Assembly (NCBI GenBank): GCA_022653735.1
Contig: JALCSU010000006.1
Location: 1 to 64,000, forward strand
Source: Bacteroidales bacterium
Lineage (GTDB): Bacteria; Bacteroidota; Bacteroidia; Bacteroidales; UBA932
Reading direction: 5' to 3'
DNA length: 64,000 nt
Positions 1-64,000 of the stretch are shown in pieces (positions within the stretch are counted from its first letter, which is position 1; each line of letters starts with the position of its first letter). Both the position numbers and the translations under genes were made by a program. A model generated the notes under the pieces. It saw nothing but the letters and a program-made list of their open reading frames with translations, did no database searches and was not told where the DNA came from.

Positions 1-2
1 TC

Positions 3-1706
3 TTCCAAAGCAAGAACTTCGGAGTCAGGTGGTCTCACTCTCAAGATTCGAAGAAACATCCTGGAACAACGTTTTCGGCATCAGTGAACTTTTCCAGCCC
101 TTCGAACAGCCGTTACAATTCAAGGTCTGTTTCTGAAGCTTTGCAGAATCAGATTTCCTCCTCGATTTCATATTCAAAGAATTGGAACGGGAAATTCAAT
201 CTCTCGATCAATGCGATGCACAGCCAGAGTTCCAGAGACAGCTCATACGCATTTACCTTCCCTAACCTCACGTTTTCTGTCTCCAGATTCTACCCGTTCA
301 AGATCAAGAACAGGGTCGGGAAAGAAAAATTCTATGAGAAATTCTCTCTGGCCTACAACACTTCATTGCAGAATAAGATTAATTTCAAGGCATCTGAATT
401 CGGCGAGCCTGGTTTCTTGGACAAATTCCAGAACGGAATGTCACACCGGTTTACCATTGGCCTGCCGGACTTCACGCTGGCAAAATATTTCAACTTCACT
501 CCTAGCGTGAGCTATGGCATGAATTGGTTCTTCCGTAAAAACGAGGCCTATTTCGATTCGCAGAAAAATAGCGTGCAAAGAAATCTCACTGGGCAGTTCT
601 CTACATTCGGAGTGACTCAGACATATTCGGGATCGGTGTCCATGAGCACTCGAATCTACGGAATGTTCAATTTCGGCAAATTCCATAAGATACAGGCCAT
701 CAGGCACGTGATTTCACCTAGCGTAAGTTTCAGCTTCACTCCTGAGCAGGGTACGAGATTAAACGGATGGAGAACTCTGAATTATATCGACACGACCGGC
801 GTGCAACGCTCATACGACTACAATATCTACCAAGGCCAGATGAACTCCGTTCCTGGACAAAATAGCAAGGCGGCCTCGATGAGCATTTCTATCGGAAACA
901 ATCTTGAGGCGAAAGTCAGAGACCAAAGAGACACGACAGGGAAAGGTTCCAAGAAGGTCAAAATTCTGGATCAGTTCAACATAAGCACAGGATACAATTT
1001 CCTTGCTGACTCATTGAACATGAGCAATGTGGGCATTACCATGTCAACCTCCATCTTCGGTAAGCTCGGACTGAACGGAAACATGAACTTTGACCCTTAT
1101 GCGATTAATGACCACGGGCAAAGGATCAATAAATTCAACATAGTTGAGACCGGCGTGCCACTAAGGCTCACGAACATAAGCGCATCTCTTTCATATTCAT
1201 TGTCCGGTAAAGGAGCGATTAATGGAAATGATGGATCAAAATCAGGGAAAGACGGCGGATCGGAGAATGCTGCTGACTATTATAGAAGGATATATTATCA
1301 TCCTGTCACTAATGAATATATTCCTGGCGGCTGGTTGTACTACACAAACCCTAATGTGCCGTGGTCTGTGAATTTCAGCTATTCTTATAGTTTGAGTAAG
1401 CAGTACTCCTATACGAATGAAAAACTCGTGAAAAGGAATAACATAACTCAGACGCTTGGAATTTCCGGAAACGTCCAGCTCACGCCTAAGATGTCCTTCC
1501 AGTTCACGTCTGGTTACGATTTCACTGCCCTGAAAATGAGCACTACGCAAATCTCGGCCAGGTACGACCTGCACTGCTTCAATATTGCCGTATCTTGGGT
1601 GCCTACAGGCAATTACAAATCCTACAATTTCATAATTTCCGCTAATGCAGCAGCCCTTGCAGACCTGCTTAGATTTAAGAAGAGCACAAGTTATTGGGAC
1701 AGATAA
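3..1706 (+). CDS. LptD-like outer-membrane LPS-assembly protein, C-terminal part (5' end outside window)
   Basis: The reading frame is open from base 3, so the GTG at 84 in the ORF track is only an internal codon and the gene begins outside the window. The visible ~567 residues are rich in aromatic/polar alternating stretches (for example FNLSINAMHS, FTPSVSYGMNW), typical of transmembrane beta-strands, and end in KKSTSYWDR. The pattern fits the C-terminal barrel of the large Bacteroidota LptD/OstA-like proteins, which place lipopolysaccharide in the outer membrane. No periplasmic OstA domain is visible because it would lie upstream. Family assignment rests on barrel character and overall resemblance, so another large outer-membrane barrel is possible. 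Confidence 0.65.
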   Translation, partial: FQSKNFGVRWSHSQDSKKHPGTTFSASVNFSSPSNSRYNSRSVSEALQNQISSSISYSKNWNGKFNLSINAMHSQSSRDSSYAFTFPNLTFSVSRFYPFKIKNRVGKEKFYEKFSLAYNTSLQNKINFKASEFGEPGFLDKFQNGMSHRFTIGLPDFTLAKYFNFTPSVSYGMNWFFRKNEAYFDSQKNSVQRNLTGQFSTFGVTQTYSGSVSMSTRIYGMFNFGKFHKIQAIRHVISPSVSFSFTPEQGTRLNGWRTLNYIDTTGVQRSYDYNIYQGQMNSVPGQNSKAASMSISIGNNLEAKVRDQRDTTGKGSKKVKILDQFNISTGYNFLADSLNMSNVGITMSTSIFGKLGLNGNMNFDPYAINDHGQRINKFNIVETGVPLRLTNISASLSYSLSGKGAINGNDGSKSGKDGGSENAADYYRRIYYHPVTNEYIPGGWLYYTNPNVPWSVNFSYSYSLSKQYSYTNEKLVKRNNITQTLGISGNVQLTPKMSFQFTSGYDFTALKMSTTQISARYDLHCFNIAVSWVPTGNYKSYNFIISANAAALADLLRFKKSTSYWDR

Positions 1707-1708
1707 TA

Positions 1709-1738
1709 TTGCAATATTGAATTTTTTATTTATATTTG
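1709..1738 (+). promoter_or_regulatory. Candidate rho promoter
   Basis: TTG at 1709-1711 and TATATTTG at 1731-1738 are 19 bp apart, matching the Bacteroidota -33/-7 pattern. The implied leader is about 80 nt and contains GCCTTC...GAAGGC (1743-1768), able to form a small hairpin. Confidence 0.55.
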
Positions 1739-1824
1739 CATCGCCTTCCTAACACGACTTCTGAAGGCATTCACTTTTTGTAAACAAAATCTTACCATTT
1801 TTTCTCTGGCAATACTTTATTTTT

Positions 1825-3705
1825 ATGGCATATACACTATTTGATTTAAACTCCATGAGCATTGATGAACTACAGTCAATAGCCCAGAAGTACAATGTTA
1901 AGAATTTCAAGAAACTCGATGCCGAAAATCTTGCTTTCGCTATCCTAGATGCTCAGGCAAGCGAAATTTCTCATAATCCAGTTCCTGAAGCTCCTGCTAA
2001 GAAGAAACGCGGCAGGCCAAAGAAAGCAGCTGACGCAAAACAAAAGGAGGAATCCAAGCCTGCCATCGAGAAGCCAGAGCAGCCGAAAGCTGAAGAAAAG
2101 CCTCAGAAGCAGGAAGAAAAACCGAAGGTCACGCTTGAAGAAAAGGCACCTAGCACTAAGAGAGGACGTAAACCTAAGCAGCAAGCGGCAGGAAAACCTC
2201 AAGCGGAAGAGAAACCAGAAATGGAGGCTGTAGAGGTAATACCTGTTGAAAAGCCAGAAAAACCTGTTAATGAAAATGCTTCGGTGGCCCCGGAAAACAA
2301 TGAACCGGCATTACCACTTGAGCAACCTCAGGAATCGAGCAACGATCGCAAATTCATTCATCAGCTTTTTGACGAATTGAAGGACGACCCGTCACAGAAT
2401 AATATTCCAGGGAAGAAAAAGCAAAAGAATAATAATCAGAACAGGTTCCAGAACCAGCAGAATAAGGGTCAGCGTCCGAACGGACCTATGCCTCAGCAAA
2501 ATAATCAGCAGAACCAGTTCAAGCCTCAGCGCCAGCCGGAAATTGAATTCGAAGGTACCGTAGAGGCTACTGGCGTGCTGGAAATAATGCCAGATGGCTA
2601 TGGTTTCCTTCGTTCTTCTGATTACAATTACCTGAATTCACCTGATGACATTTATGTTAGCCAGGGCCAGATTAAGGCGAACGCTCTGAAATCCGGAGAC
2701 ACGGTTACTGGGGAGATTCGGCCTCCTAAGGAAGGCGATAAATATTTCCCGCTGGTAAAAATCAAATACATAAACGGAAGGACTCCGGAATTCATCCGTG
2801 ACAGGGTTCCGTTCGATTTCCTGACTCCGTTGTTCCCGAACCAGAAATTCAATTTACTGGGCCACGGCCATGAGAAAGACACTTCCTGCCGCATCGTGGA
2901 CATGTTTACCCCTATCGGCAAGGGTCAGCGCGGACTCATCGTCTCTCAGCCGAAGACAGGTAAGACCATGCTTCTGAAATCAATTGCGAACGCCATTGCT
3001 GACAATCATCCTGAAGTTTACGAGATAGTGTTGCTAATAGACGAACGACCTGAGGAGGTGACCGATATGAGCCGCAGCGTACAGGCAGAGGTGATAGCTT
3101 CGACTTTTGATGAGCCGGCAGAAAGGCACGTCAAGGTTGCGAATATGGTACTGGAGAAAGCTCGCAGACTCGTTGAATGTGGTCACGACGTAGTAATATT
3201 GCTAGATTCCATCACTCGCCTAGCACGCGCGTACAACACCGTACAACCGGCATCTGGAAAGGTGCTTACTGGCGGCGTGGATGCGAATGCCCTTCAGAAG
3301 CCAAAGAGGTTCTTCGGAGCGGCGAGGAATATAGAGGGCGGCGGTTCGCTGACCATATTGGCAACTGCACTCACAGAAACTGGTTCCAAGATGGATGACG
3401 TGATCTTCGAGGAATTCAAAGGCACTGGTAATATGGAGCTCCAGCTGGATCGCACTCTGGCAAACAGGAGGATATTCCCTGCCGTCAATGTCGTACTTTC
3501 GAGCACTAGGCGTGACGATTTGCTGTACAGCCCGGAAGTGGCGAACAGAATCTGGATATTACGCAAGCTGCTTGCCGACATGAATCCTACCGAGGCCATG
3601 AATTTCATGTTGCAGCTCATGGATGAGTACAAGACCAATGAAGCCTTGCTTGACAACATGAATAAGGTCTCGCCTCGCGAAGCCAAATACTACGACACGT
3701 ATTAG
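1825..3705 (+). CDS. rho: Transcription termination factor Rho
   Basis: 626 residues, about 200 longer than E. coli Rho because of a low-complexity insertion. An N-terminal Rho_N-like helical segment ([16 protein letters not shown]) is followed by a Lys/Glu/Pro-rich stretch and a Gln/Asn-rich stretch up to about residue 235, then the RNA-binding cold-shock-like domain ([15 protein letters not shown]) and the RecA-like motor. The P-loop QPKTGKT lies near residue 374 and Walker [17 protein letters not shown] follows. The hexamer is an ATP-driven RNA translocase that ends transcription. Such insertions are usual in Bacteroidota Rho. It stands alone and converges on carB. Confidence 0.97.
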
Positions 3706-3762
3706 ATTCTGACACGTCAGAATTTATAAATATCCTGGGATGAACTAATATTCGTCCCAGGA
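3706..3762. terminator. Bidirectional terminator between rho and carB
   Basis: ATTCTGAC-AC-GTCAGAAT follows the rho stop. A second, stronger hairpin pairs TCCTGGGATGAA (3733-3744) with TTCGTCCCAGGA (3751-3762) with one G-T pair, and is followed by TTTTATTT on the plus strand. The second hairpin overlaps the carB stop codon, so it can serve both convergent genes. Confidence 0.65.
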
Positions 3763-6700
3763 TTTTATTTGCACCTCATCAAGCGGCATTGCGCAGAACG
3801 CCCGGATGAAAGCCGTAGCTAGGCGCGAATTAGTGAACAGGGTCACATTGAAATCGACGGCAGCGCGACGAATCTTGTATCCGTTGGATTGCTCCAAGGC
3901 AGAATGATCTTTCGGAACATTGATCACCATATCAACTTCCTTGTTCTGAATCATTTCCAGTGCCGGTCTGAAGCGCCCCTTAAGGTTAGGATTGTCGCAT
4001 TCGCTAGGCCATAGCACTTTAGTGCACGGAATGCTGTTCTCTACGAGATATTTATATGTTCCGCCGGTGGCGAACAATTCGTAATCATGCTCCACCAGCA
4101 GCTTACAAGCATTCAGCATGTCGGCTTTCTGCAAGGCATCGCCGGTTGAAAGCAGGATTCGTTTCTCTGGAATGCGCTGGCCTACGGAAAGCAAAGATTT
4201 TATCAGTGCCTCATTAAGGTCATCACCAAGGCAGCCAACTTCTCCCGTAGACCTCATGTCGACACCCAGCATAGGATCGGCTTCTTCAAGCCTAGCGAAA
4301 GAGAACTGGGATGACTTCACACCCACGTAATCCAAGTCGAATGCACTTTTCTGAGGCGGAGCCGGATGAAGCCCGAGCATAACCTTGGTCGCAAGCTCGA
4401 TGAAATTGATTTTAAGCACCTTGGAGACGAACGGGAACGATCTGGAAGCCCTTAGGTTACATTCTATCACCTTAATCTGGTTATCCTTGGCGAGGAACTG
4501 AATATTGAAAGGACCTGAGATATTCAACGCGCCGGCAATAGCCCTGGCAATCTTCTTTATGCGACGGACAGTCTCTACGTAAAGCTTTTGCGGAGGAAAT
4601 TGGATTGTGGCATCGCCAGAGTGCACTCCAGCATATTCAATATGCTCTGAAATCGCATATGCCAGCACTTCCCCGCCGTCAGCTACAGCATCGAACTCTA
4701 TCTCTTTAGCCCTTTCGTAGAATTTGCTTATGACGACAGGATGCTCCTGGGACACTTCTGCAGCAAGCGATAGGAATTCCTGGAGAGACTGCGCATCGTA
4801 GCATACGTTCATTGCGGCACCGGAAAGCACGTACGAAGGCCTTACCAACACAGGATAGCCGACCTTGTCTAAGAATTCGTCTACGTCTTCTTTTGTCGTA
4901 AGCTCTCTCCATTCAGGCTGATCCACGTCCAGAGCATCCACGATGGTAGAGAATTTATGCCTGTCCTCAGCCTTATCTATGTCCTCTGCACTTGTTCCCA
5001 GAATATGCACTCCGTGATTGAATAGCCTTAGTGCCAGATTGTTAGGAATCTGGCCTCCGACAGAAACCACTACGCCGTGAGGCTTTTCAAATTCCTCGAT
5101 GTCCATGACACGCTCGAACGTAAGCTCGTCGAAGTAAAGCCGGTCGCACATATCGTAGTCGGTGGAAACTGTTTCTGGGTTGTAATTGATCAGCACTCCC
5201 CTGTAGCCCTGTTTCTGAATAGCCTGAAGGGAAGAAACGGAACACCAGTCGAATTCAACCGAACTTCCTATTCGGTAGGCTCCTGACCCTAGAACGATGA
5301 CTGATTTGCCATCATTTTCATATTCAATGTCATTCTTGGTGCCATTGTAAGTAAGATAGAGGTAGTTTGTCTTTGCCGGGAATTCGGCGGCCAAGGTGTC
5401 TATCTGCTTCACGACAGGCACAATGCCGCGCGATTTCCTATATTCCCGTACCTTATCCATATATTCATAGGCATTAACCGTGTCTTTGTAGACTGCCCTC
5501 TGAATCTGGAAATCCGAGAATCCTTCCTGTTTCGCCTCTCGCAGCAGTACATCGGGCAGATCCTCTATCTTGCCGTAGCCCTCCATCTCTTTGAAAGTGC
5601 CGACTATCCTCTCCAGCTTCTCTAAGAACCATTTGTCAATCTTCGTCAGCTCATGGATGCGCTCAACTGAATATCCCGCTTGCAAAGCCTTGGAAATCAC
5701 GAATATTCGTTTGTCCGTCGGTTCTCTGAGGGCTTCCTCGATGTCTGCCACCTTCAATTCTTTGTTGCCCACGAAGCCGTGAGCCCCTTGGCCTATCATC
5801 CTGAGGCCTTTCTGAATAGCTTCTTCGAAGGTGCGGCCGATAGCCATCACCTCGCCTACGGATTTCATCGACGAACCGATTTTGCGGGAAACCCCGTGGA
5901 ATTTGCTCAAATCCCAGCGCGGAATCTTGCACACGATGTAATCCAGCGCAGGTTCGAAGAATGCAGGTGTCGTCTTAGTGACGGAATTCTTAAGGTCGAA
6001 AAGACCGTATCCCAGGCCAAGTTTCGCCGCTACGAAGGCAAGAGGATAGCCTGTAGCCTTGGAGGCTAGGGCAGAAGAACGGCTGAGACGGGCGTTAACC
6101 TCGATAACCCTGTAGTCCATGGCATCCGGATCATAGGCGAACTGTACGTTGCATTCGCCTATGATTCCGATATGGCGAACGATCTTTATGGAAAGTTCGC
6201 GCAGATAATAGTAATCCTTGTTCGTAAGCGTCTGCGAAGGGGCGACCACGATGCTCTCGCCGGTATGTATGCCCAGCGGGTCGAAGTTCTCCATGTTGCA
6301 GACAGTGATGCAATTGTCGTATTTGTCTCGGACCACCTCATATTCTATCTCCTTCCAGCCCTTCAATGATTTTTCCACCAGCACTTGCGGAGAAAAGGAA
6401 AAAGCCTTCTCGCATATTTCTTCTAGTTCTTCATCATTGTCACAGAATCCTGAGCCAAGACCGCCCAAAGCATAAGCGGCGCGGATAATGAGCGGATAGC
6501 CAAGCTCTTGCGCTGCCCTCTTCGCGTCCTTTATGTTGGCGGCAGGGTGAGACTTGATGGTCTTTACACCGATTTCATCCAGCTTTTTCACGAACAATTC
6601 CCTGTCCTCAGTGTCCATGATGGCCTGCACGGGAGTCCCAAGCACTTTCACTCCGTACTTTTCCAAAACGCCTTTCTCAAAGATTTCCACTCCGCAGTTA

Positions 6701-6984
6701 AGCGCAGTCTGGCCCCCGAACGAAAGAAGAATCCCCTGAGGTCGTTCTTTCTCGATGACTTTCTCCACAAAGAACGGAGTGACCGGAAGGAAATAAATCT
6801 TATCGGCCACACCCTCAGATGTCTGGACGGTCGCGATGTTAGGATTGATTAATATCGTCTCTATGCCTTCCTCGCGCAACGCCTTGAGAGCCTGAGAGCC
6901 AGAGTAGTCGAACTCCCCAGCCTGGCCTATTTTCAAAGCGCCAGATCCAAGAATAAGAACTTTTTTTATGCTAGCGTCTTTCAT
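3745..6984 (-). CDS. carB: Carbamoyl-phosphate synthase, large subunit
   Basis: 1079 residues, full family length. Two homologous ATP-grasp halves are visible, each starting with a conserved glycine-rich segment (KVLILGSGALKIGQAGEFDYSG at the N-terminus and VIVLGSGAYRIGSSVEFDW near residue 565). A C-terminal MGS-like allosteric domain follows (LLSTGDALQKADMLNACKLL). With CarA it makes carbamoyl phosphate from bicarbonate, ammonia (from glutamine) and two ATP, feeding arginine and pyrimidine synthesis. Its start overlaps the carA stop by 4 bp (ATGA), implying translational coupling. Confidence 0.97.
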   Translation of the reverse strand: MKDASIKKVLILGSGALKIGQAGEFDYSGSQALKALREEGIETILINPNIATVQTSEGVADKIYFLPVTPFFVEKVIEKERPQGILLSFGGQTALNCGVEIFEKGVLEKYGVKVLGTPVQAIMDTEDRELFVKKLDEIGVKTIKSHPAANIKDAKRAAQELGYPLIIRAAYALGGLGSGFCDNDEELEEICEKAFSFSPQVLVEKSLKGWKEIEYEVVRDKYDNCITVCNMENFDPLGIHTGESIVVAPSQTLTNKDYYYLRELSIKIVRHIGIIGECNVQFAYDPDAMDYRVIEVNARLSRSSALASKATGYPLAFVAAKLGLGYGLFDLKNSVTKTTPAFFEPALDYIVCKIPRWDLSKFHGVSRKIGSSMKSVGEVMAIGRTFEEAIQKGLRMIGQGAHGFVGNKELKVADIEEALREPTDKRIFVISKALQAGYSVERIHELTKIDKWFLEKLERIVGTFKEMEGYGKIEDLPDVLLREAKQEGFSDFQIQRAVYKDTVNAYEYMDKVREYRKSRGIVPVVKQIDTLAAEFPAKTNYLYLTYNGTKNDIEYENDGKSVIVLGSGAYRIGSSVEFDWCSVSSLQAIQKQGYRGVLINYNPETVSTDYDMCDRLYFDELTFERVMDIEEFEKPHGVVVSVGGQIPNNLALRLFNHGVHILGTSAEDIDKAEDRHKFSTIVDALDVDQPEWRELTTKEDVDEFLDKVGYPVLVRPSYVLSGAAMNVCYDAQSLQEFLSLAAEVSQEHPVVISKFYERAKEIEFDAVADGGEVLAYAISEHIEYAGVHSGDATIQFPPQKLYVETVRRIKKIARAIAGALNISGPFNIQFLAKDNQIKVIECNLRASRSFPFVSKVLKINFIELATKVMLGLHPAPPQKSAFDLDYVGVKSSQFSFARLEEADPMLGVDMRSTGEVGCLGDDLNEALIKSLLSVGQRIPEKRILLSTGDALQKADMLNACKLLVEHDYELFATGGTYKYLVENSIPCTKVLWPSECDNPNLKGRFRPALEMIQNKEVDMVINVPKDHSALEQSNGYKIRRAAVDFNVTLFTNSRLATAFIRAFCAMPLDEVQIKSWDEY

Positions 6985-8057
6985 AACTTGCTGATAAATT
7001 CGTCGAACAAAAATTTTGTGTCAGTCGGGCCGCTGGAAGCCTCGGGATGGAACTGAACCGAGAAAAACGGCTTTGTCTTGTGCCTGATGCCCTCGTTTGT
7101 GCCATCATTCATGTTAACGAACCACGGTTCCCAGTCCTCGCCCAGAGTTTTGTCATCTACTGCGAAGCCATGGTTCTGGGAAGTGATGAAGCAGCGATTT
7201 GTGCCGCACATCCGGACAGGCTGATTATGGCTGCGATGACCGTACTTTAGTTTGAAAGTGTTTGCTCCGCCTGCCCTTGCGAGCAGCTGGTTGCCCATGC
7301 ATATTCCGAATATAGGCTTGTCGGCTTTCATCGCCTTACGAAGATTGGCGACCGTAACATTGCAGAATTGCGGGTTTCCAGGACCGTTCGATATGAACAA
7401 TCCGTCATATTCCAGAGCATTGAAGTCGTAATCCCAAGGCACCCTGATGAGCTTCACTCCCCTTTCAACGAAGCACCTGAGTATATTGTGCTTCACTCCG
7501 CAATCAACCATCACGACCGTCTTGGGGCCGCTGCCATATTCAATGACTTTGTCGCAGCTTACGATCTGTATCTGATTCTCAAGGTTGGGATCATCCACAG
7601 GAAATTCTTTCTGGCAACCTTGGGGCACTATCATTCCCAGCATGGAGCCTTTCTCTCGAAGAACCTGCGTAAGCGCCCTAGTGTCAATGTCGTATATTCC
7701 AGGAATATGCTGTTCCTTTAGCCACTCGTCAAGGCTTTTCACGGCATCCCAGTGGCTATATTCAAAGGAATAGTCGCTAATGACCAAGCCACGGACCCAG
7801 ATTTTCTCAGATTCGAAATTTTTCGATATTCCGTTTTCATCCGCTCCTTCATCTGGAACACCGTAATTTCCTATCAAAGGATAAGTTACGCAAAGAATCT
7901 GACCCGAGTATGACGGGTCGGTCAGGCTTTCGGGATACCCTACCATGGCGGTGGAGAAAACGACCTCCCCATCTGTCGGCTTGTCGTAGCCGAAAGAATA
8001 GCCGTGGAATTCCATGCCGTTTTCTAGCCTCAGTACTGCTCCAAGTTTTTCTTTCAT
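6981..8057 (-). CDS. carA: Carbamoyl-phosphate synthase, small (glutaminase) subunit
   Basis: The ORF track starts at 8111, but the ATG at 8057 (MKEKLGAVLRLENG) is the better start: it follows a purine-rich stretch and gives the usual family N-terminus, leaving 358 residues. The class I glutamine amidotransferase triad is present: Cys in FGICMGNQLLARAGG, His and Glu in VQFHPEASSGP. It releases ammonia from glutamine for CarB. Residues encoded between 8058 and 8111 overlap a probable attenuator hairpin and are unlikely to be translated. Confidence 0.95.
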   Translation of the reverse strand: MKEKLGAVLRLENGMEFHGYSFGYDKPTDGEVVFSTAMVGYPESLTDPSYSGQILCVTYPLIGNYGVPDEGADENGISKNFESEKIWVRGLVISDYSFEYSHWDAVKSLDEWLKEQHIPGIYDIDTRALTQVLREKGSMLGMIVPQGCQKEFPVDDPNLENQIQIVSCDKVIEYGSGPKTVVMVDCGVKHNILRCFVERGVKLIRVPWDYDFNALEYDGLFISNGPGNPQFCNVTVANLRKAMKADKPIFGICMGNQLLARAGGANTFKLKYGHRSHNQPVRMCGTNRCFITSQNHGFAVDDKTLGEDWEPWFVNMNDGTNEGIRHKTKPFFSVQFHPEASSGPTDTKFLFDEFISKL

Positions 8058-8068
8058 CTCTTGAATAT

Positions 8069-8100
8069 AAAAAAGACCATTCCAAATTGATGAAATGGCC
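8069..8100 (-). promoter_or_regulatory. Probable transcription attenuator in the carAB leader
   Basis: On the minus strand GGCCATT (8100-8094) pairs with AATGGTC (8081-8075), with one G-U pair, and six T residues follow (8074-8069). The structure ends only 11 nt before the chosen carA start. The candidate promoter (TACTTTTG, minus, 8214-8207) lies about 110 nt upstream, so this is a leader terminator. Confidence 0.5.
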
Positions 8101-8202
8101 CAACGTTTCAAAAAATAGACAGAACATCCTTCCCCGCGTCATGGAAAGACGCACTGCAAACATGCAATGTTCCAATAGACTCACTCATTCCGGACGTTCG
8201 TT

Positions 8203-8234
8203 TTGGCAAAAGTAGCAAAAAAATCCTAATTTCG
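8203..8234 (+). promoter_or_regulatory. Overlapping divergent promoters for mnmE and carAB
   Basis: On the plus strand TTG (8203-8205) and TAATTTCG (8227-8234) are 21 bp apart, a fair -33/-7 pair 12 bp before mnmE. On the minus strand TACTTTTG (8214-8207) is a -7 match for carAB. The two overlap, so the divergent transcription units may compete. Confidence 0.4.
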
Positions 8235-8246
8235 CAGAAATATTTC

Positions 8247-9668
8247 ATGAATATGAATCTGGCACGTTATGACGACACCATTGCTGCCCCTGCTACGATT
8301 CCAGGGACAGGAGCAATCACAGTTATCAGGCTGAGCGGAGGCAGGACATTTGACATATTGGACAAAGTCGTGACATTCAGCCACGGGTCTGCTTCAGAGG
8401 CATTGCCGAATACAATAAAGTACGGGAACATTTTGAATTCTGATGGCTCTGTCCTGGACGAAGTGCTTGTCAGCATATTTAGAGCCCCTCATTCTTACAC
8501 TGGTGAGGATTCCGCGGAGATTTCCTGCCATGCGTCTTCTTACATTGCCTCAGAGATTCTTCGATTGCTATGCGATGCCGGGGCTCGCTCTGCAGAGGCA
8601 GGTGAATTCACTCGCAGAGCTTTCATCAATGGAAAGATGGACTTGTCTCAGGCCGAGGCTGTCGCAGATGTGATTTCTGCTAACAGTTCTGCATCACTGC
8701 ATCTTGCGATGAGTCAGCTTAGAGGCAATTATTCTTCCAAGCTTAATGTGTTGCATGACAAATTATTGGAAATGTCATCTTTACTAGAACTTGAGCTAGA
8801 CTTTTCCGAAGAAGACGTAGAGTTTGCTGATCGAGGCAAACTGAGCTCTCTGCTCGAAGATGTCTTGGCTCATATCCGGATGCTGAAGGATTCTTTCAAA
8901 TATGGCAATGAAATAAAGAATGGAGTTCCTGTTGCCATTGCAGGGCGCGTGAACGCCGGCAAGAGCACTCTCCTGAATGCCCTCTCTGGAGAAGAAAGAG
9001 CCATCGTCACTGACATTCCAGGAACGACCCGCGACACGCTAGAGGAAACTGTCATCATAGATGGAATTTTGTTCAGATTCATCGACACTGCCGGCCTGCG
9101 AGACACCGATGATCCCGTAGAGAAAATCGGCGTTTCTCGGTCGTATGAGAAGCTAAAAAAAGCCTCTGTCGTGCTTGCCGTGATTGACGTTACTTCAAGC
9201 GAAGAAGAAAACACTGCTTCGATTACTGATATTGCAAAAAGGATCGATCCGAAGAATCAGAAGCTTATCGTATTGTTCAATAAAACTGACGAATTGGCTC
9301 CTAACATAAATGTTAGTATTCTAAACAATAGTGTTTTATCTACTGAAAATAAAACTGATATCATATATATTTCAGCAAAGACTGGTTTCGGATTGGATGA
9401 ATTGAAAAAACGGCTCTCAGAGACCCAGAAAGACAAAACTTTCAATTCTGACGATGCAATTGTGACGAATTTGCGGCATTTTTCCGCCCTCGCCGAGGCA
9501 GAAAAATACCTCCTTCATCTCAAATCTGCGATGTCGTCCGGAGTCTCGAATGACCTGCTCGCCGAAGACCTCCGCCAAGCCAATTACGCCCTCGGCATCA
9601 TCACCGGCGAAGTCACCACCGACGAACTCCTCGGCAACATTTTCGCACATTTCTGCATCGGGAAATAA
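8247..9668 (+). CDS. mnmE: tRNA-modification GTPase MnmE (TrmE)
   Basis: 473 residues, full length. It has an N-terminal folate-binding domain (DDTIAAPATIPGTGAITVIRLSG), a helical domain interrupted by the G domain with P-loop GRVNAGKSTLLN, G3 DTAGLRDT and G4 NKTD, and the invariant C-terminal CIGK. With MnmG it builds 5-aminomethyl-type modifications on wobble uridine of tRNAs. The ATG at 8253 is an alternative start. The last codons, CTGCATCGGGAAATAA, are the integration target used by the elements that follow, and the C-terminus is intact. Confidence 0.97.
   Translation: MNMNLARYDDTIAAPATIPGTGAITVIRLSGGRTFDILDKVVTFSHGSASEALPNTIKYGNILNSDGSVLDEVLVSIFRAPHSYTGEDSAEISCHASSYIASEILRLLCDAGARSAEAGEFTRRAFINGKMDLSQAEAVADVISANSSASLHLAMSQLRGNYSSKLNVLHDKLLEMSSLLELELDFSEEDVEFADRGKLSSLLEDVLAHIRMLKDSFKYGNEIKNGVPVAIAGRVNAGKSTLLNALSGEERAIVTDIPGTTRDTLEETVIIDGILFRFIDTAGLRDTDDPVEKIGVSRSYEKLKKASVVLAVIDVTSSEEENTASITDIAKRIDPKNQKLIVLFNKTDELAPNINVSILNNSVLSTENKTDIIYISAKTGFGLDELKKRLSETQKDKTFNSDDAIVTNLRHFSALAEAEKYLLHLKSAMSSGVSNDLLAEDLRQANYALGIITGEVTTDELLGNIFAHFCIGK
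9651..9668 (+). other. Attachment site 1 (att1): mnmE 3' end / left end of element A
   Basis: TTCTGCATCGGGAAATAA encodes F-C-I-G-K-stop of the intact mnmE. Direct-repeat copies occur at 39671-39688 and 56871-56888. GI-type integrases that target the mnmE/trmE 3' end are known (Salmonella genomic island 1 uses the same gene), which supports reading these as att sites. Confidence 0.8.
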
Positions 9669-9784
9669 ATACACCGAACCACCCTCTACGCGCCCCGTAT
9701 AAAACCTCCTAACTCTCACATAATCAACGATAAAATGTTGAAAACTTTTCCGGATTAGTTTGGGCTAATTCGGGATTTTTTTGC

Positions 9785-9820
9785 TATATTTGAACCACAT
9801 TTGAACCACGCGTGGTTCAA
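9785..9820 (+). repeat. Arm-type repeats at the left end of element A, overlapping a -7 box
   Basis: TTTGAACCAC occurs at 9789-9798 and 9800-9809, with the inverted GTGGTTCAA at 9812-9820. The same motif occurs at 39612-39633 at the other end of element A. TATATTTG (9785-9792), a -7 promoter match, overlaps the first copy, so binding of integrase or excisionase could also control the downstream operon. Confidence 0.6.
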
Positions 9821-9956
9821 GACTATGGAGGGCACCGGCCGAATACCATCCCTTTACATAGGTTTACGTAGATTTACAAACTTGTACCCAATTAGAAGGG
9901 TCAAACGGCACGTTGAAGGTCTTGCGCCTCATCTCCGCCAAAATGATGTAAAAAGT

Positions 9957-11021
9957 ATGCACATTGTGACAAAGACATGCTCCTGCTGCGGCAACACGTT
10001 TACCACGGACATCCCGAGGCAGACGTACTGCAGCGTCGCCTGTCGCAATACGCAGAACACCCGCATCAAGCGCCAGCGCAAAGAGGCACGCAAAGCCAGA
10101 GCCGAGGTGAAGGAAGCGCGAGCGACGCTCGAAGGAAAAGCCCACCTCTCAATCACCGAAGCCGCCAAATTCCTCGGGGTATCCCGCCCTACCCTGTACG
10201 CCCGCATCGAGCAAGGAGAACTCGTCCCTATCCGCGTCTCTTCCCGCACCGTCCGCATTCCAATGGAGCAGCTCAAAGCGGACAGCCACCTGACGCCCCA
10301 GCCCAGCAAAGGCGACTTCTCCGTGCTCATATCAAAGGCCGAGGTCTTGGAGAAGTACAACATCTCCGAATCCTGGCTGATGCGACGAATGAAAGAAGAA
10401 GGCTTCCGCCCGCGCATCATCAAAGGCAAAGCCTTCTACCCCAAAAAGGAAGTGGACCGGATGTTCAAGCCCAAGCCCGTATATAATAAGGAAGACTGGT
10501 ACAACGCTGAGGATCTGATGCAGAGCGAAGGAATCACGCGCAAATACATCTCCGCCTACGTCCGCGAAAAGAAGATTCCTGTCCAGCGGGACGGACGCCT
10601 ACTCCTGATTTCCAAGAAAGAATGGGACCGCAGCCGCCTCTTCCAGGGCGACATAGAGAAGAACTACCTCACCGTAGACCAGGCCAAGAAACACTATCAC
10701 CTCGGCCAGCAAACTTTCTACGACAAAGTAAAGGCGGCAGGCCTTGAGGGCACCCGCACCGGTGTCTTCGTCTACTACAAGAAAGCCGACCTCGACCGCC
10801 TCTTCAAAGACAAAACCCCGAAAATCCCCGCTGAGATTCGCAAGAACTACATGCGCAGCGGCGACGCACTCAAATACTACCACCTCGGCCAGAAACGCTT
10901 CAGCGAAGAAACTCAGGCCGCTGGCGTGACCAAAGTCCGGACGGAAGGCAACTACGTCTGGTACAAGAAAGATGAACTCGACAAGTTATTCAAAAAGATA
11001 AGCGATAATGGGAACAACTAA
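9957..11021 (+). CDS. Zinc-finger and multi-HTH excisionase-like DNA-binding protein
   Basis: The chosen start is the ATG at 9957 (MHIVTKTCSCCGN). The longer ORF from 9801 runs through the arm-site repeats and reads as non-coding. The 354-residue product begins with a C8-x2-C11-x13-C25-x3-C29 zinc-ribbon-like motif and a basic helix. An excisionase/MerR-type HTH follows (LSITEAAKFLGVSRPTLYARIEQ), then four more related winged-HTH units of about 55 residues (SKAEVLEKYNISESWLMRRM; NAEDLMQSEGITRKYISAYV; TVDQAKKHYHLGQQTFYDKV; SGDALKYYHLGQKRFSEETQ). It overlaps the integrase gene by 14 bp. It probably acts as recombination directionality or integration factor on the end repeats. Confidence 0.75.
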   Translation: MHIVTKTCSCCGNTFTTDIPRQTYCSVACRNTQNTRIKRQRKEARKARAEVKEARATLEGKAHLSITEAAKFLGVSRPTLYARIEQGELVPIRVSSRTVRIPMEQLKADSHLTPQPSKGDFSVLISKAEVLEKYNISESWLMRRMKEEGFRPRIIKGKAFYPKKEVDRMFKPKPVYNKEDWYNAEDLMQSEGITRKYISAYVREKKIPVQRDGRLLLISKKEWDRSRLFQGDIEKNYLTVDQAKKHYHLGQQTFYDKVKAAGLEGTRTGVFVYYKKADLDRLFKDKTPKIPAEIRKNYMRSGDALKYYHLGQKRFSEETQAAGVTKVRTEGNYVWYKKDELDKLFKKISDNGNN

Positions 11022-12117
11022 AGTAACACTACGCCAGCGGCTGCTGCCAAGCGGCAAGATTACGCTCTACTTCGACTTCTACCCGCCCCTGAGAGACCCG
11101 CACTCACGCAAGTACGTCCGGCACGAATACCTGGGCATATACCTCGTAAACAAGCCCCGTTTCCAGAGCGACAAGGATGCCAACAAAGAAAAGATAGCCC
11201 AGGCCGAAGCCATCCGGTCAGAGCGCGAACTGGCCATCATCCGCGGCCAGTACGACTTCCTGGACAAGACCAAGCTGAAGATGGACTTCCTCGCCTACTT
11301 CAAAACCAAGCTGGACACGAAAGATCAGAAATGGATTCGCGTCTACGACCACTTCAGCAACTACTGCGGAGGCGTATGCAAGATGGGCGACATCACCGTC
11401 CCCTTCTGCGAAGGCTTCCGTGAATACCTGCTGAATGCCAAGCAGCTCAAGCACCCCGACAAACAGCTCGCCCAGAACTCCGCAGCCGGATACTGGTCCA
11501 CCTTCCGCGGCTTCCTCAAAATCGCTTATCAGGAGAAACTGCTGCAGGAGAACGTCAACGACTACCTGGAGACCATCGATGCCGTAGATGGCCGCCGGGA
11601 GTTCCTCACGCTGGAAGAAGTGCGCCAACTGGCCGCCACGCCCTGCGACACGCCCGATCTCAAGAACGCCTCCCTGTTCAGCTGTCTCACCGGTTTACGT
11701 ATCAGCGACATCCTCGCCCTCAATTGGAGCAACATCGTAAAAGCGACCGACGGAGGCTGGTGTATCCGCATCAAGACCGAGAAGACCGACACCGAGGCCA
11801 CCCTTCCACTCTCCCAGGAAGCCTACGAACTCTGCGGCACGCCCGGCACCGGACTCGTTTTCAAGAACCTCAAGCGGCACTACACCCAGAAGCCGCTCCA
11901 GGACTGGCTCAAAGATGCCGGCATCACCAAGCACATCACCTTCCACTGCTTCCGCCACACCTTCGCCACCCTCCAGGTCAACGAAGGCACCGACATATAC
12001 ACCGTCTCCCACCTGCTCACCCACGCCAATGTCGGAACGACGCAGATTTACGCCGACATCGTGGACAAGAGCAAGAGAGACGCAGTAGAACGCATTAAGA
12101 TAAAGGAGGACAAATGA
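11008..12117 (+). CDS. Tyrosine recombinase (site-specific integrase) of element A
   Basis: 369 residues with an N-terminal arm/SAM-like region (DFLAYFKTKLDTKDQKWIRVYDHFSNYCGG) and a C-terminal catalytic domain. Catalytic residues visible are Arg near 231 (TGLRISD), His-x-x-Arg near 313-316 (HCFRHTF), the second His in LLTHANVG, and the nucleophile Tyr near 348 (TTQIYAD). It would cut and rejoin DNA at the CIGK att core. It overlaps both neighbours (14 bp upstream, ATGA downstream), so the three genes form one coupled operon at the left end of element A. Confidence 0.95.
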   Translation: MGTTKVTLRQRLLPSGKITLYFDFYPPLRDPHSRKYVRHEYLGIYLVNKPRFQSDKDANKEKIAQAEAIRSERELAIIRGQYDFLDKTKLKMDFLAYFKTKLDTKDQKWIRVYDHFSNYCGGVCKMGDITVPFCEGFREYLLNAKQLKHPDKQLAQNSAAGYWSTFRGFLKIAYQEKLLQENVNDYLETIDAVDGRREFLTLEEVRQLAATPCDTPDLKNASLFSCLTGLRISDILALNWSNIVKATDGGWCIRIKTEKTDTEATLPLSQEAYELCGTPGTGLVFKNLKRHYTQKPLQDWLKDAGITKHITFHCFRHTFATLQVNEGTDIYTVSHLLTHANVGTTQIYADIVDKSKRDAVERIKIKEDK

Positions 12118-13691
12118 TAAAGTTTAATCTTCTCAATTCGATAATAGGCGGCCAGTATCGCCTTATCGTGATGCCAGAGATTCCGCATTACAAGAGAATT
12201 GCCCCTATACTTGACAAGCGCCCAGACAATCTGGAGAATATTATTACGAATCTCAAAGCCATATCCGGCATCACAGATCCAGAGTGGTTCTCATATGAAA
12301 AGGGAGCAGACATCAATGCGCTGCTGGACGGTGCCGCGAAGAAATATACGCCGATAGTGGACGACCCGTATCTCATAAAGATGCCGGACATATCCATTGA
12401 AGACAAGCATTACAGTCGCTTCTACAAGGCGATGGTAGACCTTGAATGCCTGCGGATACGGCATCAGTTGCTGGATTACAGCCACGACGTAAAAGACGAC
12501 TACCAGACGCGTAAGGAGGTTAAGTCCACTCTTTCAGAACTCTCCAGAAAGACCAACGAAGCGGCGTGGGAAGCCATCCTTATCGGTGACGAGATGTTCC
12601 CCAGGAAAGACGTTCCGCTGGATATTAGGATGAATTCCGCAAAGGAACCGATGGCGATATACGATTACCTCACATTCAGTCTCGTCAACCTGTATTACGA
12701 ACTGGTGCTGCTATTTAAGCCCATTCTGAAAGAATCAGATTACATACAGCCTTTCGAGTTCGAGTTTGACCGCGGCATTGATGGTTTCCTGCCTTATGAC
12801 CTTCCCGGTGAATTCAATCTCACGGAACTTATTCACAAAGCGCAGCGTTGTATCGTGGATGATAAACCGGGCGATGCATCCAAAGTGCTCGCGGAACTGA
12901 AAGACCATGCGGAAGAAGTTGAATCACGCCCCGCCCTGTTGAAAGTTGCGGCAGCGTTGGAGAACTTCATCTTTATCTCTTCCACTGGTACGCATGTGAC
13001 GGATGTGAAACAACTCATTGAGAAGACGGTCGTCTCCCCTGTCGTGAAGGCTCAGCGCGAAGCGTTCAGAGCCGAATATGAGAAAGAAGATACCGCCCTG
13101 GAACGCTCCAACGTAATTGAAGAACTACTCAGTGATTACGATTTAAATAATTGCTTTAAGTGCGAGCAATCAATTAAATATCATTTAGCAACATTCCTGA
13201 ACAAACAGAACGAACTATATCTCCAAGACCCCGCTGCGGTATACGTTACCAGACGAAAGTCCGGTCAGAAGCCTGGCTCCCCTAAGCCGCTTCCGGTCAG
13301 CACGGCGATGCCGGTCAAAGACAAGATTGCTTGCGTTCACAAACGTATTGCTTTCCTTGATGGAATAGACCCCGACACACAAGATCGTGTTATGCCGAAA
13401 ACGGACTTCGAACTGCTCAAGACATATCTTGAAGACCTTGTGAAAAGTAACCAGTGTCCTGTAATCACACACCGCGTACCAAGAATACCCAAGGGTGTCA
13501 CCTGGGTTCGCTATACGGTGTATCTTATACATCAGGACATATTTCACGACAACATCCAAGATGAATGGATAGATTTCCTATATCGGGGACTGGTCAACGA
13601 CAAAGACCCTGAATGGGATGTGTTGAAAAAGCGATTTAGTATCCCCCCAAGCGGATACAACCAATACGTTAAGCGTATTACGGGAGAGTAA
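12114..13691 (+). CDS. Unknown 525-aa protein coupled to the integrase
   Basis: I do not recognise a domain. The protein is soluble, with no signal peptide or membrane span, and mostly helical by composition. A basic, proline-rich linker (RRKSGQKPGSPKPLPVS, around residue 380) separates a large N-terminal region from a C-terminal region of about 125 residues ending IPPSGYNQYVKRITGE, which could be a small DNA-binding fold. The start codon overlaps the integrase stop (ATGA), so the two are co-translated and it may be an integration accessory protein. A terminator follows. Confidence 0.7.
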   Translation: MIKFNLLNSIIGGQYRLIVMPEIPHYKRIAPILDKRPDNLENIITNLKAISGITDPEWFSYEKGADINALLDGAAKKYTPIVDDPYLIKMPDISIEDKHYSRFYKAMVDLECLRIRHQLLDYSHDVKDDYQTRKEVKSTLSELSRKTNEAAWEAILIGDEMFPRKDVPLDIRMNSAKEPMAIYDYLTFSLVNLYYELVLLFKPILKESDYIQPFEFEFDRGIDGFLPYDLPGEFNLTELIHKAQRCIVDDKPGDASKVLAELKDHAEEVESRPALLKVAAALENFIFISSTGTHVTDVKQLIEKTVVSPVVKAQREAFRAEYEKEDTALERSNVIEELLSDYDLNNCFKCEQSIKYHLATFLNKQNELYLQDPAAVYVTRRKSGQKPGSPKPLPVSTAMPVKDKIACVHKRIAFLDGIDPDTQDRVMPKTDFELLKTYLEDLVKSNQCPVITHRVPRIPKGVTWVRYTVYLIHQDIFHDNIQDEWIDFLYRGLVNDKDPEWDVLKKRFSIPPSGYNQYVKRITGE

Positions 13692-13711
13692 TATCTGCCG
13701 ATGTCGAACCG

Positions 13712-13756
13712 AGGACGGTGAAAAGGAGTAAAAACCTCTCACCGTCCTTCTCTTTT
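13712..13756 (+). terminator. Terminator of the integrase operon
   Basis: AGGACGGTGA (13712-13721) pairs perfectly with TCACCGTCCT (13739-13748), and a T-rich run (TCTCTTTT) follows. Confidence 0.7.
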
Positions 13757-13940
13757 GCTCATTTTCTCGTGCTGATTATCAGCGACTTATCGCAGTAGAA
13801 GACAGAGAATAGGGTGAACCCCGTTCACTTCTGGAGCACCGCCCTTTCACCTATTTCCTTCGCGGCTGTCATTTGAATTCACAAGTGGCGGCTCACGGTT
13901 CAGCGGCGCGTTCCGGAGTCTATGCAGCCGCTGATAATTT
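13757..13940. promoter_or_regulatory. Intergenic region with nested inverted repeats before the replication-type module
   Basis: GTGAAC-CCC-GTTCAC (13814-13828) sits inside a larger imperfect inverted repeat (AATAGGGTGAA near 13808 with TTTCACCTATT near 13842). This could be an operator or a replication/transfer origin next to the primase genes. Nothing decides between these. Confidence 0.35.
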
Positions 13941-14306
13941 ATGTTACAAAACACTTTTACTCTTGAGCAGATGCCCCAGATCGTGGCATCTCTCGAACAG
14001 AAGGTTGACCGGCTTGTCAACCTGGTCCTTGAACTCAAGGACGCCAAGGGGAATACCCCCGACGAGTGGATGGACGTTGAAGGCCTGATGGCCTACCATC
14101 CCGACAAACCCGCTCGCAAGACCATCTACGACTGGGTCACGCTCAGGCGCGTACCTTACCACAAAGATGGCAAGCGGCTCCGTTTCCTCCGTTCCGAGAT
14201 TGACGCCTGGCTTGCCGGCGGCTATCACAAGACCGAGGACGAGATGCAGGAGGCGGCCGTGGATTACGTCAACTCTAAACGTGGAGGGCTGCGCTATGAT
14301 CAGTAG
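13941..14306 (+). CDS. Excisionase-type helix-turn-helix protein
   Basis: 121 residues. An N-terminal coiled-coil-like helix (LEQKVDRLVNLVLELKD) is followed by a MerR/excisionase-like winged HTH (WMDVEGLMAYHPDKPARKTIYDWVTLRRVPYHKDGKRLRFLRSEIDAWL). Proteins like this commonly precede VirE-N/DUF3987 primase pairs in Bacteroidota elements. Its gene overlaps the next start by 11 bp. Two paralogues lie in element B (46140 and 46508). Confidence 0.8.
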   Translation: MLQNTFTLEQMPQIVASLEQKVDRLVNLVLELKDAKGNTPDEWMDVEGLMAYHPDKPARKTIYDWVTLRRVPYHKDGKRLRFLRSEIDAWLAGGYHKTEDEMQEAAVDYVNSKRGGLRYDQ

Positions 14307-15213
14307 AGAAGCCATCCTCGCCAAGACGCACTACGGCACGGGAATCTATTCCCACATTCTGCGTCAGTTCTACCCCGGCGAGACCGTGATGAAAATCTCC
14401 GGTCGCGACTGCGGCATCTGCAGGAATCCATTTGCCGATGGCAGCGAGACCCTCCACGTCTGGACGGAAAAGATTCACCCGGAAGAGAAACTCTCCGACG
14501 AAATCGCCCGTCACAAAGACCAGTTCGACGCTATCCCCGAAGGCGACTGCTTCGACTTCGCCAAGCTGTACTGGAGGAAAGACGGACAGGATCTGCTCAT
14601 CGCCATCAACGAAGACCTGTTCCTCCATCTTGAGGAGGGCTACAGCCCCTACGACCGCAACGCGGTCCCGGTGAAGCCGCTCCCCTCCTTCTCCTTCTTC
14701 AAGGCTCCGGTCACGAACAAGACTCCTCACAAGTCCATCACGCTGCTGGATGTCTGTAACTACATCACCGGTCACTACGCTCAGGCCGAGACCGAGAAAC
14801 TCCGCTCCATCGAAGACAAGGACGCCAGACGCAAGTACAAGGCTGCCCACTTCGCATACTGCACGTTCTCCGGTGTGTTCTCCGAGCGGTCCAACGACAA
14901 CCTGGTGGAGCATAGCGGCTACCTCTGCCTCGACTTCGACCACGTTCAGGACATAGACGCTCTAAAGCGGACGCTCCTGGACGACCCGTACTTCGAGACC
15001 GAGTTGATGTTCCGCTCTCCCAGCGGTGACGGGCTCAAGTGGATTGTCAAAATCAACGTAGCGTTGATGCCGCACTCCGACTACTTTCGTTCCGTCTCCA
15101 ACTACCTGGTTCAAACCTACGGCATCGAGCCGGACAAATCGGGCAAGGACGTGTCCAGAGCGTGCTTTTTGCCCTTCGACCCGGAAGCGTATCTCAACCC
15201 TGAAATCTGTTAG
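14296..15213 (+). CDS. BT4734/VirE-N family primase-like protein
   Basis: The start is set at ATG 14296 (MISREAILAKTHYG), inside the end of the upstream HTH gene; the ORF-track start at 14167 is a frame extension. The 305 residues carry the VirE N-terminal/BT4734 domain: GYLCLDFDHVQD, SPSGDGLKWIVKIN near residue 241, and DKSGKDVSRACFLPFDPEAYLNP at the end. In this family the domain resembles archaeo-eukaryotic primase-type folds and is usually encoded next to a DUF3987 protein, as here (2-bp gap). Likely role: element DNA replication. Confidence 0.85.
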   Translation: MISREAILAKTHYGTGIYSHILRQFYPGETVMKISGRDCGICRNPFADGSETLHVWTEKIHPEEKLSDEIARHKDQFDAIPEGDCFDFAKLYWRKDGQDLLIAINEDLFLHLEEGYSPYDRNAVPVKPLPSFSFFKAPVTNKTPHKSITLLDVCNYITGHYAQAETEKLRSIEDKDARRKYKAAHFAYCTFSGVFSERSNDNLVEHSGYLCLDFDHVQDIDALKRTLLDDPYFETELMFRSPSGDGLKWIVKINVALMPHSDYFRSVSNYLVQTYGIEPDKSGKDVSRACFLPFDPEAYLNPEIC

Positions 15214-15215
15214 CG

Positions 15216-17030
15216 ATGGAAAAAATCCCATTTGATCCCCACGCATGGGCGAATAAAGTAACCCCTGCGACCGAACGTAAAACTTCATCCTCTGTCGTCA
15301 ATACCGGCGACAGGGCCGATGATGTTGAAATCGTTCTTCAGCGAATTGAAGCGGGTCATATTGACATCACCACCGGCTACGACAACTGGCTGGACATCGG
15401 CTTTGCCTTTGCCGATGAATTCGGTGAAAACGGCCGTGACTACTTCTATCGCGTCAGCAGATTCCACCCGGAGTACAACGAGCGCATTACCGACGAGCAG
15501 TACGACAAGTGTCTCAGGGCGCACGGAACCGGTGTGACCCTCAACACGTTCTTCCACAAGGCCAAGGAAGCGGGCGTTTCCCTTCACACCCGCGAGCGCG
15601 TATGCGCAACTTCCGCAGAATGCGCGAAATCCGCAGACACATCTCCTGCGCATATTGCGGAAACTGCGGATTCTGCGCAAAAGCAGCCCGACGATGTCGA
15701 AGAGCCTCCGCTCCCCGTCTTCTCCCCTGCCGTCAGAGACCTTCTCCCCGCACCGCTCGATACGATCGCGGCCCAGTCCACTTCGGACGAAGACTGCGAT
15801 ATGCTCATCCTCGGTGCTCTTTGCGTTCTTTCATCCTGCCTTCCTCACATCTCCGGAGTTTACCACGGACGGAGAGTGTACCCCAACTTCTTCCTGTTCG
15901 TCACCGCCGGTGCGTCCGCAGGCAAAGGGCGTCTTACGCTCTGCCGGCACCTTGCGGAGCCCATCGACGATGCGCTGCACCAGAAGTGTGACGATGAAGA
16001 GAAGGAGTACAAGAAGAAGATGCAGGAATTCAAGTCCGCAAAGAACAAGTCCGGGCTTGAGATACCGGAAGAGCCGCCGATGTTGATGCACTACATCCCT
16101 GCCAACAGCAGCGCCACGGTGGTCTATCAGATCCTGAACGACAACGGTGGCAAAGGGATGATGTTCGAGAGCGAAGGCGACACCCTTGCCAACATTTTCG
16201 CTTCCGACTACGGCAAGTATTCCGACGGCTTCCGCAAGGCGTTTCACCACGAAAACATCTCGTTCGCCAGACGCAAGGACCGCGAGCGCGTGTTCATCAA
16301 GGAGCCCAAGTTGTCCGCCCTGCTTACCGGCACTCCGAACCAGATTCTCAATCTCATAACGGATGCCGAGAACGGCCTGTTCAGCCGCTTCGCGTTTTAC
16401 TGCCTGCAGACGGAACTCGTCTGGCTCAGTCCGTTCGCCTACAAGGAGGAGGTTACCCAGGACGATTTCTTTTTGGAACTCGGGGCCGGAGTTAAAGACC
16501 TGTACGACATCCTCAAAGCCGGGAAGGACCTCCGTTTCTCTCTGACCGAGGAGCAGGAACAGGACTTTGACAGCCGCTTTTCCGACTCGCAGATGGCGCT
16601 TTACAACCAGTACGGTGACGCTATCGTCGCCTCCATCAGGCGTCTAGGTCTCATTACTTACCGTATAGCTATGATTCTGTCCGCCTTGAGGCTGACAGAG
16701 GATGGTGACTTCGAGAGCGACATCGTATGCCTGGAACAAGATTATCAGACGGCTGCCGCCATCTGCGAGGTGCTTGTGGCTCACATGGCGCGGGTATACA
16801 AAATGCTGCCGGAGACTCCGGTCGCCATCAAGTCCAAGCGCAGCGACAAGCCGAAGGTTTACCAGCGCTTCTACGATGCCCTTCCGGGCACCTTCGACCG
16901 GAAGACATACTCTGATGTGGCCGTGGCCGTGGGCCTCAACCCGCGCTCGATTGACCGCACCATCGGACAGTGGTGCGACGAAGGGCGTCTGGAGAGAACC
17001 GCGCACGGCCAATATGCCAAGGTTAAGTAG
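15216..17030 (+). CDS. PriCT-2 plus DUF3987 replication protein
   Basis: 604 residues. Residues about 28-115 match a primase C-terminal-2 domain (DNWLDIGFAFADEFGENGRDYFYRVSRFHPEYNE). A linker built from 9-bp repeats follows (CATSAECAKSADTSPAHIAETADSAQ). The rest is a DUF3987 ATPase-like domain with a Walker A-like GASAGKGR near residue 235. It works with the preceding primase-like protein and is typical of Bacteroidota mobile-element replication modules. A terminator follows. Confidence 0.85.
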   Translation: MEKIPFDPHAWANKVTPATERKTSSSVVNTGDRADDVEIVLQRIEAGHIDITTGYDNWLDIGFAFADEFGENGRDYFYRVSRFHPEYNERITDEQYDKCLRAHGTGVTLNTFFHKAKEAGVSLHTRERVCATSAECAKSADTSPAHIAETADSAQKQPDDVEEPPLPVFSPAVRDLLPAPLDTIAAQSTSDEDCDMLILGALCVLSSCLPHISGVYHGRRVYPNFFLFVTAGASAGKGRLTLCRHLAEPIDDALHQKCDDEEKEYKKKMQEFKSAKNKSGLEIPEEPPMLMHYIPANSSATVVYQILNDNGGKGMMFESEGDTLANIFASDYGKYSDGFRKAFHHENISFARRKDRERVFIKEPKLSALLTGTPNQILNLITDAENGLFSRFAFYCLQTELVWLSPFAYKEEVTQDDFFLELGAGVKDLYDILKAGKDLRFSLTEEQEQDFDSRFSDSQMALYNQYGDAIVASIRRLGLITYRIAMILSALRLTEDGDFESDIVCLEQDYQTAAAICEVLVAHMARVYKMLPETPVAIKSKRSDKPKVYQRFYDALPGTFDRKTYSDVAVAVGLNPRSIDRTIGQWCDEGRLERTAHGQYAKVK

Positions 17031-17060
17031 TCCCCGCAAGGGGGCTACTCAGCCTTTTTT
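17026..17060 (+). terminator. Terminator after the replication module
   Basis: AGTAGTCCCC and GGGGGCTACT (17026-17035 and 17040-17049) form a stem with one G-T pair around a GCAA tetraloop, followed by a T6 run at 17055. Confidence 0.75.
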
Positions 17061-17139
17061 CATTTGATTGAAATTCCGTAAGTTACAGATTAAGCGAGCA
17101 ATAAACAGATAAAAACTACCGGCAAACCGATATTTTTTG

Positions 17140-17147
17140 TAACTTTG
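17140..17147 (+). promoter_or_regulatory. Candidate -7 box of the DpnII-type operon
   Basis: TAACTTTG matches TAnnTTTG and lies 18 bp before the first ATG of the methyltransferase gene. No clear -33 TTG is seen at the expected distance. Confidence 0.4.
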
Positions 17148-17165
17148 TAGAAATATGAATTGCTT

Positions 17166-18077
17166 ATGAAGTTGTTCGAAGACATGACTCAAGCTCGGCC
17201 ATTCATCAAATGGGTTGGAGGGAAGACACAGTTGCTGGATGAGGTTCGCAAATCGCTCCCTCGCGATTTCGCATCCCGTCAGCAAGTTACTTATGTGGAG
17301 CCGTTTGTTGGTGGTGGCGCCGTTATGTTCTGGATTCTTCAGGCATATCCCAACATTGAGAGAGCTGTCATCAACGACATCAACCAGGAACTTATCTGCA
17401 CCTATCGTGTAATCAAGGAGAACGTGGAGGAACTGATAGCAGAACTCGCTCATATCCAAGAAGAGTATATTCCCCTGGGCGCAGAAGACCGCAAGGCTTT
17501 TTTCATTGAGAAGAGAGCCCGTTTCAACACGAAGCAGACCACTCCGGTAGAAACGGCCGCACTCTTCATCTTCCTCAATAGGACGTGCTTTAATGGCCTG
17601 TACAGGGTCAATTCCAAAGGCGAATTCAATGTTCCTCACGGCAAGTATGCTAATCCCCGTATTTGCGATGCTGATAATCTCCGTGCATGTTCCAGTGTCC
17701 TTCAGAGGGTAGAAATCCTCTGCGGTGATTTCGCGGAAACTGGACGCTTCGCCGGCCCTAATACCCTGTTCTATTTTGACCCGCCGTATAAGCCCATCAC
17801 CGAAACTTCATCCTTCACGTCATATGCAAAGGAAGGCTTCGACGATAGCGAGCAACTCCGACTCCGCGACTTCTGTGACCAGATTAGCAAGGAAAAAGCC
17901 CTCTTTGTAGCCAGTAACTCTGATCCGAAGGACGTGAATCCTACAGAGAATTTCTTCGACACCATATACCAACACTTTGTCATCAAAAGAGTATCCGCCG
18001 CCAGAATGATTAATTCCGATGCTTCTGGCCGCGGCGCCATCTCTGAACTGATGATTTCTAACGTAGTTAACGCGTAA
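17166..18077 (+). CDS. dpnM: DNA adenine methyltransferase, D12 class (DpnM/Dam-like)
   Basis: The start is ATG 17166 (MKLFEDMTQARPFIKWVGGK), not the TTG two codons upstream. The 303-residue protein has motif X/I segments FIKWVGGKTQLLDE and YVEPFVGGGAVMFW near the N-terminus and the catalytic motif DPPY (YFDPPYKPI) near residue 205, in the alpha-class order of Dam and DpnM. It would methylate adenine in double-stranded GATC. It is first in a tight three-gene set with a DpnII-type endonuclease and a second methyltransferase. Confidence 0.93.
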   Translation: MKLFEDMTQARPFIKWVGGKTQLLDEVRKSLPRDFASRQQVTYVEPFVGGGAVMFWILQAYPNIERAVINDINQELICTYRVIKENVEELIAELAHIQEEYIPLGAEDRKAFFIEKRARFNTKQTTPVETAALFIFLNRTCFNGLYRVNSKGEFNVPHGKYANPRICDADNLRACSSVLQRVEILCGDFAETGRFAGPNTLFYFDPPYKPITETSSFTSYAKEGFDDSEQLRLRDFCDQISKEKALFVASNSDPKDVNPTENFFDTIYQHFVIKRVSAARMINSDASGRGAISELMISNVVNA

Positions 18078-18079
18078 GT

Positions 18080-18937
18080 ATGAGAGATTTTATGACTTGG
18101 TTGGCGGGCTTCCGCTCCGCCATAGCTGGCTATAAGTATTACACCGACTTTGAGAAGATTTACAAGAATGTAGACGCTATCAAGGTTGAGCTCAACATCA
18201 TGAATTCCCTAATAGGATGTCAGGATATTGAAAAGGGATTCGTGGCGCTGTACCGGCGTTATCCGGAAATCCTCAAGTGTATTCCTATCCTGCTTGCCAA
18301 GCGTGAATCTGACATCCTTACCGTGGACTTTGACGGCGAGCACGTCTGGAATTTCAAGAAGGCCAACTACCACATTGAGGAATACACTGTTTTTATGCGT
18401 GAGACCGGCCTGTTCGACCTCATGCAGCAGAAGCACATCCACAATCTGGTGGACTACGTTACCGGCGTAGAGACCGGCTTGGACTCCAATGCCCGTAAGA
18501 ATCGCGGTGGTCACGTGATGGAAGACCTGGTGGAAGGTTATCTTATCAAGGCCGGTCTGGAGAAGGATAAGACTTACTTCAAGGAGATGTACATCCACGA
18601 AATTGAGCAGAAATGGGGCATTGACCTGTCCTGCATCTCCAACGAGGGCGGCACAGAGAAACGCTTCGATTTCGTCATCAAGCGCCCCAATATGATTTAT
18701 GGCATCGAGACCAATTTCTACGCCAGCGGTGGCTCCAAACTTAATGAGACTGCCCGCAGTTACAAGACCATCGCCCTGGAGACCAAGAATCATCCCAAAT
18801 TCAAGTTCGTCTGGATTACTGATGGCCAGGGCTGGGGCTCTGCTCGTAATAACCTAAAGGAGACCTTCGACGTTTTGGAGAATCTCTACAATATCATGGA
18901 CCTCGATGAAGGTGTGATCGCATCGAAACTGATATAA
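18080..18937 (+). CDS. dpnB: Type II restriction endonuclease, DpnII/MboI family
   Basis: 285 residues. The sequence matches the DpnII-type endonuclease family: an N-terminal helical part, GLDSNARKNRGGHVMEDLVEGYL, and the catalytic stretch KRFDFVIKRPNMIYGIETNFY, where an Asp and Glu precede the core. A distinctive C-terminal VWITDGQGWGSARNNLKETFD is present. It would cut unmethylated GATC. It starts 2 bp after the methyltransferase gene and ends 5 bp before the next, so expression is coupled to protection. Confidence 0.9.
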   Translation: MRDFMTWLAGFRSAIAGYKYYTDFEKIYKNVDAIKVELNIMNSLIGCQDIEKGFVALYRRYPEILKCIPILLAKRESDILTVDFDGEHVWNFKKANYHIEEYTVFMRETGLFDLMQQKHIHNLVDYVTGVETGLDSNARKNRGGHVMEDLVEGYLIKAGLEKDKTYFKEMYIHEIEQKWGIDLSCISNEGGTEKRFDFVIKRPNMIYGIETNFYASGGSKLNETARSYKTIALETKNHPKFKFVWITDGQGWGSARNNLKETFDVLENLYNIMDLDEGVIASKLI

Positions 18938-18942
18938 CCCAA

Positions 18943-19824
18943 ATGCCCACAGCCTACTACAAATCACAGGATAAAAACTTCACGCTCCTGCAGGGAGATT
19001 GTATCGAGCTTTTGAACTCCTTCGATTTCAAGTTCGATATGATTTTCGCAGATCCGCCATATCATCTGTCAAACGGTGGCATCAGCATACAGAGCGGCGT
19101 TCCCGTGTCTGTAAACAAAGGCAAGTGGGATAAGTCCCAAGGATTTGAGGAGGACTACAAGTTTGATAAAACATGGCTGGCAGCCTGCCGTGAGCATCTG
19201 AAATCAGATGGCACTATCTGGGTCAGCGGAACATATCACAACATTTTCTCCGTTGCTCGTTGCCTTACGGAGCTGGACTTCAAGATTCTCAATTGCATCA
19301 CGTGGGTAAAAACCAATCCTCCACCCAATCTGTCCTGCCGGTATTTCACATACTCAGCGGAGTACATCCTGTGGGCTCGAAAGGAGCAGAAAGTGGCTCA
19401 TTACTACAACTATGAGCTGATGAAGGAAATCAACGGTGGTACTCAGATGCGTGATGTCTGGACGTTGCCGGCTATTGCACCGTGGGAGAAATCATGCGGC
19501 AAGCACCCCACCCAGAAACCGTTGTGCGTCCTGTCGAGAATCATTCAGGCTTCTACGAAACCTGGTGCCTGGATACTTGATCCGTTCACAGGAAGCAGTA
19601 CTACCGGTATTGCGGCCAACCTTCTGGGACGCCGCTTCCTCGGCATTGACCAGGAAGAAAAATTCCTCGAGATGAGCAAAGCCCGTCGCGAGGAACTGAA
19701 CAGCATCAATCGTAGAGGAGAGATTCTGGAGAAATTAGAGAAGCAGGCCAAACTCTTCCAGGATAGCGACATCCGCGTCCTGTGTGAGCCGGAGGCGTAT
19801 TACGGTCCCGAACTTCCGTTCTAA
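18943..19824 (+). CDS. dpnA: DNA adenine methyltransferase, beta class (DpnA-like)
   Basis: 293 residues. The catalytic motif ADPPY lies near residue 37 and the AdoMet-binding motif DPFTGSSTTG near residue 212, so the order is beta-class, unlike the D12 enzyme upstream. In the DpnII system the DpnA enzyme methylates GATC in single-stranded DNA and protects plasmid DNA entering by transformation. Here it could protect incoming single-stranded element DNA. It converges with, and overlaps by 4 bp, the unknown minus-strand gene at 19821. Confidence 0.88.
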   Translation: MPTAYYKSQDKNFTLLQGDCIELLNSFDFKFDMIFADPPYHLSNGGISIQSGVPVSVNKGKWDKSQGFEEDYKFDKTWLAACREHLKSDGTIWVSGTYHNIFSVARCLTELDFKILNCITWVKTNPPPNLSCRYFTYSAEYILWARKEQKVAHYYNYELMKEINGGTQMRDVWTLPAIAPWEKSCGKHPTQKPLCVLSRIIQASTKPGAWILDPFTGSSTTGIAANLLGRRFLGIDQEEKFLEMSKARREELNSINRRGEILEKLEKQAKLFQDSDIRVLCEPEAYYGPELPF

Positions 19825-20384
19825 TATTCTCTGTGTCGAATCACCAAATTAAGGACATTCTTGAAGTCCCGTTGGCCCAAAATGCACTCTTTTGTCCACT
19901 GAAGCGCCAGTTTGAACTGGTGGGCGTCAGGTGTCTGTTTCTCACACAAACAGAATAGTTCAAGGATAATGGCAATTCCACCGATGGACATTGTCCCTGG
20001 AGTACTAACATTTGCAAACTTGGTCTCGATCTCTTTTAGGGTGCGAGGCTGATAAAGCTTACGCTCTTCCAGTGAGTCGAAAGGCTTGCAAGATTCATAG
20101 AACTCAAGATAATAGTCCAGTAAACGAACAACCGCATCTTTGTGGTGCTGTGCTTTTAGCAGTAAGTCTACTACCCATTCGTCGTGGGGAAGAAGGAATG
20201 GCTTCGCATCAGGTTTTGGCTGAAGAATCTTCACGCGGAAATCCAGATCGGGTCGTGCTCCTTTTTTCCCTTGAAAGATACCGATTGCTGTTCCATCAGA
20301 AGCCACAAAGGTGTGAATGGCAGGACCTTTAGGATCACGGTACTGCCACATCTCATTGTCAATGAAATACTTTGGATTATACAT
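19821..20384 (-). CDS. Unknown protein, third gene of the C-protein cassette
   Basis: The start is set at ATG 20384 (MYNPKYFIDNEMWQYRDPKG), 10 bp after the upstream gene stop; the ORF-track extension to 20435 overlaps that gene. 187 residues, soluble, no recognised domain. The N-terminal half has beta-rich character (HTFVASDGTAIGIFQG) and the C-terminal half is helical (LLLKAQHHKDAVVRLLDYYLEFYESC). It is co-transcribed with the 176-aa protein and a C-protein-like regulator, an arrangement seen in restriction-modification loci, but no nuclease or methyltransferase motif is visible. Confidence 0.65.
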   Translation of the reverse strand: MYNPKYFIDNEMWQYRDPKGPAIHTFVASDGTAIGIFQGKKGARPDLDFRVKILQPKPDAKPFLLPHDEWVVDLLLKAQHHKDAVVRLLDYYLEFYESCKPFDSLEERKLYQPRTLKEIETKFANVSTPGTMSIGGIAIILELFCLCEKQTPDAHQFKLALQWTKECILGQRDFKNVLNLVIRHREY

Positions 20385-20394
20385 AGGCAAAATG

Positions 20395-20925
20395 CTAAAT
20401 GCTTCTAATACCATTGTAAAGCATATTGCGACCACTCCAATTCCAGTATGTTATATCCTGTTCAATAAAGAGCCACTTAATACACTTGCAAATCATGTCA
20501 ACAGGATAGCCACTCTGGAAGGTAAACGCATTATACTCCAAAGGATCAATCTCGTTGCAGTTAAAAATACGGTCTATGATAGCACGAAGACTTGAATATT
20601 GCGCAGGGTCTTCTGCCTTCTTCGCTGCAAGGTCATCTAAGATATTATCGTGAGAAGGCCTATTGCTATGGGATACACGGCCATTTTTGCTTACATGCTT
20701 AAATCTTTGATTTGAAACACGTACCTCAAAGTCGAAACCTTTATTAAGATTCGTGGGCCTCTTCAAATAAATCCGGTTGCCAGCATTATCTGTTTCTACG
20801 TTATATTCGAAATTGCTTGGTGCGCCAGCAGCACCGTTTGGCTCATTTAGAAACAGCTCTGTTAGAGTACGCCTATAATCCGCTCTGGAATTTTCGTTAA
20901 TAGTAACTGGGAGAATTGTTGCCAT
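20395..20925 (-). CDS. Unknown protein, second gene of the C-protein cassette
   Basis: 176 residues, no signal or membrane span, no domain I can name. The first half is polar, with many Asn and Arg (NFEYNVETDNAGNRIYLKRP). The C-terminus is aromatic and helical (MICKCIKWLFIEQDITYWNWSGRNML) and looks conserved. The gene begins one base after the regulator stop and ends 10 bp before the 187-aa gene. Context suggests an effector or restriction-type function, but the sequence does not show one. Confidence 0.65.
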   Translation of the reverse strand: MATILPVTINENSRADYRRTLTELFLNEPNGAAGAPSNFEYNVETDNAGNRIYLKRPTNLNKGFDFEVRVSNQRFKHVSKNGRVSHSNRPSHDNILDDLAAKKAEDPAQYSSLRAIIDRIFNCNEIDPLEYNAFTFQSGYPVDMICKCIKWLFIEQDITYWNWSGRNMLYNGIRSI

Positions 20926-20926
20926 A

Positions 20927-21136
20927 TCAGAATAAATCTTTGATGTCCAATTTCAATGCTTTAGCGATGCGCTCGATATTACAGAGGGTAATGTTCTTTT
21001 CTGCACGTTCTATCATACCGATATATGTTCGATGTACACCAGCCAAGTCAGCAAGCTGTTCTTGTGACAGATTACGTTCTTTTCTAAGCTCTTGAACTCT
21101 CTGTCCGAAAGCCTTGAGAATAGGTTCTTTTTCCAT
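20927..21136 (-). CDS. C-protein-like XRE-family HTH regulator (element A)
   Basis: The start is ATG 21136 (MEKEPILKAFGQRVQELRKE); 69 residues, typical for controller proteins of restriction-modification systems. It is a single Cro/C1-type HTH (LSQEQLADLAGVHRTYIGMIERA). The regulator at 49031 in element B shares a long identical run through the recognition helix. A 33-bp operator lies 39 bp upstream and overlaps the promoter, so autoregulation is likely. Confidence 0.9.
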   Translation of the reverse strand: MEKEPILKAFGQRVQELRKERNLSQEQLADLAGVHRTYIGMIERAEKNITLCNIERIAKALKLDIKDLF

Positions 21137-21175
21137 TATGTAATTGCTTGATTTACTAATTACAAAGGTAGATAT

Positions 21176-21208
21176 GCTAACTAAAGTTATCAACATACTA
21201 TGGTTAGC
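21176..21208 (-). promoter_or_regulatory. C-protein operator and promoter, element A copy
   Basis: The 33-bp box has terminal inverted repeats GCTAAC...GTTAGC around TATGTTGATAAC. Read on the minus strand it differs at only one base from 48958-48990, at nearly the same distance (39 versus 40 bp) from the controlled start codon. TACCTTTG (minus strand, immediately downstream) is a -7 match and the TTG inside the box is in -33 position. Confidence 0.75.
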
Positions 21209-21228
21209 AATATGTTCCGTAATTAAAA

Positions 21229-21259
21229 TTGCTCTTACCGAAATAAAACGTTATATTTG
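21229..21259 (+). promoter_or_regulatory. Candidate promoter of the Argonaute gene
   Basis: TTG (21229-21231) and TATATTTG (21252-21259) are 20 bp apart. The -33 box lies 20 bp from the C-protein operator. The ~155-nt leader contains CCTC...GAGG at 21366-21379 and no ORF. Confidence 0.5.
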
Positions 21260-21414
21260 TGAACAAGCAGTAGTATAGTTCTTTGTCATCCTGTAGGCTG
21301 TTATTTATTGCCAATTATCGTTTTTATTCTCCCAATAATGGGAACAATATAGAAGCTGGGGTCTCCTCTCGCGGGAGGCTCGAACCGAGTGTTTAATTTA
21401 AGTTTTTAAACATT

Positions 21415-23505
21415 ATGATTATCAACATTTTATCGGTCGATTTTATCACAGACGTAATCGACCTTGAGGTGAACAGAGAAAGAAAAGAACACGGACACAT
21501 CCGGAGTCTATTCAAAGACCAGTGTCCCGAACTGTGGGCTGCTGAGCCCACCCTCTCCGCCACCCGCCGTCTCTATTTCTCCATCACCAGCAACGCTCGT
21601 GAGTGTTTTGGTGATTCTTACTTTGCCCGCATCCGCCTTGGTGCTGATCGGGATCTGACTAAAAGCGTTTTAAAACAACGTCTTTACGACTATTTCCGAC
21701 AACGTGCCATTGTCGGTTATGATTTCGTAGACAACATCGAAGTCTGGATTGAGGACTCAGAACAAAAGCAGGAAGGCTGCACGCAGTACCTCCGTTTCTC
21801 CATTGTACCCAAAGACCAGACCGTCACTTCAGGATGGGAATTGCTCGTGTCATACAATGGGCACTCCATCGTATATGACACACCCCTTTCCGCCCTTGAC
21901 CTCAAAGCAACACGCTATAAGGTTATTGTTGGAGACGAAGTGGTTAAAGTAAGGGACCTCACTCCCGAGCAAAAACGAGAAATCTCCTCCATCTTTCCAG
22001 TCGTCAACAAGGAGCTGTCCAGAGAACTCGGTGTCATTGAGCATTATGAGAAGATTCCTAACCGCTATGCCGACACCCTGCCCAAGATTCGTTCATTCGC
22101 AAAAGAGTATCTATACACAGAAGAATTCAACTCCACAGTACTGAAGATAACCTGCAATGATTTCATCACGGTGCCTGACGACAAGCTAACCGAGGTAACA
22201 CAGGGCTCCAACGTGCTGCTCTTCGGCCGCAGCCAGATTAGTTTCGACCCGTACACCGGCTTATTCGGCAATCGAAATGGAGGCGGATACGGTCCGTACA
22301 GTGCAACAGAAAAAACAAACGTCCGCTTCTTTTTCATCGCTCAAGAGAGTCAGAAGGATGTTTGCCGGTCGCTCTACTGCATTCTGAAAGACGGAATGGT
22401 AAAGAATCCTTCCACCGGTGCGTACTTTCAGAAATACAAATCGCTTGCGGACGACATCCTGCAGCCTTTTAACACTGACAAGAATGGAAGCATCTTTTTT
22501 CAATCAGTTGAGACCGCTGTCGAGGACATACGAGCAGGCCTGGCAAAGAAGCAGTGGGATGACAACGCCTTCTACGTGGCTCTCTACATCAGTCCAGTAG
22601 ATCGTGATGACCCTAACCCGGAGAGGCACGACATATATTTCAAGGTCAAGGAAATGCTGCTGGAGAAAGGGGTCACCTCGCAGGCTATTTACAACGAGAA
22701 CCCTGGCAAGAATGCATTCCAGTTCCATCTTCCCAATATCAAAACCGCAATACTTGCCAAGATAGGTGGCATCCCCTGGCAGTTGCAGACACGCAAGAAA
22801 AGTAACGACGTTATCATAGGTGTCGGGGCATTCAAGTCCGAGAAGATTGGTAAGAGATACATTGGTAGTGCTTTCTGCTTCAATAATGAAGGTGTTTTCC
22901 AGAACTTCGACTGCTATCGAGATGATGACCTTGACAGCCTTGTGGGCGATATTCGTAAGGCATTGGGCCATTTCGTTATTGAGAGCGGTAATCCCGACCG
23001 TGTAATCATTCATTATTATAAGACGATGAAAGAAAGGGATTCTGCGAAGATTACGGATATGCTGTATAAACTCGGTTTCTCTATCCCGGTATATATCGTC
23101 ACCATCAATAAAACTGAGGCATCTGATTATGTCGGATTCGATACTGAAGACCCTGGCCTTATGCCGAAGAGCGGCACTATAGTCAGGCTCTCGTACAACG
23201 AATTCTTGTTGTATAACAATGCCCGCTATGATAAGCCTGGCAGATACGATTTCCTCTTCCCAGTCAAATTGAAACTGAAGAAGGTCTATAATAACGCGGC
23301 CCCCGAGGACAAAGAATTGCGCATGGACGAAGCCCGTGCCCTTCTTAACCAGGTCTACAAGTTCAGCCGGATGTATTGGAAGTCTGTTAAGCAACAGAAT
23401 CTGCCCATCACCATCAAATACCCGGAGATGGTCGCAGAGATAGTTCCTCACTTCCGCAAAGAAGAACTCCCCGCTTTCGGCAAAACAAACCTCTGGTTCT
23501 TGTAA
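21415..23505 (+). CDS. Long prokaryotic Argonaute, apparently catalytically inactive
   Basis: 696 residues, the length of long pAgos with N, PAZ-like, MID and PIWI regions. The best marker is KIGGIPWQL near residue 449, the conserved MID-PIWI junction. The PIWI fold follows, but the DEDX catalytic residues are not where expected: the first Asp position reads VIIGVGAF, the third reads IIHYYKTM (usually an Asp after the IIxxR strand), and the last region reads TIKYPEMVAE. Guide-directed binding without slicing is therefore likely, as in other inactive pAgos that act through a partner effector. No partner overlaps it downstream. It is divergent from the C-protein cassette. Confidence 0.85.
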   Translation: MIINILSVDFITDVIDLEVNRERKEHGHIRSLFKDQCPELWAAEPTLSATRRLYFSITSNARECFGDSYFARIRLGADRDLTKSVLKQRLYDYFRQRAIVGYDFVDNIEVWIEDSEQKQEGCTQYLRFSIVPKDQTVTSGWELLVSYNGHSIVYDTPLSALDLKATRYKVIVGDEVVKVRDLTPEQKREISSIFPVVNKELSRELGVIEHYEKIPNRYADTLPKIRSFAKEYLYTEEFNSTVLKITCNDFITVPDDKLTEVTQGSNVLLFGRSQISFDPYTGLFGNRNGGGYGPYSATEKTNVRFFFIAQESQKDVCRSLYCILKDGMVKNPSTGAYFQKYKSLADDILQPFNTDKNGSIFFQSVETAVEDIRAGLAKKQWDDNAFYVALYISPVDRDDPNPERHDIYFKVKEMLLEKGVTSQAIYNENPGKNAFQFHLPNIKTAILAKIGGIPWQLQTRKKSNDVIIGVGAFKSEKIGKRYIGSAFCFNNEGVFQNFDCYRDDDLDSLVGDIRKALGHFVIESGNPDRVIIHYYKTMKERDSAKITDMLYKLGFSIPVYIVTINKTEASDYVGFDTEDPGLMPKSGTIVRLSYNEFLLYNNARYDKPGRYDFLFPVKLKLKKVYNNAAPEDKELRMDEARALLNQVYKFSRMYWKSVKQQNLPITIKYPEMVAEIVPHFRKEELPAFGKTNLWFL

Positions 23506-23514
23506 TAGAGATGC

Positions 23515-23560
23515 TCGGATTGCGCAAAATGCGCGAAATACGCAGAATACGCAGTGCCAA
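23515..23560 (+). repeat. Short 9-bp tandem repeat after the Argonaute gene
   Basis: GCGCAAAAT, GCGCGAAAT, ACGCAGAAT and ACGCAGTGC follow each other. The same type of 9-bp unit (TCCGCAGAA, TGCGCGAAA) builds the linker of the DUF3987 gene at 15600-15690. Confidence 0.45.
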
Positions 23561-23749
23561 TGGGAAGATAAAGGCCGATTGCGGACGGTGTCGATATGTG
23601 GGCCGATAAGGAAAGCGGTACTTGCCCTTCCGGGACGGACGAGCCGCCCGGAAAGGCAACCTTCAATGCCACCCTTCGCTGCAAGATTGTGGCCGGACAA
23701 GCCGCCCACAAACTTGCTGACGCCCTCCCCGCAGAAATAAGGAAAAGCG

Positions 23750-23869
23750 GTCACGGTCAGCAGTCAGTTGCTCCGCTCGCTGCGCTTGCTCCACAACTGC
23801 CAGCTCACCGTGCTGGTTTATCCCCCACCGCCCCCAGGGGCCATAATCGCCCGGGAGCCGTAGTGCCGG
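23750..23869. repeat. Dispersed repeat, copy 1
   Basis: About 120 bp from GTCACGGTCAGCAGTC to CCGGGAGCCGTAGTGCC closely resemble 32078-32205, including CCGCTCGCTGCGCTTGCTCC. The copy ends where the Vsr-like reading frame begins, so it may mark a recombination joint. Confidence 0.6.
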
Positions 23870-23875
23870 AGCGCG

Positions 23876-24266
23876 CAACCTCGTCCTGCCCAAGTACCGC
23901 GCCGTCATCTTCATCAACGGCTGCTTCTGGCACGGCCACCGCGGTTGCACCAAGTACGTCGAACCCAAGACGAACGCCGGATTCTGGAAAGAAAAGATAG
24001 CCCGCAACATCGCCCGCGACGAACTCAACGCCCAGCGCCTCGACACCCTCGCCTGGACCGTCATCACCGTCTGGGAATGCGAACTCGGCAAGAATACAGA
24101 TGCCACCATCGACCGCATAGAGGCCGATTTACGGGCCGCAAAGGAGAAATACGACAAATGGACTGCTCTCCGCCGCGAGAGCCGCGAATACGCCCGAGAA
24201 CAGGCCAGAAAGCATCGTGAAATCTTGCCCAGGTCGAAGCCGAACTCCACCTGCCCAAAAGTCTGA
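23876..24266 (+). pseudogene. Vsr-type very-short-patch-repair endonuclease remnant
   Basis: The frame ending at the TGA of 24264-24266 reads NLVLPKYRAVIFINGCFWHG, then KTNAGFWKEKIARN and VITVWECEL, which match the central and C-terminal parts of Vsr nucleases. The N-terminal part with the catalytic Asp and the first metal-binding segment is missing, and no start codon is available: the preceding DNA is the dispersed repeat. Intact Vsr nicks T:G mismatches next to cytosine methylation sites; no cytosine methyltransferase gene is present here. Confidence 0.75.
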
Positions 24267-24360
24267 GGCGTTATGCTAAAAGAATAGTAGATGAAGAATA
24301 GTTCTTGGTTTTGCTATAAATAACTCTTTCATAACCTTTAACATCTTTTAACAGAAAAGA

Positions 24361-24392
24361 TTTGCCCTCCCGAAATTGGCTTCATACCTTTG
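24361..24392 (+). promoter_or_regulatory. Promoter of the Sel1/deiminase cassette
   Basis: TTTG (24361-24364) and TACCTTTG (24385-24392) are separated by 20 bp, a full Bacteroidota promoter, 21 bp before the Sel1 gene start. Confidence 0.65.
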
Positions 24393-24413
24393 CGGAAACA
24401 AACGCATAAGTGT

Positions 24414-25226
24414 ATGAATATTATTGATTTAGATTTAATTTTAGACAGAAACTCCGATCTGGGAGACCGGGGTTTTCAGAGCGACGGAAGGACCACCAGT
24501 CTGATGTCAATGCCAAACGAGTTGAAAGGGTTTGAACCGAAGAATGAAGGTGAGTACATGTACAAGGAAGCGTATAGTTTCCTGGCCAACGACAATCCCG
24601 TGATGGGCAGGCACTTTTTGGAAAAAGCCTATGAATTGGGTAACTTTGCTGCTGGCAACGATTTGGCCTATGGTCTTTGTCACGGATGGTTCGGCGAGCG
24701 GGATTATGACACCGCCACTAAAATCTACCGGAAGCTGGCCCGCAAAGGAGACCCTGATGCCATGAACAACTACGCCTTCAGTTATCTGTTGGGAACGGGC
24801 GTAAAGAAGAACCTCCGGCTTGCCGAGTTCTGGATGTGGAAGGCCATCTGGAAAGGGAACATCCACGCGGCCGCCAATTATGCCCAACTGGTTCTGGAGA
24901 ACACGTTCAACAAAATCAGCAAGAGCCTGGGAATGTGGCTTTGCTTCTGGGCAGCAGATTGTGGCGAACCTACAGCGATGAACGACCTTGGCCTGAGCTA
25001 TGAAACCGGCATTTTGGTCAAAAAAGACCTCAAAAAGGCCTATGAGTGGTTCATGAAATCGGTAGAGCATGGCGGTGGAGCCTGCGCCGAATTCAACGTC
25101 TCCCGGTGCTACAGGTTCGGCCTGGGAGTAGAAGAGGACGAAAGGAAGGCCGATGCTTGGCAGAACCTGGCTATAGAACACGGATTTGACATTGAAGCAT
25201 ACAATAACCTATATGATCTCGGATAA
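24414..25226 (+). CDS. Sel1-repeat (SLR) protein
   Basis: The start is ATG 24414 (MNIIDLDLILDRNSD); 270 residues with no signal peptide. At least five Sel1-type helical repeats run from about residue 50 to the end, for example ALKIYRKLARKGDPDAMNNY-like and AYEWFMKSVEHGGGACAEFN. Such repeats form a superhelical scaffold for protein contacts. The gene overlaps the start of the deiminase-like gene by 14 bp, and the two are followed closely by two more genes, implying one operon with a shared role. A second Sel1 gene occurs in the element B cluster. Confidence 0.85.
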   Translation: MNIIDLDLILDRNSDLGDRGFQSDGRTTSLMSMPNELKGFEPKNEGEYMYKEAYSFLANDNPVMGRHFLEKAYELGNFAAGNDLAYGLCHGWFGERDYDTATKIYRKLARKGDPDAMNNYAFSYLLGTGVKKNLRLAEFWMWKAIWKGNIHAAANYAQLVLENTFNKISKSLGMWLCFWAADCGEPTAMNDLGLSYETGILVKKDLKKAYEWFMKSVEHGGGACAEFNVSRCYRFGLGVEEDERKADAWQNLAIEHGFDIEAYNNLYDLG

Positions 25227-26067
25227 ACAAACCAACGCTGTGTACCTGGCCGAAGGCCTGCAGCACTATATGCCCGCATTCAAGAGAATTCTTGACGAAC
25301 TCGACTCTGCGCGTGTCCATCTGCATACTCTTCCTCTCACCAAGTCCAAGAAGCATATCTGGGCGCGGGATTATATGCCCATCCAGCTCGATAAGGGCCG
25401 CTTCCTGCAGTATGCATATCACCCTGACTACCTCTATGGATTCGAGGACTTTATCCCTGATTATAAGGGCATCTGCAAAGAAATGAACCTCGAATGCGTC
25501 ACAACTGACATCATTATGGACGGCGGCAACGTGGTAAAGTGTGGCGACAAGGTCATTATGACCGACAAAATCATCAAGGAGAACCCGATGCGCTTCTATA
25601 AGGATTTGCTCAGAGAGCTGGAAAATCACTTCCAAGCGCAGATCGTTTTGATTTCCAGAGACCGATATGATCGCTATGGCCATGCAGACGGAATGGTCCG
25701 CTGGATCGACGGAAACCGCGTCCTCCTGAACAACTATGCCGATTTTGACCCGAAACTGGGGAAAGAACTGCGGAAGGAGCTGTCCGAGCATTTCACCGTG
25801 GAAGAACTGCGCTACGGCACCAACAAGCACCTCAAGATCAACTGGGCGTACATCAACTTCTTGCAGACGGAGAAATGTATCTTTGTGCCTGGGCTTGGTA
25901 TCGAAGAAGACCAGATGGCCGTCGAGCAGATCCAGAAGTTCTATCCCGATTACAATGTTCGTCTCGTACGCGATTGCTGGGACATCATCAAGGACGGCGG
26001 CGCCCTCAATTGCGTCAGCTGGAATATCCTTGCCGATGAACCCGAATGGTCACCGGAGGAAGCTTAA
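25213..26067 (+). CDS. Agmatine/peptidyl-arginine deiminase-family protein
   Basis: ATG 25213 (MISDKQTNAVYL) is preferred; 284 residues, shorter than the usual ~340-370 of agmatine deiminases. Family marks: WARDYMPIQ near residue 50, MDGGNVV near 102, H157 and D159 in YGHADGMVRWID, and the nucleophile C267 in DGGALNCVSWN. The residue before the Cys is Asn instead of the common His. Members hydrolyse guanidinium groups. Its place in a defence-like operon suggests a target other than polyamine precursors, such as protein arginine or a nucleotide-like guanidine, but that is inference. Confidence 0.8.
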   Translation: MISDKQTNAVYLAEGLQHYMPAFKRILDELDSARVHLHTLPLTKSKKHIWARDYMPIQLDKGRFLQYAYHPDYLYGFEDFIPDYKGICKEMNLECVTTDIIMDGGNVVKCGDKVIMTDKIIKENPMRFYKDLLRELENHFQAQIVLISRDRYDRYGHADGMVRWIDGNRVLLNNYADFDPKLGKELRKELSEHFTVEELRYGTNKHLKINWAYINFLQTEKCIFVPGLGIEEDQMAVEQIQKFYPDYNVRLVRDCWDIIKDGGALNCVSWNILADEPEWSPEEA

Positions 26068-26086
26068 CGTTTAGCCCTGCAACCTT

Positions 26087-27181
26087 ATGACACGTTTAGA
26101 AGAAGTATTGACACAATTCAACGCCCGTGAGGCGAATGAGAAGACCATCATTAAGGAGTTCCGGAAGATAGCAGAAGTCGTTTTCTGGGGTGGCTACTTC
26201 CTCGTGAACAAAAAGACGAGAATCTATCCCGTCGATATTGAGTTCTATCTTTATGGAGAGAAGGCTCGGGAAGAAGCTTGGATGCAGGATAAGAAAATGA
26301 TTCATAGGAAGACCGGCAAATACGATGTTCCATATTTCCCGAACAAAGGCTCATTGTATCCGCATACCTTTGGCATAGATGTCACTTTCGAGAATCCAGA
26401 TAAGGAGTATCGTGCTTCATTTCTTATCAGATCATATCGAAGGGACAACGGCAAAGTCGAAACGCATCCGTCATATCTCTGGGAAGATATGTTCGGAGAG
26501 CAGAGTTTCAGCGGTGAAGGCCTTAGGGTGATATGGAAGGACGAAGAGTCTACTGAGCCGAAGGAGATCATACAAAGCACCAGGCTCAACCTGAAAGACG
26601 AGAAGAAGGAGCAAGACCTGAAACCTTGGCGATTCTACAAGAAAAGCGAGCAAAAGAACTTGGAGTTTGCAAGGACCTTCGGATTCCCTCCGCTGATGTG
26701 TGATGAGCCGAAGATATTAATTCTCGGCACACTCCCGGGAGGCGAATCGTTGGCTCATAAGCAGTATTACTATTCCAATTCCAACCGCATCTGGGAGGTA
26801 TTAAGCCGTCTCAAAGGAGAACAGATGCCGATTGGTTATGAGCAGAAGCAAGCATTTCTGTCCAAACATCACATCGCTTTGTGGGATTACTACCAATCCG
26901 CCATTCGCCCTGACAGCAGCAACGACAAAGACATTCGTGATGGTAAGCCCAACGACATACTTGGCTTCATGGCCAAGCATCCGTCCATCAATGTCGTCGC
27001 CATCAACGGCTTCGGGAAATATGACGACTTCGGTGTGCAGATCGAGAGAGACTTGAAAAAGAATCCTGCACTGGCCAATGTGAAGGTTTTGCGCTTACCG
27101 GAGACCAGTGGGAGCAACAAGAACTATGGCTGGGGCGACCTGGACAAGCTATCCGCGGAATGGGAACAAATCTTTGACTGA
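26087..27181 (+). CDS. Fusion protein: unknown N-terminal domain plus family 6 uracil/hypoxanthine-DNA glycosylase-like domain
   Basis: 364 residues in two parts. Residues 1-180 (GGYFLVNKKTRIYPVDIEFYLYG, GSLYPHTFGIDVTFENPDKEYRASFLIRSY) form a domain I cannot name; it resembles other Bacteroidota hypothetical proteins. From about residue 207 the sequence matches the hypoxanthine/uracil-DNA glycosylase family 6 signature: ILILGTLPGGESLAHKQYYYSNSNRIWE and HHIALWDYYQSAIR. The enzyme would excise deaminated bases. It starts 20 bp after the deiminase-like gene and ends 5 bp before the membrane protein gene. Confidence 0.75.
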   Translation: MTRLEEVLTQFNAREANEKTIIKEFRKIAEVVFWGGYFLVNKKTRIYPVDIEFYLYGEKAREEAWMQDKKMIHRKTGKYDVPYFPNKGSLYPHTFGIDVTFENPDKEYRASFLIRSYRRDNGKVETHPSYLWEDMFGEQSFSGEGLRVIWKDEESTEPKEIIQSTRLNLKDEKKEQDLKPWRFYKKSEQKNLEFARTFGFPPLMCDEPKILILGTLPGGESLAHKQYYYSNSNRIWEVLSRLKGEQMPIGYEQKQAFLSKHHIALWDYYQSAIRPDSSNDKDIRDGKPNDILGFMAKHPSINVVAINGFGKYDDFGVQIERDLKKNPALANVKVLRLPETSGSNKNYGWGDLDKLSAEWEQIFD

Positions 27182-27186
27182 CCCCT

Positions 27187-27672
27187 ATGTACGAGAATGA
27201 ATCAGCAGCAGTTCGTCTGGGAGTAGAGTTCCTGACGACCTTGACCGAGAAAGACTATCTCACCGACCTATCCTTCGACCCCGTCGATTTGGAAAGTAAG
27301 TTGAACGAGATAGAGGCCGATGTCATTTTTCTCATATCCAATCTTCCGGTCGAGGCCATTGACGATGATGAGGAAAGAGAAGAAGAATATCCAGGCGATT
27401 TCGAGGACAGCGAGGAACTGGAAGATGAAGTCGTTGAGTGTGAGAAACTGATTGCGCAGGCAAAGGAACTCTTGGCCGCCGTTCGGGAGCATTACTTGCC
27501 GTCCGAAGCAGCAATGGCATCAATTGCATCGAATCCTTCACTCCAGCCGGAGCCGATCAAACCCAAACCGGCTGTTCAGGCAACCGGCAGGAAGAAGAAA
27601 GACGTCGATTGGTCCTTCATCTGGATCATTATCATCCTGGGCATCCTCATTCTTTCCGCCATCTTATCATAG
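27187..27672 (+). CDS. Acidic protein with C-terminal membrane anchor
   Basis: 161 residues. The middle is very acidic (DDDEEREEEYPGDFEDSEELEDEVVE), a Pro/Lys linker follows, and the C-terminus is one hydrophobic helix (FIWIIIILGILILSAILS) after a basic KKKD stretch, so it is probably tail-anchored with the bulk in the cytoplasm. It is the last gene of the Sel1/deiminase/glycosylase operon and could attach that machinery to the membrane. No homologous family recognised. Confidence 0.65.
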   Translation: MYENESAAVRLGVEFLTTLTEKDYLTDLSFDPVDLESKLNEIEADVIFLISNLPVEAIDDDEEREEEYPGDFEDSEELEDEVVECEKLIAQAKELLAAVREHYLPSEAAMASIASNPSLQPEPIKPKPAVQATGRKKKDVDWSFIWIIIILGILILSAILS

Positions 27673-27704
27673 AAAACGTTCGGTTAGTAGTATTGTCGAC
27701 GTTC

Positions 27705-28289
27705 CTACAGCAATTCCGTCAGAATCCCAAGTTCCAGGGCCTCTGAGGCTGTAATGAACCAGTCTTTCTTCTTCTGCAGGACCTCGTTCAACTGCTCTTC
27801 AGTTACCTTCGTCTTGGATTTAATGATACTGAAAAGAATCTCGTTGATACGGGAAGCTTCAGCCACGGTATCCTCCATCTCCCGGAGTGTTCCGAACGAG
27901 AGGCCTGATACTTGGTGAATCATAAAGGTTGTATTTCGGTACGCCTTGCGCACCTTAGCGCCCAAGGCGACGATGACGCCCATTGACATGATCTTCCCTG
28001 TACAAATCACTTCAACAGGTGTGTTTGATGATTTGATGACATCGTGTAGCGCTAAACCATCATAGCATGCACCGCCATAGGTGGAGAGATAGAATTCAAT
28101 TGGCGTAAGTTTGGCCGGCGACGGATCTTGTCCATTATCAATGGCCCATTGCCGACACTGTTTCAGGTATTCCTGGTCAGAGATGTTGATTTTGACGATT
28201 TCCTTGATTGCGCTTTCCACTGTTGCGCTTTTGAATTCCCCAAAGAAGGTGAGCACTTTGTCCTTTGGCTCAAGTTGCTTTATTTCCAT
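27705..28289 (-). CDS. ClpP-like serine protease
   Basis: The start is ATG 28289 (MEIKQLEPKDKVLTFFGEF). 194 residues with the ClpP/crotonase fold pattern: IEFYLSTYGGACYDGLALHD, nucleophile S102 in IMSMGVIVALG, H125 in TTFMIHQVSG, and DWFITASEALELGIL at the end. It lacks a chaperone partner here, so it may be an independent protease as in phage and defence loci. It is divergently transcribed from the WYL regulator, with a shared inverted repeat between them. Confidence 0.85.
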   Translation of the reverse strand: MEIKQLEPKDKVLTFFGEFKSATVESAIKEIVKINISDQEYLKQCRQWAIDNGQDPSPAKLTPIEFYLSTYGGACYDGLALHDVIKSSNTPVEVICTGKIMSMGVIVALGAKVRKAYRNTTFMIHQVSGLSFGTLREMEDTVAEASRINEILFSIIKSKTKVTEEQLNEVLQKKKDWFITASEALELGILTELL

Positions 28290-28326
28290 ACTCTTATTCT
28301 TTTTCTGGCGACAAAGGTAATCGGGG

Positions 28327-28399
28327 CTTCGGCAAGATTCAGGCAAATGCACTTTTTCTATATTCTGCCATTATTTTGCCGAAGATATGGCTATCTTTG
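28327..28399. promoter_or_regulatory. Divergent control region between ClpP-like and WYL genes
   Basis: CTTCGGCAA (28327-28335) and TTGCCGAAG (28376-28384) are a perfect 9-bp inverted repeat. The left arm is next to TACCTTTG (minus strand, 28319-28312) and the right arm next to TATCTTTG (28392-28399), so each arm abuts one promoter -7 box. TGCCGAA copies recur at 30855-30893. Confidence 0.55.
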
Positions 28400-28408
28400 T
28401 GGTCAGAT

Positions 28409-29326
28409 ATGGCAAAGAATTATTTCAAATCTTACATTTGGCTACTGGAAACGCTCCAGAGCCGCGGGCCGCAGACGTTGGCTCAACTTAGGCAACTATG
28501 GAGGCGGAGTACGGTAAACGAATTCGGCAGTGACCTTGCCGCGCGCACGTTCGCGAATCATATTGAAGCAATATCCGACATCTTCGGTATCGAGATTGTT
28601 TGCGACCGTAGAGACAACACTTATAGCATCGTCAACGAAGAAGATATGGACGGCACAGGTATCCGCGCCTGGATGCTGGATGCCCTTAGCTTGAACTCCC
28701 TTCTCAACGAGAGCGCTGGCATGAAAGACCGAATCTTCTTCGAGAATGTGCCTTCCAGCCACCAGTTTCTGACCACCGTCATCCAGGCCATCCGTGACAA
28801 TCGGAAGCTGAAGGTTCGCTACCAGGGCTACCGGATGGACGAGGAACGGACCTTCGAGCTGGAGCCGTACTTTATCAGAGAATTCAAGCGCCGTTGGTAT
28901 CTGTATGGCCATAAGGATTACGACAAGGACTTCAAACCACACATGTACGCGCTTGATCGGATGCTCGAGGTGGAGATACTTCCCGATACGTTCAAGGTAC
29001 CGGAAGGTCTGGATGCCAAGGCCTGGTTCCAGTCTCTATACGGAGTGCGCAAGTATGACGATATGAAGAGCCAGCAGGTCCTCTTGAAGGTCCACGGCAA
29101 ACAGGTTCGCTACTTCCGCTCCCTTCCACTGCATAGCAGCCAGGAAGAGATCGAAACACACCGTGACCATAGCGTCTTTGCCTACAACCTTGCTCCTGAC
29201 TATGACTTTAAGCAGGATATTCTTTCGTTTGGTGATACCATTGAAGTCTTGGAACCGAAAACGCTTCGTACAGCAATCAAAGAAACGATCAATCAATTAA
29301 ACACCTATTATGATGATGAGCAATAG
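28409..29326 (+). CDS. WYL-domain transcriptional regulator (element A)
   Basis: The start is ATG 28409 (MAKNYFKSYIWLLETLQSRG). 305 residues: an N-terminal winged HTH-like part, then a WYL domain (IQAIRDNRKLKVRYQGYRM, EPYFIREFKRRWYLYGHKD) and a C-terminal WCX part. WYL proteins repress or activate defence genes and may sense nucleic acid or nucleotide ligands. The CTTCGGCAA inverted repeat just upstream is the likely operator. It overlaps the next gene by 17 bp. Confidence 0.88.
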   Translation: MAKNYFKSYIWLLETLQSRGPQTLAQLRQLWRRSTVNEFGSDLAARTFANHIEAISDIFGIEIVCDRRDNTYSIVNEEDMDGTGIRAWMLDALSLNSLLNESAGMKDRIFFENVPSSHQFLTTVIQAIRDNRKLKVRYQGYRMDEERTFELEPYFIREFKRRWYLYGHKDYDKDFKPHMYALDRMLEVEILPDTFKVPEGLDAKAWFQSLYGVRKYDDMKSQQVLLKVHGKQVRYFRSLPLHSSQEEIETHRDHSVFAYNLAPDYDFKQDILSFGDTIEVLEPKTLRTAIKETINQLNTYYDDEQ

Positions 29327-30281
29327 CAAGAGGTTGGACGAATCTGCCAAATCAAAAGGCCTGTATAAGTTTTTTCAAGGCAACGCGTTCCTTACTTCCG
29401 GTAACGTACAGCTAAAATCGAATTATTCCAAGGGCAAAGAGTCTCCTTGGTCACTCGCTTTTGCTGGACACTGTATAAAGGATATCTTCAAGATTGACGA
29501 TCCGACGTTTTGCTCCAAGTTCGTGCAAGCTATCAGCGGCGATGGACAAGAGGCTAATAAGATTACGACACTTCACTCCTCATCGCTTGCATCATTACTG
29601 GTGTTCTATTCGGTCAGTAAAGACAACCCCATCTATTTGACGGTTAATGGTAAAGAGGAGAAATTTATAGAGAGCCGATTTGAGGTTAAAAATGAGGTAA
29701 GTCCTGGTAGTGGTAATTACTCCAATGTTGATGTGGTCCTATTAGGCGAGAACTGCATTATGTACCTTGAATCTAAGTTCTCTGAGTATCTAGGGAGCAA
29801 GCCTGTTGAAGTGAAGAAGGTTGATTACTATGACAAGATTTATGAAAGACTAGCAGGCACACTCAAAGAGGCTGGTGTCCATTTAGTGGAAAAGGAGTCA
29901 AAGCGCTTTCTTGATAGCGTAGAAGATAAGTCTTTCTATAACGAGGGAGTCAAACAGATGATCTCCCACTATCTCGGCGTTACCACCGAGTTGATGAAAG
30001 GAGAGGATTGCTTTAGCGGGAAGAAGGTCGTTCTTGGAGAAATCCTCTTCAAATTTGGAGATAGAGTTCCTAAGGCTTCTGATAAATACCAATCTTATAA
30101 AGATGCATATAGCATTTTACAAAAAGGGCTTGCTCATTGCGCAGAGGAAGATGGCAAGGGACTCATTATCAACAATCTAATGACGTATCAGAGCGTTCTC
30201 GGTTCAGAAGCGAACCACAAATTCTTAATGAATCTACCTGAAAGCATACGCCAGTTCTATCGTTTCGATGAAATCATATAA
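29310..30281 (+). CDS. Putative PD-(D/E)XK-type nuclease
   Basis: 323 residues with no named domain. The segment NVDVVLLGENCIMYLESKFSEYL (around residue 145) matches the D...(D/E)-x-K core of PD-(D/E)XK nucleases, with Asp in VDVVL and Glu/Lys in ESK. This match is by eye and unaided by structure. The gene overlaps the WYL gene and is followed at 2 bp by a metallophosphoesterase gene, so the three are one operon. Confidence 0.6.
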   Translation: MMMSNSKRLDESAKSKGLYKFFQGNAFLTSGNVQLKSNYSKGKESPWSLAFAGHCIKDIFKIDDPTFCSKFVQAISGDGQEANKITTLHSSSLASLLVFYSVSKDNPIYLTVNGKEEKFIESRFEVKNEVSPGSGNYSNVDVVLLGENCIMYLESKFSEYLGSKPVEVKKVDYYDKIYERLAGTLKEAGVHLVEKESKRFLDSVEDKSFYNEGVKQMISHYLGVTTELMKGEDCFSGKKVVLGEILFKFGDRVPKASDKYQSYKDAYSILQKGLAHCAEEDGKGLIINNLMTYQSVLGSEANHKFLMNLPESIRQFYRFDEII

Positions 30282-30283
30282 CG

Positions 30284-30850
30284 ATGCTCATCAAGACCAG
30301 TAATAAGGCCATCTTCGCATTCTCCGACACCCACGGCAATCATCGCCACCTGCAGGTGCCGGAGAATGCAGATATTGTCATTTGTGCCGGTGATGCCGTG
30401 GAGGATGATCTAAAAGGCGTCGAGTATGATGATTTCATCTCTTGGTTCGGGGCGCTTCCGGCCAAATGGAAACTCTTTGTCCCGGGCAACCATGAACTAT
30501 CTTTTGACCTGAACCAAGCCAATGACATCATACGCAAGTTTGAGGCTGCCGGCATCACTGTTTTGCAGGATGCCGTAGAGGATTGCGACGGTGTAATTAT
30601 CGGCACTGTTTCCGGGAACGCAAGGATTGCCGATGAAGATATCCCCATCGATCTTGACATCCTTGTTACTCATTATCCACCATACGGCGTCCTCGATGAA
30701 GATCTGGGCTCCCCGGAGATACTCAACTTCGTTCTGAAGGCAAAACCCAAGTGGCATCTCTTCGGCCATATTCACGCAACTGAGGGACAACAGCTCCAGT
30801 TGGGCAGCACCACCTGCCAAAATATTTCCGTTTTTAACGCTATTTCTTAG
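30284..30850 (+). CDS. Metallophosphoesterase (calcineurin-like)
   Basis: 188 residues, almost only the catalytic core. All the metal-site motifs are present in order: SDTHGNH, GDAVED, GNHE, THYPPYG and GHIH. It could act on cyclic nucleotides, nucleic acid ends or phosphodiesters; the substrate cannot be told from sequence. It follows the nuclease-like gene at 2 bp. Confidence 0.88.
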   Translation: MLIKTSNKAIFAFSDTHGNHRHLQVPENADIVICAGDAVEDDLKGVEYDDFISWFGALPAKWKLFVPGNHELSFDLNQANDIIRKFEAAGITVLQDAVEDCDGVIIGTVSGNARIADEDIPIDLDILVTHYPPYGVLDEDLGSPEILNFVLKAKPKWHLFGHIHATEGQQLQLGSTTCQNISVFNAIS

Positions 30851-30854
30851 CTTC

Positions 30855-30893
30855 TGCCGAATTTCTGCCGAAGGTTCGGTTATTTTTGCCGAA
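30855..30893. repeat. Cluster of TGCCGAA operator-like repeats
   Basis: TGCCGAA occurs at 30855, 30866 and 30887, and CCGAAGGTTCGG (30868-30879) forms a short inverted repeat. The motif is the half-site of the inverted repeat at 28327-28384, suggesting the same regulator binds both. Confidence 0.5.
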
Positions 30894-30904
30894 AAAAGTA
30901 AGAT

Positions 30905-31366
30905 ATGGCAGAAATAATCAATCAAATCCCCGGTTACGAAAAAGGTCGTGTACAGCGCATCAACGCCACTGACGAAGTGAGCGAATCCTTCATCGTTGCC
31001 CAGATGGCCGATGACCTCCGCAAGAAGTGGAACACCTCCGTCCTCTGCGTCTCTCTGGACGGCCACAAAGAGACCATCGAATCCTTGATTTCTCAGGAGA
31101 AGGCAGTCGGCAGGGTATATGTCCTGGATCAGAAGAACCCCGAGTTTGAAGTGGTCTACCGCAAGGCCACCGGCATCATCAACCGCCGCTTCGTCCGCGC
31201 CCTCATCATCAGCGGAGCAGAGCGTCTGACCGCCAAGTTCTTCAAAGACCGCCCGGAGAAAGGTCAAGAATGGATAACCAGTCGCCTTGAAGGGCTGTCT
31301 GGTGGCATGGGACTCCCTGTCATCCTCGTTGAAGTCCACGAGGAATCCGCTGAAATTCAATCTTAA
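30905..31366 (+). CDS. Unknown 153-aa protein
   Basis: Soluble, mixed alpha/beta protein (SVLCVSLDGHKETIESLISQEK; FVRALIISGAERLTAKFFKD). I recognise no family; the alternating beta strands and helices would suit a Rossmann-like fold. It lies just behind the TGCCGAA repeat cluster, so it may belong to the WYL regulon. It is followed 14 bp later by a secreted protein gene. Confidence 0.65.
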   Translation: MAEIINQIPGYEKGRVQRINATDEVSESFIVAQMADDLRKKWNTSVLCVSLDGHKETIESLISQEKAVGRVYVLDQKNPEFEVVYRKATGIINRRFVRALIISGAERLTAKFFKDRPEKGQEWITSRLEGLSGGMGLPVILVEVHEESAEIQS

Positions 31367-31380
31367 TAATACTTCATCCA

Positions 31381-31881
31381 ATGAAACGAACAATTCTTAT
31401 CGTGATGCTGGTTCTATCCGGCATCCTGGGCCACGCCCAAAGCACAAATCCGCTGAACTATAGCGGTCGTATGTACGTCGAGGCCATTGAAATCTACGCC
31501 ACGCCTCGATACATTTCCTATGAGGACCACGCCATCGTATCCCAGCAGATGCGCATTCCGTCAGTCGAAATCACCAAGATTGACATGGACTTTGAGAAAG
31601 GGACCGTGACCGTCAAGGATAACGAAATGAAAATCAGGGTCAACGGCTGCAAGAGATATGAGGCCGATCATGGTTGGAAAGTAGTCGTCTATATGGAATT
31701 GGTCAATGAGGGAGATAAGGCCGAATTGGTCTGGCCGGAGTTCGGGAAGCCATATTTCCAGCAAATCACAAAGGTCGATGATGGCGTCAAGATTGCCAGG
31801 ATGATTCTATCCCGAAAGCCATACGTGGCCACTGAAGAAGAAGCATTAATGGACCTGCTGCAGGGATTGGGCACGATGTAA
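31381..31881 (+). CDS. Small secreted protein of unknown function
   Basis: 166 residues with a clear signal peptide, MKRTILIVMLVLSGILGHAQ, probably cleaved after GHAQ. The mature part is beta-rich and polar, without a lipobox cysteine or recognised domain. Downstream lies the long non-coding stretch. Confidence 0.7.
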   Translation: MKRTILIVMLVLSGILGHAQSTNPLNYSGRMYVEAIEIYATPRYISYEDHAIVSQQMRIPSVEITKIDMDFEKGTVTVKDNEMKIRVNGCKRYEADHGWKVVVYMELVNEGDKAELVWPEFGKPYFQQITKVDDGVKIARMILSRKPYVATEEEALMDLLQGLGTM

Positions 31882-33407
31882 CAATAAAGCGGTCAAGCCC
31901 TCTTCACTACGCTAAAGCTCCGTTCAGAAGGCTTGGTTCCGTCCTCCGGGGCACAGAGCGCCCCTACGAACTCCACTTGTGCCAGCTCCACTGCGAGACT
32001 CTTCCCTACGGGCAAAGCCACTCCGGTCAGAGACTCGCGGCCGTTCCGCGGCGCGCTTCGCGCATTAAGAAAAGAAGGTCACGGCCAGCAGTCGGTTGTT
32101 CCGCTCGCTGCGCTTGCTCCACAACCGCCAGCTCGCCGTGCTGGTCAGTCCCCCTCCAGCTCCCCGAGGGGAGAGCATAAACGCCCGGGAGCCGCAGTGC
32201 CAGCACGGCCGTCCCTGCCCCGAATCCGCGAACATTAACATAATCCCATCGGGATTGTGTAACTCCTCGCTCGACCGGCATCACCCGCTTGAAGGGCATC
32301 ATTATTCGACGGGACACTGCCCCGCCCCAACGTCCTGCATGCTGCGGGTTAGCACAATCCGGATTATGTTAAGTACGCTCCGTCAGTAAGTTGCGAGGGT
32401 TCTACCTCCGAACTCCCGGGCGAGGCGGCGGCAGGAGAGGAGTTCGCTCAGGGAGGGGACCACCCCTCCCCTCCGTCGCTCACTCCGCACTTTGCGCGTC
32501 TTCGTAGGACCGTCAGTGCCGTGCCGTCCCCGCTCCAGTTGTCGTCTCCTCCGCAAGCTCCGGAGACCACAACTTCCGCTACGTTCTTCAACAGGAGGCT
32601 TAGGTGGTGTTCGTGGGCGCAAAGTGCCGCCACGAAGACCGTCTGTGCTTCTCGACCGTCATCTCTCGCATTCAGCGTCGGTGCAGTGCGGGCATCCTGC
32701 CGCCTTAGGCACCTGCCGGTGCTGGGTCGCTCTCTCTCCGTAAGCGAGGCAGTCGGACAAGCCGCCAGCCTCGCTTACTCCGCTCCGCTCCTCGGTAAGC
32801 CTACGGCTTGGTTATCCCCGGCCGCTATTCCTCCACACCTCTGCCGGGGTAAACCCCGACAGAAGTGTTCCGGGCAGCCGGGAGGCAGCCGTTCCGGCTG
32901 CTGGCGCAGACAGTGTCGAAACAAGTCCGCCACAGACTGCGCCGGAGCCTCAATGCCAGGCAGCATACGCTGCCGCGAACGTCGTACCGCTATCCGGGCA
33001 AGTGAGCCGTCCCGGCTCAGTCCGGTGAGGCCGTCTGTCCACCCTTCGCGTCCGGTCTCCTCCGCTCCATTGCTCCGCCCTGACGGGCTCCGCAGTATTC
33101 CGCTCCAGAGCCCAGCCGCCCCCACGACGCCAGACCGCCTCCCCGGACACGCTCCACTTCGTTCCGCGTCCTATGGCACTGCCAGACTCTTAGCCGCCAC
33201 CCGCAATCCCTTCGCACACCACCCCGGCGACTAAGAGACTGGACAGCACCATAGGCCACCCTATTGTCCTTCGATTCAGCGTCGGTGCTAACACCGGGCG
33301 ACAACCCTCGAGCGACCGGCGAAGAAAGGGTATAAATATATATCAGGGAAGCAGCGGCTCCCGCCGCTGCGGGTGCTTTGAATGTTGGTTAAATCGCTGA
33401 TTTTTGG
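31882..33407. other. GC-rich stretch of about 1.5 kb without a convincing gene
   Basis: ORFs here are mutually overlapping in several frames and rich in Ser, Arg and Pro, typical of non-coding GC-rich DNA. It contains dispersed repeat copy 2 (32078-32205), a hairpin ACATAATCCCATCGGGATTGTGT-like near 32236, and ATTCAGCGTCGGTGC twice (near 32679 and 33275). It could be a decayed element or encode a large structured RNA. Nothing else recognised. Confidence 0.5.
32078..32205. repeat. Dispersed repeat, copy 2
   Basis: Matches 23750-23869 over most of its length (CCGCTCGCTGCGCTTGCTCC, CGCCCGGGAGCCG). See copy 1. Confidence 0.6.
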
Positions 33408-33415
33408 TACCTTTG
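33385..33415 (+). promoter_or_regulatory. Promoter of the 33474 gene
   Basis: TTG (33385-33387) and TACCTTTG (33408-33415) are 20 bp apart. Confidence 0.6.
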
Positions 33416-33473
33416 TATTGGCTCCGAGGTTCCTATTTGCTACCTCTCAACCCAAAACTTGTAAACTTAGGCT

Positions 33474-34181
33474 ATGCCCCAATTTCGTCCATCCATACTT
33501 GTGAATGACGCCTACGGTTCCGCAGGCAATACCACCTGGTATCATAGGGATGGCAAGTGCTATACCCGGAAGCGTTCGCATCCCGTCTATGGCGGTACTG
33601 CAGGCCAGTTGGAGCATCTGGACGTGCATCGCAGGGCATTGGCCGCCTGGAGGACTGTCCCCCACTCTACACAGCTCGTCTGGAACAGTCTCGCGGCGGA
33701 GGTGGAACCGCATCGGCCTCCTTTCGATCACCTGGCGCATATCTCCGGCCAGAATCTGTTCGTGTCGGCTTACCACGGATTCTTCACGCTGGGAGACGAG
33801 CATCTTCCCGAGCCGCAGCGCTTTGAATCCTTCCCTCCTTATGCCATCGAGCTATCCAACGCCACGGCCGTAGACGGTACGCTGATGATACCTGTATCAG
33901 TGATTCTCGGGGTGGAGCCTGCACCGGAGCGCTACCGGCTTCTTGCCAAACTTCAACTGACTGAGCCTGGCCGTGGATGTCATCCTGGTATGCTTCGGAA
34001 TTATCTCGCGGATGAACCTTGTGGACCAGATCCGGTCCACGTCAGGATACCCGACTATGTTTCCCGTGCCGGTGCCGCTTTGAACGAATACCAGGTACAC
34101 GGCCGTTTCATCCTTCTGGACACCGTGACCGGCTATCGTAGTCAGTACCACAAGGAATCCTTCCTCGTCTCGGTACAGTAG
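33474..34181 (+). CDS. Unknown protein, paralogue family copy 1
   Basis: 235 residues. The N-terminal ~105 residues share a pattern with the proteins at 36720 and 38224: a PSI-like start, a Gly-Ser-Ala motif (AYGSAGNTTW), a conserved W, then WNSLA and HISGQNLFVSAY. The rest is beta-rich. The pattern (Gln/Trp pair, WNxLA, ISGxNLF) resembles the DUF6266-like proteins common in Bacteroidota, of unknown function. No signal peptide. Converges with the 34193 gene. Confidence 0.65.
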   Translation: MPQFRPSILVNDAYGSAGNTTWYHRDGKCYTRKRSHPVYGGTAGQLEHLDVHRRALAAWRTVPHSTQLVWNSLAAEVEPHRPPFDHLAHISGQNLFVSAYHGFFTLGDEHLPEPQRFESFPPYAIELSNATAVDGTLMIPVSVILGVEPAPERYRLLAKLQLTEPGRGCHPGMLRNYLADEPCGPDPVHVRIPDYVSRAGAALNEYQVHGRFILLDTVTGYRSQYHKESFLVSVQ

Positions 34182-34192
34182 AAGATGCCGTC

Positions 34193-34960
34193 CTAATGGT
34201 TCTTGTCCAGGATGGAGACGCAGTAGTCGATGCCCTTCATCTCCGCCCGCAGTTCTCTCCTCTTGGACGGAACATCATCCAACTCGAGCAGGCGGAATTT
34301 GATTTCTTCCTTGCGCTTCAGCATCAGTTCCCGGGCTGTCTGGTAATGATACTCCGCGCTGATGAGCACCGGCTTCTCCGGCTCGTCAGAACCGCCGAGC
34401 GCATCCAATACCTCCCATACTTTCTCGTGATTGGACGGCATGGCGGAGCCATCGTAGAAGAATTCCAGAGCGACTTTGTAGGCCTTGCAGAACGTGGTCT
34501 CAGTGATGGCCCGGCTATGATTCGCAGTTCCCCTTCTATAAACGATGTTATCCTCGACTTCAATTTCATACACAGCACATTCTTCCTCCTGGGTGCAGGT
34601 GATGGAGTAATGCCGGCTGGGATTTCTCAGGAAGGCATGGAACGAGAATCTATGCCCGGTATCGTCCTTCTGGATGTAATACTCCCCACCGTGAAGCATC
34701 GCCTTCTGCAGTGCGTCGAAACTCTTGTTCCATTGCTTCCTGAACGCATCCTGTGTAATCCTCCGGACGCTCTCATACCTTTGATCGTCCAGAAAAGAAT
34801 CATCGAACACAAAGTCGATGGCAACGTAGGCAGTTAACCCGAATCCTTGCGGATCTCCTTTGTCGGCACACAACTGAAGGCTGTCGTTTGTCTTCCAAAG
34901 TTCAGTACAGCCGTGGAGGTCGTAACTCTTTCTTGTGGCGGCGTAGTATCTATCGGTCAT
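34193..34960 (-). CDS. Unknown 255-aa protein
   Basis: Soluble protein with no recognised domain. The C-terminus is strongly helical and charged (TARELMLKRKEEIKFRLLELDDVPSKRRELRAEMKG), likely a coiled coil. The N-terminal part has many aromatic residues (HRFSFHAFLRNPSRHYSITC). It is transcribed alone, with only 11 bp to the convergent neighbour. Confidence 0.6.
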   Translation of the reverse strand: MTDRYYAATRKSYDLHGCTELWKTNDSLQLCADKGDPQGFGLTAYVAIDFVFDDSFLDDQRYESVRRITQDAFRKQWNKSFDALQKAMLHGGEYYIQKDDTGHRFSFHAFLRNPSRHYSITCTQEEECAVYEIEVEDNIVYRRGTANHSRAITETTFCKAYKVALEFFYDGSAMPSNHEKVWEVLDALGGSDEPEKPVLISAEYHYQTARELMLKRKEEIKFRLLELDDVPSKRRELRAEMKGIDYCVSILDKNH

Positions 34961-35022
34961 ATCGAGCGGTTTTTGAATCGACTACAAAGTTACACGCTTC
35001 CCCAGACAAAGAAAAGCGACAA

Positions 35023-35052
35023 GCCCCGGCAATCCTCTTGGACTGTCGGGGC
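35023..35052 (-). terminator. Terminator after the phosphorylase-like gene
   Basis: GCCCCGGCA...TGTCGGGGC forms a stem; on the minus strand it is followed by CTTTTCTTTG. Almost the same hairpin occurs at 36659-36690. Confidence 0.6.
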
Positions 35053-35095
35053 CTATTCATTTCGATAAACAGAGAATTCACAATTCTGATATACT

Positions 35096-35845
35096 TCAGA
35101 TGTAGGTTGCCGTTTCTAAAGCAATATAAAGTTTGTTTAAACTATGGTTGGCATTGTTCAAGCCTTTGGCTTCATATCCATTTGTATCCAAAATGTCACC
35201 TGCTTCAAAAAAAGCATACAACTTCAAATTGTAGAAGTCGCACACAGATTGAACTCCAGCCAATTCCATTTCTACAGCGATGCACCCTTCTTCCATACGT
35301 TTGCGTACAAGTCCTTTTGTTTCTCTGATCATCGAATCTGTCGTCCATATTTTACCTGTAATATATGGTACAGATAATTTGTCGAAAATTATGGAAAGTT
35401 CCTTGCTTGCGGCTATATCAATATAGTCGGATGGTGCTGCAAAATAATATGAACACCCGTCCCCTCTGTAACTTTGTGTCGGTATGATAAATCTACCTTG
35501 TGTGGTTGTACGGTCAAGACTGCCACAGGAACCGAACATAATGAACTTTGATGCTCCAGTTAGCCAGCTTGCAAGATGACATTGAGAGGATGCTACTGCT
35601 GAACCTATTCCTGACAGGTAGAAAGTTATCGTAACTCCTTTATAAGTTGTTTTATAGATATGCGTGTCGCCATTGCAAGCCGACATAGTTGCAATAATTT
35701 CAGATTCGTAGGAATCAAGTAAATGCCGATGAATTTCCTTCGAGAATATTATCAGGCATATATCTGCAAAATCTCCACGTCTGCCGTAGAAATCAAACAG
35801 ATTGATCATTGGTTCAGTTTCAATATCATAACTATCAGTAATCAT
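35096..35845 (-). CDS. Nucleoside phosphorylase-like protein
   Basis: 249 residues with PNP/UDP phosphorylase family features: IMFGSCGSLDRTTTQGRFIIPTQSYRGDG, TTDSMIRET, and the substrate-site block AVEMELAGVQSVCDFYNLKLYAFFEAGD. Members split nucleosides with phosphate or hydrolyse related purines. It follows a nucleotidyltransferase-like gene at 11 bp in a three-gene minus-strand set. Domains of this family also occur as effectors in defence proteins, so a role beyond salvage is possible. Confidence 0.82.
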   Translation of the reverse strand: MITDSYDIETEPMINLFDFYGRRGDFADICLIIFSKEIHRHLLDSYESEIIATMSACNGDTHIYKTTYKGVTITFYLSGIGSAVASSQCHLASWLTGASKFIMFGSCGSLDRTTTQGRFIIPTQSYRGDGCSYYFAAPSDYIDIAASKELSIIFDKLSVPYITGKIWTTDSMIRETKGLVRKRMEEGCIAVEMELAGVQSVCDFYNLKLYAFFEAGDILDTNGYEAKGLNNANHSLNKLYIALETATYI

Positions 35846-35856
35846 AGCATATTGAA

Positions 35857-36357
35857 TCAGATGTGAGTTTTATATTGCTCCGGTATCTCAAGATTGAAAG
35901 TTCTGCATAACAACAGAACATCGTGGACATCATTTTCATCGTATTCATATCCAAGATGGAACTGTACCTGTGCCTCCGGGTTTATGCAGAACACCTCAAT
36001 ATTCCCGATTTTTCCTTTACCTGAGAAAGTTTCGCTTGGGAAAGTGTATCCGTCATATAGAATTCCATCTTCGACATATTCGAAACAATGCAGATCGATT
36101 ATTCTTCCGTTGTCATCTTTCCAGACAGTATGGCTGTCGGTCGTATAGTCCATTATAACTTCTCTGTATCCCTTCCCTGTAATCACGGATATGGTTATAC
36201 AGTAGTCTTTCTTCTCTACGAACAGATCGATGTCGTTATGTATTCTTGTTTCTCTGCCTATAAGTGCATCGACACCCCAACCGCCGTCCAAAAATACCTT
36301 TACAGATGCTTCAGACAGCATTTCAAGAATCTCACATACATCAAAACAAGTTACCAT
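35857..36357 (-). CDS. LnuA/LinB-like nucleotidyltransferase
   Basis: The start is ATG 36357 (MVTCFDVCEILEML). 166 residues. FLDGGWGVDALIGRETRIHNDIDLFVE carries the GG...DxD nucleotidyltransferase core of the lincosamide nucleotidyltransferase-like family; DLHCF gives a likely third acidic residue. Such enzymes transfer AMP to small molecules; true lincosamide resistance cannot be claimed from this. Neighbours at 10-11 bp on both sides indicate an operon. Confidence 0.78.
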   Translation of the reverse strand: MVTCFDVCEILEMLSEASVKVFLDGGWGVDALIGRETRIHNDIDLFVEKKDYCITISVITGKGYREVIMDYTTDSHTVWKDDNGRIIDLHCFEYVEDGILYDGYTFPSETFSGKGKIGNIEVFCINPEAQVQFHLGYEYDENDVHDVLLLCRTFNLEIPEQYKTHI

Positions 36358-36367
36358 AAAATTCGAA

Positions 36368-36601
36368 TTAATTACCCTGCTTTCCGCGCAAGACACCTAT
36401 CAAGTCAGCCACGGCCATGAGAATTCCCAAGACCCAGAAGCATGCACCTACATATCCTTTTGTGCTTGAGAATCGGCCAATAGCGTTTATCAACAAGTAG
36501 ATGAAGAGTGCCAATTCGAGAATATCTTTGATAATACGCCATGTCTTTGAATCAAAGAATTGCTTTGTGCGTACCCAAAATTTATCTGTAGTATTTGCCA
36601 T
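36368..36601 (-). CDS. Small membrane protein
   Basis: 77 residues with two hydrophobic helices (IIKDILELALFIYLLINAIG and ACFWVLGILMAVADLIGVL). First gene of the set with the nucleotidyltransferase-like and phosphorylase-like genes. No family recognised. Confidence 0.65.
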   Translation of the reverse strand: MANTTDKFWVRTKQFFDSKTWRIIKDILELALFIYLLINAIGRFSSTKGYVGACFWVLGILMAVADLIGVLRGKQGN

Positions 36602-36658
36602 ACAAATTTCGATTTAGCGAACGCAATTTACGCATTTTCTGCGAGATGGCCATACGAA

Positions 36659-36690
36659 AGCCCCGGCAATCCGTGAAGACTGTCGGGGCT
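36659..36690 (-). terminator. Terminator after the 36720 gene
   Basis: AGCCCCGGCAATCC...GACTGTCGGGGCT forms a long stem and is nearly the same as 35023-35052. Confidence 0.55.
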
Positions 36691-36719
36691 GACTGGTTCA
36701 GGCTTTTGGCCCGTGAGAA

Positions 36720-37412
36720 CTACTCACCTGCGGTCCAGGTGACGGAAGCCAGCATGATGCCGGACTTCTCGCCTGTGGCGCTGTTCACGAAGTAGTAACG
36801 GAAGAACACCTTGGGAGCGCCGGCACCCAGGACACCGTTCTTGGCTTCGTAATCGGACTTGATGTCCACGGCGGAGGTGGAAGGGCTGGAGACCATCTTG
36901 ATCTGCGCGGCCTTGCTGTAGGCACGGCTGACACCGTTGGACTGGCCTTCGGTAGCCTCGATGACCAGTTTGAGGTTGGTCACGTCAGCGGGAACGGCGT
37001 CCAGCTTGAAGGTGAAAGCGCTGCCGGTGCAGACGATGGTGCAGGCACCCGGAGTCTCGACACCCACGAGGGTGGGCGGAGTGGTGAGAGCGGAACCGCC
37101 GCAAGCGACGATCCAGTAGTTCAGGCGAGTGAAGAGATTCGCGCCCGAAATCTTGCCCTTGGTACCGAGGACGGACTTGGCCTCCTGGCTCAGGGCGAGT
37201 TTGTTCCAAGCCAGGATCTGCTCGTTCGTCAGACTGCGCCACATGGTGGTGAGCCTCTTGAACACAGCCTTGACCTGTGCCTGGTCAGAGGTACGGACAC
37301 TGCCGCCGTATCCGCGGTTGCGGATGTACTTGCGGTTCTTCACTTTCGCAGCGGTCACGCCCTTGGCGCTGCCGCTCATCTCCTCAAAGGCGATGGAAGG
37401 AATGTACTTCAT
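36720..37412 (-). CDS. Unknown protein, paralogue family copy 2
   Basis: 230 residues. The N-terminus has PSIAFEEMSGSAKGVTA, then a basic segment, SLTNEQILAWNKLA and GKISGANLFTRLNYW, shared with the 38224 protein and more distantly with the 33474 protein. The C-terminal half looks like a beta-sandwich (LKLVIEATEGQSNGVSRAYSKAAQIKMV). No signal peptide. It is the last gene of a three-gene minus-strand set at the right end of element A. Confidence 0.7.
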   Translation of the reverse strand: MKYIPSIAFEEMSGSAKGVTAAKVKNRKYIRNRGYGGSVRTSDQAQVKAVFKRLTTMWRSLTNEQILAWNKLALSQEAKSVLGTKGKISGANLFTRLNYWIVACGGSALTTPPTLVGVETPGACTIVCTGSAFTFKLDAVPADVTNLKLVIEATEGQSNGVSRAYSKAAQIKMVSSPSTSAVDIKSDYEAKNGVLGAGAPKVFFRYYFVNSATGEKSGIMLASVTWTAGE

Positions 37413-37478
37413 AGCTAAAAAAGTTTTTAATAGGTTAAGTAATAAGTATTTATGATGTTCATAATCTATTTCTCCCCG

Positions 37479-38216
37479 TTATTCGCCATCCCTCACGAGG
37501 AAGGCGAAGATGAATGGATCATATCCGGTGCTTTCGAAACCGCTCATTCTCTCCGGGCAGGTGAACATTCCGTTCTCCACGTGGGCCAGCGAGAATCCGT
37601 TGACAGAAGGATTGTACTGGTTGGAGCCTCCGAGGAAAGGAACATCCGCGTTCACATCCGTAGGGAAATCCCCCATCTGCGCTTCCCACGGCTGGTTCCG
37701 GTAAGAGTAGGAGCAGCTCGAGAACTGCATATGGAGAAACACCCAGTGTTCGAATATGACGCAGAAGGTGTCGGAACTCCAATAAAGGTAGCGTGTCTCT
37801 TGGGTCATATTGATGCGTGTCCTGGTTCCCTTGATGGGATTACCCGGCTGATTGAGCGTCGGATAGAGTGCCTGGATGAAGATGGTAATCTCGCCCTTAT
37901 CGTCGAAATTGGTGAACTTCTCCAGACAGATCGTATTCTTGTCTTTAATCCACGTTTTAATGGCCGTACCACCGTCATTGTTCCAGGTATAGGAAGAATA
38001 CACGTAGCGGTCTTGGAACGTCAATATGGCGCCCGCAACGGCACTCCTGTTGATGCTGAGGTCCGGGACATATATCTCAAGTGTATCCACGCCTTGATAA
38101 GCTGCATTCGTGGGGTCGTAGGAAAACTTGGCGTTGAGAACAACGTAGTTCTCCGCCTGGTAGTCCTTGAACTGGATGGAGCCTGCTCCGAAGTTATTTC
38201 CTGTACTGTTGAACAT
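37479..38216 (-). CDS. Unknown 245-aa protein between the two paralogues
   Basis: Beta-rich and aromatic, with many Asn and Thr (DRYVYSSYTWNNDGGTAIKTW), no signal peptide or known domain. The composition is that of a structural or surface-binding protein. It begins 7 bp after the 38224 gene stop and is followed 66 bp later by copy 2, so all three are likely co-transcribed. Confidence 0.65.
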   Translation of the reverse strand: MFNSTGNNFGAGSIQFKDYQAENYVVLNAKFSYDPTNAAYQGVDTLEIYVPDLSINRSAVAGAILTFQDRYVYSSYTWNNDGGTAIKTWIKDKNTICLEKFTNFDDKGEITIFIQALYPTLNQPGNPIKGTRTRINMTQETRYLYWSSDTFCVIFEHWVFLHMQFSSCSYSYRNQPWEAQMGDFPTDVNADVPFLGGSNQYNPSVNGFSLAHVENGMFTCPERMSGFESTGYDPFIFAFLVRDGE

Positions 38217-38223
38217 GGCCGTA

Positions 38224-39282
38224 TCAATAGAGGATGCCCGGGCCGAAGACCTCGGTAGGTTTCACATAGTAGCCGCCACGGTGGGCAAAGGTGATAGAGG
38301 TGCCATCCCAGCTGGAGTTGCGCAGCCAGATGATGTAAGACTGTGCGGCAAGGCCGGCATTGCCCTCTCCCATGCCGCGGGCAAGAGCCATACTGGTGCC
38401 GATGCAATCCGAAGGAAGTTCATCTTCGAGGTATGCTTCGGACGAAGCGACATTGCTATGGCCAAGGCAAACTGTATCGAAGGAGATGACCGGAGCGCCG
38501 GTGGAGAAGTCCACGTCACATTCGGATACGTGGCTTTCAGGCTTAAGGTCGGCCATCGTTATCTTGTTGCGCTTGACGTAACCCTCAGCCTCGGCTTCAG
38601 CTTCAGTCTCGCAGACCTTGCTGTCGTAGGTGGTCTGGCCCGTGAACCCGGTCTCAGGATCAAGCCAGTACATTTCGAGGAAGACCTTCTCGCCCACTGC
38701 CGGTTTCACACCGATGGTCTTGAAATAGAGATAGGTCATGTCGGCATCGCCCCAATCATCCTCCATACCCGGAGAGAGGATGACGGTCTTGCTCCAGGCG
38801 TTCGATACACCGGCAGACTGACCGGCGGACATCTTGATGACCAGTTTGTATCCAGCCTCGTGCGTGATTCCCTTGATGACGATGTTCTTCGTAGTCACCC
38901 AGAGTTTGTCATACACCACGTTGGGAAGGCATACGAGCTGCTCGGGCGCATCGTGAAGGATAGACTCCCCTGCCATCGTCCTGCTCACGTTGAGGCGGAT
39001 GTAAAGATTGAGTCCGCTTATCTGGGCGGCCTGCCCGAACACCGACTGTCCGGAGGTGTGTTCAGCGAGGTGGTCCCACCCGAGCATCTGGGCTTCGGTC
39101 AGGGTCTTCCAGGACTTCGTTATCTTAGACATCGACGCACGGCGGGCAACTTGGGCGGAAGTCGCTACTCCGGTCGGAAAGCACTTCAAGGAAAGGATGC
39201 TACGGCCGCCTACCTGGCGAGCCGTAACACCCTTTGCCGACCCAGAGAATCCCCCGAAAGCGATGGAAGGAAGTGCAATCAT
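38224..39282 (-). CDS. Unknown protein, paralogue family copy 3
   Basis: 352 residues, first gene of the set. Its N-terminal 110 residues align with copy 2: PSIAFGGFSGSAKGVTARQV, KTLTEAQMLGWDHLA and QISGLNLYIRLN. The rest is longer than in copy 2 and beta-rich, ending YYVKPTEVFGPGILY. The family pattern is DUF6266-like; the function is unknown. Confidence 0.7.
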   Translation of the reverse strand: MIALPSIAFGGFSGSAKGVTARQVGGRSILSLKCFPTGVATSAQVARRASMSKITKSWKTLTEAQMLGWDHLAEHTSGQSVFGQAAQISGLNLYIRLNVSRTMAGESILHDAPEQLVCLPNVVYDKLWVTTKNIVIKGITHEAGYKLVIKMSAGQSAGVSNAWSKTVILSPGMEDDWGDADMTYLYFKTIGVKPAVGEKVFLEMYWLDPETGFTGQTTYDSKVCETEAEAEAEGYVKRNKITMADLKPESHVSECDVDFSTGAPVISFDTVCLGHSNVASSEAYLEDELPSDCIGTSMALARGMGEGNAGLAAQSYIIWLRNSSWDGTSITFAHRGGYYVKPTEVFGPGILY

Positions 39283-39331
39283 AGTTTAAGTATATCTAAT
39301 ATCAAAAGTCGATTCTCATTCAACTCTTGCA

Positions 39332-39362
39332 CAAATATACAAAACTATTTTCTAATTAACAA
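39332..39362 (-). promoter_or_regulatory. Promoter of the 38224-36720 operon
   Basis: On the minus strand TTG (39362-39360) and TATATTTG (39339-39332) are 20 bp apart, about 50 bp before the start codon. Confidence 0.6.
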
Positions 39363-39611
39363 TCAACTAATTACACATATTTACCTAAACCAAAACAAGA
39401 AGTAAACAACCCGAAACAAACGGACAAGGGAGGAACCTGCCCGGAACGATCCGCGCCATACGTTTGTCCTCAATCGAGTCTTTTGTTGATGCTTACCATT
39501 CGCTCAGAGCCTGGCCACACTCCTTGCCCGTCTGAAGATTTTTTCCGATATTTGCGTTGGTCGATTCGCTCTCAAATTCAGTCCGGTTTAGTGACAAGTG
39601 ATACCCGTTTT

Positions 39612-39633
39612 TTCTGAACCATATTTGAACCAC
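39612..39633 (+). repeat. Arm-type repeats at the right end of element A
   Basis: TTCTGAACCA (39612-39621) and TTTGAACCAC (39624-39633) match the repeats at 9789-9820 next to the left end. Together with the flanking bases the match is GAACCA-x-ATTTGAACCACG at both ends. Confidence 0.6.
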
Positions 39634-39641
39634 GAACGACT

Positions 39642-39710
39642 TAACTAATTGATTATCAATTAGATTTATAGACTGCATCGGAAAGTAAGTGCATGATAAT
39701 CAATTAGTTA
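39642..39710. other. Attachment site 2 (att2): element A / element B junction
   Basis: The core CTGCATCGGAAAGTAA (39673-39688) again reads C-I-G-K-stop. It lies at the centre of a perfect 16-bp inverted repeat, TAACTAATTGATTATC (39642-39657) and GATAATCAATTAGTTA (39695-39710), as expected of a recombinase core site flanked by binding sites. Confidence 0.75.
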
Positions 39711-39730
39711 TAACTAAACTGAAACTCAAA

Positions 39731-39885
39731 TTTGTGTGACAAAACTAGCTGAAAATGAGCTCTGAAAAGAGACATTTCGGCTAGTTTCGCTTTTTGGGGG
39801 TTTAATTTGATTTACGGTCGTTTAGGTCCATTTTGTCACAGAGTTTGTCACAAAATCACCTTCTGTGACAGGTTTTTGTCACACT
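39731..39885. repeat. Arm-type TTTGTCACA repeats at the left end of element B
   Basis: GTGTGACAAAAC near 39732, then TTTTGTCACAGAG, TTTGTCACAAAA, TCTGTGACAGG and TTTTTGTCACAC between 39829 and 39885. The same order recurs at 56747-56806. From 39711 to 40226 no gene is seen. Confidence 0.6.
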
Positions 39886-40226
39886 TACCCCCAAAAGTTA
39901 CCGAAACTGCCGTTTTATGAAATGTTTACGGAGTTTTAACATGAATAAGCAGTGTTTTTAAATTGGTACTGCCCTGTCATATCTTCGTCTGTTGTAGTAT
40001 CGCAGCCGTAAACATGTTTATAATACTATACAAGTACCATTTATTTGTCCCATTTTGCTAGATCATCTACCGTTTTTTTTGAGTTTTAACCCCGGAATTG
40101 TCACATGTCGCAAATGGCAAATATGTACTTTCCAAGTTGAGAAGTACATATTTGCCAAATTACATCTCATCGGGGGTGATTAGAACGAGTGGTCATTTAA
40201 TAGGTACATACTACGACATTTTACTA

Positions 40227-40571
40227 TCAGCTTCGATTTAGGATATTAACAATTACCTCGACCTGATCTTCAGGATGGACTTCAGGAGAGATTTTGGTTA
40301 TGCGCACATCGTAAATATCATCCAGTCCCATATCCAGATACTTGGAGATGTCGTGGTTATGACCACGCGGGATGAATCCCAGTTTGTACTCGCCGCAGTA
40401 GATGGCGACGGCGTAAGGGTCAAAGGCGTTGTCGGCCTCACGGACCAGATCCAGCTTGGTCCCGACCTTAAGATGTTCGAAGGCCTCGCAGCCATCCCAA
40501 TAACCGAATCCGGCGATGTGGAAGTTGTCCAGATGGACTTTCTTGATGGGTTTGATGTCTTTTGTTCTCAT
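40227..40571 (-). CDS. HIRAN-domain protein
   Basis: The start is ATG 40571 (MRTKDIKPIKKVHLDNFHIAG); the ORF-track extension to 41063 is a shadow of the Sel1 gene. 114 residues forming one HIRAN domain: FHIAGFGYWDGCEAF, LVREADNAFDPYAVAIYCGEYKLGFIPRGHN. HIRAN domains bind DNA ends, notably 3' ends, in Rad5/HLTF-type proteins. It is the last gene of the minus-strand cluster; the 3' fragment of the broken Sel1 gene lies between. Confidence 0.85.
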   Translation of the reverse strand: MRTKDIKPIKKVHLDNFHIAGFGYWDGCEAFEHLKVGTKLDLVREADNAFDPYAVAIYCGEYKLGFIPRGHNHDISKYLDMGLDDIYDVRITKISPEVHPEDQVEVIVNILNRS

Positions 40572-40665
40572 AACTGCTTTATTATTAAGGTTTCTGAGAC
40601 AAAAATAGAACGAGGCTGCACCAGAAAGTGGTACAGCCACAGAAAAGATTCGAAAAATGTTTCGA

Positions 40666-41187
40666 TCAATGGAGGAAGTCGAACTCTTTGAGTTTGCGTT
40701 TGGCGAGGGCGTGGTCCTCGCGATAGGCAATCCGGTAGTTTTCCTTGGCTTTATCCATGTCCTTCTCCCCTGCCCAGCCTTATTCGTAGAATTCTCCGAC
40801 ACGGTAGCATGCGTACGGGAGGTGGCAGGATTTGTAGAGTTCAAATGCGCGTTTCTGGTCCTTAGGATAGCCCAGAGTGCCTTTGCGGAGAACATCGGCA
40901 AGGTTGCTCTTGGCCAGGTCATCGCCCAGGGCAACGGCACGCTCGTACCAGTACACGGCCCGCTCAATGTCCTTCTCGATGCACACGCCGTCCTCGAAGA
41001 AGGTGCCGATGCTATTGACAAAATCAGGGTCATTGAAGGCCTCATGCTCATCATAGTTCGCAACGATGTCGAGCATATCTTCCACTTGCTCGCGCGAAAA
41101 GCCGTGGTCTTCGGGGTTGCTGGTGTTGGTGAGGAAGAACTTGCGACGGTTTACCGGGACTTTTGGCTCTATCTGTTTCTTATCCAT
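40666..41187 (-). pseudogene. Sel1-repeat gene with an in-frame TAA
   Basis: The first 135 residues (to 40780) end YACYRVGEFYE-TAA. The same frame continues for 37 sense codons, GWAGEKDMDKAKENYRIAYR onward, to KEFDFLH-TGA at 40666. The continuation supplies the second half of a Sel1 repeat, so the TAA is a nonsense change rather than the natural end. Either the protein is truncated, the stop is read through, or there is a sequencing error. It sits between the DUF262 gene and the HIRAN gene. Confidence 0.75.
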
Positions 41188-41200
41188 AGTATGCCGCTAT

Positions 41201-42943
41201 TTAGGATTCTTTGATGAGGTTGTTGGCCTTCAAGTAGTCAATGAACCCGTCAAGGATACTGGTATGGCGGGTAAGAATATCAGCTTCAGAGAAGTCCGAC
41301 TTTGCGTTCGCAAGGTCAAGCAGCTCTTTGACTTTCGTGCCATCCTTCTTCTTGCCCTGACTTTCAAAGCCATAATAGTACTTCTTCTTGTCCTCAAACT
41401 TATAATCGCTTGCGCGAATATTGATGCGCTTCTCAAGGATTGCCTTATTACCCAGCTTCTCCACGTTGTACTTATTGGACATCGTCTCATGGCTTACGCG
41501 GTTCTTGGCAAAGATGTGCTCAATGTCGAACAGCGTTTCCAGAGACATCAACGGCTGTGCATCATCCTGGAAGGCCCACCAAGCCAACATCGACTTGGTG
41601 ATAGGACGCATATTGTAGAAGTTGTAGTCGCGGAACATGTTGGAGATCTGCTGCTCTTCAAACTTAAAGTTGGCGAAGTCCACGGGCTGGCCGGCGACAA
41701 TCTTCAGCATTTCGGCATAGACCGGAGTACGGAGGGAGTTGACACCCGGTTTGAAAACCGAATAAGCCCAAATGAAGGCCGTAATCGTGTTCAGGAAATG
41801 GTAGAACGGTTCGTCCTCCAGCTTACCCTCAGCGTCCTTATTCTGCATGAAATAGACGGATGTGAAGTAGCGCCACATACCATTCGGGGCATAGTTCAGG
41901 ACGAACAGACGACGAAGGACGCGAGTAGAGAACTTCTCTACTTCCTGATTGGCCACGTCGTTCCAGAAGTCGGCCAGCTTCTCCAGGTTTGAGAGCGTTT
42001 CGTCCTTGTACATCAAGGCATACTTATCCAGCTCATAGAATTTGCGGAGAGCGATGGTCGTGGTGTCACTTTGGCCACGGGTTGCCCTAATATAATACAT
42101 GTAGCGTGTGAACAGTTCGTCCATCGGCGTTCCGGAAATGGGATGGAAAATCGTCTCGGTCTTTTCTTCCAAGGCCTTCCAGCGCTGTATGAACTGATCT
42201 TTCTGTCCTTTGCCGGTGTAGAACTTATAGAACTGCGCCTTGAAGATGTCGGAATCCGAGAGCGGAAGTCCGCGGTCATTAAGGGTTGAGAAGATACGGA
42301 GTGCTGTATCCTGGGATTCCGCCTCAATGGGAAGCAAGATGCAGTTGTTCATGATTCGCTGCGGCAAGTAGGCAAAGAACGCCGGATATTTGTGAAGGAA
42401 TTCGTCTATCTGCTTCTGGAAGAATCGATAGTTCTGGGCATAGGTGCTCTTCTGCTCCTTCTTAACCTCGCCGGTACGGAGAATTGTCAGGAATTCTTCC
42501 TTGTCGTTATCTGTAGCGACCTCGCTGTCAATCTTCAACTTTCCTGTATCCGGGCGACCGAACTCATCGGTTTTCCAAATGCACTTCTCAATGGCCTCGC
42601 GGGTACGTTTCGCATTGTCGTCCTGCATGTAGCCGAAAAGCGAATAGAACGCACGCAGAAGGAGCATTAAGGTTGTCAGTCGCTGCTGGCCATCGATAAT
42701 CTCCTGCTGTTTGTTGGCGTTCTTGAATGTAACGATGGGGCCAAGGAAGTATTCGTCGCTATCCTTGTCGAATTTTGAGTAATCCGCTCCAGGGAAGGCG
42801 AAATCGAATATATCATTCCAGAGCGTAAGGCACTGTTCCTCACACCAGGCATAGGGCCTCTGATAATCGGGAATCAAGAAGTCGGCTTTGGTGTCCGAGA
42901 ACAACTCGTTGATGGTTTTCTGATCTACATTCAGCTTTGACAT
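41201..42943 (-). CDS. DUF262/DUF1524 (GmrSD-like) protein
   Basis: 580 residues. The N-terminal DUF262 domain has IPDYQRPYAW near residue 24 and DGQQRLTTLMLLLRA near residue 84, the ParB/Srx-like NTPase motif. The C-terminal DUF1524 domain has an HNH-type DIEHIFAKNR near residue 475 with downstream Asn (EKLGNKAIL). GmrSD-type proteins of this build are nucleotide-dependent type IV restriction enzymes acting on modified phage DNA. It is in one cluster with WYL, vWA, Sel1 and HIRAN genes. Confidence 0.88.
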   Translation of the reverse strand: MSKLNVDQKTINELFSDTKADFLIPDYQRPYAWCEEQCLTLWNDIFDFAFPGADYSKFDKDSDEYFLGPIVTFKNANKQQEIIDGQQRLTTLMLLLRAFYSLFGYMQDDNAKRTREAIEKCIWKTDEFGRPDTGKLKIDSEVATDNDKEEFLTILRTGEVKKEQKSTYAQNYRFFQKQIDEFLHKYPAFFAYLPQRIMNNCILLPIEAESQDTALRIFSTLNDRGLPLSDSDIFKAQFYKFYTGKGQKDQFIQRWKALEEKTETIFHPISGTPMDELFTRYMYYIRATRGQSDTTTIALRKFYELDKYALMYKDETLSNLEKLADFWNDVANQEVEKFSTRVLRRLFVLNYAPNGMWRYFTSVYFMQNKDAEGKLEDEPFYHFLNTITAFIWAYSVFKPGVNSLRTPVYAEMLKIVAGQPVDFANFKFEEQQISNMFRDYNFYNMRPITKSMLAWWAFQDDAQPLMSLETLFDIEHIFAKNRVSHETMSNKYNVEKLGNKAILEKRINIRASDYKFEDKKKYYYGFESQGKKKDGTKVKELLDLANAKSDFSEADILTRHTSILDGFIDYLKANNLIKES

Positions 42944-42974
42944 ATGTTTGTTCTTTTATTATTTGTCAGGTTGG

Positions 42975-43877
42975 TTAATCGTATTTGTACATATCCAGGG
43001 AGGCCTTCAGCCACTCTTTCATCTGCTTCCTTAATTCTACTGGCTCCATAATCTCGATGTCCGGACCTCCAGATGCGAGCGCATTGACGAAATCGTAGGT
43101 AGGACGAATTTTGAAGGTAAAATCGGCATAATTATCCGTAGTCTCGACTTCCTTCTGGGAAGGATGATACGGGAGGGTGCGCATATAGTTGGGGGTATGG
43201 CCATAGGCACGTACACGGATATGCTGGAGAGGCACATCCGTATCAGCCAAAACACCGTAGAACTCGCTGAAATAGGCTTCTGCAGAGAAGCCATCCGGCA
43301 GTTTGAAGGTCTGGTCCATGATCTTGACAGAGCGCATCCTGTCCAGTGAATAGGTAATGAGATACTTCCCATTCGAGGAGAGGAGATACCAGCGCTGGTG
43401 CCACAGTTTCAATGCATATGGTGCGACATAGATATTGTAGCCGCTGTGGCCAAACCGGGCGTAGCAAATCTCGACCTTGTGCCCAGTCTTGATGGCTTTA
43501 ATGAGCGTTTGTAGGTGTTCTTCACCGGCAGGGACGTTCTCCAGCAGAATCCGGTCGTGGATGGATTGGCTGTCTGCCAGAACGGAGCCAACTGTCAGGG
43601 AGTTGAGCATCCAGCGTTCCAGAGTATCATCATCCAAAACCTCCGGGTTATCGATATAATACCGGTAGCCATCCTGTGCATCACATTCGATGATTACGCC
43701 AAACATATACAGGACCGCTTCACGATGTCGGTTGAAGGTGGACCTGGATAGAGGATTACCGTCGGCCACATCATCGTCCTGCCACTTTTCGTTGAGTTCT
43801 TCAAGCGTCATACGTCCGTACCGGCGAAGGGTATTCACCAGCCAGAAGTATTGTGAGAATATGAGGGATGGCTTCAT
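42975..43877 (-). CDS. WYL-domain transcriptional regulator (element B)
   Basis: 300 residues. N-terminal winged HTH (YFWLVNTLRRYGRMTLEELNEKW), WYL domain (TGHKVEICYARFGHS; APYALKLWHQRWYLLSSNGKY) and a C-terminal WCX part. It resembles the 28409 WYL protein in layout and local phrases (RILLENVPAG versus RIFFENVPSS) though the elements differ. It starts 3 bp after the 457-aa gene stop. Likely represses the cluster in the absence of a signal. Confidence 0.88.
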   Translation of the reverse strand: MKPSLIFSQYFWLVNTLRRYGRMTLEELNEKWQDDDVADGNPLSRSTFNRHREAVLYMFGVIIECDAQDGYRYYIDNPEVLDDDTLERWMLNSLTVGSVLADSQSIHDRILLENVPAGEEHLQTLIKAIKTGHKVEICYARFGHSGYNIYVAPYALKLWHQRWYLLSSNGKYLITYSLDRMRSVKIMDQTFKLPDGFSAEAYFSEFYGVLADTDVPLQHIRVRAYGHTPNYMRTLPYHPSQKEVETTDNYADFTFKIRPTYDFVNALASGGPDIEIMEPVELRKQMKEWLKASLDMYKYD

Positions 43878-43880
43878 GTG

Positions 43881-45254
43881 CTATTCTGCCTTTGGTGTTT
43901 CTCTTTCCCTGATGGCTTCTTCCCACAGGCGGTCGAGGATGTTGGCCTGTTTGGCGGTGAGGAGCTGGCCGGAGTGTCCTTTGTTCCAGTTGAGTTCGGG
44001 AATAGCCTCCTGAAGCTTGGCTGTGGGGATGAAGGCGACGGAATCCGGCTCATTCAGTTCATAGATGTCCATATCCATGTAATAGACCTCGCGCCCCTTT
44101 CCGGACCAGTCGTCAGACTTGTAGGGATCGGATGTAAATACGCCACGCCACACGGCTCCGGTCTGGCCATCGCCGACGCGAATCATATAGAAGTGGTCGC
44201 CCTTCTTGGCTTTCTGCCACTCATAGACACTCCAGTCAAACTGGAAGCCTTGCGGACACTGGGAGTATGCCTCACGATAGTCGGCATATTTGAAGCTGGA
44301 GATGGCGGGATTCCATTTCAAAGTGAATGTGTTGACGTGGGAAAACTCCTGGCCTTCAAGAGTCTCAAATAGCGCATCCCACTCCTCTGCCGGCATGACC
44401 TTTATTGCGAACTGGCAAGCATCGACACGCTCATAATAAGGATTCCCCTCCATCTTTTCCATGAAGTACTTGGAATCGACAAGCTTGGTCTTGGACTCGT
44501 CGGTAGTCATCAAGGAGACCTTCTGGCTCACACCCACGAATGTGTCAGCCACATTGGCAAGGAAGCGGATAGTAAACTCCTCTCCGTCTGGCGTCTTGAC
44601 GTTGCCCAATCCGGAATCGGTGAAATCTTCCCACCACCACTGGACGCCGACGAAGTCGTGGAATGCCTGAGCGACAATCTCCTGGAGTTCCTCGATGGGA
44701 CACTCAGGATCTGCCGTGGGCAGCATCAGCTGATGACGAAGTCCCTGGACACCAATGACGCCACCTTCCACAAAGACGTGCTCGAGCAGCGCTACCATAT
44801 TTTGGGCACGATAGGCCATCATAGCCTCGATATTTCCCTGTACCAGGGCAATGGGATGCTCGGAGTTGTCGTTGAGATAGACAGCCGATTCAGGATAGAT
44901 CTTCTGCATTGCCTGCATCACGCAGAAGGCAAGCTGAACGTCTCCCCACGAGGCAAGCCAAGGCAACTCGATATGGGCGATGTCATCATCAAACAGATAG
45001 AACTGAAGGCCCTGGGCGGACTGCCCTTTAACCGCGAGTTCGTCGTGATTCTTGATGCCTTCCTCGGGATCGTAGGACGAGATAAGAAGGGTTCCGGGAT
45101 AGCTGGCTTCCTCCATCAGCGTGGGGACGCGTGACCAGATCTTGTCGAGTTCAATGCCGTTTATGCCGAATACGTGGAATACATCCTCTTCGTGCTCGAT
45201 TGGTGGTCTTTTCGGTTCGTCCATATCTGTGGCTTGTTTAGTGTTGCGTGACAT
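43881..45254 (-). CDS. Unknown 457-aa protein of the vWA/WYL/DUF262 cluster
   Basis: Soluble, acidic protein with no domain I can name with confidence. The N-terminal half is mixed alpha/beta (LQFYLFDDDIAHIELPWLASWGDVQLAFCVMQAM), the centre has aromatic-rich WWWEDFTDSGLG, and the C-terminal half has beta-rich YMIRVGDGQTGAVWRGVF. Start could instead be the Met of MDEPKRPP. It sits between a vWA gene and the WYL gene. Confidence 0.65.
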   Translation of the reverse strand: MSRNTKQATDMDEPKRPPIEHEEDVFHVFGINGIELDKIWSRVPTLMEEASYPGTLLISSYDPEEGIKNHDELAVKGQSAQGLQFYLFDDDIAHIELPWLASWGDVQLAFCVMQAMQKIYPESAVYLNDNSEHPIALVQGNIEAMMAYRAQNMVALLEHVFVEGGVIGVQGLRHQLMLPTADPECPIEELQEIVAQAFHDFVGVQWWWEDFTDSGLGNVKTPDGEEFTIRFLANVADTFVGVSQKVSLMTTDESKTKLVDSKYFMEKMEGNPYYERVDACQFAIKVMPAEEWDALFETLEGQEFSHVNTFTLKWNPAISSFKYADYREAYSQCPQGFQFDWSVYEWQKAKKGDHFYMIRVGDGQTGAVWRGVFTSDPYKSDDWSGKGREVYYMDMDIYELNEPDSVAFIPTAKLQEAIPELNWNKGHSGQLLTAKQANILDRLWEEAIRERETPKAE

Positions 45255-45297
45255 AAGATTACAAATTTAATGATTTTGTGCGAAATACGCTGCGGCA

Positions 45298-45996
45298 CTA
45301 CTTCTTATCCTTGTCGTAGTACTCCTCGGAGAACTGTTTACGCATCTTCTTGCGGTCGGCTACGGAGGCGCTGGCGCAGCAAGGTGCGGCCATCTTGTCG
45401 TAGTAGCGGGACTGGGCGTCATTTTCGTTAGCGAATACGTCGGCGGTACCCTTAGAGCTCTGTTCCCACAGGACGGTGTTGGTGATGGAGATTGTGGTGG
45501 CGATGTGGATGATGTCCTCCCCTGCTCCGATGAAGGAAAACATCCAGCCATCCTCTTTGCAGTTTTCGATAAGAGCCTTGACTGCAGGGCCAGTCCATTC
45601 CTTGGATGCGTTTTCCTCACCGTCTGTGATGATGGTCACCAGGACCGCTGCATCTTCAATCTTTTCAATGTCCTTCTTGAGCTGTTTGATGGTCTTGCCG
45701 ATGGCATCGAACAGCGGAGTGCAGCAGCAGGGGTCGTACTGCTTGAGGGTGAGTTTCTCGGCCTCGGCGATGGGCGTCTTGTCGTAGATCATGTCGATTC
45801 CGCAGCCACAGAATGCGGCGAGGGAGACGAAGTGCTCCTGGGTGTCCAGATGCTTGAGCTGGGCTGCCTTAATGGTGCCAAGCGTCTCGTTGTAGCCATT
45901 TACGGCCTCCTTGCGGATACATTCCATAGAACCAGATTTGTCGAGGATTACGAGGTTGTAAACCTGAGTCTTTGCGGGGGTGTTCGTCTTTTCCAT
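45298..45996 (-). CDS. von Willebrand factor A-domain protein
   Basis: The start is ATG 45996 (MEKTNTPAKTQVYNLVILDK). 232 residues, a single cytoplasmic vWA domain. The MIDAS metal site is D19-x-S21-x-S23 (DKSGSM), with Thr in TPLFDAIG and Asp in ITDGEENAS. vWA proteins mediate metal-dependent protein contacts. It leads the minus-strand cluster; the upstream region has a -7 box inside an inverted repeat. Confidence 0.88.
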   Translation of the reverse strand: MEKTNTPAKTQVYNLVILDKSGSMECIRKEAVNGYNETLGTIKAAQLKHLDTQEHFVSLAAFCGCGIDMIYDKTPIAEAEKLTLKQYDPCCCTPLFDAIGKTIKQLKKDIEKIEDAAVLVTIITDGEENASKEWTGPAVKALIENCKEDGWMFSFIGAGEDIIHIATTISITNTVLWEQSSKGTADVFANENDAQSRYYDKMAAPCCASASVADRKKMRKQFSEEYYDKDKK

Positions 45997-46029
45997 TGCT
46001 TTGCGAGTTTTAAAGGTTGTGTTATTTCT

Positions 46030-46058
46030 TGGGACAAAGTTAGAGGGGCGCTGTCCCA
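46030..46058. promoter_or_regulatory. Operator-like inverted repeat over the vWA cluster promoter
   Basis: TGGGACA (46030-46036) and TGTCCCA (46052-46058) flank TAACTTTG (minus strand, 46042-46035), a -7 match about 40 bp before the vWA start. It is a candidate site for the cluster's WYL protein. Confidence 0.45.
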
Positions 46059-46090
46059 TTTCGTGGTACAGGTCTAAAAAATGTCAATTA

Positions 46091-46122
46091 TTTGCCGTAG
46101 TTGGCAAAAGCTGTGACCTTTG
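46091..46122 (+). promoter_or_regulatory. Promoter and operator of the excisionase-like pair
   Basis: TTTGCC-GTAGTT-GGCAAA (46091-46108) is a perfect 6-bp inverted repeat that includes the -33 TTG; GACCTTTG (46115-46122) is a near match to the -7 box 20 bp on. Confidence 0.5.
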
Positions 46123-46139
46123 TAGAAAATCTTCTTGAT

Positions 46140-46502
46140 ATGAACGAATATACATTTGAGATGGTTCCGGGTCTGGTTGGCCGGATTGCGGAACTGCTGG
46201 AGAGCATCGACTCGAAGTTGGACAAGGTGAATGTCGCTCCGATTCCTACGGATGACACGCCGGAGTTGATGAATGTCAAGGATCTTGGCAGGTATCTGCC
46301 GTCGCATCCTGCTCCATCTACCGTGTACGGTTGGGTCAATGACAATACCATCCCCTACTACAAGCAGGGCAAGACATTGATGTTCAAGAAGTCGGAGATT
46401 GACAGGTGGCTGCTTCGCACCCGTGTGAAAGACAACACGGAGCTTATGGAGGAGGCGCAACGGTATTGCGCCACGCATCCCTTAGGCGGCAGAAGGAGGT
46501 AG
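46140..46502 (+). CDS. Excisionase-type HTH protein (element B, first)
   Basis: The start is ATG 46140 (MNEYTFEMVPGLVGRIAELL). 120 residues: a short coiled-coil helix (RIAELLESIDSKLDKV) then an excisionase-like winged HTH (LMNVKDLGRYLPSHPAPSTVYGWVNDNTIPYYKQGKTLMF). Same layout as 13941 in element A, but the primase genes that follow there are absent here. Confidence 0.78.
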   Translation: MNEYTFEMVPGLVGRIAELLESIDSKLDKVNVAPIPTDDTPELMNVKDLGRYLPSHPAPSTVYGWVNDNTIPYYKQGKTLMFKKSEIDRWLLRTRVKDNTELMEEAQRYCATHPLGGRRR

Positions 46503-46507
46503 CTGGT

Positions 46508-46855
46508 ATGGAGCAGATCAATGTGGCCATGATTCCGGCAGTTCTGGGGCGGATTGTCCAGGAGCTGGAGATCATAGACCGCTGGCTCACGCTAAAGACC
46601 GAGCCGGTCCTGAACGGCACCATCGGCCCGCAGGAGGATTGGATCGACATCTACGAACTCCGGCGAATGATTCCCGGTAACCCGAAGATTGAACTGGTCC
46701 GCAGCTGGCTGTATTTCCACGGTATACCCCACTACAAGTCTGGCCGGACGACCCTTTTCCGCCGCCAGGAGATTGAGGCCTGGATTGAGCGGTCGCAGAG
46801 GAATGGTCTTGGCGACTTCTGGACGAAGAAGAGGAAGTATAAGAACAATGAATGA
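46508..46855 (+). CDS. Excisionase-type HTH protein (element B, second)
   Basis: The start is ATG 46508 (MEQINVAMIPAVLGRIVQEL), 5 bp after the preceding stop. 115 residues, a diverged tandem paralogue of the upstream protein with IDIYELRRMIPGNPKIELVRSWLYFHGIPHYKSGRTTLF as the winged HTH. Possible recombination directionality factors or regulators left behind by a larger module. Confidence 0.78.
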   Translation: MEQINVAMIPAVLGRIVQELEIIDRWLTLKTEPVLNGTIGPQEDWIDIYELRRMIPGNPKIELVRSWLYFHGIPHYKSGRTTLFRRQEIEAWIERSQRNGLGDFWTKKRKYKNNE

Positions 46856-46904
46856 CAATCCTGTAATTTCCGTTGAAGTTGAATGGAGACTAACATGATA
46901 AATG

Positions 46905-48773
46905 TCATTGTTCCTCTGACGACTTGTCGTTGGTAATGCATTGTTCTATCTTAGAAGCAATACTAAGGATATTGTCCCTATCAACGAGTTTCAACGACTT
47001 GGATTTCTGCCTTAAAAATTGAACGAGTTTCTTCATCGTTTCTTTTTCTTCTAATGAAGAATGCAAATCTCTTTTATACGCTAAAAAATCGTTGTATAGT
47101 TCAACTTTAGCTGAATTACTTAACCCTGATATTCTATTTGCCGCAATTCTAAGATTTACTCCAGAAAAGATATTTGCATCATAGTCTTTGCGTCCTAAGA
47201 TTTCATGACGCCTATGAATAAGCCTTGTTACGTCGTCAAGGTTATGATCGCTTAATGACTCCCACACCTTTTTACAGATTTTCTCTCTATATTCGTTTTG
47301 GTAGCAATTAAGGCGATTGGAGCAGTAAGCCGTTAGCTCATTGAACTCAGGTAAACCACTTCCCGAATATGTTTTTCCATATGCTGAATCATAGGAAAAA
47401 TACACAGTAGCATCATATGGAGACGTAGCTTTCCCAATAATACTATCAATCGTCTTCTTACTATCTCTTAACAGCGTCTTCTTGTTGAGTCTGACAATCT
47501 TGGAATTATTTAACCTAAATAGGACACCAGCAGAATGAAGTAATGTAGGTATGTTATCAATACAACCTTCGGCAATATTTGTTCTTACGCTAAATACGTA
47601 TTGTTGAAGATCCTCATTCTCAAGGTTAGAATAGAACCAGAGCCTCTCCCAATCCTTTTGCGAAGCATTCTTGAAGAACATGTTTTTGGAAAGAATCTCG
47701 TCGAGGTTATCTATAAAACCTTCCGTTAGAAACTGACAAATAGCTGATACAGGAAAAGAATAATGAGAGGAGTAAATGCCATATTTTGACAGGCAGTCCG
47801 AATACTTGTCCTTTTTCGAGGAGTCATTTCGCTTATCTTCAAATAGCTTAAAGCTTTGATACTCTTTAATTCCAGTATTACCCGAGGACAACTCAAAAGA
47901 ACTGATTAAGAAATATGTGAGGACGTTTTTGATAAACTCCTGGAAAACGTCTTTATCCTTTTTGTACTTATCACCAATCAGTTCACAGAAGATTCCAAAA
48001 GACTGTAACGCGATTTTGAGCGAACGGAGATTCTGTAATCTTGATAAAGAAAAAATATCTTGGACCAAGTTGCTATTATTTGCGATAATAGCATTGTTAG
48101 TATCCTCAATAATACTCTTGACCGAATCGGACACTTCTAAATCAAACTTAAATGTCTGACCTACAAGTTTTTCCTTTATTTTGTAATACTTATTTGTTTC
48201 CCCCGATTTGAGAGCCAACTCTTCTTCATTAGCAATAAGAATGACCTTGCAATTGGAATGCTCAGTAAACTGGTTAAGAATACCGAATAATTGTTCATTG
48301 GGAATAAGGCATCTCTCCAAATCATCAAAGACTAGGATTCTGTTGCCAACAACTTTATCATTTTCAATGAATAGCTTGATAAAGGACTCCACGTCAATAG
48401 TCCCCGAAAGATCATCTGTCTGCCCATCCCCATTTAAGTCAATTATGCATTTGGAGACAGCCTTTATAGCCCCTCCGAAAACGAGTTTGAGAACGTTTGT
48501 CCCACGCGAATTCAAAATAGGATAGATCTGTTTCCAAATGGCATGATACAAACCAGAGATTGTTGATATCCCGTTGAGAGTAACGTAAATTGGCTTCAAC
48601 TGAATACTATTATCATCCCCCTTGGCCCTAGCGTTCCACGTGTCCATTAGTTGGGTTATGAAATATGTTTTTCCGCTACCCCATTTTCCAGCAATGAGGA
48701 TGGCATAATGGACATTCTTATCGCAAAGATATGCCTGGATGCTTTTCTGGATATTCTTTTTTATTTCATTCAT
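46905..48773 (-). CDS. KAP-family P-loop NTPase
   Basis: ATG 48773 (MNEIKKNIQKSIQAYL) is preferred to the TTG five codons upstream. 622 residues with Walker A LIAGKWGSGKTYFIT near residue 35 and Walker B NRILVFDDLERC near residue 160, typical of the KAP/predicted-phage-resistance NTPases. No membrane helices were seen, unlike many KAP proteins. It is a lone gene on the minus strand; the AT-rich upstream region has TAAATTTG (48858-48851) as a possible -7 box. Confidence 0.85.
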   Translation of the reverse strand: MNEIKKNIQKSIQAYLCDKNVHYAILIAGKWGSGKTYFITQLMDTWNARAKGDDNSIQLKPIYVTLNGISTISGLYHAIWKQIYPILNSRGTNVLKLVFGGAIKAVSKCIIDLNGDGQTDDLSGTIDVESFIKLFIENDKVVGNRILVFDDLERCLIPNEQLFGILNQFTEHSNCKVILIANEEELALKSGETNKYYKIKEKLVGQTFKFDLEVSDSVKSIIEDTNNAIIANNSNLVQDIFSLSRLQNLRSLKIALQSFGIFCELIGDKYKKDKDVFQEFIKNVLTYFLISSFELSSGNTGIKEYQSFKLFEDKRNDSSKKDKYSDCLSKYGIYSSHYSFPVSAICQFLTEGFIDNLDEILSKNMFFKNASQKDWERLWFYSNLENEDLQQYVFSVRTNIAEGCIDNIPTLLHSAGVLFRLNNSKIVRLNKKTLLRDSKKTIDSIIGKATSPYDATVYFSYDSAYGKTYSGSGLPEFNELTAYCSNRLNCYQNEYREKICKKVWESLSDHNLDDVTRLIHRRHEILGRKDYDANIFSGVNLRIAANRISGLSNSAKVELYNDFLAYKRDLHSSLEEKETMKKLVQFLRQKSKSLKLVDRDNILSIASKIEQCITNDKSSEEQ

Positions 48774-48957
48774 TTGAATAATAGTCAAACTTAATATGAT
48801 ACCATTTACACTGATAAATAAACTCCGTATTTCTTGCCATCAAGAATATACAAATTTAACGTTTTTTCTTCATTATCTTTTTGTACCCGTTTATAAACAA
48901 AAATATGTGATAATCGTACTATATACCAGTCTGTGAGGTAATCAGCGCGAATGCGGT

Positions 48958-48990
48958 GCTAACTATAGTATGTTGATAACTTTAGTTAGC
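48958..48990 (+). promoter_or_regulatory. C-protein operator, element B copy
   Basis: 33 bp with GCTAAC/GTTAGC ends around TATGTTGATAAC, one base different from the reverse complement of 21176-21208, and 40 bp before the controlled start codon. Confidence 0.75.
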
Positions 48991-49030
48991 ATAATTAACT
49001 TTACAATTTGAAGAAATCAACACTCTTTCA

Positions 49031-49258
49031 ATGGAAAAAGAGCCTATCCTTCTGATGTTCGGCAAGAACGTCCAGAAGATTCGTAAGATTCGGCATCTTT
49101 CACAAGAGCAACTCGCAGAGCTTGCTGGAGTTCATCGTACCTATATTGGAATGATTGAAAGAGCAGAGAAGAACATTACTCTTTGCAATATTGAAAGAAT
49201 TGCAAAAGGACTTAATGTGCCCATTATTGACCTACTATCCGACAAGATCAATGACTGA
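49031..49258 (+). CDS. C-protein-like XRE-family HTH regulator (element B)
   Basis: 75 residues, start MEKEPILLMFGKNVQKIRKI. Cro/C1-type HTH with recognition region AGVHRTYIGMIERAEKNIT shared exactly with the 20927 protein. It overlaps the next gene by 8 bp, so it should control its own and the endonuclease's synthesis, as controller proteins do to delay restriction until methylation is complete. Confidence 0.9.
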   Translation: MEKEPILLMFGKNVQKIRKIRHLSQEQLAELAGVHRTYIGMIERAEKNITLCNIERIAKGLNVPIIDLLSDKIND

Positions 49259-50360
49259 TTTTAAGATTCCGCCCCGTTCAGTTAAAAGCGTTAAGTCGCT
49301 TGATGACTTGCAGTTGATTCTTTCTCCATTAGTGGGAAGAGACTTCGTATTATCTGGCGCGCCACGTACTGATGGCTCTGAAATGCGCAAATTAATATGC
49401 AATACTCTAGACCAACATGACCCTGCGGAAGCCGCGCGGTCTGGAGAATATCAGATCATTCCACCAAGAGGGAAAGGGATACCTCGTATCCTTCGAGAGT
49501 TAATTGATACGTATGTAGTTACATCTGGCGACAATTATAATCTTCAGGTTTGGAATAGAATCCCAAATAGTAACTCAGTTCTTATTCAGTATGCTTCTGG
49601 GGAGGTTATACGCTGTAGTGATATTCGCATAGTATTGATCAAGGTTACAGACAATAAGATTCAGTCGATCATTATTACTACACCCAGTTTTATTGAGCAG
49701 GAGTTTGGCGTATTTGGGAAGCCTACCATCAAGCATCAATTAATGATTTCCGACAAGAAAAGATCAGACATTGTCAGCTCTGAGAATCATATCCTATCTG
49801 AAAAAGACAACTCCAAGCTCTCCTATAGATTGACAGATATCTATCAAGGGCATGATATGTCTTCGGGACTATTGCAAGAGCCGAAAGAGGAGTATCTATC
49901 TATTAAGTCTTTAACTCAGATTGTCGCATCAAAGTTGGTCGGAATCAAACTTGATACCGCCGATACCAAGACAAGAGGGCAACGTCTGGAAAGAATCACG
50001 ATGGAGTTATTAGGTTATAGTTATGAAGAAATGGAAGTCCTCCAAGGACAGTACCCGGATGTTCCTGACCAGCTTCTCGAGGTTAAACTTCAAGATTCAC
50101 CAACCGTTGATTTAGGAATGCATACTCCGGAAGTGGCAGAGCCTTTATCCGAGTATTCAGACATTACATCGCAAGATATTCGCTATCTCATTGCCCTTGC
50201 GAATAAAACTACAGGTGTGATTGAAGGTGTAGTATTAATGCCTGGAGCAAAACTGGGAGATTACTTTACCTTTGTCAGTGAGACAAGTTTTAAGTGCCAG
50301 AGATCAATACCCATGGACTTTTTCAACAAACAGTCAGGGTCATGTGTTATAAAGCAGTAA
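49251..50360 (+). CDS. Putative type II restriction endonuclease (PD-(D/E)XK)
   Basis: The start is ATG 49251 (MTDFKIPPRSVKSVKSLDD), overlapping the regulator stop; the ORF-track extension is a frame shadow. 369 residues. QYPDVPDQLLEVKLQDSPTVD near residue 268 gives the PD...ExK catalytic core. It is coupled to the C-protein gene and convergent with a gamma-class adenine methyltransferase whose 3' end it overlaps by 14 bp. Target sequence unknown. Confidence 0.8.
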   Translation: MTDFKIPPRSVKSVKSLDDLQLILSPLVGRDFVLSGAPRTDGSEMRKLICNTLDQHDPAEAARSGEYQIIPPRGKGIPRILRELIDTYVVTSGDNYNLQVWNRIPNSNSVLIQYASGEVIRCSDIRIVLIKVTDNKIQSIIITTPSFIEQEFGVFGKPTIKHQLMISDKKRSDIVSSENHILSEKDNSKLSYRLTDIYQGHDMSSGLLQEPKEEYLSIKSLTQIVASKLVGIKLDTADTKTRGQRLERITMELLGYSYEEMEVLQGQYPDVPDQLLEVKLQDSPTVDLGMHTPEVAEPLSEYSDITSQDIRYLIALANKTTGVIEGVVLMPGAKLGDYFTFVSETSFKCQRSIPMDFFNKQSGSCVIKQ

Positions 50361-52017
50361 CCCCAAATGCTTGATAAACATACTGGTTTATCTCTTTCTC
50401 AAGGACAGCTATCTGGTGTGGGTCAGAGATAGTGTTTATTTGTTTAACCAACGAGATAATCCTAATAGAGGCCGGATTATCTAAAGGTGGCATGGGGTAT
50501 TTAGCAATGTACTGTGTTAAATATCGACGTCTGCCAGAATATAGCTTATTGTTGAAACTCAAGTCGTGATAGCGTTCCATGAGAGGAGAGTTGGCAACTC
50601 CTTCAATTAGATATAGACGATTAAGCTCCTCGTCAGTCTGTGCAACTATCCAATAGCAATTACCATTGACTATTGCACCACTATCATCAAAACAAAAACG
50701 GGGAGATACACTTATATCCGGGAATACAATTTTGGGGTATTGCCATAGAGCCGGGTTTTGAGGGACCCACAACTCATACCAATTCCTTCCTGCTTCCATC
50801 AAATACTTTCGCGCAGTAAGCTGGGCATAATACTTTTTTAAATACTTATGTGCTTTGGGATACTTACTTATATCATAAACCGCTTTTTTGCCTGATTCAG
50901 AATAATGGGGGTAAAGTGCTTTTGAGCACTGCGAGTAATTGCAGCCCCAACGTACAATATTCTCTTGCGATATTAGAGTTCGCAACAAATCATCCTCAGG
51001 CATTGACGGCTCATCTTCCCACCTAGGATTCAGAAAGACATTATCAGCACAAGATTTAATACCGACTCTGACTTTAAAAACATCTCCGACGTAAAACCCT
51101 GTATTGCTACGAATAGTTTCCAGCCAAGTATCATCGCTATTACTTGTAATCGTCCAGGGCTCCTTGCCACTATTCTCAAAGCAAATCCTACCGGAATCAA
51201 CTCGATACATAGTGTTCCCAACTTGGTAAAGTCCACCATTGGATTCAGATAGTAAATCATAAATACTATTAGCGATAGTGGGCGATTCAGAGATTGACTC
51301 TGCGGCTTCGTATATCTTCGATGCTACGCAAGATGCCTGCGCCCTGTTATGTCTGCGTCTTCCTATAAAAATAGCCGGAAGAACAGCGGCGTCAAACAAT
51401 TTAGTGTCGCCGAGATCAATGATTTCAATAATCTCGAAATTATTCAGCAAAAAGGAACGAATACTGGCTCCACTTTTTGTGGAGAGGTATCTATTTGACG
51501 TGATGACACCAATAATTCCTCCTTCTTTCAATGCATAAGTCATGCATTTAAGAAAAGGAAAATATAAATCAATACGACCTGAAAGATTAAACTGCTGAGC
51601 AAGTTTTTGCGCTCTTTCTGCGCCTAAATTTTGGGTGCGTACATACGGCGGGTTCGCGATAATAATATCGGCTTTTACTGAATTGTTGTCAAATAAACCG
51701 TCTCGGTATTCTTCATAAAGGTCAAGAAAATCTTGATTATGTAGTTCGAATGATAACGTCCTATTTTTAATACAACTCTCGGCGATGCTTAGATACTCCC
51801 TGTCAGTATCATATCCAACAAGATGTGGAGAGTATTGTTTGAATGTAGAAAGGGCGGCTTGTAATAAAGATCCTGTTCCGCAGGCTGGATCGAGTATAAC
51901 TGGTTGAGATATATGCTCGCTACTATCGAAAATCCTTTGGGCCACAAACTGAGCAAGACCTTCAGGCGTGAAGGTTGCACCGGAATTCTTGATCTCAGTC
52001 TTCGTTCTCTTGTTCAT
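50347..52017 (-). CDS. Type II N6-adenine DNA methyltransferase (gamma class, Eco57I/TaqI-like)
   Basis: 556 residues. Motif X/I: GATFTPEGLAQFV and ILDPACGTGSLLQ near residue 45. Catalytic motif IV: IIIANPPYVRTQ near residue 122. The C-terminal half is a TaqI-type target-recognition region, including YELWVPQNPALWQYPKIVFPDI. It protects host DNA against the convergent endonuclease. Its own candidate -7 box is TAAATTTG (minus, 52044-52037), without a C-box, so methylation is independent of the controller. Confidence 0.92.
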   Translation of the reverse strand: MNKRTKTEIKNSGATFTPEGLAQFVAQRIFDSSEHISQPVILDPACGTGSLLQAALSTFKQYSPHLVGYDTDREYLSIAESCIKNRTLSFELHNQDFLDLYEEYRDGLFDNNSVKADIIIANPPYVRTQNLGAERAQKLAQQFNLSGRIDLYFPFLKCMTYALKEGGIIGVITSNRYLSTKSGASIRSFLLNNFEIIEIIDLGDTKLFDAAVLPAIFIGRRRHNRAQASCVASKIYEAAESISESPTIANSIYDLLSESNGGLYQVGNTMYRVDSGRICFENSGKEPWTITSNSDDTWLETIRSNTGFYVGDVFKVRVGIKSCADNVFLNPRWEDEPSMPEDDLLRTLISQENIVRWGCNYSQCSKALYPHYSESGKKAVYDISKYPKAHKYLKKYYAQLTARKYLMEAGRNWYELWVPQNPALWQYPKIVFPDISVSPRFCFDDSGAIVNGNCYWIVAQTDEELNRLYLIEGVANSPLMERYHDLSFNNKLYSGRRRYLTQYIAKYPMPPLDNPASIRIISLVKQINTISDPHQIAVLEKEINQYVYQAFGVTAL

Positions 52018-52115
52018 TTTCGAATACTTTACTATGCAAATTTACGAAATAAAAAAAAGGATAAAAAACCTAAACACGGTTTTTTTCTAACCCGGGTCTC
52101 AAACATATAAAAACT

Positions 52116-52143
52116 GTTACCCTCAACAAAAGCCGAGGGTAAC
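52116..52143 (-). terminator. Terminator of the lysis-gene remnant
   Basis: GTTACCCTC (52116-52124) pairs perfectly with GAGGGTAAC (52135-52143); on the minus strand TTTTTATATG follows. Confidence 0.65.
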
Positions 52144-52179
52144 ATATAGAGATTGAAATAGAAGTCTAAACCGACTGAA

Positions 52180-52611
52180 TTATGCCCGGCCTTCAACGTA
52201 GTTAATAATCCCTTCCACGTGCAGCGCAACAATGGACTTCTTCCCCTCCTCTGATTCGAGGAAGCTCAACGAGACCTCCGAGTCCATGAAGCCGTTCTCA
52301 GTGAGGACCGCAGCACAATAGGTGTGCTTCAGGATGTAGAATGGCTTTTCATAGTCTGGATCACCATCGCTGTAGTCGGTACGGAGCCGGTGGCCGGGAA
52401 GATGTCTCTGGGCGGCTTTGTACAGGCAAGTGGCCAACTTGTCGGACTCTGTGTGTCCGGGAAAAGTGTAAGCGCACCAGCCAGTGGCACTGTGCCACAT
52501 ACGCCCACTGCCGGCTGCATTGACGAGGATGCTGACGACGAAGGTGTCGTGGGGTTCGTGACCGTGGCGGATGGCTACACGGCTGATACGTCTGCAGCGT
52601 GCTGTCGCTGA
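52180..52611 (-). pseudogene. N-acetylmuramoyl-L-alanine amidase (Amidase_3) remnant
   Basis: The frame runs from just after a TAA at about 52612 without a start codon: ISRVAIRHGHEPHDTFVVSI, LVNAAGSGRMWHSATGWCAY, then PFYILKHTYCAAVLTENGFM and VALHVEGIINYVEG. This is the middle and C-terminal part of a zinc amidase that cleaves cell-wall peptide stems. The N-terminal zinc-binding His/Glu segment is missing, and a His usually present in the VSIHxNA motif reads Leu (VSILVNA). It follows a small holin-like gene, as in phage lysis cassettes. Confidence 0.75.
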
Positions 52612-52615
52612 TTAT

Positions 52616-52834
52616 TTACCTGGACCCCAAAATCCCATATATTCCAATGATTGCACCATAAAGAATCAATACTTCTCTTAGAATACTGATTGCTGAGCTT
52701 ATATATTCCCCTATGGGAGAGAGGAGATGGACTCTGGTACAAGCAATTAGAATTCCACAAATGAAAATAGCAATAGCTATGACTAATCGTAATTGACAGA
52801 TTGTTTTGTTCTCTTTATTGTTTTGTTTATTCAT
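52616..52834 (-). CDS. Small two-helix membrane protein, holin-like
   Basis: The start is ATG 52834 (MNKQNNKENKTICQLRLVIA). 72 residues with two hydrophobic helices (LRLVIAIAIFICGILIAC and SAISILREVLILYGAIIGIYG). It directly precedes the amidase remnant, suggesting a holin-amidase pair, but small membrane proteins are hard to assign. Confidence 0.5.
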   Translation of the reverse strand: MNKQNNKENKTICQLRLVIAIAIFICGILIACTRVHLLSPIGEYISSAISILREVLILYGAIIGIYGILGSR

Positions 52835-52980
52835 ATTCGTGCCAGCGCCGGGTTGTCCTAGCCTTTCTCGGCCCCCGGTCTGACTGGCTTTGTGAACTCC
52901 ATCGCATAAGGCGTACGTTTCATTCACATTGCAAAGTTCGCATGAGGGATTTTTGCCGCAAAAGGCCGCAGATAAAATAT

Positions 52981-53013
52981 TAACTCCTTGAAATCGTGTG
53001 TTTCAAGGAGTTA
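52981..53013 (-). terminator. Terminator of the 487-aa gene
   Basis: TAACTCCTTGAAA (52981-52993) pairs perfectly with TTTCAAGGAGTTA (53001-53013) around a 7-nt loop; on the minus strand ATATTTTATC follows. Confidence 0.65.
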
Positions 53014-53069
53014 TTCTGCGGTGCAAACCGAAAGTTCTGCGGGGAACTGCGGGATAGTGCAATTGCGGG

Positions 53070-54533
53070 TTACTTAATGCATGAGGATAGAATCTTGATA
53101 TTAGTATTCTGGATTCTTCTTGTGCCGTCATTGAGTTTATTTATGCTATCAACGGTCTCATTAATGCTTTTGCAGGCTATAGCATACCAATTAGCATCAA
53201 GGTGGTTACGGAGACATTTCATAATAAACTTAATGCTGCCAATATAACCAGTATGAGCGCCAGCATTTTTGGCCTGTATCATCATTGAGGAGAAATTAGC
53301 CTGGTCAATGGCATAGGTGAATTCTTCAAGGGTGACGTTGATAAAAGCGACATCCACCCATTCATTGTACAAAGTCTTATAATCGATAGTTTTGTGATGG
53401 ATGGTTTTCAGATCTTCTGGCTTGACATACGATTCCCGAATCTTTATTTCGGGCACAAGCGGAATGGTCTCAGTATCGATGAAATACTCGTGAGCGATTT
53501 CAAGGACGTTCCTCTCACAAATGTCGAGGTAAAAGCGCATAGAGGCAACATCGACAGCGGGTGTACGTCCACATTTACTAAGGACCTTTCCCTGATTGGC
53601 AGCGTATGTTTCATAGATACCTGTCAACAGTGAAACAACCCAGTTGATGATGGCAGCATCAATGTCAGAAGCAATATCAGAATTGGCCTGAAGCCGGGCA
53701 ATGTAGTCCTGGAAGTAAGAATGAATGAGGGTTGTCATTGGCTCGTCACAGTGCCGATAGATCTCGTCGTATGACATCATAGGATTATCAGAAGTCATCT
53801 GGTGGCAAAAAGTGACACACTGCTCCACTAGGACTTCGAAAAAGCGCTTTTTGTTGTCATTGACATTGACAATGGCGCGTTTCCGGAATTCGAGACCCAG
53901 CTTATCCGTGTATTTGGCTCGTAGATCATCATATTCTCCTATCCACATATTGTACGGAATGAGATTCGCCAAAGAATCCGGCATTGCAGGGAGAAGACCT
54001 TCAATCCGATAGTGGAAATAGCGGTAGAACAATGTATAGGTATTTATTTTTACTGGCCACTTATCCTTTGATTGACATTTCTGAAGATCTTTCTTGGCAG
54101 CAATGTCGGATGCAAGGTAAAGGGTTGGTATAGCTTGGTATTGTTCCTCTATAATCTCTCTGGTCTTCAAGAGCCAGTCGAACATCAACCGGATGCCAGA
54201 GCGTGGGTCGTTTCGGTAGGATTGCTTAATCTGAGCAGCATAGCTCTCCATCAACGCATAAATGAAGTGAGGATACTCTTCGAAATAGAGATCATTCTTT
54301 TGGAGTTTGTTCTCTACATCATAGCAGCGCGCAAACATATCCCGAACCATACCAGAGAATGCGAACTCGTTAGCGAAGGGCTCTGTAAGACATCCGCCGT
54401 GAACTTCCATTCTCAGATGGGCGAACCGTGGAAGAGAAAGAAGGCTGAAATCGTAGAGGACAAGTCTTTCCTGAGGAATCTTATTTGAGCTACTGCTTGG
54501 TTGCATAATGGGCTTCTCTGGATTATTCGTCAA
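53070..54533 (-). CDS. Unknown 487-aa protein upstream of nothing recognised, downstream of AbiE genes
   Basis: Soluble, largely helical protein without a named domain. The last ~90 residues (VAFINVTLEEFTYAIDQANFSSM, YIGSIKFIMKCLRNHLDANWY) look like a separate small helical domain seen in other Bacteroidota hypothetical proteins, perhaps DNA-binding. It starts 13 bp after the AbiEii-like gene stop, so it may be co-transcribed with the toxin-antitoxin pair. A hairpin terminator follows. Confidence 0.65.
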   Translation of the reverse strand: MTNNPEKPIMQPSSSSNKIPQERLVLYDFSLLSLPRFAHLRMEVHGGCLTEPFANEFAFSGMVRDMFARCYDVENKLQKNDLYFEEYPHFIYALMESYAAQIKQSYRNDPRSGIRLMFDWLLKTREIIEEQYQAIPTLYLASDIAAKKDLQKCQSKDKWPVKINTYTLFYRYFHYRIEGLLPAMPDSLANLIPYNMWIGEYDDLRAKYTDKLGLEFRKRAIVNVNDNKKRFFEVLVEQCVTFCHQMTSDNPMMSYDEIYRHCDEPMTTLIHSYFQDYIARLQANSDIASDIDAAIINWVVSLLTGIYETYAANQGKVLSKCGRTPAVDVASMRFYLDICERNVLEIAHEYFIDTETIPLVPEIKIRESYVKPEDLKTIHHKTIDYKTLYNEWVDVAFINVTLEEFTYAIDQANFSSMMIQAKNAGAHTGYIGSIKFIMKCLRNHLDANWYAIACKSINETVDSINKLNDGTRRIQNTNIKILSSCIK

Positions 54534-54546
54534 TACAGATAATAAC

Positions 54547-55338
54547 TTATTGAATTAGTTCGACTAGCGTTTCCCGGACAGTCTCCCATGCAGAAATCGG
54601 ATCGTACGATGTTCCCGGCCGAAGCAACTTGACCGTATCTCCAATGAATTCCGGATCTGCCAGTTTCTCCTCCATATTGGCCACAAACTGCTTATATGTC
54701 GGAGGCGTCTCCACTACGAAGCCGATATAGCGTTTATAACAACGAACCACCTCTTCTGGATTCACTTCTGCATTTTGAAGTGCATATGCAAGATCGAAAA
54801 GGTCGCGGCCTTTTTTTCGCTGATAAAGCGCGCGCATCTTTGTCCCAAGCAGCTCTTCCAGTTTGTAGGTGGTGAGATTGCATGAACCAGAAGCCCAGAG
54901 GCTCTCATAAGAGAATGGAACTCTGACAAGACCGAGTTCATTGAAATGCTCATAGCAGTTAATCTCGACCTTGAGACGGATCTGAACAACCGGAGGGACC
55001 TCTGACTGAATTCGGAAAAGCATCGTATTATTGAAACGTTTGGGCTTGATGACCTTGTCCGGAAGATAACTGAGCACCTCCCCTAGCCTGAAAAGGATGG
55101 GCTTGATAGGTCCAGGATTAATCTGTACCAAGTCAATGTCCTCAGAATATCTTGGCTGGGGTGCAAGATAGAGCTTATGAAGAGCTGTTCCTCCACGGAA
55201 AGCCAGTTCTGATGCGAGGAATTCATCCGAGAATATGTCGGTCAAGGCTCGCGTGATGATGAGGTCCTGCTCAACATTGGCGATATCTTCCCAGGGAACC
55301 TGTTTGTTCCAGTGCGTAATAGCTGATCGAGGAATCAT
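54547..55338 (-). CDS. AbiEii/AbiGii-family nucleotidyltransferase toxin
   Basis: 263 residues. FRGGTALHKLYLAPQPRYSEDIDLVQI carries the nucleotidyltransferase G-G-T-A-L...D-x-D core; LEELLGTKMRALYQRKKGRDLFDLAYAL is the typical following helix pair with the conserved KxRDxxDL. AbiEii-type toxins modify tRNA or block growth on phage infection. Its start overlaps the antitoxin stop by 4 bp. Confidence 0.9.
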   Translation of the reverse strand: MIPRSAITHWNKQVPWEDIANVEQDLIITRALTDIFSDEFLASELAFRGGTALHKLYLAPQPRYSEDIDLVQINPGPIKPILFRLGEVLSYLPDKVIKPKRFNNTMLFRIQSEVPPVVQIRLKVEINCYEHFNELGLVRVPFSYESLWASGSCNLTTYKLEELLGTKMRALYQRKKGRDLFDLAYALQNAEVNPEEVVRCYKRYIGFVVETPPTYKQFVANMEEKLADPEFIGDTVKLLRPGTSYDPISAWETVRETLVELIQ

Positions 55339-56135
55339 AGGTCGTCTATTTCGATTTCGGTATTGACAATGATATTCCAGCGCTTGTCCAGGATTGCTCC
55401 GTCGTCGTTCTTGTGGGTTGAGAGCCGGAACCGGTTTAGCTTAGGAGACACTATCTTCAATTCCTGATAAAGATCATCAGCTTGTGACTGATTCATCAGG
55501 ACATTCTCCAGAATGTAACCAAGCCGTTGAACTGTTGCGATAGTAGATGGCGAAAGCAGTCCCCTCTCAGCTGCTCCAGTCCAAACTGTCTGTTCAGACA
55601 GTTCTTCGATTACAGTCGCCGCCCTAGAAAGGCCACCAACGTGTTGCTCATATTGGATAAGATCAAGAGCCGTGAGTTCCGGGCCAGAGAACTTGATAGT
55701 TCCGGTCTCTGAATTAATTTCCTTCAGAAAGCTGACAGGAATAGATGAGCGATAATTCCAATCGAGAATGGAGAACCGTGTCATTCTGATCCGGGGCGGA
55801 ACTGTCATGACGGAAAACTCCTGGGGGCGTTGATGGGCTGCGCCCAATAACTCCGCAGCATTTAGCAAGCAGATATAATAAGGCCGACGAAGATGGTCCA
55901 TTAATTGGTCTACGTAATAAACCGGTGGAACAATACCCTTTGCTGCATAATGTGGAGGGATAACAACGTAGAATCCCTTGAAAGGTTGAGCTATCACCTC
56001 ACTCTTGACTATCCTATATAAGCTATTACTTATTTGTTGTGGCGTAAATGACGGGAATGCGTTCGTCACCTCTTCATAAGTGAAGATTGGACGGCCTTCG
56101 ACTTCCCGATTATGCACCCATTCGCGAACACTCAT
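55335..56135 (-). CDS. AbiEi-family antitoxin
   Basis: 266 residues. An N-terminal winged HTH (EEVTNAFPSFTPQQISNSLYRIVKSEVIAQPFKGFYVVIPP) precedes the AbiEi C-terminal domain (RPYYICLLNAAELLGAAHQRPQEFSVMT; GPELTALDLIQYEQHVGGL). The antitoxin counteracts AbiEii and represses its own promoter. A matching inverted repeat lies 22 bp upstream. Confidence 0.9.
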   Translation of the reverse strand: MSVREWVHNREVEGRPIFTYEEVTNAFPSFTPQQISNSLYRIVKSEVIAQPFKGFYVVIPPHYAAKGIVPPVYYVDQLMDHLRRPYYICLLNAAELLGAAHQRPQEFSVMTVPPRIRMTRFSILDWNYRSSIPVSFLKEINSETGTIKFSGPELTALDLIQYEQHVGGLSRAATVIEELSEQTVWTGAAERGLLSPSTIATVQRLGYILENVLMNQSQADDLYQELKIVSPKLNRFRLSTHKNDDGAILDKRWNIIVNTEIEIDDL

Positions 56136-56151
56136 TTTCTTAGTTTTGTTA

Positions 56152-56174
56152 CAAAGATAATCATTTTTTGATTA
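56152..56174 (-). promoter_or_regulatory. AbiE promoter with inverted-repeat operator
   Basis: TATCTTTG on the minus strand (56159-56152) is a -7 match. TAATCA-TTTTT-TGATTA (56158-56174) is a perfect inverted repeat touching it, suitable for AbiEi binding. Confidence 0.5.
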
Positions 56175-56274
56175 GTTTGCGCACTATAATAGGAAAAATG
56201 ATGGGTTGCTTTATTTAAACGGCTTTAATCGAAATATCAGAAGAAAAGATTCATTTAATCAGGTCATTCCCACA

Positions 56275-56312
56275 TTTGGCCAAAAATCGTTCACCCATTT
56301 GGCCAATTATTG
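56275..56312. repeat. Tandem ATTTGGCCAA repeat
   Basis: CATTTGGCCAAAAATCGTTC and CATTTGGCCAATTATTGTTC lie 20 bp apart upstream of the AbiE operon. Possible binding site; no other support. The stretch 56175-56740 otherwise shows no gene. Confidence 0.4.
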
Positions 56313-56746
56313 TTCCCGAACTTGGATGCTGCAAATATGAAACTGTGAATAGTAAAAATAACCTCGGGAAACAGGGTTTCCGCATCACACTTTCATAGTT
56401 TTAAAACTATCCTAATTGAGGTTCATTTCCTTGTGTAATCTCATTATTGTGCCATAAAGATCTTTCGGGTTGAAGGAAAAAACCATCGGCTTGTCCTGTT
56501 TGGTTCATGTATTAGATATAACGAACGAACTAAACAATCATCTACAAAGTCGGGAATCCAAGGAAAAGTGAAACCTTGTATAGTGATTTGATCTTGGAAT
56601 GATTCAAGATAAGAAAGGATGCTTTTCTGGGATTGAAACATCACCTTTTCGCGACAGATATCTGAGGACCTCTAAAGCGCCTTTTTTTCTCCTTTAACCC
56701 GAAATAATGGGGTATTATCCGCAATTCGTAACTACTCGAGAGATAA

Positions 56747-56806
56747 TTTGTCACAGTCTTTGTCACAAAAACCGTGTATTCTGTCACACGTGTGACAAAA
56801 CGCCAT
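56747..56806. repeat. Arm-type TTTGTCACA repeats at the right end of element B
   Basis: TTTGTCACAGTC, TTTGTCACAAAAA and TCTGTCACACGTGTGACAAAA follow in the same order as at 39829-39885 and 39732. Confidence 0.6.
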
Positions 56807-56870
56807 TGTAACTTATTGATAATCAGTCTTTATTATCGTGTGCAAAAATCACTTTGGAAAGTTCATGTCT

Positions 56871-56888
56871 TGCTGCATCGGGAAGTAG
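56871..56888 (+). other. Attachment site 3 (att3): right end of element B
   Basis: TGCTGCATCGGGAAGTAG reads C-I-G-K-stop (TAG). TAACTTATTGATAATCAG at 56809 resembles the left arm of the att2 inverted repeat (TAACTAATTGATTATC), but lies further from the core. Confidence 0.65.
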
Positions 56889-57022
56889 TGCTAATTTCAA
56901 GGCGATAGCCCAAATACAAAACGAATATAACAAATGTTAATTTCGCTGCTTTCTTCGGGAATTTTTAAGGGCAATTGTCTCCTATCTCATTTCGCACAAA
57001 TTGTGCTTGATTTGTCGAATTT

Positions 57023-57337
57023 TTGTTGCATCCTTGTTGCTGGCTAAAAAAACAGCAACAATGGCAACAAATCGGAAACATAGTATACAGGTATGACAAA
57101 GAGCAGACTCCCATTGTCTTCTCATCAAATGCAGACAAGAACGCAGCACTTCTGAACTGCGATTCAAAACTGAAATCCATCCTGCTATTCTCCGCAAGCC
57201 TATGCAACATCACGCAAGAAGAACTCTTCAAGCTTGATGACATCAACTCCGAAGACGGCATCACCCTCTTCACCCTCATCAAAATACTCGCACAAGTCTA
57301 TGAAATCAGGAAAGAGGATTTGGAGACTATTCAATGA
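57023..57337 (+). CDS. Possible small HTH-like protein, start uncertain
   Basis: The frame has no ATG; the listed start is TTG. The C-terminal ~65 residues (CNITQEELFKLDDINSEDGITLFTLIKILAQVYEIRKEDLETI) look like an XRE-type HTH pattern. An ATG at 57061 (MATNRKHSIQV) opens another frame that stops after 11 codons and would join this frame by a one-base shift, so the gene may be frameshifted. Its end overlaps the convergent DUF1848 gene by 11 bp. Confidence 0.35.
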   Translation: MLHPCCWLKKQQQWQQIGNIVYRYDKEQTPIVFSSNADKNAALLNCDSKLKSILLFSASLCNITQEELFKLDDINSEDGITLFTLIKILAQVYEIRKEDLETIQ

Positions 57338-58382
57338 TGCTTTCTGAGTCTTCGTTGTGCTTTTCCTTGTTCTTAAGGACTAATTCCTTACTAGTATTGG
57401 CGTAACAATACACGCAGAAATGCCTGCAGGTATTATACATACCAATATCCTTGCTTATCATACATCCACATATCTTACGCTGCCCCTTATCCTTGAGATT
57501 TTTCCCCTTTTCAGGAATAACGAGTTCAGACCGAAATAGACCGCTAGACGATTTTGGTAGTTTACCAGTACGTAAATAATAGATCAGTTCTTGGTCTTCT
57601 GAAAAAATGCGCTCCATCAATCCCCCATCAATGCAACGATTATGTTCGATTCCATATGATTTAAGATCAATCTCTTCGGCACAAGTCGCTAGTGTTAAAC
57701 ACCAGCCTTCGGTCTTCCAATGTTCGCGTAATTTCGCAAGACCATCTACGAGTTCAAGTCGCTTGTCTCCTTCTGGTTCCGCAAATTCAACATTATCTTT
57801 TGTAAAGAATGGCGTCTCCTTTACAAGATTATTCTGAACCTTTCGATATGCCCGGACATCAATAAAACTGAAAACGAGTTTGTCTGTATATCCTTTAATT
57901 TTGTTACCTACATGGTAAATCTTAGTCAGCAACTGACGCGGAGTCAACTGTTCCGTCAGCACGAGCGGATCGAAGCGCCATATCACCTTTTCCTTGCCAA
58001 TCTTTTCAGATAGTCTCTTAAATACTTCAATACGATGCTGGAGAGCAGGAACATTGGGCTCAAATCCCACTCTCTCATAATCATTTAGGGTGACCTGAAA
58101 ATAATAATGGATCCCTCTTTTGTCTAATTCCGGTAGATACTCAATCATCGGTTCGGGGTCTTTTGTCCAAAAGACAACAACCTTAGTATCCTTAAATGAG
58201 ACATACATCGGCTGTTGGTTAAACGGATTGTACCAAACGCAATATCCGGCCTTCAATCGGTTGATGAACCACTTGGCATAGAAAGCAGGGATGTCGGTCG
58301 AGCGGCTCGCCGAAATGATTACAGGGCAAACAGCGTCCACGCTCTCTCCGTTTTTGTTGATGATTGTAGTCTTCTCGGCCAT
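57327..58382 (-). CDS. DUF1848 protein with C-terminal cysteine cluster
   Basis: 351 residues. Family marks: IISASRSTDIPAFYAKWFINR at the N-terminus, VFWTKDPEPM, IWRFDPLVL, and C-terminal CGCMISKDIGMYNTCRHFCVYCYAN, a CxxxCxxC radical-SAM-like cluster but at the C-terminus. The fold is thought to be a TIM-barrel radical enzyme; the reaction is unknown. The start codon lies only 6 bp from the inverted repeat of the IS copy, so its natural promoter has been displaced. Confidence 0.85.
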   Translation of the reverse strand: MAEKTTIINKNGESVDAVCPVIISASRSTDIPAFYAKWFINRLKAGYCVWYNPFNQQPMYVSFKDTKVVVFWTKDPEPMIEYLPELDKRGIHYYFQVTLNDYERVGFEPNVPALQHRIEVFKRLSEKIGKEKVIWRFDPLVLTEQLTPRQLLTKIYHVGNKIKGYTDKLVFSFIDVRAYRKVQNNLVKETPFFTKDNVEFAEPEGDKRLELVDGLAKLREHWKTEGWCLTLATCAEEIDLKSYGIEHNRCIDGGLMERIFSEDQELIYYLRTGKLPKSSSGLFRSELVIPEKGKNLKDKGQRKICGCMISKDIGMYNTCRHFCVYCYANTSKELVLKNKEKHNEDSESIIE

Positions 58383-58388
58383 ATTAAA

Positions 58389-59817
58389 AATTTAAGTTTC
58401 GCAAGTAAAATTTAATGAAAAAGCTAGGTTGAAAATCGATGAAACATTTGGTTATTCCATTGATTTTCAGTATATTAAAGTGGTCAAACAACAATATACA
58501 CCTAGCATGAACAAAGATAGACAATTGGTTTCGGAGTTGCGCAATTTTTTCACGGGAAGTGGTTGCGGACTCGGCATTCAGAGGATAATGAGAGTTCTTG
58601 AAACCATAAACATCACTGAAAAGCAGATGGCTTTCGAAAAGAGACCCAACTGCAAGTTCACCTGCGCCCAGGTGATCCAGATGATGATTCTCTTCCCGTT
58701 CTTCTCCATAAAGAACGTGGCGAACTATGTTGGCTGTCCTCTTCAGTCCCTCTTTGACTGTCAAAAGGATATGTTCTACCGGGTTCTTTCCAATGACAGA
58801 ATTGACTGGCGTCACATTCTCCGCTATGTCAACAAGAAACTTGCGAACAATATAGCCGTACGCTCCGATAACCGGAACGCCGAATATCCCACCTGCATGA
58901 TTGTGGACGATACGGACATGCCGAAGACCGGACGCAAAGGCGAAATGCTCGGACGCGTTCACTCCCATGTGGACAAGCGCAGAAGCATCCTCGGCCACAA
59001 AGGACTCTTCCTTTGCCGTACTGACGGGCGCACGCAGATGCTCATTGATTTCACCCTGTTGGGAGAGAAAGGAAGAGTAACTTCCAGGCCTCAAGGCCTT
59101 TCCAAGAAGGATATTGATGCCCGATTCAGTAAAGCGCGCGATGCGAAGTCCAAGGTCCATAAACGCAAGGAAGAGTACTTTCAGGACAAGATATCTAGCA
59201 TGAAGAAGATGCTCAGCCATGCTTCCATTGAGCATCTTGGCTTTGACTATCTCCTTGTGGAAAGTTGGTTCACATGCAGAGAAGTCGTCAAATATATCAG
59301 ACGCAAAGGAAGCAAGTCCCATCTGCTTGGCATGATCAAAATGAGCAAGACGAAGTAGAGAGGACATGACTGCCACTGCCATCGTTTCCGCAATGGTAAG
59401 GAAGAAGGCTGTAAAATACTCGCGTGCCCATAAATTCTACTACTTCTGGACTGATGCCGTCTTTGCCGGCAAGGCAGTCAGACTGTTCTTCTATCGCTTC
59501 GGCCACAAGGGTGAATGGAAAGCTCTGTTGTCAACCGACACTTCTCTGACACCCTACAAGGCCTATCAGATATATTCTATGCGCTGGTCCATTGAAGTAT
59601 CCTTCCACGAGATCACGACACAGACTGTCGAACTCTCCGTCACCGAAAAGATATGGGGCTCATACTGCAACTCGTAGCTGTAGTCGCCAATCTGTTCTCC
59701 GCCGACTCCGATGAACTCCTGACCAATATCATAAACGAAAACAAACAACTTGAAGCGATAATGAGAGTGGCCCGACAACTACAACCAGCCGCTTGAATCA
59801 CTTGCGAAACTTAAATT
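58389..59817 (+). mobile_element. IS4-like insertion sequence, inactive copy
   Basis: 18-bp perfect terminal inverted repeats AATTTAAGTTTCGCAAGT (58389-58406) and its complement (59800-59817) enclose one broken transposase gene. Flanks are AT-rich and no target duplication can be fixed by eye. Confidence 0.8.
58507..59794 (+). pseudogene. DDE transposase of the IS4-like element, frameshifted
   Basis: The natural start is ATG 58507 (MNKDRQLVSELRNFFTGSG). Part 1 runs to a TAG at 59356-59358 and includes CMIVDDTDMPKTGRKGE with the first catalytic Asp and LLVESWFTCREV, where Glu stands where Asp is usual. Part 2 in another frame (59366-59677) has MRWSIEVSFHE with the catalytic Glu. A third frame continues LVAVVANLFSADSDELLTNI to the end. 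At least two frameshifts or small deletions therefore make it non-functional. Confidence 0.8.
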
Positions 59818-60000
59818 ATTATATATAACCTGCTTTGTTTATTGCAAATTTAGTCAATAATTGTATACGAAGTATTCATTTGACTCGAAAAACACAACAA
59901 AGAGCAAAAAATAGACAACACGCTGTCAAGGAAACCCCTCATTAAATAAGATTCCTCTATTTTGGGTGCGGCTGTATGGTTATCGAACTATAATGTTTGG

Positions 60001-60735
60001 TCAGTCTTCCTGCGATTGGTCGTCGATTTGTCTTATTGTCTCAGATGGGTTGAGCGTCTTGGCATTTTCCTGAGATATGACGCTTCTCCCAAGCTGCTCC
60101 TCAAGTGCTTCACGGGCAACTTTGGCAACCTTCCCTCCCCTATGCGCTATATCTACGTTGTGTGCAATAGTGGCCGGATCTTCGTTCTGGGAAATCTCGC
60201 GTGTGGCAACCTCGGCCAGTGTCGTGAGAGCGCTCTCAGTATCGGTCATATTGTCTCTCAGATTTTCCTTCTTAAGACCCTTGTAGTGCTTGTATTCTTT
60301 GGCCGACATCCCGGACCATACCTCATAAATGGCATTAGTCAAAATAGCGTACTGTTTCTCTTTTACGCCTACACGTTTCCACTCATCAGTGAGTTTCTTC
60401 CTCTCCTTCTTGCCCTGTAGCCTCTGATTGATCCACTCTTCCGAGTATCCCTTACGGCGATACATATCAATGGCACGGTCGATAGAAATCTCGGGATCGA
60501 TCATTTCATCGATACGCTCACTGGCCACCTGAGCAATCCATATCTTGATTGGCTCAACCTTAGGTGAAGGGATGGACTGTACAAGGCGGAAAAGCTGCTC
60601 TTGGTCTGCAACATCTGTGGAATACATCTTTCCATCAGCAGACTTCATCTTCAGTTGTCCGATAATTTCGGACGACTCATGCCAATAAACAATGGGATAT
60701 GGAAAGCTGCGACCAGCAGCCTCCGCTAAATAACG
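60001..60735 (-). pseudogene. DinD/BRO-like DNA-damage-inducible protein, 5'-truncated
   Basis: From about residue 65 of the ORF the sequence matches DinD-type proteins: QLKMKSADGKMYSTDVADQEQLFRLVQSIPSPKVEP, GYSEEWINQRLQGKKERKKLTDEWKRVGVKE, GLKKENLRDNMTDTE, and HRGGKVAKVAREALEEQLGR. The usual N-terminal BRO-N half is missing; the upstream frame (SGACSWKHISVPLCLIFQKC) is not BRO-like and looks like foreign DNA. Homologues inhibit RecA filaments or respond to DNA damage. Some truncated product could still be made. Confidence 0.7.
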
Positions 60736-60799
60736 GAAGCACTTTTGGAATATGAGACAGAGTGGCACTGAGATATGTTTCCACGAGCAAGCCCCGGAG

Positions 60800-60988
60800 T
60801 TAGTCGCTTGTCTGTTCATCCTCCAGCAGTGTGAATAATTCCTTGTCAAGAAATGCGACAACGGCCATCAACTTCAATTGGCCGGCAGAAGGCGTCGTCT
60901 TGATGTCGTCAATATGACCGCCGTCCACGCGACAGAGCAACCAGAACGGTTCTTCGCCCAGATGCCAGAATGGTGTTGCAACCTTTTT
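60800..60988 (-). pseudogene. Fragment of an HNH/restriction-like gene
   Basis: A 62-codon open stretch ending at TAA 60800 reads VATPFWHLGEEPFWLLCRVD, then TPSAGQLKLMAVVAFLDKEL. The PFWHL...FW pattern is found in the N-terminal part of some HNH restriction-like proteins. No start or nuclease motif remains. It lies between two other genes in the same direction. Confidence 0.4.
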
Positions 60989-61306
60989 CTAGTCAGGAGT
61001 TTCAAGATACCGAACTTTCTTCCCTGTCCGTTTGGCATATTCGATTTCGCTGCGGGTGCTGGTGCCAATGTAGCCGCCGACATTGATGACGAAGATTTCA
61101 TCCGCCATGTCAATCTTGCGTTTGTGCATATCGTCCAGCATCTCCTTGGTACCTTCAGTCCAAACCTCGTCATCGCCTGAATGTCCGAACAGACCGACGC
61201 TGATTACTATGTTTCCTTCGAGCGTAAGACGTTTCTGCACTTCAATGAACTGGTCCTTGAAACGCGTACTGCCACAGAGGGTGACGACTTTATATTTTCC
61301 TTCCAT
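60989..61306 (-). CDS. Nucleoside 2-deoxyribosyltransferase-like protein
   Basis: 105 residues. KVVTLCGSTRFKDQFIEVQKRLTLEGNIVISVG and MADEIFVINVGGYIGTSTRSEIEYAKRTGKKVRYLE match the small nucleoside-deoxyribosyltransferase/DUF4406-like proteins common on phages and islands. The conserved pattern (CGSTRF, MADEIFVIN, GxSTxxEIEYA) suggests nucleoside or nucleotide binding. Substrate unknown. Confidence 0.82.
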   Translation of the reverse strand: MEGKYKVVTLCGSTRFKDQFIEVQKRLTLEGNIVISVGLFGHSGDDEVWTEGTKEMLDDMHKRKIDMADEIFVINVGGYIGTSTRSEIEYAKRTGKKVRYLETPD

Positions 61307-61494
61307 ATAATTTTCAGCGATATCTATGCTTCAGCAAAGTTAACGAAATTCCCACGAAATCATATTCTTACCCACTCCCCTGTTGACGGAAACAGGCAAG
61401 ATATGATCTCTTGGCTATTATTGATATTTATATTATATTTTTCATATTATTATATGCGATATAAGGCAATATTCGCAGTTAGTCATATTATTTT

Positions 61495-61812
61495 ATGGAA
61501 TATAGCATTGACATATTCGATAAGAACCCGGAGCGGCTGGCACTGATTCTGGCACAGAATTGCCGCAGGCGGAGGCTGGACCAGGGAATGAGCAGGCGCA
61601 GTCTCGCAGAGGCGACAGGCATTCCGGAGCCGACAATCGAGCGCTTTGAGACCAAGGGCAAGATTTTTCTTGAATCATTCCTCAAACTGGTTATCAAATT
61701 CGGCTGGTTCGACGAGATGAACGCAATTATGGGAAAGTCAAAGTTCTCTACCGGCGAGGAACTCAAGACTATCAACAGAAACAGAAACCGAAACAGACAG
61801 AAAGGACGATGA
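61495..61812 (+). CDS. Orphan HipB-like XRE regulator
   Basis: 105 residues. The HTH (RLDQGMSRRSLAEATGIPEPTIERFETKGKIFLESF) and the tail GWFDEMNAIMGKSKFSTGEEL are typical of the Bacteroidota regulators encoded just before HipA kinase toxins. No hipA follows: the DNA right after the stop is the truncated 3' end of an IS21 istA gene on the other strand. The antitoxin-like gene is thus an orphan left by a deletion. Confidence 0.75.
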   Translation: MEYSIDIFDKNPERLALILAQNCRRRRLDQGMSRRSLAEATGIPEPTIERFETKGKIFLESFLKLVIKFGWFDEMNAIMGKSKFSTGEELKTINRNRNRNRQKGR

Positions 61813-63122
61813 AGGATATGCGGGTTCGCTGCCTTCGAAGACAGTCTTCCGGACGGATACGGGCTGTACCTGCTGGACAGGATGCTGCGCCGCGAAGGCA
61901 GTTCCTACGGCGTCCTCCATCCAGAGTCGCTCCGTCCGGTTATTCAAGGCGTTCTTGATGAAGGTGTAGTTTACGGCGCCTACTTTCAGGCCGAGCCGGC
62001 ATGCGTCAATTAATCGGTCGTTGCCATGGCGTTTGCCAAGTGCAAGGACGCCCATGCACGATTTGTAAAGCTGCTCCGGATACTCCTTCCTGGCCAGTAT
62101 CATCTCGATGTATGCCTTCACGTCCACGGATATTTCCGCGGCCATCTTTATGAACTTGTCGCCATTCCATTCACTGTAAGCGCGATGGGGGGATGGCAGA
62201 TGATCAGGGACGGTAGTGTACTTGAACATTGCGTAGTCGCGCAGATGATACGCTATCTGGGAGCCCTTCTGGTATATTCGTACTTCATGGCTATTGTAGG
62301 ATATCTTAACCTTCTCTCCGATATAACGGAAAGGAACGCTGTAGCAATGGCAGTCCTCCGTCAACTGCACGTGGCAGTTCTTCATGACTGTGCCCATCCT
62401 GGACCGCATGATCTCAAACGGACGCTCGGACAGGGGCTTGAGATAGGCTGCCTCTTCCTCAAACAGGTCCTTGCGGCTATAGGGACGTCCCTGGAAGTGA
62501 CGCTCGTTAAGTTGCCGCAGCGGCTCTCTAATAGCAGCGTTTATCTCCTCGATGGAGAAGAAGGTCATATTCCTCAGCGGCGCAAAGATTTGCTGGTAGA
62601 CCATTCGCACGTGCCGTTCAACTAGCGATTTGTCCTTTGGGTGGCGCACCCTCGCCGGCAGCACTCCGGTATCGTAGTGATGCGCCATCTTCATCAGCAA
62701 GGAATTAATTTCCGCCTCATATTTGTCAGCCTTGGACACGGCACTCTTGAGGTTGTCCGGCACGAGGACCTGAGGCACGCCTCCATAGTATTCCAATGCG
62801 TGGCGCAGACTCTCCGCAAAGCACTCCTGAGACTGGCTCGGGCCGGCTTCGACATAAGTGTATTCGCTGTGTCCTAAGGTCGTGAGCAAGACTTCCGCTT
62901 CCTTTACTTCGCCCGTGGCTCTGTCTACGTATGGGATCTTCTTCCCCGTGTAATCGATATACAGCTTGTCGCCGGGTTTGTGTTCCACGTGCATGGTAAC
63001 ATCCACGGTCTCAGCCCGTCCCCTATATAGCTTGCAGAACTGAGGATAACTGTATCCGTCCGGATTCTAAAGCCGGTATTCATTGAATGAACATTTTTCA
63101 TTTCGATTCGTTTTCCTGCCAT
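61806..63122 (-). pseudogene. IS21-family istA transposase, N- and C-terminally damaged
   Basis: The catalytic core is clear: KPGDKLYIDYTGKKIPYVDRATGEV with the first Asp, GGVPQVLVPDNLKSAV with the second, and HPKDKSLVERHVRMVYQQIF with the Glu. The start MAGKRIEMKNV (63122) is in a different frame from the core, and most of the N-terminal HTH region is deleted. The C-terminus runs antisense into the HipB-like gene, so the true istA end, istB and the right terminus are missing. Confidence 0.82.
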
Positions 63123-63187
63123 GTCTGTTTGTGTTTGAGATTCTCTCAAACTTAGCAAACAAGCTGGAATTGGATCTCTGAAGGCCC

Positions 63188-63298
63188 GGGGGGCAGCTTC
63201 GTAATTATTACCATATTGACCCCCGAGGACACTCTTCTATCACGGGGGCAATATCGTGAGAATAGGGGGTCAGGATGATAATTGCAGGGGGGCAGCTT
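63188..63298. repeat. IS21-type left terminus with repeated GGGGGGCAGCTT
   Basis: GGGGGGCAGCTT occurs at 63188-63199 and 63287-63298, with GACCCCCG, GGGGGCAA and GGGGGTCA between them. Multiple terminal repeats are typical of IS21-family ends, bound by IstA. Confidence 0.65.
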
Positions 63299-63329
63299 GG
63301 AAAATATTTCACACGTATAGAAAGATCTA

Positions 63330-63690
63330 TTAATCCTCGGCCAGAATGTAACTGGTATTCTTGCTACCTTCCTCTCCTTTTAGCAAGATTCCCTTTTCAA
63401 TTAAATCATTGATGTCACGAAGGGCGGTTGCTTGTGAAGTCTTGCAGATTTTTGCCCACTTCACGGTTGTGAGCTTGCCGTCGAATCCATCCCATAAGCG
63501 GTTCACGACCTTGACTTGGCGCTCATTCATCGCCACGTCACGATGCTCCTGCCAGAACATGGATTTCTTCACCACGCGACTAACGATGTCCACGCTGCGT
63601 TCCATTGCGTCCTTCAGTGTCTGAAGGAACCACTCGAGCCATAGGGTAATATCAACGTCTCCTACTGTGGTTCTTTCCAGAGCAAGGTCT
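63330..63690 (-). pseudogene. Fic-family protein, C-terminal fragment
   Basis: DVDITLWLEWFLQTLKDAMERS, MNERQVKVVNRLWDGFDGKL and KTSQATALRDINDLIEKGIL match the C-terminal helical and winged-helix part of Fic AMP-transferase-type proteins. The catalytic HPFxxGNGR region is absent. Upstream of about 63690 the frame is antisense to another gene, so the junction is a rearrangement. Confidence 0.75.
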
Positions 63691-63699
63691 GCACGCCAG

Positions 63700-64000
63700 C
63701 TTCCCGCCGTGACGGACAGTACCAAGGTGGAGGTCCGTGTCGTGGAGAAGATTGTCAGAGACACGGCCTGGGTCGAGCTGCCGGTCATCAAGGAGAAAGT
63801 GGTCACCCGGGACACCGCCTCCGTATTGGAGAATAAATACGCCAAATCCGAGGCTTCCGTCTCCGATGGAGTCCTTACCCACTCGCTCTCCACAAAGCCC
63901 GTCAAGGAGCCCGTAGCGGTCGAATACAAGGAGATTGTGCGCGACTCCCTCGTCTACCGGGACCGGGTGGTCACGCAGACCGTGGAGGTCGAGAAGAAAC
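63700..64000 (+). CDS. Partial protein of a Bacteroidota mobile-element family (runs off the window)
   Basis: The frame with TDSTKVEVRVVEKIVRDTAW and VVTRDTASVLENKYAKSEAS, then VEYKEIVRDSLVYRDRVVTQ, is open to the right edge. Repeating V-x-R-D-T/S units with charged alternation suggest a long coiled or beta-repeat region; I have seen similar small proteins in Bacteroidota elements but cannot name a function. The N-terminus is lost or begins at GTG 63709, next to the Fic junction. Confidence 0.5.

What the first reader, a model, noticed from the sequence alone, without database searches (positions are those of the whole stretch)
27705..31366. ClpP-like / WYL / nuclease-like / phosphoesterase unit with a shared TGCCGAA operator
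A perfect inverted repeat CTTCGGCAA...TTGCCGAAG lies between the divergent protease and WYL genes, each arm beside one -7 box. Three further TGCCGAA copies precede the 153-aa gene. This defines a probable WYL regulon of five genes: a protease, a nuclease-like protein, a phosphoesterase and one unknown. The combination is not one I recognise as a described system.
Basis: partly seen in the sequence, partly recalled or inferred. Interest (0 to 1): 0.65.

Follow-up and report, generated by a model that had tools for sequence, protein, structure and literature searches.

The report
WYL-switched cassette with helicase look-alike
A small bacterial gene cassette is switched by a WYL-family regulator through a dedicated promoter found almost nowhere else in the genome, and it carries a nuclease-like protein, a phosphoesterase, a phage-type protease and a crippled copy of the replication helicase DnaB; relatives swap these parts but keep the switch, which suggests an inducible anti-phage or DNA-damage response.

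Summary
All three promoters of the locus share one composite element, TGCC-N7-TGCCGAA-N8-TAnnTTTG. In the 2.45-Mb genome TGCCGAA-N8-TAnnTTTG occurs three times, all here. In 393 Bacteroidales genomes the full element occurs four times, three of them here. A degenerate form occurs in 31 of 35 loci encoding relatives of this WYL protein, with no hit in reversed or simulated controls. The 'inverted repeat' is therefore two divergent promoters whose direct TGCC half-sites take the place of the -33 box. That geometry, and best PDB matches to PafBC and DriD, fit an ssDNA-responsive activator better than a BrxR-type repressor. The 'unknown' 153-aa protein is a DnaB RecA domain without Walker A. Relatives add host-derived DnaE paralogues lacking the third catalytic aspartate. 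The gene set is modular: WYL and promoters persist while flanking genes are exchanged at gene borders. Mechanism (inferred): a nucleic-acid signal activates WYL, which turns on protease, nuclease, phosphoesterase and a replisome-directed DnaB mimic. Anti-phage or DNA-damage role is unproven.

The parts
27705..28289 (-). ClpP-like serine protease, 194 aa (S102, H125, D176), closest to the phage head-maturation-protease type
   Evidence: Pfam CLP_protease 86.8 bits; PHROG phrog_94 head maturation protease 109 bits; NCBIfam ClpP and head-maturation models all below cut-off; triad aligned to ClpP 4jcr
28312..28345 (-). Composite promoter of the ClpP-like gene: TGCC (28345-28342), TGCCGAA (28334-28328), TACCTTTG (28319-28312)
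28366..28399 (+). Composite promoter of the WYL operon: TGCC 28366, TGCCGAA 28377, TATCTTTG 28392
   Evidence: TGCCGAA start 30-32 nt before the WYL ATG in many relatives
28409..29326 (+). HTH-WYL-WCX regulator, 305 aa
   Evidence: Pfam WYL 52.8 and WCX 41.6 bits; profile's best PDB matches PafBC and DriD
29310..30281 (+). Nuclease-like protein, REase-ARP family, 323 aa; overlaps the WYL stop
   Evidence: Pfam PF22558 30.3 bits, cut-off 27; D141-x12-E154-S-K156 and Q216xxxH220 invariant in 12 relatives down to 17% identity; AF2 pLDDT 91 but no significant PDB fold match
30284..30850 (+). Calcineurin-like metallophosphoesterase, 188 aa, intact motifs SDTH/GDxxE/GNHE/THYPP/GHIH
   Evidence: Pfam PF00149 44.3 bits; PADLOC candidate PDC-S10 134 bits; in 20 of 36 WYL loci
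30855..30888 (+). Composite promoter of the DnaB-like gene: TGCC(GAA) 30855, TGCCGAA 30866, TATTTTTG 30881
   Evidence: the 11/21-bp triple array recurs in L025, L027, L044, L047, L056
30887..30893 (+). Third TGCCGAA copy overlapping the -7 box (TATTTTTGCCGAA); role unknown
   Evidence: offset -6 seen in 17 of 224 motif copies
30905..31366 (+). DnaB-derived pseudo-ATPase, 153 aa: RecA-fold domain with the Walker A loop replaced
   Evidence: profile hits DnaB 2r6a/2vye at E=2.5e-4; AF2 pLDDT 87.5; Foldseek top hits DnaB, E=1e-6; profile finds a 493-aa frame in a relative's genome at 7e-5; 18 of 36 loci
31381..31881 (+). Protein with an apparent signal peptide, 166 aa, function unknown, probably co-transcribed
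   Evidence: 14-bp gap to the preceding gene; family recurs in 8 of 36 WYL loci, in L038 directly divergent from WYL

Best explanation
An inducible stress/defence cassette run by one local activator. WYL binds a nucleic-acid signal, most likely ssDNA from phage replication or DNA damage (inferred from PafBC/DriD). It then occupies the TGCC-N7-TGCCGAA direct repeat that replaces the -33 element of three -7-box promoters and recruits RNA polymerase to them (element shown; activation inferred). This switches on the ClpP-like protease, the WYL-nuclease-phosphoesterase operon (positive feedback) and the DnaB-like gene plus the putative secreted-protein gene. The nuclease and phosphoesterase act on nucleic acid. 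The DnaB-like protein, which lacks the Walker A loop, docks on a replisome partner, steering the effectors or blocking the fork (speculative). Effectors are exchanged among relatives while the switch, and often the DnaB mimic, persist.
For: Regulon: TGCCGAA-N8-TAnnTTTG occurs three times in the genome, all here. Of 40 hits in 20 WYL-bearing genomes, all but about three map to WYL loci. The full element gives 4 hits in 393 genomes, 3 here, reversed control 0. The degenerate element is in 31/35 WYL loci, 0 in 20 Markov simulations. The unselected upstream half-site TGCC is G 41/41, C 40/41, C 38/41. Activator geometry: fixed 8-nt spacing; 0/41 have TTTG at -33 versus 11/103 ordinary candidate boxes. 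PafBC and SiwR act from a -26 element (PMC11804915; PMC10693628), and DriD binds over a poor -35 (PMC12340889). Best PDB relatives of this WYL are PafBC and DriD. Pseudo-DnaB. Pseudo-DnaE in relatives. Modular exchange.
Against: No expression, binding or phage data exist. WYL could repress from the same sites: they cover the sigma-4 region, and a third copy sits on the -7 box of the DnaB-like promoter. The -33 contrast is modest (only 11/103 controls have TTTG). The AF2 model of the nuclease has no significant PDB match. The ssDNA ligand and the replisome target are by analogy. Half of the WYL loci lack a detectable DnaB-like gene. WYL relatives at 36-38% identity on Segatella/Prevotella replicons lack the element.
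Confidence: 0.55

Rival explanations
1. WYL is a repressor of the BrxR/CapW type: it sits on the promoters and a signal releases it, so the cassette is derepressed on infection.
For: WYL regulators described beside phage defence systems (BrxR, CapW) are repressors (BrxR: PMC9122601). The sites overlap the region sigma-4 contacts, and a third TGCCGAA covers the -7 box of the DnaB-like promoter.
Against: BrxR binds close inverted repeats (11-bp arms, 5-bp spacer) downstream of -10; here sites are direct repeats 11 bp apart, fixed 8 nt upstream of the -7 box, with no -33 box. BrxR/CapW structures are not among this WYL's PDB matches.
Confidence: 0.3
2. A DNA-damage tolerance or replication-restart cassette (a LexA-free, SOS-like local regulon) rather than anti-phage defence; the pseudo-DnaB/DnaE proteins reshape the host replisome as ImuA/ImuB do. 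(This rival concerns the role and overlaps the best explanation on the switch.)
For: Closest solved regulators are DNA-damage activators. A DnaE-like part is 48-52% identical to host DnaE in the PHP region versus about 31-35% to phage DnaE. Neighbouring modules include a deoxyinosine glycosylase, SLOG/DprA-like and RtcB-release-factor genes.
Against: Sparse, patchy distribution (nuclease relatives in 11/300 genomes of the family), effector swapping at gene borders, and nuclease, phage-type protease and IetA-like AAA partners look like conflict systems. No chromosome-wide regulon.
Confidence: 0.35
3. A decaying mobile element or chance cluster of accessory genes with no joint function.
For: Mosaic breakpoints; an MPE remnant between genes in L021/L035; accessory genes such as pAgo and restriction-modification nearby.
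Against: The promoter element is conserved over 31/35 loci while flanks differ. Catalytic residues of protease, MPE and nuclease are intact. WYL not found in viral contigs.
Confidence: 0.05

Closest known systems
PafBC / SiwR / DriD (WYL-domain DNA-damage activators)
   Same: HTH-WYL-WCX protein; site close upstream of or over the poor -35 region (about -26 for PafBC/SiwR); PDB profile matches to PafBC and DriD
   Different: Bacteroidota -7 promoter; direct TGCC repeats 11 bp apart; three local promoters instead of a chromosome-wide regulon; a homodimer is presumed; ssDNA response untested
BrxR / CapW family of WYL repressors
   Same: WYL regulator encoded beside nuclease and defence-like genes
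   Different: No close inverted repeat, no BREX/CBASS genes, not detected in the PDB profile search, element geometry of an activator
imuA-imuB-dnaE2 mutagenesis cassette
   Same: Damage-type regulator with a RecA-fold pseudo-ATPase and, in relatives, a DnaE paralogue (recalled from general knowledge, not tested)
   Different: No Y-family protein seen; the RecA-fold protein derives from DnaB; DnaE-like proteins lack the third catalytic Asp; nuclease, MPE and protease present
PADLOC candidate PDC-S10 metallophosphoesterase
   Same: The MPE matches it at 134 bits
   Different: Here it is one swappable part of a WYL operon; PDC-S10's own context was not found described in the papers searched
RtcB-PrfH and Swiss-Army-Knife RNA-repair clusters
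   Same: Some WYL relatives carry RtcB + RF-1-type protein or HAD_SAK_2 proteins
   Different: Window locus has no RtcB, release factor or SAK protein

Membership tests
PafBC/DriD-type WYL activators | HTH plus WYL plus WCX domains | tested here: met
   Pfam WYL and WCX above cut-off; HTH inferred from the conserved N-terminus, no HTH profile matched; PDB profile hits PafBC, DriD
PafBC/DriD-type WYL activators | Binding site replaces or overlaps the -35/-33 element at fixed distance from the -10/-7 box | tested here: met
   TGCC-N7-TGCCGAA-N8-TAnnTTTG, 0/41 with TTTG at -33; binding itself not shown
PafBC/DriD-type WYL activators | Activated by ssDNA bound in the WYL groove; activates transcription | not testable with these tools
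   needs protein biochemistry and expression data
BrxR/CapW WYL repressors | Dimer binds close inverted repeats (about 11-bp arms, 5-bp gap) | tested here: not met
   arms here are 40 bp apart and each belongs to its own promoter; conserved unit is a direct repeat
BrxR/CapW WYL repressors | Represses the adjacent defence operon | not testable with these tools
   no expression data
DnaB replicative helicase | RecA-fold C-terminal domain related to DnaB in sequence and structure | tested here: met
DnaB replicative helicase | Walker A GxxxxGKT/S and the N-terminal domain | tested here: not met
   Walker A region reads ATDEVSESF in the window protein and is likewise lost in the family; no N-terminal domain
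REase-ARP PD-(D/E)XK nucleases | Profile match and D...ExK catalytic signature | tested here: met
   30.3 bits vs cut-off 27; D141-x12-ESK invariant
REase-ARP PD-(D/E)XK nucleases | PD-(D/E)XK fold recognisable in structure comparison | tested here: inconclusive
   confident AF2 model, no PDB match below E=0.1
Housekeeping ClpP | Ser-His-Asp triad in ClpP fold | tested here: met
   S102, H125, D176
Housekeeping ClpP | Equivalog score to ClpP | tested here: not met
   TIGR00493 58 bits vs cut-off 308.6; better match to phage head maturation protease phrog_94

The most novel reading that the evidence does not exclude
A new class of inducible immune cassette in Bacteroidales: a WYL activator with its own promoter class drives catalytically dead, host-derived replisome parts (pseudo-DnaB in about half of the loci, pseudo-DnaE in others) that act as decoys or targeting subunits bringing interchangeable nucleases, phosphoesterases or proteases to replication forks of phage or damaged DNA.
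Probability: 0.3. Interest if true: 0.88.

Novelty: new variant of a known kind. Interest (0 to 1): 0.72.

Why it matters
Bacteroidales are dominant gut bacteria with an unusual -33/-7 promoter and, as far as I know, mostly without LexA. How they sense DNA damage or infection is largely open. This locus offers a directly testable WYL promoter class whose element identifies its targets genome-wide, and a modular cassette whose recurrent core part is a helicase mimic. If the mimic steers effectors to forks it would be a new way of aiming immunity at replication.

Tried and rejected
1) Chromosome-wide SOS-like regulon: rejected, the composite element occurs only at the locus. The 21-bp TGCCGAA pair alone gives mostly coding-looking chance hits in 349 genomes, so the -7 box was added to the pattern. 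2) Phage origin of the cassette: WYL not in IMG/VR, u153 not in phage records, DnaE-like nearer host than phage DnaE. The ClpP-like protein does look phage-type and distant MPE relatives (33%) occur in Flavobacterium phages. 3) A DnaE-like gene in the window: none found by profile. 4) REase fold check by Foldseek: no significant match. 5) Plasmid relatives of the nuclease: none. WYL relatives at 36-38% on Segatella/Prevotella replicons sit beside MPE, PLD, HAD, AAA, nuclease and MBL genes but lack the element. 6) Viral scan with the u153 alignment could not run (too few conserved columns). 7) Literature: no paper found describing this set; most subscription journals are not held, so absence is weak evidence.
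Full report
WHAT IS THERE. Gene calls: ClpP-like 27705-28289 (minus; ATG at 28289, since the longer GTG start at 28352 would put the promoter inside the gene), WYL 28409-29326, nuclease-like 29310-30281 (overlaps the WYL stop), metallophosphoesterase 30284-30850, 153-aa 30905-31366, and a sixth gene 31381-31881 with an apparent signal peptide, 14 bp after the 153-aa gene.

THE DNA SIGNAL. TGCCGAA alone is only about twofold above chance in the window, mostly inside genes. Its spacing gives it away: over 39 related loci, 42 of 224 copies have a perfect TAnnTTTG -7 box exactly 15 nt downstream. The next offsets are -6 (17 copies, the third copy in the 153-aa promoter) and +26 (6, the upstream half-site); every other offset has three or fewer. 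In 41 unique sites an upstream half-site TGCC, which was not part of the search, is almost invariant 11 bp before. The consensus is TTcTGCCA-n-wTTTTTGCCGAAG-N7-TAtcTTTGc. All three window promoters fit. Genome-wide, TGCCGAA-N8-TAnnTTTG occurs three times in this genome, all at the locus. In 20 genomes bearing this WYL family it occurs 40 times; three matches (G649:C6, G646:C12, G646:C44) lie on other contigs than the WYL cassette, and the backwards control gave 2 (cassette positions). The full element in 393 Bacteroidales genomes gives four matches, three of them here, and no backwards match. With one base relaxed (TGC-N8-TGCNGAA-N8-TAnnTTTG) 31 of 35 WYL loci have at least one, with none in the backwards control or 20 first-order Markov simulations of the same 532 kb.

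ACTIVATOR OR REPRESSOR. The inverted repeat is the product of two divergent promoters (TGCCGAA copies 49 bp apart, start to start on the + strand), each with a direct repeat of TGCC half-sites one helical turn apart. None of 41 sites has TTTG 18-22 nt before the -7 box. Among 103 other candidate -7 boxes in the same loci 11 do; this contrast is suggestive, not strong. A site that replaces the upstream promoter element at a fixed distance from the -7 box is what WYL activators use: PafBC acts at a -26 motif, inserting between sigma domain 4 and DNA and needing ssDNA (PMC11804915); SiwR depends on its -26 region (PMC10693628); DriD sits over a poor -35 element (PMC12340889). A profile of this WYL family finds PafBC first and then DriD-like entries in the PDB, and not the BrxR/CapW structures. 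BrxR, a repressor, binds inverted repeats with a 5-bp gap downstream of -10 (PMC9122601), which is not the case here. I put activator at about 0.65-0.7.

THE PROTEINS. The ClpP-like protein keeps S102, H125 and D176 but scores far below housekeeping ClpP models and best to the phage head-maturation-protease family phrog_94. The nuclease-like protein matches Pfam REase-ARP just above its cut-off; D141-x12-E154-S-K156 and Q216xxxH220 are invariant in 12 relatives down to 17% identity. Its AlphaFold model is confident (pLDDT 91) but finds no significant PDB fold, so nuclease remains a sequence-motif inference. The phosphoesterase has all metal-binding motifs and matches the PADLOC candidate PDC-S10. 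The 153-aa protein is the surprise. Its family profile hits DnaB helicase (E 2.5e-4) collinearly over the RecA fold, its AlphaFold model (pLDDT 87.5) has DnaB-type helicases as top Foldseek hits in PDB and viral libraries (E about 1e-6), and the profile independently finds a 493-aa frame, presumably the cellular dnaB, in the genome of a relative (E 7e-5). The Walker A loop is replaced. It is a DnaB-derived pseudo-ATPase.

THE FAMILY. One genome-contig scan with six WYL proteins returned 40 loci, the great majority from Bacteroidales. In a census of 36 loci the phosphoesterase is in 20, the DnaB-like gene in 18, sp166 in 8, ClpP-like in 5, DnaE-like proteins in 11, IetA-like AAA in 5, MBL in 5, SLOG in 4 and RtcB with an RF-1 protein in 3; genes matching my profiles of REase-ARP-type families (REase, n17, n59, n62) are in 17, and further proteins without a Pfam match (n5, n8, n55) occupy the same slot elsewhere. 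DnaE-like members run from PHP+palm+fingers proteins of 719-840 aa to 174-445-aa fragments. In all six longest ones the third catalytic aspartate (Taq KMDFLGL) is replaced, by N in four, and two also lose the first pair; PHP motifs are intact in five. The example tested is 48-52% identical to host DnaE in the PHP part and about 31-35% to phage DnaE overall. So replisome-derived, catalytically impaired proteins recur in these cassettes; the window carries the DnaB-like one only.

MODULAR EXCHANGE. At nucleotide level the window and L025 (WYL 93% identical as protein) share 87% identity over 28282-29256 (promoters and WYL), none over the nuclease, and 80% again over 30299-31880. L026 shares 27707-29256 and then 30843-31269. 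L027, L028 and L056 break near the same points, about 29256 and 30850. Breaks fall at gene borders: the ClpP start, the WYL 3' end, the MPE start and the second promoter. A constant spine (WYL, promoters, often the DnaB-like gene) with exchanged effectors is typical of conflict systems; the neighbourhood (a long pAgo at 21415-23505, a type II restriction-modification pair at 17160-18937) fits a defence island.

MECHANISM. Shown: the promoter class, its near-exclusive link to this WYL family, the DnaB ancestry and lost Walker A of the 153-aa protein, intact catalytic motifs of protease, MPE and nuclease-like protein, modular exchange. Inferred: WYL activates; the signal is ssDNA; the nuclease cuts DNA. 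Speculative: the DnaB mimic docks on a replisome component and targets or blocks forks. Anti-phage defence (about 0.5) and a local DNA-damage response (about 0.35) are not separated by sequence.

NOVELTY. The regulator is a variant of the PafBC/DriD kind in a new phylum and promoter architecture; the cassette with pseudo-replisome parts was not found in the literature searched, with the caveat that only open-licence papers are held.

Noticed in passing
window 21415-23505 (+): A 696-aa long prokaryotic Argonaute (PADLOC pAgo, 700 bits) stands near the cassette.
   Followed up: no
window 17160-18937 (+): Type II DNA methyltransferase followed by a type II restriction enzyme (PADLOC 331 and 336 bits).
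   Followed up: no
window 25186-27181 (+) and L025, L056, L057, L041: A deiminase (PAD_porph) gene and a deoxyinosine-glycosylase fusion (TIGR04274 above cut-off) recur together beside the WYL cassette on either side of it (PAD alone in L041); no composite promoter in front of them in the window.
   Followed up: partly
L034, L040, L043: WYL cassettes that continue into MBL-fold, RtcB and RF-1-type (PrfH-like) genes, an RNA-repair module under or next to the same promoter class.
   Followed up: partly
L128, L129, L130 (Segatella copri DSM 18205, S. hominis, Prevotella sp. E2-28 secondary replicons): WYL relatives of 36-38% identity beside metallophosphoesterase, PLD, HAD, AAA, nuclease, MBL and DUF262 genes, a cultured model for the wider family.
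   Followed up: partly
L024 (JALHHV010000075.1): A contig identical in the WYL protein to the window lies in a MAG labelled Desulfovibrio; probably contamination.
   Followed up: no
L035 about +1479, L021 about 9127-8981 (minus): A short C-terminal remnant of the phosphoesterase survives between other cassette genes, a trace of past exchange.
   Followed up: no
window 32069-32201 and 23742-23867; 31881-33450 vs L019: G+C-rich non-coding repeat (83% identical copies) and a 1.5-kb stretch after the cassette conserved with another species' REase locus L019.
   Followed up: no
window 30887-30893: Third TGCCGAA copy overlapping the -7 box; the same overlap occurs in 17 of 224 motif copies in the related loci; possible self-limiting site or fixed initial transcribed sequence.
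   Followed up: no
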